Shown here in pieces: positions 1 to 17,589 of a stretch of 17,589 nt of DNA. Position 1 is the stretch's first letter. Each line of letters begins with the position of its first letter. A model generated the notes under the pieces. It saw nothing but the letters and a program-made list of their open reading frames with translations, ran no database searches and was not told the origin of the DNA. The position numbers and the translations under genes were made by a program. The stretch is taken from contig CAKJXT010000023.1 in NCBI GenBank assembly GCA_918219625.1, positions 1 through 17,589 on the forward strand, in the 5' to 3' direction. Origin of the DNA: Bacilli bacterium (GTDB lineage: Bacteria > Bacillota_I > Bacilli_A > RF39 > UBA660).

Positions 1-1
1 T

Positions 2-130
2 AATCCGTCTACTTTAGCACGTGATTTGAAGTTTTTAAAGGAATATTATGACATAGTAGAAGTTACTCCTGTTGACATGTTTCCTTTCAGCAATCATGTT
101 GAATGTGTTTGTATGCTACAAAAGAAATAA
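2..130 (+). CDS. rlmD: 23S rRNA (uracil-5-)-methyltransferase RlmD, C-terminal end (partial)
   Basis: This is the last 42 codons of a gene that begins before the window. The frame opens N-P-S-T-L-A-R-D-L and ends with [12 protein letters not shown] followed by a short basic tail and TAA. That ending is typical of RlmD/RumA-type SAM-dependent methyltransferases, which form 5-methyluridine in 23S rRNA; the D-M-F-P...H-V-E segment belongs to the C-terminal methyltransferase fold. The gene is intact here and is probably chromosomal. The 3' end of rlmD is a known integration site for mobile elements in streptococci, so its position beside a recombinase-bearing island is informative. The catalytic cysteine region lies outside the window. 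Confidence 0.85.
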
Positions 131-169
131 TGGCTAAAATAAGCCAAAAGGCGAGTATTTAAGCCATTA
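128..169 (+). other. Hairpin after rlmD with two alternative stems
   Basis: TAATGGCT (128-135) can pair with AGCCATTA (162-169). Alternatively TGGCT (131-135) can pair with AGCCA (142-146), so the two folds exclude each other. There is no clear T-run after it, so I do not call it a classical terminator. It may weakly end the rlmD transcript. The rest of 170-345 is AT-rich and holds nothing I recognise except the candidate attachment site. Confidence 0.35.
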
Positions 170-244
170 TTACAACTCATAAAATTTAAGTGTTTTTAAG
201 TGATTATAACTATTTTTTGTTAAGATTCACCTCAAAAAATTGAA

Positions 245-280
245 AAATGTGGTTCACCTAGTATAAGGGACCACAAAACA
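245..280. other. Candidate left attachment site (attL) of the island
   Basis: An imperfect inverted repeat (GTGGTTC near 249-255, GGACCAC near 268-274) surrounds GTATA at 261-265. The same GTATA followed by a GGGA-x-CACA motif occurs at 15754-15768, just past the serine recombinase terminator. This placement is what a recombinase-integrated element would give. The shared stretch is short and the region AT-rich, so the call is tentative. Confidence 0.25.
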
Positions 281-365
281 AAAATACTAAAAAATCTTAA
301 AAAACTATCAAAAAATACTTGTATTAGAAATATATGTAAAGAATACAAAATTGTCATGACAAATG

Positions 366-446
366 GTCCGTAAGGACTCGTGTTTAGCGTAGTGCCTAGG
401 AGCACGTAAAAATGCTAGCGCACATCAGGCTACAGGAAGAGTGGTA
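366..446 (+). ncRNA. Candidate structured RNA of unknown family
   Basis: The stretch is less AT-rich than its surroundings and folds into consecutive helices. GTCC (366-369) pairs with GGAC (374-377) over a GTAA loop. TAGCGT (385-390) pairs with ATGCTA (412-417), extended by GTG (380-382) with CAC (421-423). Inside it, GTGC (392-395) pairs with GCAC (402-405) over a six-base loop. It runs directly into a strong terminator at 447. No gene lies between it and the terminator, so it could be a small RNA, or a leader that controls read-through into the operon at 638. The end, GTGGTACC at 441-448, resembles the T-box core, but no stem I or aminoacyl-tRNA-related gene is present. I do not recognise the family. 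Confidence 0.4.
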
Positions 447-479
447 CCTCTCTATTTTGAAAATAGGGAGGTTTTTATT
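447..479 (+). terminator. Rho-independent terminator upstream of the first operon
   Basis: An 11-pair stem (447-457 with 461-471, one G-U pair) is followed by GTTTTTATTTT. Its arms, CCTCTCTATT and AATAGGGAGG, recur at 16751 and 17286. Confidence 0.85.
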
Positions 480-509
480 TTGCAAGTCATAGACCTAATA
501 GCCTAATTA

Positions 510-518
510 TGATATACT
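510..518 (+). promoter_or_regulatory. Extended -10 promoter for the 638-4586 operon
   Basis: TG-A-TATACT at 510-518 is a good extended -10 element, with no clear -35. The predicted leader is about 110 nt. It begins with a possible stem, GGTACAA (521-527) with TTGTACC (about 560-566), and ends at the AAGGAGG site at 623-629. Confidence 0.45.
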
Positions 519-637
519 ATAGGTACAATTAGTTTCGAAAAATTACATTTAAAACAATTTGTACCAACTACTTGAGGCTGTTGAGATTTTTCCTTTGGTT
601 ATACAATGGGGGTGTAATCGAAAAGGAGGAATAAAAT

Positions 638-1018
638 ATGAAGTATTATTCAGTTGTAGCAAAATGTGGTCATGTTGGGAATGGAAAGTATGTAGAAGTT
701 GAATTTCCTATATGTGCTGAATCGAAAAGTGATGCCGCACAAAAATGCTTAAAAAGAGGAAAAGTAAAAAAGCATCTTAAAAATGCAATTACTAGTGTTT
801 GTGAAATAACTTATGAGTATTATCAAGAATTAAAGAATCAGTTTAGTAATAATAAGTTTGTTCATGCACATACAAAGGGTGAGATATCTGAATTTATTGA
901 AGAAGCTGTTGGATTAGAAAGACATCAATCTTGGAAAAAAAGTTTTGCAAATCGTTCAGAAAGGATTGCTTATCTATTAAAGAAAAATAGAATCAAGGAG
1001 GACTATCAATATGCATAA
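638..1018 (+). CDS. Small protein of unknown function, first gene of HTH/exonuclease operon
   Basis: A 126-residue basic, soluble protein with no signal peptide or membrane segment. The ATG follows AAGGAGG (623-629) by 8 bases, so the start is secure. It opens with a strand-like segment, Y-Y-S-V-V-A-K-C-G-H-V-G, and has a central K/R-rich stretch with G-K-V-K-K-H (residues 41-46). I have an impression of similar short proteins in Bacillota accessory regions but can give no named family or function. Its last 8 bases overlap the start of the next gene, whose ribosome site lies inside it, so the two are translationally coupled. This suggests that it works with the two HTH proteins and the exonuclease. 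Confidence 0.75.
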   Translation: MKYYSVVAKCGHVGNGKYVEVEFPICAESKSDAAQKCLKRGKVKKHLKNAITSVCEITYEYYQELKNQFSNNKFVHAHTKGEISEFIEEAVGLERHQSWKKSFANRSERIAYLLKKNRIKEDYQYA

Positions 1019-1637
1019 GATTTATAGATTTAACGAAGATAGAGAAAGTTTTGGTAAGAAACTAAAGGAATTAATGGTTGCTAATGGATATACTATTGAT
1101 TCATTATCTTATGATTTAGATGAAAATGTTTTGACAAGTATCAATACAATAAAAAAGTGGAGAAATGGAGAAAGAATTCCAGATATGGATACTATCTATA
1201 AGCTAGCAAATAAGTTCAATGTATCAATGCAAGAATTATATATGCCGAATTCAGTCTATGACAGTCCACTAAGTTCAGAAATGAATGAACTATTAGGAAG
1301 AAAAATTACTATTAAGCGATTAACTCCAAGTGGTATTGAAGAGTTGAAAATGTATTCTGAATTTTTATTTCAAAAGCTATTATTCTCGTTTTTATCATTC
1401 AAAGAAAGAGGACATCTAAATATTATATATGATAGTTATGAATTAACTAATTATGGAAAAGATAAACTAGGTATTGAAGATGATTTATCATTTGTCAATT
1501 TTTACCATAAGGTAAAAGAATATATAAAAAGAGTATACGGAGAAAGTCTTCCGTACAAAATAGATTATAAGCTATCAAAGTCTATCTATCAGGATTTTGA
1601 AAAAATGATAATTCTAATTGAGAAGGGAAATGATTAA
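1011..1637 (+). CDS. XRE-like HTH protein with C-terminal extension
   Basis: A 208-residue protein. Residues 14-78 form a Cro/CI-type (XRE) HTH, shown by F-G-K-K-L-K-E-L, the I-K-K-W-R-N-G-E-R-I-P recognition/turn region and L-A-N-K-F-N-V-S-M-Q-E-L-Y. The following 130 residues are charged, probably helical, and match no domain I know. The start at 1011 follows AAGGAGG (995-1001). The gene overlaps its upstream neighbour by 8 bases and is followed after 2 bases by the next gene. XRE proteins usually repress their own operon, so this one may control the promoter near 513. A DNA-targeting role for the exonuclease is an alternative, since two HTH proteins sit in one operon. Confidence 0.8.
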   Translation: MHKIYRFNEDRESFGKKLKELMVANGYTIDSLSYDLDENVLTSINTIKKWRNGERIPDMDTIYKLANKFNVSMQELYMPNSVYDSPLSSEMNELLGRKITIKRLTPSGIEELKMYSEFLFQKLLFSFLSFKERGHLNIIYDSYELTNYGKDKLGIEDDLSFVNFYHKVKEYIKRVYGESLPYKIDYKLSKSIYQDFEKMIILIEKGND

Positions 1638-1639
1638 TT

Positions 1640-2557
1640 ATGAAGATAAACCCAGGTAAATATTTAGATGAAAATTTTGAAGTGCCAAAAGGTTTTATTC
1701 TTCCTCAATGGGACTTCATAGAAATGAATTTGAATGCAATTAAGATGAAAGAAGATGAATTAATCAATTTGTTTGATGTTTCAAAAACGGCATTAAATCA
1801 TTGGAAAAATGGTGGAAATATCAGTATTGATAAAATAGCGGTATTGTGTGAATTATTTGGTATAACTATAGATCAATTTTATGAAAGAGATTTTAATGAT
1901 GATTATGCATTAGATGACTTTCTTGGATTATCAAAATATAAAGATTTATCTAATTGCAAGGAGTATACCTATAACGATTTGCATTGGTTGTTTGATAAAT
2001 TAAATGAATTTATGTTTTATACAGAATTCTTTGCACTAGGATATATTCCATTAGATAAAGACGATGACAATCTAGTTGATGTAGATGAAGATTGCTATAA
2101 ACATTATATAAGTTCTGATGAGGTCGATTATTTTTGTCAAACTTTGGATATGAATATTTCATATGATACCAATGGTGGCAAGACAAAAAAGATAGAACAC
2201 ATAACTTATAAAGAATTATGTAAAGTAGCAGATGAATTAAGAAAGGATTGGGGAGACGATTCCTTTAATCATATATCCGCAACACCATCGGCAAAGTATA
2301 AAAAAGTAGTAATGCTATCTGAAAACATTAAATTCTTAAAAGAATATATATCTAAAAATGATTGTAAGGATGAATTATTAAATTTATGGTGTGTTTTAAA
2401 GCAGGAAGATGATTCTTATGATGTGGATTCTTTGATGGCAAAAACTCTTATCTCAAATGGTGCAATCTTAAAGGATGTAGAATCAACATTTAAGCTATGT
2501 AATGAAATATTTGATAATGATATTAAAAAAGTGGAGGTGAATAAGAATGGCAAGTAA
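1640..2557 (+). CDS. Second HTH protein with long acidic C-terminal region
   Basis: A 305-residue protein with an HTH at about residues 30-82. K-E-D-E-L-I-N-L-F-D-V-S-K-T-A-L-N-H-W-K-N-G-G fits the helix-turn-helix, and I-A-V-L-C-E-L-F-G-I-T-I-D-Q-F-Y the closing helix. The first 25 residues precede the HTH, and about 220 acidic, D/E-rich residues with no recognised domain follow it. The HTH is related in style to that of the preceding gene, but the C-terminal parts do not look alike. The start at 1640 follows GAAGGGA. The gene overlaps the exonuclease gene by 11 bases, which implies coupled translation and probably a physical or regulatory partnership. Confidence 0.78.
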   Translation: MKINPGKYLDENFEVPKGFILPQWDFIEMNLNAIKMKEDELINLFDVSKTALNHWKNGGNISIDKIAVLCELFGITIDQFYERDFNDDYALDDFLGLSKYKDLSNCKEYTYNDLHWLFDKLNEFMFYTEFFALGYIPLDKDDDNLVDVDEDCYKHYISSDEVDYFCQTLDMNISYDTNGGKTKKIEHITYKELCKVADELRKDWGDDSFNHISATPSAKYKKVVMLSENIKFLKEYISKNDCKDELLNLWCVLKQEDDSYDVDSLMAKTLISNGAILKDVESTFKLCNEIFDNDIKKVEVNKNGK

Positions 2558-4586
2558 GAAGAGATTTTCCAAAGACCCTAAAGTAAATCTTATTTCTATA
2601 GAAGAGTTTTATGAGAATAGTGATTATCTATGTTGTGTTACGAAGAAAGATTTGTGGAAGACAAAAACTCAACCTGATGCAGGAGATGTACTATTCAAAT
2701 TTACTCCGCAATATTTGATTTGTACTATATATGATTATTCATTTACTAATTTTGGTATGGATATTAGGGAAAAACTTGAAAGAATAGATGTAGCAATTCG
2801 TGATGGTAAAACCGAATATGAATTGTTTGATGCCAAATTAAATGTATTAAAAGAAGAAAGAGCAAAACATAAGAGAAGCAAGAAATTGGATGAGCAGATT
2901 GCTGAAATGGAAAAAGCAAGAAAATTACTTCCAAAATATGCAGAAAAAGAAACACCGAGTGCAAAGCCATTTGAATCATATTTGATTGATACAGGATATA
3001 AAACATCAAAAGAAAATCTTAAGAATAAATATTTGGTATTTGATGTTGAAACAAATGGAACTAGAAAATCTAATGATGATTTATTATCTCTATCAATTTA
3101 TGACCCAACAACTGGAATGTGCTACAATCGATATTTTCCATTAGAACTTCAACCATTAATATTAACTGGATTTATTCATGGAATAGATGATTCAACATTA
3201 GCTGATTCTACTCATATGACTCAAGAAGAATTAAATTGGTTAAAAGAGTATTTTCACTTTAAAGATAGAATTCTATTATCATTTAGTGGAGGACAGGGAA
3301 CATTTGATTCATCTTTTGTGCAAAATTATTGTAATAGACAAGCTATATTTGGGTTTGATGATTTAAAATTTGAAAACATTAAGAGCAAAATTCCATCAGC
3401 TCCATTTGGTGCTGAAGGTCAATTAACAAAAGATAATCTTTGTAGAATGTTTGGAATAGAAGGGGTTAATGAGATTCACTCAAGTTATAATGATTGCATA
3501 TTAGAGTGGAAGTTGTTTGAAAAATTAGAATCTGAATGTGTATTCTTTATTGGAGAACATTTGTTTAAATACACCCCAGAATATATAATTCCTTATTCAT
3601 ATTTATTCCAGCATCCAGATTTAGTTAAGTATGCAGGTATTAAAATTCCATATGTTGAAGGAAAGGTTACTGAATTATATAAGTTAGGATTTCCAAAGAA
3701 ACTACTTAAGGAAATCAAAAAGTTTCCAACTAATATCACTGGAGTAACTATTGAGCATGGAATAAACAGATATTTAAAGGCAGAAGAGCAGGATAACTTT
3801 ATGTTCTTGGCCGAGAATAAATCACACTTAAAATATGTTGGCTCATTGGATAGTAAGATTAAAGAGATTCCTATAATTACTGAAAGTGATGGAACTGTTA
3901 AAGCAATTAAGGAAGAAGATAAAGAATATATCAATCAAGTTAATTCAGTTACTAAGATGATTATTGAACATATAAAACCAGTTGCAGATTATCTTCGTGA
4001 GAATATTTTTAAAGAAGATAGGATTATGACTCAAGAATTATCTATAACAGATGATAGAAAGGTATTAGCTCTTTGTGATTTATCTGATAGCAAAAATGTT
4101 GTGGAAATTAAAACTTATGATGTTTTAGATGATGATAATAACTTAAGTAAAAAAGTTGCTAGACAGTTATATTTCCAGGCAAAGGGAAGAAATACATATG
4201 TTCTTTCAATTAAGTTTGATACTCATTTCAACGATAGAACCTTTGAATCTATAGTTGATGACCTTAATATCTATTTATACAAAGCTGAATTATCTGAATA
4301 TGATCCAACAACTATTGTTAAGGAAAGAATATTAAATGATACCGAAATTGAAGTTTTAAAGAATATAATTGAAAATCCAAATATATGTAAGACTGAATTA
4401 GCATCAAAATTTGATTGGACACCAAGAATGGTTGAAAGACATCTATATGTTTTAGAAGTTCTAGGATATATTAAAAAAGAAAATCCTTCTGCGAGAAAAT
4501 CACCTTGGATTGTACTAAGAAATATTGATGATATTAAGACTAATTACACTATGGATGGATATGAAATCAAAGTTGTACATAAATAA
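2547..4586 (+). CDS. DEDDh 3'-5' exonuclease with C-terminal winged helix
   Basis: A 679-residue protein. Residues 160-330 carry a DnaQ-like exonuclease domain: F-D-V-E-T-N-G gives D166 and E168, T-F-D-S-S-F gives D254, and H-S-S-Y-N-D gives H311 and D316. The DEDDh set is therefore complete, with the family's H-G-I-D-D segment at 211-215. Residues 72-135 look like a charged coiled coil. Residues 596-657 resemble a winged helix (E-I-E-V-L-K-N-I-I-E-N-P, then R-M-V-E-R-H-L-Y-V-L-E-V-L-G-Y-I). The middle, 330-590, is unassigned. The expected reaction is two-metal 3'-5' removal of nucleotides from DNA or RNA. No polymerase is attached, so this is not a proofreading subunit. The start at 2547 follows GGAGGT (2533-2538). 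As the last gene of the operon it looks like the effector. Confidence 0.82.
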   Translation: MASKKRFSKDPKVNLISIEEFYENSDYLCCVTKKDLWKTKTQPDAGDVLFKFTPQYLICTIYDYSFTNFGMDIREKLERIDVAIRDGKTEYELFDAKLNVLKEERAKHKRSKKLDEQIAEMEKARKLLPKYAEKETPSAKPFESYLIDTGYKTSKENLKNKYLVFDVETNGTRKSNDDLLSLSIYDPTTGMCYNRYFPLELQPLILTGFIHGIDDSTLADSTHMTQEELNWLKEYFHFKDRILLSFSGGQGTFDSSFVQNYCNRQAIFGFDDLKFENIKSKIPSAPFGAEGQLTKDNLCRMFGIEGVNEIHSSYNDCILEWKLFEKLESECVFFIGEHLFKYTPEYIIPYSYLFQHPDLVKYAGIKIPYVEGKVTELYKLGFPKKLLKEIKKFPTNITGVTIEHGINRYLKAEEQDNFMFLAENKSHLKYVGSLDSKIKEIPIITESDGTVKAIKEEDKEYINQVNSVTKMIIEHIKPVADYLRENIFKEDRIMTQELSITDDRKVLALCDLSDSKNVVEIKTYDVLDDDNNLSKKVARQLYFQAKGRNTYVLSIKFDTHFNDRTFESIVDDLNIYLYKAELSEYDPTTIVKERILNDTEIEVLKNIIENPNICKTELASKFDWTPRMVERHLYVLEVLGYIKKENPSARKSPWIVLRNIDDIKTNYTMDGYEIKVVHK

Positions 4587-4594
4587 TCTTTATA

Positions 4595-4623
4595 CCTCTC
4601 ATTAATTTGGGAGGTTTTTGTTT
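4595..4623 (+). terminator. Terminator after the exonuclease operon
   Basis: CCTCTC (4595-4600) pairs with GGGAGG (4609-4614) over an 8-base loop, followed by TTTTTGTTTTGC. It separates the two cargo operons and shares its arms and tail with the terminators at 447, 16751 and 17286. Confidence 0.75.
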
Positions 4624-4634
4624 TGCTAGGAAAA

Positions 4635-4667
4635 TGCTATAATATTTTTTCTTTAGTGTGTTATAAT
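4635..4667 (+). promoter_or_regulatory. Two extended -10 promoters for the zinc-ribbon nuclease cluster
   Basis: TG-C-TATAAT at 4635-4643 and TG-T-TATAAT at 4659-4667 are both perfect extended -10 elements with no obvious -35. Either could start the transcript that begins with the gene at 4718. Confidence 0.55.
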
Positions 4668-4717
4668 ATTATCAGATATTATAAACGCTATTTATTTTTT
4701 GTTATGGAGGTGCGCTA

Positions 4718-6301
4718 ATGGCTAAAGAATTTAATAGTCTATATAACTGGTGTATTTCCAATGATAAGGAATATATTTTAGATGAATGGAACAATGAAAA
4801 AAATGGTATTTCGCCTAAAGAAGTATCATATGGATCAGGTTTAAAAAAATGGTGGAAATGCTCAAAATGTGGACATGAATGGGAAGCAGTAATTAATCAT
4901 AGAACAACAAGAAATCAAAAATGCCCTATGTGTTATGGAATTAATAATGTAAAACCAGGGATTAATGATCTGAAAACAAAATGTCCTGAATTGGCCAAAG
5001 AATGGCATCCAATAAAAAATGGTGATTTAACACCTAGTAATATTTCATATAAAAGTGGTAAAAAAGTATGGTGGCTTTGTCCAAAAGGACATGAATACCA
5101 AGCTAAACCACGTGACAGAGTAGAAGATGAAACTAAATGCCCTATATGTTCATCAAGACGTAGTACATCATTTCCTGAACAAGCATTATATTATTATATA
5201 AAAAAAATATGTCCTGATGCTTTGAATAGATACAAGGATATTTTTGATAATAAAATGGAATTAGATATTTATATACCTTCAAAAAAACTAGGTATAGAAT
5301 ATGACGGAAAGAATTGGCACAAGACAGAAGAACACCATCAAAGAGAAAGAATAAAATATCAATTATGCAGTGAAAAAGGTATCTTATTACTTAGAGTTAA
5401 GGATGGTAAGTCAGATTATTGGAATGATGTTGCAAGTAAAATGTTTTGGGTAAAAAATTCAAAAAATAAAAATGACTTGCAAAGTATTATACAAGAGGTT
5501 ATAGACTATCTTGACCCAGAAATAAATATGTTTACTAAAAATCCTTTTAATCCTAAGATTCATTCTGATGTTTTAGTTGATTTAGAAAAAGATAAAATGG
5601 AAATAGCTAAATATTTAACAGATATTAACGATTCAATTGCAAAAACAAGACCAGATATAGCAGAACAATGGGATTATGAACATAATAATCCATTAACGCC
5701 AGAGATGTTTTCAAAAGGTTCTAATGAAAGTGTTTGGTGGATATGCACAGTATGTGGAAAGAGTTATAAATCTGTAATTAATCACAAAAATAGAGATGAT
5801 TCTAGATGCTGTCCTAAATGTGCTAATGTCAAAAGTGGTAAAACCTTTGTAGAATATAAAGTTAAAGAAGTTGGATCACTACTTGAGACAAATCCTAAAT
5901 TGGCTAAAGAATGGCATCCAACAAAAAACGGTGATTTAACCCCTGACAAAATTACAGCTGGAAAGTTTAAAAAAGTATGGTGGTTATGTCCTAAATGTGG
6001 ATATGAATGGCAAGCTAGTCCAAATAATAGAAATAAAGGAATAGGTTGTCCTCATTGTTCTGGTAGAGTTGCAATGCCAGGTGTAGACGATATCGTGGCA
6101 TTAAATATGCCGTATCTTGATGAGTGGGATTATTCTAAGAATGATGGCTTGAATCCTAATTTGTTTTTGCCTAAAAGCGGTAAAAAAGTATGGTGGAAGT
6201 GCAAAAAATGTGGTTATGAGTGGGAAACGGAAATTAGAATGAGAACTAATGGACATGGTTGCCCTCGTTGCGGACATAAAAGAAGCGGTAGGAAAAAATA
6301 G
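4718..6301 (+). CDS. Zinc-ribbon (DUF4379-like) protein with embedded Vsr/DUF559-like nuclease, paralogue 1
   Basis: A 527-residue protein with two zinc-ribbon units (about 8-74 and 83-146), a nuclease core (about 150-235), a 75-residue linker, and three more units (about 306-371, 387-449, 458-519). Each unit has an EW-containing head, a V/K-W-W segment, then C-x2-C or C-x3-H, and later C-x2-C. The core has S-F-P-E-Q-A, M-E-L-D-I-Y-I-P and G-I-E-Y-D-G-x-x-W-H, giving candidate catalytic E154, D183 and E194 of the PD-(D/E)XK/Vsr type, with a terminal L-L-R-V strand. The likely activity is DNA cleavage, with the ribbons binding nucleic acid; both are inferred from family features. The start at 4718 follows ATGGAGG. 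It lies 29 bases before paralogue 2 and is probably cotranscribed with it. Confidence 0.82.
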   Translation: MAKEFNSLYNWCISNDKEYILDEWNNEKNGISPKEVSYGSGLKKWWKCSKCGHEWEAVINHRTTRNQKCPMCYGINNVKPGINDLKTKCPELAKEWHPIKNGDLTPSNISYKSGKKVWWLCPKGHEYQAKPRDRVEDETKCPICSSRRSTSFPEQALYYYIKKICPDALNRYKDIFDNKMELDIYIPSKKLGIEYDGKNWHKTEEHHQRERIKYQLCSEKGILLLRVKDGKSDYWNDVASKMFWVKNSKNKNDLQSIIQEVIDYLDPEINMFTKNPFNPKIHSDVLVDLEKDKMEIAKYLTDINDSIAKTRPDIAEQWDYEHNNPLTPEMFSKGSNESVWWICTVCGKSYKSVINHKNRDDSRCCPKCANVKSGKTFVEYKVKEVGSLLETNPKLAKEWHPTKNGDLTPDKITAGKFKKVWWLCPKCGYEWQASPNNRNKGIGCPHCSGRVAMPGVDDIVALNMPYLDEWDYSKNDGLNPNLFLPKSGKKVWWKCKKCGYEWETEIRMRTNGHGCPRCGHKRSGRKK

Positions 6302-6330
6302 TAATCTTTAAAAAAGGAGGTGTGCTTATC

Positions 6331-8130
6331 ATGAGTAAACAATTAATTTTTGATTTTGATAATGATGAAATAAAGGAAGTTGAAAAAGAAAATAGTTTAT
6401 ACAATTGGTGTTTAAAGAATGATAAGCATTATATTCTTGATGAATGGGATTATAGTAAAAATATGGATAAAACACCTAAAGATGTTGCAGCTGGCACTGA
6501 AAAAAAATATTGGTGGAAATGCAAGACATGTGGATATGAATGGTTTATCAGTCCTAATCATCGAAAAAGAGGGGATAATTGTCCAAAATGTGGAAGAATC
6601 AAATGTGGAAAAAACAGAACAAGCAATTTACTAGCAAATCATAATTTAACAATAGATTATCCAGAAATATTAGACAAATGGGATTATGAAAATAATGAAA
6701 AGGGCCCAGAAAATTATTCTATCGGATCCAAGAAGAAATTATGGTGGAAATGTGACAATGGGCATCGTTGGGAATCAACACCAAGGAATATTCTGATTAC
6801 TAAATATTGCCCATATTGTTTTGGAAGATATGCAATAGAAGGGGAAAATGATCTACTTACACTTAATCCTGATTTAGCAAAAGAGTGGAATTATGAAAAG
6901 AATGGTGATTTAAGGCCAAATATGGTTAAAGCTGGATCAACTTACAAAGTTTGGTGGAAATGTGAAAAAGGGCATGAATGGCAAGCTACTATTACGAATA
7001 GGACAAAAGGCAGAAATTGCCCTTTTTGTAGTAATTATCGAAGAGTATCAATCCCTGAAAAAATAGTTTATTTTTATATTAATAATTACTATGAACATGT
7101 AGAAGCAAATTACAAATTGCCTAGTTTTAATAATATGGAATTTGATATTTACATACCAGCTAATAAAATAGCTATTGAATATGATGGTGTTGCATGGCAT
7201 AGTGATATAGCAAGGGATAAGGCTAAAGATGAATTAGCTAGTAAAAGTGGTATTAATTTGATTAGAATTAGGGAGAAAAATCTTCCTAATTATAAAACAA
7301 ACGCAAAGTTTATTATTACAAAAAATCCTACTGAGGACATGACATACTTAAAAGATACGATATTAGAACTATTTGAATACATAAACAAAAAATATGGTTA
7401 CGATATCAATCCGATTATTGATATAAGAAATGATTATCCGAAAATATTAGAAATTATGAATTATGAAGAAAAAAGTAATTCTTTAGAAACAAAATTTCCG
7501 GATGTTGCAAAAGAGTGGAATTATGAAAAGAATGGCGAATTAAAACCTAGCCAAATATCACCAGGCTCTAGCAAGTTAGTTTGGTGGAAGTGTGAAAAGG
7601 GTCATGAATGGCAAAATACTCCTGCAAATAGAACTAATAAAGACAATATGAATAATTGTCCATATTGTAAAAATAAAAAAGTGTGGCCAGGGTTCAACGA
7701 TTTAGTCACAATTAATCCTAAAATTGCATCTCAATGGAACTATGAAAAGAATGGTGATTTAAAACCAACAATGGTAACTATAAAGTGTAGTAAAAATGTA
7801 TGGTGGAAATGCGAAAAAGGTCATGAGTGGCAGGCAAGAATTTATTCTAGGGAAAAAAGTAACTGTCCATATTGTGGTAACAAGAAAGTAATTATTGGTG
7901 AAAATGATTTGTGTACTACTCATCCAGATATTGCAAAAGAGTGGCACCCAACTAAAAATGGGGAATTGAAACCAGAAATTTTTACTTTTGGTTCAAACAA
8001 AAAAGTTTGGTGGATATGCCATATCTGTGGTTTCGAGTTTGAAGCAATGATTTCGTCCAGAACTGGAAGAAAGAACCCAACGGGATGTATTAATTGCTAC
8101 AATAATAAAAAATATAGAAACAAATTATAG
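6331..8130 (+). CDS. Zinc-ribbon (DUF4379-like) protein with embedded Vsr/DUF559-like nuclease, paralogue 2
   Basis: A 599-residue paralogue of the preceding gene with three ribbon units before the nuclease core (about 22-90, 104-166, 173-236) and three after (about 384-450, 457-518, 525-593). The core at about 239-320 keeps S-I-P-E-K-I, M-E-F-D-I-Y-I-P and A-I-E-Y-D-G-V-A-W-H, giving E243, D272 and E283. A short unique N-terminus (about 20 residues, acidic) precedes N-S-L-Y-N-W-C, which is also at the start of paralogue 1. I chose ATG 6331 because GTG 6322 would sit against the AAAGGAGG site (6313-6320). Most units use C-x2-G-H as the first ligand pair. The role is as for paralogue 1. Confidence 0.82.
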   Translation: MSKQLIFDFDNDEIKEVEKENSLYNWCLKNDKHYILDEWDYSKNMDKTPKDVAAGTEKKYWWKCKTCGYEWFISPNHRKRGDNCPKCGRIKCGKNRTSNLLANHNLTIDYPEILDKWDYENNEKGPENYSIGSKKKLWWKCDNGHRWESTPRNILITKYCPYCFGRYAIEGENDLLTLNPDLAKEWNYEKNGDLRPNMVKAGSTYKVWWKCEKGHEWQATITNRTKGRNCPFCSNYRRVSIPEKIVYFYINNYYEHVEANYKLPSFNNMEFDIYIPANKIAIEYDGVAWHSDIARDKAKDELASKSGINLIRIREKNLPNYKTNAKFIITKNPTEDMTYLKDTILELFEYINKKYGYDINPIIDIRNDYPKILEIMNYEEKSNSLETKFPDVAKEWNYEKNGELKPSQISPGSSKLVWWKCEKGHEWQNTPANRTNKDNMNNCPYCKNKKVWPGFNDLVTINPKIASQWNYEKNGDLKPTMVTIKCSKNVWWKCEKGHEWQARIYSREKSNCPYCGNKKVIIGENDLCTTHPDIAKEWHPTKNGELKPEIFTFGSNKKVWWICHICGFEFEAMISSRTGRKNPTGCINCYNNKKYRNKL

Positions 8131-8278
8131 TGCGATTATACCAGTTGATTAATGACTATGTAAAACAAGTGTATGTTATACCAAATTATAATTAAATGAC
8201 TGATTAATTTCAAACAATTTTGTTGTTTAAAAAAATGATAAACATAACTATAATTATGGCATAATAAGGAGGAATATA

Positions 8279-9727
8279 ATGAGTTGGTTAATATATAAAC
8301 ATACAAATTTAATAAATGGCAAAGTATATATTGGCCAAACAAAACAAGCTCCAAATAATAGATGGAAAAATGGGTCTGGCTATTTGAAAGATCAAAGGCT
8401 GTCAGTATTTGCTTTAGCTATAAAAAAATATAATTGGACTAATTTTTCTCATGAAATAATTGAAAGTAATATTGAGACTCAAGAATTAGCTAATGAGAGA
8501 GAAATGTACTGGATAAAGTATTATAATTCATATATAGGATTTGATAATACTAATGGCTATAATATGACTTTAGGCGGTGATTCAGGTGAGCACCTTGGAT
8601 ATCCGGTGTATCAAATTGATAAGGACACAATGAGAGTAATAAACGAGTTTCCTAGCACTTCTGAGGCATCAAGATTTTTTGGAAATGGCGAGGCTAATGC
8701 TTCTCAAATAAGAAGATGCTGTGATGGGGAAAAACATTCATGTAAAGGGTATTTTTGGTGTTACAAGAAGAATTATTCCCTTGATTGGAAGCCTAAAGAT
8801 AATGCTTTATTATCTCCAGTTTATCAATTAGATGATAATTATGAAATAATTAAAAGATATGATTCAATTACTGAAGCTGCTAATATAAATGGTTTTAGTA
8901 GAGGAAGTATAATGAGTTGTTGTCAAAGAAAACAACAAAAGGCAAATGGTTATTATTGGTGTTATGAATCAAATTATTCAATTGATTGGGAACCAACTAA
9001 GGTAAGCTTTACAAGAAATAATAATATATATTGTTTTGAAACTGGTATAGTATATAAAAGTGCTATTGATGCTTCAAAACAAACAGGAGCAAATTATGGA
9101 CATATAAGAAGAGTATGTTTAGGAAAAGAAAATGCTGCTAATGGACTTCATTTTTGCTATGAGAAGGACAAGGATAACTTTATTATAAAATCAAATATGG
9201 ATGAAAGTCCTGTTGTGTGTGTAAATAGTGGGAAGCACTATAAAACAATTTCTGATGCATCTAAAGATACAGGATGTAGTCAATCGAATATTAGTGCTTG
9301 TTGTATGGGTAAAATGAAAACATCAAGAGGGATGACATGGTGTTACGAAAAAGATTATTATAATGGTATGGAGATTAATGTAGGCAAGGAGAAGAAGGTT
9401 ATATGTGTAGAGACTGGTATAATTTATAAGTCAGCAAGTGAGGCTTGTCGTATTTTAAGAATAAGTAGCGGAAATATGAGCGATGCATTAAAGAAACATT
9501 CACCAGCAAATAAGCTACATTTTGCATATTATGATAGTTATAATTCAGATAAATGGATGCCTAAGGAAAATAAAACAAAAAAAAGAATAATCTGCGTAGA
9601 AACTAATATAGAATATGAAAGTGCTGCTGATGCAGAAAGAAAAACAAAAATAAGTAGAGGTAATATTCATAGAGCTTTAAAATATGGAGGTACAGCTGGT
9701 GGATTCCATTGGAAATATAATGATTAA
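8279..9727 (+). CDS. GIY-YIG endonuclease with six NUMOD1-like DNA-binding repeats
   Basis: A 482-residue protein. The N-terminal 100 residues are a GIY-YIG nuclease: L-I-Y-K-H-T-N-L-I-N-G-K-V-Y-I-G-Q-T (4-21), R28, E75 in E-R-E-M-Y-W-I, and G-Y-N-M-T-L-G-G at 93-100. The usual first G of GIY is L. Six NUMOD1-like repeats follow at about 109-168, 180-236, 249-298, 310-361, 373-420 and 436-482, each with a V-Y/I-C strand, an x-S-A-x-x-A-S helix and a C-terminal G-x-x-W-C-Y. This layout is typical of homing endonucleases. Here no intron or inteo-like host is visible, and the gene is free-standing between paralogues 2 and 3. AAGGAGG (8266-8272) fixes the start. It lies 148 bases after paralogue 2 and 12 before paralogue 3. 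Confidence 0.85.
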   Translation: MSWLIYKHTNLINGKVYIGQTKQAPNNRWKNGSGYLKDQRLSVFALAIKKYNWTNFSHEIIESNIETQELANEREMYWIKYYNSYIGFDNTNGYNMTLGGDSGEHLGYPVYQIDKDTMRVINEFPSTSEASRFFGNGEANASQIRRCCDGEKHSCKGYFWCYKKNYSLDWKPKDNALLSPVYQLDDNYEIIKRYDSITEAANINGFSRGSIMSCCQRKQQKANGYYWCYESNYSIDWEPTKVSFTRNNNIYCFETGIVYKSAIDASKQTGANYGHIRRVCLGKENAANGLHFCYEKDKDNFIIKSNMDESPVVCVNSGKHYKTISDASKDTGCSQSNISACCMGKMKTSRGMTWCYEKDYYNGMEINVGKEKKVICVETGIIYKSASEACRILRISSGNMSDALKKHSPANKLHFAYYDSYNSDKWMPKENKTKKRIICVETNIEYESAADAERKTKISRGNIHRALKYGGTAGGFHWKYND

Positions 9728-9739
9728 GGAGTGGTTATT

Positions 9740-11650
9740 ATGACATTAACTGAATGGAGCAAATTAAATAATAAGAACCTACTTAATGAATGGGATTATT
9801 TGAAAAACAGCGATTTTATGCCATATGATGTTTCTTTTGGTAGTGATAAAAAAGTTTGGTGGAAATGTGAAAGGGGTCATGAATACCAAGAAAAAGTCTC
9901 AAAAAGGACTCTTAGAAATTTTGGATGCCCTTACTGCTCAAATCATAAAATTTTGAAAGGGTATAATGACTTGGCAACAACAAATCCTGAATTATTGGAA
10001 GAATGGGATTATGAAAAAAATGAAAATATAAAGCCAACAGAAGTTTTTGCAGGAAGCAGTAAAGAAGTATGGTGGAAGTGCAAAAATGGTCATGAATGGA
10101 TTGCAACTATATTCAGGAGAAAAAATGGTAGTGGATGTCCATATTGTTCTAATCAAAAAGTTCTTAAAGGATACAATGATTTTGAAACACTGTATCCCGA
10201 TTTGGCAGAAGAATGGAATTATGAAAAAAATGCACCATTGCTTCCTTCACAAATTGTTTCTGGTGGAGATAAAGTTGTTTGGTGGAAATGTAAAGAATGT
10301 GGCTTTGAGTGGAAAACTCAAATAAAAGTTAGGACTAAGTTGGGCAACGGATGCCCCAATTGCTTTAAATATCATTCCACATCATTTAATGAACAAGCAG
10401 TATTATTTTATATTAAGAAAAGCGAGTATAAAGTGGAAAATAGTGTTAGGATAAATGGCCTAGAGTTGGATATTTTTATACCTGAACTAAAAACAGGAAT
10501 TGAATATGATGGTTTAAAATGGCATAAAGATATACTTGATAGAGATAATAATAAAGATGAAGTTTGCGAAAATGAAGGCATAAAGCTTATTAGAATAAGA
10601 GAAAAAGGACTTGAAAAAACTAAGAGCGCAATAAACTTATTTAGAGAGTCAAGGTCTAACGATGACTTGAATAAGATTATTAAGAAATTGATTGATTATT
10701 TGAAATTAGAACCAGTATTTATAGATGTAAAAAAAGATAGAAATGAAATAATATCTTCATATATAATTAGCAAAAAAGATAATAGTTTGCAAGAAAAATA
10801 CCCTGAGTTATTAAAAGAATGGAATTATGAAAAAAATCAGATGTTAAAACCAAATATGATTACACCATTTTATAATGATAAAGTATGGTGGAAATGTTCT
10901 GATTGTGGTTTTGAATGGGAGGCATCACCAGCTAATAGGGTAATGGGTACTGGTTGCCCTAAATGTTCATTAAAGAGAGCAAGTAATACTAGGAAAAATA
11001 ATATACTGCAAAATGGAGGAAGCTTTGCTGATAAGAATCCAGAATTACTAGAAGAATGGGATTATGATAAAAATACAATAGATCCATATAAGGTGAATGC
11101 TGGGTCAGGTGAAAGTGTTTGGTGGAAATGCAAAAACGGGCATAGTTGGAGGACAACTATTGAAAATAGAAACAAAAAAATAGGTTGTCCATATTGTAGC
11201 GGTAGATATAGGGTTAAAGGAGTAAATGACTTAAAAACATTATATCCAGATTTGTGTGAAGAATGGGATTATGGTAAAAATATAGAGTTGACTCCTGATG
11301 AAATTGCGCCTGGTAGTTCAACTAAAGTATGGTGGAAATGTAAGGAAGGACATAGTTGGGAAGCAACTGTTGCTAACAGAGCTTTAAGAGGACAAAAATG
11401 TCCATATTGTTCCGGGAAAAAAGTGATTTCTGGGGAAAATGATTTAGCCACAAAATGCCCGGAATTACTAGAAGAATGGGATTATGGTAAAAACGCAAAT
11501 GTTTTCCCAAATAAAATCATGCCAGGAACACACAAAAAAGTTTGGTGGAAATGCAAAAACTGTGGATTAGAGTGGGAAACTGCTGTTAGAAATAGAGCTA
11601 TTCTAAAGACAGGCTGTCCATCTTGTAATAGAAGCAAAAGGAAGATATGA
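9740..11650 (+). CDS. Zinc-ribbon (DUF4379-like) protein with embedded Vsr/DUF559-like nuclease, paralogue 3
   Basis: A 636-residue protein, the longest of the three. It has three ribbon units before the core (about 3-69, 76-139, 146-210) and four after (about 349-411, 427-488, 497-560, 567-632). The core at about 213-292 keeps S-F-N-E-Q-A, L-E-L-D-I-F-I-P and G-I-E-Y-D-G-L-K-W-H, giving E218, D244 and E255. I chose ATG 9740 because AAGGAG (9726-9731) is 8 bases upstream and the in-frame GTG at 9731 overlaps that site. The N-terminus (T-L-T-E-W-S-K-L-N) differs from the L-Y-N-W-C start of paralogues 1 and 2. The repeat sequences are close enough that recombination between genes or units is plausible. 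It is coupled closely to the GIY-YIG gene. Confidence 0.82.
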   Translation: MTLTEWSKLNNKNLLNEWDYLKNSDFMPYDVSFGSDKKVWWKCERGHEYQEKVSKRTLRNFGCPYCSNHKILKGYNDLATTNPELLEEWDYEKNENIKPTEVFAGSSKEVWWKCKNGHEWIATIFRRKNGSGCPYCSNQKVLKGYNDFETLYPDLAEEWNYEKNAPLLPSQIVSGGDKVVWWKCKECGFEWKTQIKVRTKLGNGCPNCFKYHSTSFNEQAVLFYIKKSEYKVENSVRINGLELDIFIPELKTGIEYDGLKWHKDILDRDNNKDEVCENEGIKLIRIREKGLEKTKSAINLFRESRSNDDLNKIIKKLIDYLKLEPVFIDVKKDRNEIISSYIISKKDNSLQEKYPELLKEWNYEKNQMLKPNMITPFYNDKVWWKCSDCGFEWEASPANRVMGTGCPKCSLKRASNTRKNNILQNGGSFADKNPELLEEWDYDKNTIDPYKVNAGSGESVWWKCKNGHSWRTTIENRNKKIGCPYCSGRYRVKGVNDLKTLYPDLCEEWDYGKNIELTPDEIAPGSSTKVWWKCKEGHSWEATVANRALRGQKCPYCSGKKVISGENDLATKCPELLEEWDYGKNANVFPNKIMPGTHKKVWWKCKNCGLEWETAVRNRAILKTGCPSCNRSKRKI

Positions 11651-11674
11651 ATAATAAAAAAATGGTGACAAGTT

Positions 11675-12478
11675 ATGAATGATGATATAAGGGACAAATA
11701 TAATTACAAAGATTTCCTTGCCACAACGAGTGAAGTTAGCTTTGTTGATAGTGAAGGTAGAGAGTATGTTAAGGTTGTATGTATAAAAGAATATAAAGAT
11801 GTCTATGCAAAAAGAGTAATAAAAAAAGGCGAAATAGGCGGGGAAATTGCAAAGGGATTATGCCCTGAGTGGTGGATTGAAGAAGGCCAACGTGTCGGAT
11901 ATCCAACTACTGAAGTTTGCAGATTAACAGTTGAAAAGAAGAAAAAGATAGATCATTCTAAGATATTATTATTTAAAGATGAAATTGCGGAGATAATGTT
12001 TTTTTGGTTAATTAATTATCAAACTAGAGAAAAATCGATTTACAATGCATGTATCTCTCACACAGAAAGGATACCTCAAATTGCAGCTGAAATGTTTGAT
12101 ATCGAAGAAAAATATATTGCTCAGCCTAACAATACAAACGAATCACAATTAATAATTCTCTGGGTTCTATTAGGTGCAATTCAAGAGGCAATTTTAAAAA
12201 TGCATCTTGTTGCCAGAAGAGATTATTACAATGATTTTATTGAAAAAAATAAAAGTATTGAAAAAGTGAAAGTTAATGTCATATTAAATCAATTTAAGAA
12301 TGATGAAACAATAGACAATCATGAATATATAATTCTTGAGAAAATTAATGGGAATAGGAATTTAATCCACATATTAAATAATGAGTCGGTATATGGATAT
12401 GAAATCTATTGTGAATATGTGAATGAGTTGTATGGGGTGCTAAAAAAACTATATGGTATAGAAAAATCTACCAAGTAA
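11675..12478 (+). CDS. Protein of unknown function, last gene of nuclease cluster
   Basis: A 267-residue protein with no domain I recognise. It has a lysine-rich middle (E-K-K-K-K-I near 91-96), aromatic residues around P-E-W-W-I-E, and a mostly helical C-terminal half. It has no signal peptide. A hydrophobic stretch near I-I-L-W-V-L-L-G-A-I is more likely a buried helix than a membrane segment. The gene starts 24 bases after paralogue 3 with no good ribosome site in front, so it probably relies on coupling to the upstream gene; an in-frame stop just upstream excludes a longer start. A strong terminator follows. Its place suggests a partner or immunity role in the nuclease cluster, but that is inference. 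Confidence 0.7.
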   Translation: MNDDIRDKYNYKDFLATTSEVSFVDSEGREYVKVVCIKEYKDVYAKRVIKKGEIGGEIAKGLCPEWWIEEGQRVGYPTTEVCRLTVEKKKKIDHSKILLFKDEIAEIMFFWLINYQTREKSIYNACISHTERIPQIAAEMFDIEEKYIAQPNNTNESQLIILWVLLGAIQEAILKMHLVARRDYYNDFIEKNKSIEKVKVNVILNQFKNDETIDNHEYIILEKINGNRNLIHILNNESVYGYEIYCEYVNELYGVLKKLYGIEKSTK

Positions 12479-12507
12479 ACATTAAAACGATACTCAAAAC
12501 AAAGATA

Positions 12508-12572
12508 AGCATTGCGTTATATAAACCAATAAAGACGGATGTCGTTTGGTTATATAGCAATGCTCTTTTTTT
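12508..12572 (+). terminator. Strong terminator at the end of the cargo operon
   Basis: AGCATTGC plus TATATAA-x-CCA (from 12508) pairs, with small bulges, to TGGTTATATA plus GCAATGCT (12547-12564), followed by CTTTTTTT. The loop is about 18 bases. Confidence 0.85.
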
Positions 12573-12603
12573 ATCATTTGATTTATGGGATTTGCTGATG
12601 AGC

Positions 12604-12860
12604 GAAACAGATAGGAGTATCTAGTAGCCTATCTGTCGGGGACTAAACAGTCATAATTGCCGCTTATACTAATAGCGGCTTAGTCAGAGAGTAAAATGCC
12701 AAAAAATCGCAAACACCTGGGTTAGTGGGTTACTATCTAATAGCCCACTAACGAGGGAGTAGAAGATCCAAATAATGGCTATTATCTAATAGCCTACTTG
12801 TCGTGTATTTTAAAACTATAGAGGGGTCTATACTAATAGCCCCTCGGTCGTATACTAAAC
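12604..12860. repeat. Array of five related stem-loops with conserved loops and variable stems
   Basis: Five hairpins lie at 12607-12636, 12659-12679, 12721-12752, 12777-12794 and 12821-12845. Their stems differ in sequence (AGATAGG, GCCGCT, TTAGTGGG, GGCTAT, GAGGGG) but all pair perfectly or nearly so. The loop 3' sides share TATCTAATAG or TATACTAATAG. Most are followed by GTCG or a near match and preceded by an AAAC-like run. Stem change with retained pairing shows that structure is under selection. They lie 40-66 bases apart, without an open reading frame, between the cargo terminator and the DUF4177 gene. They could act as RNA (tandem folds as in some RNA antitoxins or sponges) or as DNA hairpin or protein sites. 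The family is unknown to me. Confidence 0.6.
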
Positions 12861-12918
12861 CATACATTTTTAGTTTTGAAGTAATAGTGTGCCTGTTATG
12901 TCGTAAATAATATTTTTA

Positions 12919-12940
12919 TGGTATAATTATTACAAGGAGG
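12919..12940 (+). promoter_or_regulatory. Extended -10 promoter and RBS of the DUF4177 gene
   Basis: TG-G-TATAAT (12919-12927) is immediately followed by AAGGAGG (12934-12940). A transcript from it would begin almost at the ribosome site. Read-through from the hairpin array is the alternative source of the mRNA. Confidence 0.45.
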
Positions 12941-12952
12941 AAAAGAATATAT

Positions 12953-13123
12953 ATGGGATATGAATATAAAGTAGTAGAAGCTAAAGGTGCTAAACAAGCT
13001 GAAGAAGTAATGAATGAAATGGCTAAAGATGGCTGGAGAGTAATATCTAGCGTTTATTGGATGAATGTGAAGGCTATATTGATTATTACTTTTGAAAGAG
13101 AAAAAAAAAGAGTTTTAGAATAA
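12953..13123 (+). CDS. DUF4177 family small protein
   Basis: A 56-residue protein that fits the DUF4177 pattern: Y-E-Y-K-V-V-E at the start, then a helix A-E-E-V-M-N-E-M-A-K-D-G-W-R-V-I, then a closing strand with I-I-T-F-E-R-E. Members are small single-domain proteins of unknown biochemical function, common in Bacillota and phages. AAGGAGG lies 12 bases upstream, slightly long. The gene stands alone between the hairpin array and the repeats at 13199, and ends in a strong terminator. It may be a regulatory or accessory gene of the element; no specific role can be given. Confidence 0.8.
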   Translation: MGYEYKVVEAKGAKQAEEVMNEMAKDGWRVISSVYWMNVKAILIITFEREKKRVLE

Positions 13124-13136
13124 TATTAATAAACAC

Positions 13137-13171
13137 AATAGGGAATATCAAAAAATTCCCTATTTTTTTTT
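13137..13171 (+). terminator. Terminator after the DUF4177 gene
   Basis: AATAGGGAAT (13137-13146) pairs perfectly with ATTCCCTATT (13155-13164) over an 8-base loop, followed by a run of T. Confidence 0.9.
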
Positions 13172-13198
13172 ATTTTTGTATGAAATTCCGGGGTTTTG

Positions 13199-13480
13199 GG
13201 TCACCTCCAGCAAATGGCGAATATTAAAATTATTTATAGAAAGAGTGAAATTCCTCGCTTTTTCTCCGCCTACTGCAAACGTGGGGCTTTAAAATACATG
13301 TAGAAAGTTAAAAAATATTTCTAAAATGATGAAATATGACGATTTTGTAACTTCTGGAGAAAATGGAACCCCTTAAAATATACTTGTAAGTCAAAAAAAA
13401 TTCCAAAATGCTGAAATATGCCCTTTTTGCGACAGCTTGAGAAAAAGGCATATCATAAAATAACCTTGAAAGGAGGTGAA
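13199..13480. repeat. Imperfect direct repeats upstream of the small genes
   Basis: There are three to four diverged units. Units 1 and 2 share CCTCCAGCAAATGG versus CCTACTGCAAACGTGG, followed by TTAAAAT...TAGAAAG. Units 2 and 3 share TTAAAATA, then AAAATG-x-TGAAATATG-x-C and TTTTG-x-x-AC-x-x-CT-x-GAGAAAA-x-GG. A last partial unit repeats TTGAGAAAAAGG, ATAAAATA and TTG-x-AAG, and runs into the ribosome site of the gene at 13484. The TTAAAAT anchors lie near 13224, 13289, 13375 and 13456. No reading frame is conserved, so these look like iteron-type or regulatory repeats rather than dead genes. Confidence 0.45.
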
Positions 13481-13483
13481 GAC

Positions 13484-13660
13484 ATGACTAACTTCTTAAG
13501 AAACGAAATAAACGAAATTATTGAAACTACTAATAATAAACTAATGTATGCTCTTATGATTGATAGATTTAACCAATATAAAAAGAAAGGCATAATAGAT
13601 GAAGCTATGTATAACTACATAGAAAGAAAACTAAGAAAAAAATACTTAACTAAAAAATAA
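13484..13660 (+). CDS. Small SHOCT-like protein A
   Basis: A 58-residue protein starting at ATG 13484, 7 bases after AAGGAGG (13470-13476). An upstream ATG at 13418 in the same frame lacks such a site and lies within the repeat area. The C-terminal 30 residues (D-R-F-N-Q-Y-K-K-K-G-I-I-D-E-A-M-Y-N-Y-I) have the short-helix, Gly-Ile, acidic, helix pattern of SHOCT-like domains. It sits upstream of the serine recombinase, where small accessory or directionality proteins are often found; that role is not shown by the sequence. Confidence 0.65.
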   Translation: MTNFLRNEINEIIETTNNKLMYALMIDRFNQYKKKGIIDEAMYNYIERKLRKKYLTKK

Positions 13661-13666
13661 TTAATA

Positions 13667-13891
13667 ATGTTATATTGCACATTTTACTGTAAATTCCTTC
13701 CATTCATTAAAAAAACAATTATGACAAAATTAATAAAAAACGATAATATAAATGAAAAGACAAAACAAAATGTTGCTTATGGATTAGAACTAATGTATTT
13801 AGACAAACTATTTAACGCTAAAGTGCTTGATGAACCACAATATAGAACTATGAAAAAATATTTGATAAAAAAGTATAAAATTGAAAAATAA
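13667..13891 (+). CDS. Small SHOCT-like protein B
   Basis: A reading frame of 74 codons, 6 bases after the preceding gene. Residues 40-72 (L-E-L-M-Y-L-D-K-L-F-N-A-K-V-L-D-E-P-Q-Y) align in pattern with the C-terminal half of the neighbouring small protein, so the pair probably arose by duplication. There is no clear ribosome site before ATG 13667 or before the internal ATG at 13721, and the first 18 residues look unconserved. Translation by coupling is possible, as is a decaying copy. The function is unknown. Confidence 0.5.
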   Translation: MLYCTFYCKFLPFIKKTIMTKLIKNDNINEKTKQNVAYGLELMYLDKLFNAKVLDEPQYRTMKKYLIKKYKIEK

Positions 13892-13921
13892 AAAACAAAA
13901 AAATTTTTCAAAAAAAATCTA

Positions 13922-13981
13922 TTGATTTTCTATCACTAATGATGCTATCATATTAACACTAATACGAGTAGTATTTGATAG
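13922..13981 (+). promoter_or_regulatory. Recombinase promoter with repeated CTATCA boxes
   Basis: TTGATT (13922-13927), an 18-base spacer and TG-C-TATCAT (13943-13951) form a reasonable promoter. CTATCA occurs at 13930 and 13945, and its reverse complement TGATAG ends at 13981. One copy overlaps the -10, so a repressor binding these boxes could control integrase expression. Confidence 0.45.
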
Positions 13982-13995
13982 GGAAAGGAGAATTA

Positions 13996-15687
13996 ATGTT
14001 TCAAGTAGAAGTTCTTAAAGCTAATGGAAAAACCATTAGTAATCGTAATCAAACACTAGATCGTTTAAAAGTATGTGCTTACTGTAGAGTATCTACAGAC
14101 ACAAAAGACCAAATAAATAGTTATAATTCACAAGTAACCTATTACAAAAACTTAATAAAAGATAATCCAAAATGGATATTCGCTGGAATCTACGCAGATC
14201 CAGGTATAACAGGAACTAAAACCGAAAAAAGAGATGAATTCAACAAAATGATTAAAGATGCTAAAGAAGGCAAGATAGATATGATTCTAACTAAGTCAAT
14301 ATCTAGATTCGCTAGAAACACTTTAGATACTTTAAAATATGTTAGATTGCTTAAAGGCCTAAATGTCTCTGTTAAATTTGAAGAAGAAAACATCAACACC
14401 CTTACAATGGAGGGAGAGATGCTTCTAACCATTTTATCAAGCGTTGCCCAACAAGAAGTAGAAAATATAAGTGCCAATGTTAAAAAAGGCTTAAAAATGA
14501 AAATGCAACGTGGAGAAATGGTAGGCTTTAAAGCATGCCTTGGCTATGACTATGATAAAGAAACAAGAAACCTAGTCATTAACGAAAGAGAAGCTGAAAT
14601 AGTTAGATATGTCTTTAATAGATTCCTTGATGGCTATGGCTCAACTTTGATAGGAAAAGAACTAGAAGAAAAAGGATATCTAAATAAAGAAGGAAAATGC
14701 TTCTGGCCAGAAGGAACTGTCTACACTATGGTAAAAAACGAAAAATACAAGGGAGATTTAATGATGGGCAAAACATATACCCTAGATCCTATAACAAAGC
14801 GTAAAATGAAGAATTACGGGGAACAAGATATGTTTTATGTAAAAAACCATCATGAGCCAATTGTAAGTAGAGAAATATGGGATAGAGTAAACGAAATCTT
14901 AGCTATAAGAAGCGCTCCAAGAAAAAAGGCTGTTGAAGGACTTCATCTAATTAAGACAAAAATGTATCCCTTTAGCTTAGTCACAAAATGTGGATTCTGT
15001 GGTGGTCCAGCATATCGTAGAACAGTACACTCTTCTACACCTTATGCTAAACCAACATGGAGATGCATATGTGCTGCTAAAAAAGGTAAAAAGTTGTGCC
15101 CTGAATCAGTTTCGTTTGATGAAGAAATCCTAGAAGAAGCCTTTCTTGAGGCATTTAATAAGATTCTAGCATCAAATGATGATACAATAAAAGAATTCCT
15201 AGAAGACTTAAAAACAAGCCTAAATTTAGTCGATAACAAAGAAGAAATTGATTCGCTAATGAAAGAAGTAGATAGACTTGAAAGCCTAAAAGAAAAGCTT
15301 ATACAAATAAGGACTGAAGGAGTTCTATCAAAAGAAGATTTTGAAAATAAGTATCTAATATATCAGGCTGATGAATCAAAGCTAAGGGATAAAGTAAAAG
15401 CCTTAAAACAAGAAGAAGAAAATAGTAGATCTACTATTGATCATGTTAATAACTTCTTAAAGACACTAAAGGAAAAAGAAGAATTAACTGAATTTAATGA
15501 TAATGTATTTAATTCTGTGATTGAGAAAGTAATAATAGGTGAAAAAAATGATGATGGAACAAGTAATCCTTACATGGTTTCATTTATATTTACTGGTGGT
15601 TTTATAACAAAAGTTGATTTAACAAAAGATAGACAAATCAAAAGACTTATAAGACTTAGAAATGACAGATTGCTTAATAAAATTTAA
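13996..15687 (+). CDS. Large serine recombinase (site-specific integrase)
   Basis: A 563-residue protein of the usual size for the family. Residues 25-170 are the resolvase catalytic domain: C-A-Y-C-R-V-S-T-D places the nucleophile at S33, and S-I-S-R-F-A-R-N (101-108) supplies conserved arginines. Residues 180-305 match the recombinase DNA-binding domain. Residues 326-390 are the zinc-ribbon domain, with C332, C335, C357 or C359, and C368. A coiled coil spans about 415-500. All key residues are intact. Such enzymes integrate elements by cutting both strands at attP and attB through a 5'-independent serine linkage. I chose ATG 13996 because AAAGGAG (13984-13990) precedes it; an in-frame TTG at 13975 would precede that site. 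It lies at the right end of the island, as expected for an integrase. Confidence 0.93.
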   Translation: MFQVEVLKANGKTISNRNQTLDRLKVCAYCRVSTDTKDQINSYNSQVTYYKNLIKDNPKWIFAGIYADPGITGTKTEKRDEFNKMIKDAKEGKIDMILTKSISRFARNTLDTLKYVRLLKGLNVSVKFEEENINTLTMEGEMLLTILSSVAQQEVENISANVKKGLKMKMQRGEMVGFKACLGYDYDKETRNLVINEREAEIVRYVFNRFLDGYGSTLIGKELEEKGYLNKEGKCFWPEGTVYTMVKNEKYKGDLMMGKTYTLDPITKRKMKNYGEQDMFYVKNHHEPIVSREIWDRVNEILAIRSAPRKKAVEGLHLIKTKMYPFSLVTKCGFCGGPAYRRTVHSSTPYAKPTWRCICAAKKGKKLCPESVSFDEEILEEAFLEAFNKILASNDDTIKEFLEDLKTSLNLVDNKEEIDSLMKEVDRLESLKEKLIQIRTEGVLSKEDFENKYLIYQADESKLRDKVKALKQEEENSRSTIDHVNNFLKTLKEKEELTEFNDNVFNSVIEKVIIGEKNDDGTSNPYMVSFIFTGGFITKVDLTKDRQIKRLIRLRNDRLLNKI

Positions 15688-15690
15688 TGA

Positions 15691-15745
15691 AAAATAGGAA
15701 CAATTTGTTATATAATATTCTTATAAAAGTTGTTCCTATTTTATT
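15691..15745 (+). terminator. Terminator after the recombinase
   Basis: AAAATAGGAACAA (15691-15703) pairs perfectly with TTGTTCCTATTTT (15730-15742), and a T-rich tail follows. The loop is long (26 bases). Confidence 0.75.
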
Positions 15746-15778
15746 TTATAGTTGTATATGGGAACACATAAATGTAAT
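15743..15778. other. Candidate right attachment site (attR) of the island
   Basis: GTATA at 15754-15758 is followed by TGGGAACACA, matching GTATA-A-GGGACCACA at 261-274 with few differences. It lies directly after the recombinase terminator and before genes of chromosomal type. Joining the outer halves gives a better palindrome (ATGTG-x-TTC arms) than expected by chance, but the centres do not line up exactly. Confidence 0.25.
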
Positions 15779-15887
15779 ATAAAATATTACAAAGGTTTGA
15801 ATTTGTGCTTTCTAGCATCAAAATACACACATAGAGACTGTTTGTTTATTAGAGAAAAAATAAATAATTAATTAAAGAGGTGATTAT

Positions 15888-16136
15888 ATGGCACTTATAA
15901 AATGTCCTGAATGTGGAAAAGAAATATCTGATACATGCGATCAATGTATTCATTGTGGTTATAAGCTAAAAAACGAAACTAAACCAATTAACCAACAAAA
16001 TAATGTTGCTGAACAACCAAGACGTAGAAGAAGATTGCCTACTTGGGCTATTATATTAATTGTTTTAGGATCAATTCCTATTGTAATTGCTATATTAGCA
16101 CCTTTAATTTACCTTATAGGGTATTTACAGAGGTAA
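15888..16136 (+). CDS. Zinc-ribbon protein with one membrane segment
   Basis: An 82-residue protein. The N-terminus is a small zinc ribbon, C6-x2-C9 with C20-x2-C23 (an extra Cys at 17). A polar linker and an R-R-R-R-R-L-P cluster follow, then a hydrophobic helix of about 25 residues (about 53-78) that should span the membrane with the ribbon in the cytoplasm, by the positive-inside rule. Such proteins are common in Bacillota and their function is usually unknown. AGAGGTGA precedes ATG 15888. The next gene starts 6 bases after the stop with its ribosome site overlapping this stop, so the two form an operon. Confidence 0.8.
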   Translation: MALIKCPECGKEISDTCDQCIHCGYKLKNETKPINQQNNVAEQPRRRRRLPTWAIILIVLGSIPIVIAILAPLIYLIGYLQR

Positions 16137-16142
16137 TTAGTT

Positions 16143-16739
16143 ATGTATGAAGATTATTTAGAAAAAAATAAATACATTGATTACAATAATGAATCTGTTT
16201 ATAAACTAGCTTTAGATTTAAAAAATAAATCTAGCGATAAAAAAGACTTAATAAAAAATACTTATCACTATGTTAGAGATAATATAAAGCACTCATGGGA
16301 TGCACAAGATAGACGCGTTAGTGTATCTGCTAGTGATTGCTTAAATAAAGGCGTAGGTATATGCTGGGCAAAAGCAAACCTACTTGCTGCATTACTACGT
16401 GCTAATGGTATACCTTCAGGTTTTAGTTATCAAAGATTAACACTAGGTGATACAATAGATTCTGGTTATTGTATTCATGCACTTAATACAGTCTATATTA
16501 GTGAATTAGATAAATGGATAAGACTTGATGCTAGAGGAAATAAGATTGGTGTAAATGCTGAATTTTCGCTAGATAAAGAGATTTTAGCATTTAAAATTAA
16601 AAATAAAGGCGAAATAGATTATCATGATAATCATTCATATCCTGATAAATTATTAATGAAAGTATTAGAAGAAAGTAATGATGCGCTAGATATGTATTTA
16701 CATCATTTACCTGATCATTTATCTTATGAAGATGAATAA
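16143..16739 (+). CDS. Transglutaminase-like cysteine protease/amidase family protein
   Basis: A 198-residue protein. Residues 30-135 fit the transglutaminase-like core with its catalytic triad: C74 in G-V-G-I-C-W-A-K-A-N-L-L, H112 in Y-C-I-H-A-L-N, and D129 in W-I-R-L-D-A-R-G-N. In bacteria this fold mostly acts as a cysteine peptidase or amidase rather than a cross-linking enzyme. There is no signal peptide or membrane helix, so it is probably cytoplasmic. It is cotranscribed with the zinc-ribbon membrane protein and is probably a host gene outside the island. The substrate is unknown. Confidence 0.85.
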   Translation: MYEDYLEKNKYIDYNNESVYKLALDLKNKSSDKKDLIKNTYHYVRDNIKHSWDAQDRRVSVSASDCLNKGVGICWAKANLLAALLRANGIPSGFSYQRLTLGDTIDSGYCIHALNTVYISELDKWIRLDARGNKIGVNAEFSLDKEILAFKIKNKGEIDYHDNHSYPDKLLMKVLEESNDALDMYLHHLPDHLSYEDE

Positions 16740-16750
16740 GACTTAATAAG

Positions 16751-16784
16751 CCTCTCTATTGTTAAAAATAGGGAGGATTTTTTT
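16751..16784 (+). terminator. Terminator after the transglutaminase-like gene
   Basis: CCTCTCTATT (16751-16760) pairs with AATAGGGAGG (16767-16776), followed by ATTTTTTT. Confidence 0.85.
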
Positions 16785-16806
16785 GTTACCTAAATAGATT
16801 AATATG

Positions 16807-16815
16807 TGATACAAT
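16807..16815 (+). promoter_or_regulatory. Probable -10 element for the lipoprotein gene
   Basis: TACAAT at 16810-16815 lies 18 bases before the start codon, with TG nearby at 16805-16808. A matching -35 is poor, and the leader would be very short. Confidence 0.3.
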
Positions 16816-16833
16816 AAAAGTAGAGGTGGTTTT

Positions 16834-17262
16834 ATGAAAAAAAACATAAAAGCAGTTGCAGTATATAGTTTAGCATTTTGTATGCTATTAACAGTGCCTG
16901 CATGTGGCTCAAATAAAAATAATAATTCAAATGAAACTACAAAAACTAAAGATGTTACTAACGCCGATGGTATGCAAAAATATGTAATTCAACTTTCAAA
17001 AGATAATTACGAGCAATATTTTGATGTCACATTTTCACTAAGAAATAGTATGCATAATACAATTATTACTTTCAAAGGATGCGTGTATAACGGAATCTAT
17101 GATGATTGCACAGTAACTTATAATTATGCACAGTACTCTGGTGAAACTTCATCACTATCAGATACATTTAAATTAAATCTAGGTGGAAATGGTAGTGTTG
17201 AGTCAAAAGGATGTAATGAAATAATTACAGCTGTTACAGGTACTGTAACATATTGGAAATGA
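16834..17262 (+). CDS. Small secreted lipoprotein of unknown function
   Basis: A 142-residue protein with a lipoprotein signal peptide: M-K-K-N-I-K, a hydrophobic core, and a lipobox V-P-A-C with the acylated cysteine at position 24. A short Asn/Thr/Lys-rich linker leads to a domain of about 90 residues with alternating strands (Y-F-D-V-T-F-S-L-R-N-S, I-I-T-F-K-G-C-V-Y-N-G-I-Y), probably a beta-sandwich displayed outside the membrane. I recognise no family. AGAGGTGG precedes the ATG. Terminators on both sides make it a single-gene unit, probably chromosomal. Confidence 0.8.
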   Translation: MKKNIKAVAVYSLAFCMLLTVPACGSNKNNNSNETTKTKDVTNADGMQKYVIQLSKDNYEQYFDVTFSLRNSMHNTIITFKGCVYNGIYDDCTVTYNYAQYSGETSSLSDTFKLNLGGNGSVESKGCNEIITAVTGTVTYWK

Positions 17263-17285
17263 TAATCATAATGAATTATAAAATT

Positions 17286-17319
17286 CCTCTCTATTTGATA
17301 ATAGGGAGGATTTTATTTT
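17286..17319 (+). terminator. Terminator after the lipoprotein gene
   Basis: CCTCTCTATT (17286-17295) pairs with AATAGGGAGG (17300-17309) over a 4-base loop, followed by ATTTTATTTTG. It is nearly identical to the terminator at 447, including the GCAA after the T-run. Confidence 0.88.
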
Positions 17320-17331
17320 GCAAAAAGATAG

Positions 17332-17360
17332 AGTGCAAATATATTGCACTATGGTATAAT
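17332..17360 (+). promoter_or_regulatory. Promoter and palindromic operator of the SAP-domain gene
   Basis: TG-G-TATAAT (17352-17360) is an extended -10. Where the -35 should be lies a perfect 19-base inverted repeat, AGTGCAA-ATATA-TTGCACT (17332-17350), which looks like a dimeric repressor site. Confidence 0.6.
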
Positions 17361-17379
17361 GAAAGTTGGAGTTGATACT

Positions 17380-17589
17380 ATGGATAGACCAATATTAAGC
17401 AAGAATTTAGATAGTAATGAATTTAGGGATTATTATTATCTAAAAGAAGAATTAATTAAGTTCTGCAAAGATAATAACTTACAAACTACTGGTTCTAAAA
17501 TAGAACTTACTAATAGAATTATTAAGTTTTTAGATACAGGAGAAAAAGAAGTTATTAAAAACGAAAAGAGAAATAAAACAATAATAGAA
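17380..17589 (+). CDS. SAP-domain protein, N-terminal part (runs off the window)
   Basis: The first 70 codons are open to the window end. The sequence R-P-I-L-S-K...E-F-R-D-Y-Y-Y-L-K-E-E-L-I-K-F-C, then G-S-K-I-E-L-T-N-R-I-I-K-F-L-D-T-G, matches the SAP-domain proteins of Bacillota that often carry a DUF6434-type region downstream (not visible here). SAP domains bind nucleic acid. The ribosome site is weak (GTTGGAG, about 9 bases before ATG 17380). Confidence 0.75.
   Translation, partial: MDRPILSKNLDSNEFRDYYYLKEELIKFCKDNNLQTTGSKIELTNRIIKFLDTGEKEVIKNEKRNKTIIE

Follow-up and report, generated by a model that had tools for sequence, protein, structure and literature searches.

Three predicted Vsr-like nucleases set within DUF4379 arrays in one bacterial gene cluster probably represent separately arrived, homing-type genes

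Families of homing endonuclease genes (HEGs) are named in the available portions of three articles (PMC3943268, PMC3984707, PMC6083498), the last of which also describes intronless homing. The closest described systems are HEGs of phage group II introns, for which the accessible part of a 2025 article (PMC12350094) reports several modules of ~60 aa distantly related to CapR, DUF4379, and DUF723, together with a domain distantly related to EDxHD/Vsr; its authors regard these genes as a large outgroup of EDxHD/Vsr HEGs that had gone unrecognised. Repeated CapR/DUF723/DUF4397 zinc fingers are also present on T5orf172 HEGs, where they are discussed, in the excerpted text of PMC10448857, as a route to new targets.

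The whole stretch of DNA analysed here (the window; 17,589 bases, GC ~30%) is apparently an entire contig, and a comparison with phages and plasmids gave no near match to it. Three open reading frames, referred to as genes A, B, and C, were confirmed at the coordinates below, where the features of the window are given one per line.

4718..6301, + strand: gene A, 527 aa; two DUF4379 units, EDxHD/Vsr-like core, linker, three DUF4379 units
4778..5149, + strand: gene A, N-side treble-clef units (2)
5141..5617, + strand: gene A, nuclease core and linker (E154, D183, E194)
5666..6271, + strand: gene A, C-side treble-clef units (3)
6331..8130, + strand: gene B, 599 aa from the ATG at 6331; three units, core, three units
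6442..7029, + strand: gene B, N-side treble-clef units (3)
7021..7488, + strand: gene B, nuclease core and linker
7513..8097, + strand: gene B, C-side treble-clef units (3)
8279..9727, + strand: GIY-YIG endonuclease with NUMOD1 / I-HmuI-NUMOD-like modules (TIGR01453 group I intron endonuclease, above cut-off)
9740..11650, + strand: gene C, 636 aa from the ATG at 9740; three units, core, four units
9788..10363, + strand: gene C, N-side treble-clef units (3)
10352..10774, + strand: gene C, nuclease core and linker
10817..11626, + strand: gene C, C-side treble-clef units (4)
13975..15687, + strand: large serine recombinase (Resolvase, Recombinase, Zn_ribbon_recom)

The large serine recombinase suggests a mobile element around the A/B/C cluster. 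The end of A and the start of B are 29 bp apart, and 12 bp separate the start of C from the end of the GIY-YIG/NUMOD gene, which sits between B and C as a fourth homing-type gene of the cluster. An intron-encoded home for A, B, and C was considered and rejected, as Rfam gave no group I or II intron in the window; across the whole window it likewise placed no intron around the GIY-YIG gene, the sole match up to E 0.5 being a sub-threshold RybB. Upstream of the cluster lie HTH and DEDDh exonuclease-like genes, the latter (2547-4586) encoding a protein that ends in a winged helix. This exonuclease was dropped as a candidate partner because its 50% relative at L219 has no A, B, or C match in 19.9 kb, and a viral scan with the same gene found no relative.

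The earlier note on this DNA had described A, B, and C as sharing an architecture of zinc ribbons, a nuclease-like core, and further ribbons, a description that is borne out by the open reading frames, the PF14311 matches, and the ligand sets of the units. DUF4379 (PF14311) stretches number five in A, six in B, and seven in C (E = 5.3e-97, 2.2e-112, and 1.7e-141; 318, 368, and 461 bits, all above the gathering score of 24.5), arranged around the core as 2+3, 3+3, and 3+4, and the zinc ligand set WWxC...C/H...CxxC is intact in 18/18 units. Median unit identity is ~43%, alike within and between the three proteins, so no recent duplication of units is visible; several nearest unit pairs lie within one protein, some of them across the core. 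Core identities are 32% (A and B), 43% (A and C), and 38% (B and C), and the comparison of core and ribbon divergence that the note had proposed thus reveals no part that stands out as faster. In gene C, the structure model predicts that the so-called linker is ordered and helical. Hypervariable recognition columns were also sought among 532 profiled units; judged by eye, the variable columns are spread out.

The cores match MTES_1575, an REase family, weakly and below the Pfam cut-off (E = 2.4e-4, 0.0038, and 1.2e-7 for A, B, and C, respectively). When a 16-row core profile was compared with the PDB, the EDxHD homing endonuclease I-Bth0305I (3R3P) was retrieved at E = 1.3e-5 with no other chain below 0.3, and a confident structure model of the core agrees with this relationship and has a Vsr/restriction-like fold. 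S, E, ExD, IExDG, H, and K are invariant in the core rows, with the likely catalytic residues kept in 61 rows. The glutamate, aspartate, and glutamate residues named earlier are present in all three proteins (for B and C the numbering begins at the internal ATGs, 6331 and 9740, not at upstream GTGs); catalytic degeneracy, which according to the note would make a multi-component system unlikely, is not seen in these cores. Judged by sequence, A, B, and C are each a probable DNA-cutting enzyme inside a string of zinc modules, and the data are compatible with a predicted nuclease combined with modular binding, each copy having a different putative target.

The note had further proposed, as one of two possibilities, that the three intact copies form a hetero-complex, while reckoning a multi-component system unlikely if related genomes usually carried one copy. 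A genome scan made by the core, not by the ribbons, gave 261 confirmed places, of which 80 loci were surveyed. Ribbons flank the core on both sides in 76 of the 83 core genes of these 80 loci, and 77 of the 80 carry one core gene in the stretch examined, a count limited by contig ends and the 10-kb flank. Two core genes each are present in L094, L096, and L115, the L115 pair consisting of one DUF4379 type and one HA type. A PF14311 search of 20 of the surveyed genomes matched 19; among the matches listed, 15 of these 19 hold about one gene's worth of units, as read from unit counts and open-frame lengths with HA-type genes uncounted, and G001, G002, G014, and G016 read as two or three genes each. 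In a class sample that overlaps the earlier genome set (at least G002, G010, and G016), a core was found at E<=1e-15 in 16 of 391 genomes; with up to 10 candidates per genome scored, at least one core was counted in 13 of the 16 carriers, at least two in two, and at least three in one. A search for sets of two to four copies, as the note had suggested, therefore returned mostly single genes, and the multi-component reading is not supported.

The core tree comprises 113 rows and has few columns and many open forks. Gene A pairs with L161 (100/88), B falls within a 14-row group (99/96), and C within a 4-row group (99/80); A, B, and C are united in 0 of 200 bootstrap trees, and a single A+B+C clade survives the AU test (p = 0.094). 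The nearest rows to C are P0002, L094_9989, and L096_8477, the latter two from two-copy loci, and L094 and L096 each place one core in a nine-row fork that also contains C (83/80; weak and drawn open). The non-sister placement leads us to favour separate acquisition of the three genes, which the few columns, the open forks, and the AU result leave short of proof. A hetero-complex that arose by local duplication was rejected on the non-sister placement and the predominance of single-copy loci, with the AU result and the two-copy neighbours of C as caveats.

Several lines of evidence bear on mobility in the relatives. Flanking gene families, which were grouped by blastp without functional annotation, differ between loci, the commonest neighbour family being shared by 7 of the 80 and that of the serine recombinases by 4; some relatives are on plasmids, some are near serine recombinases, and some copies are frame-split (a split in L130 was left out on account of masked Ns). 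L157 and L164 match at 97% identity over a stretch of 1666 nt that begins 60 bp before the first unit, with two units fewer in L164, and blastn of up to 1.5 kb on each side gave no other match between their flanks. The gene is absent from L175 to L193, loci around tRNA-Pro and matches to the L157 flank; the right flank of L157 is not matched there as a continuation, so we make no claim of an empty site. Of 101 genomes in the L109 genus, 7 have a relative at E<=1e-60, the G123 copy having an in-frame stop. Twenty tmRNA loci, from the 88 matching genomes of the 101, were examined, and 3 of the 20 have the gene. At L109 the nuclease gene stands directly 3' of the tmRNA, and in G043 the sequence to the right of the L109 gene directly follows the tmRNA (96.5% over 144 nt), which is an empty counterpart; the insert of ~2.0 kb consists of the nuclease gene, preceded by a short hairpin-like stretch. 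This empty site was seen for L109 against G043, not for the window's own cluster. In G085 the block that follows the tmRNA in G043 comes ~50 extra bases later, so the block may itself be mobile. Copies of TCCACCA lie on both sides of the tmRNA-site insert of G126 and of a relative (85% aa) at a non-tmRNA site in G074; the right copy is altered in L109, and there is none right after the gene in G124. Repeats of this kind at the flanks are better explained by insertion of a recombinase or transposition type than by classical homing. Terminal inverted repeats as a general feature of a single-gene unit were rejected, the longest in 80 genes being 11 nt; L151, L146, and L164, among the best 14 of the 80, exceed the largest of 20 shuffles.

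Close relatives are mostly under purifying selection, with dN/dS below 0.5 in all measurable parts of nine pairs (one saturated) except the L156/L162 core, where a value of 1.24 rests on very few changes; the L157/L164 core has no synonymous change. Running against a reading of A, B, and C as separately gained homing-type genes are these L156/L162 and L157/L164 results, the TCCACCA flanks of G126 and G074, the AU p-value of 0.094, and the two-copy loci nearest to C.

Among 86 core genes from 81 loci, the window being one of them, 17 have a same-strand tRNA or tmRNA that ends <=600 bp upstream; for other genes of these loci, taken as controls, the count is 6 of 598 (p = 6e-12 with an odds ratio of 24, a significance inflated by relatedness). 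Without near-duplicates the proportion is 15 of 79. A sample of 16 loci, partly new, adds L241 within 600 bp and L246 at 624 bp, and L238, also within 600 bp, is apparently the L172 locus again; L239, L240, and L242 have a same-strand upstream tRNA 1.3-2.1 kb away, and L236 has a tRNA downstream. None of 125 viral core genes shows this siting, in a set where tRNAs occur in only 7 of the loci and most genes are without DUF4379 units, and no tRNA was found in the window. Repeats of 22 and 48 nt that start in the tRNA end are present at L096 and L105, 5.9 and 2.5 kb after the gene, respectively. A general tRNA-end repeat right after the gene was rejected, since one of >=8 nt within 300 bp was found in 3 of 18 cases (L135, L172, L109) vs. 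22 of 327 control windows. The siting may come either from islands that sit at tRNA genes or from the nuclease targeting these places.

The arrays themselves vary on the same core. Six to 12 HA repeats (PF03457), without a DUF4379 match, accompany the core in P0011, P0019, L097, L165, and L115, and in P0011 they flank it on both sides; when the HA label is set against only the 18 tRNA-side rows, two changes are required on the tree and its starred branches force only one. An I-HmuI-NUMOD-like module ends three homologues, one above cut-off. A relative of the DEDDh exonuclease-like gene carries two terminal DUF4379 stretches (28.0 bits vs. a cut-off of 24.5, not detected by a purpose-built unit profile) where the window protein has its winged helix. 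Together, the HA arrays, the NUMOD ends, and the DUF4379 stretches on the DEDDh relative fit the idea that arrays are exchangeable binding parts. Whether insertion site follows array identity was compared over 22 rows: the same-site pairs L138/L139 and L123/L130 have like arrays, yet L148 and L124, 91-95% alike with equal unit numbers, have in common only 120 bp of upstream flank (L148 having 400 bp downstream), so no array-to-site rule emerged.

Our preferred reading, to which we assign a probability of about 0.6, is that A, B, and C were acquired independently, as three mobile genes for homing-type endonucleases, and are not parts of one machine, on account of the architecture, the I-Bth0305I-related core with its conserved likely catalytic residues, the non-sister tree placement, the scattered occurrence, the unrelated flanks, the one single-gene insertion with its empty counterpart, and the mostly purifying selection. 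The treble-clef array of each protein would attach it to a long DNA site, the central Vsr/EDxHD-type core would cut the bound site, presumably through both strands, and break repair from the gene-carrying copy would spread the gene. Genes of this kind, the GIY-YIG gene included, probably collect passively in the serine recombinase element.

The genes could instead be cargo that the element keeps for defence or competition, cutting phage or rival DNA at array-set sites with no homing involved, and the plasmid-borne relatives, those near serine recombinases, the mostly low dN/dS, and the HTH and DEDDh exonuclease-like genes preceding the cluster would all suit this; we consider it unlikely, given that PADLOC (2023 library) returned weak partial matches only (best E 0.0005), that no partner is constant among neighbour families reaching at most 7 of 80 loci (4 of 80 for the recombinase), and that some copies are frame-split. 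Less probable still is a single-gene cassette moved by transposition or a recombinase into tRNA/tmRNA 3' ends, with either its own core or an integrase elsewhere making the break. The excess of core genes behind tRNA or tmRNA genes, the TCCACCA copies around the G126 and G074 inserts, and the long tRNA-end repeats of L096 and L105 speak for such a cassette, whereas the rarity of short tRNA-end repeats close to the gene (3 of 18), the window without a tRNA, the viral count of 0 of 125, and a partly new sample in which L241 alone, besides L238, lies within 600 bp speak against it.

It is most improbable that RNA is what the arrays bind, with an RNase or an inactive RNA-binding fold as the core, although the DUF4379 relatives with solved structures are proteins or assembly factors of mitoribosomes and the Vsr-fold protein FASTKD4 is reported, in the available portion of PMC11879112, to bind RNA without nuclease activity. 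The invariance of the likely catalytic residues in 61 rows and the kinship with a DNA homing endonuclease argue otherwise. NUMOD, GIY-YIG, and HA modules, which are DNA-related, are moreover the ones found here as fusions or neighbours. We give equally little credence to a true three-subunit system: three intact divergent copies do lie close together, and the loci nearest to C, L094 and L096, each have two copies with one near C, but neither A nor B is close to their other copies, the order differs, the nearest loci of A and B (L161, L147) carry one core gene, and so do 77 of the 80 loci.

If the arrays set the target, the annotation "zinc-ribbon domain-containing protein" would become that of a probable mobile nuclease, and clusters of this kind would be seen to build up through repeated arrival, with no complex involved. 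A bolder and rather doubtful proposal is that a constant Vsr-type core within exchangeable DUF4379 or HA arrays that set the DNA target, travelling as a one-gene mobile element to conserved sites, notably the 3' side of tRNA/tmRNA genes and with TCCACCA at some of them, would amount to a naturally re-programmable modular nuclease whose array-to-site code could be read from its insertion sites. Should the arrays set the target, the 261 confirmed genome places (from one scan) would supply many natural proteins, each with a single core and, among those surveyed, as many as 10 modules, from whose insertion sites a recognition code could be learned.

Mobile-nuclease genes with DUF4379-related modules are already known, as the 2025 article indicates in its available part (PMC12350094); the central core, the HA-array exchange, and the tRNA/tmRNA 3'-side preference were not met in the literature searched, which was queried narrowly for tRNA and not for HA repeats and included few subscription journals. 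The name DUF4379 turned up there in three papers, two being versions of a single work. The phage group II intron HEGs of that article resemble A, B, and C in their DUF4379-related modules and EDxHD/Vsr-related domain and, in the text available, differ in being intron-encoded with the nuclease C-terminal after 3-5 modules, whereas A, B, and C have a central core and Rfam placed no intron in the window. The note knew of no established target for DUF4379-like ribbons, a statement improved upon by these HEG modules and by solved DUF4379 units in kinetoplastid mitoribosomes: mt-SAF33, mS66, and 6yxx_E2 have the treble-clef unit in common with A, B, and C, the best-matched stretches falling in the units, and differ in their mitoribosomal setting. 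I-Bth0305I is like the A/B/C core in profile and fold; its solved chain (3R3P) is the catalytic domain only and carries N and A where the core profile has D and H. The GIY-YIG/NUMOD endonuclease next to C is, like A, B, and C, of homing type with repeated modules, and differs in nuclease family and in the modules themselves. The T5orf172 nuclease also belongs to the GIY-YIG class. T5orf172 HEGs, as described in the excerpted text of PMC10448857, thus carry a nuclease other than the Vsr core, and they have in common with A, B, and C a homing-type nuclease joined to repeated, related zinc-finger modules.

Genes encoding a protein with a Vsr-type nuclease core related to those of the window genes A, B and C (core genes) were found to lie within 600 bp on the 3' side of a same-strand tRNA or tmRNA in 17 of 86 cases, as compared with 6 of 598 control genes, across 81 loci; the loci so placed include L109, L134, L157, L126 and L114. 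Single-gene nuclease inserts in genomes G074 (locus L228) and G126 (L229) are flanked on either side by the repeat TCCACCA, the right-hand copy of which is altered at the L109 insert, and genome G043 (L232) provides an empty tmRNA counterpart that lacks the nuclease insert.

The repeat units that accompany the core vary among relatives, with 6-12 HA (PF03457) repeats taking the place of DUF4379 alongside the same Vsr-type core in loci L097, L115 (8444-11554) and L165 and in proteins P0011 and P0019. Additionally, contig C9 of genome G014, which carries locus L124, holds a second DUF4379 gene, an open frame of 558 aa located ~25 kb from the first.

Further features of the window are as follows.

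2547-4586: gene for a DEDDh exonuclease-like protein that ends in a winged helix
11675-12478: gene immediately 3' of nuclease gene C
12621-12860: four imperfect 28-nt repeats, CTAATAGCC...GTCG

A 40% relative of the exonuclease-like gene (L220, genome G261) ends instead in two DUF4379 stretches as determined by Pfam. When 5.8 billion proteins were searched by a word-based method, the gene adjoining C matched only itself and two relatives at E<=0.001. The 28-nt repeats, spaced by 48, 117 and 47 nt, occupy a stretch without a listed gene.

On plasmids, the DUF4379-type gene of L. kefiranofaciens pWW1 (L215) is annotated as two overlapping pieces, and that of a Mesobacillus foraminis plasmid (L216) as four short pieces. 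This piecewise annotation might be the pattern expected of decaying selfish genes.
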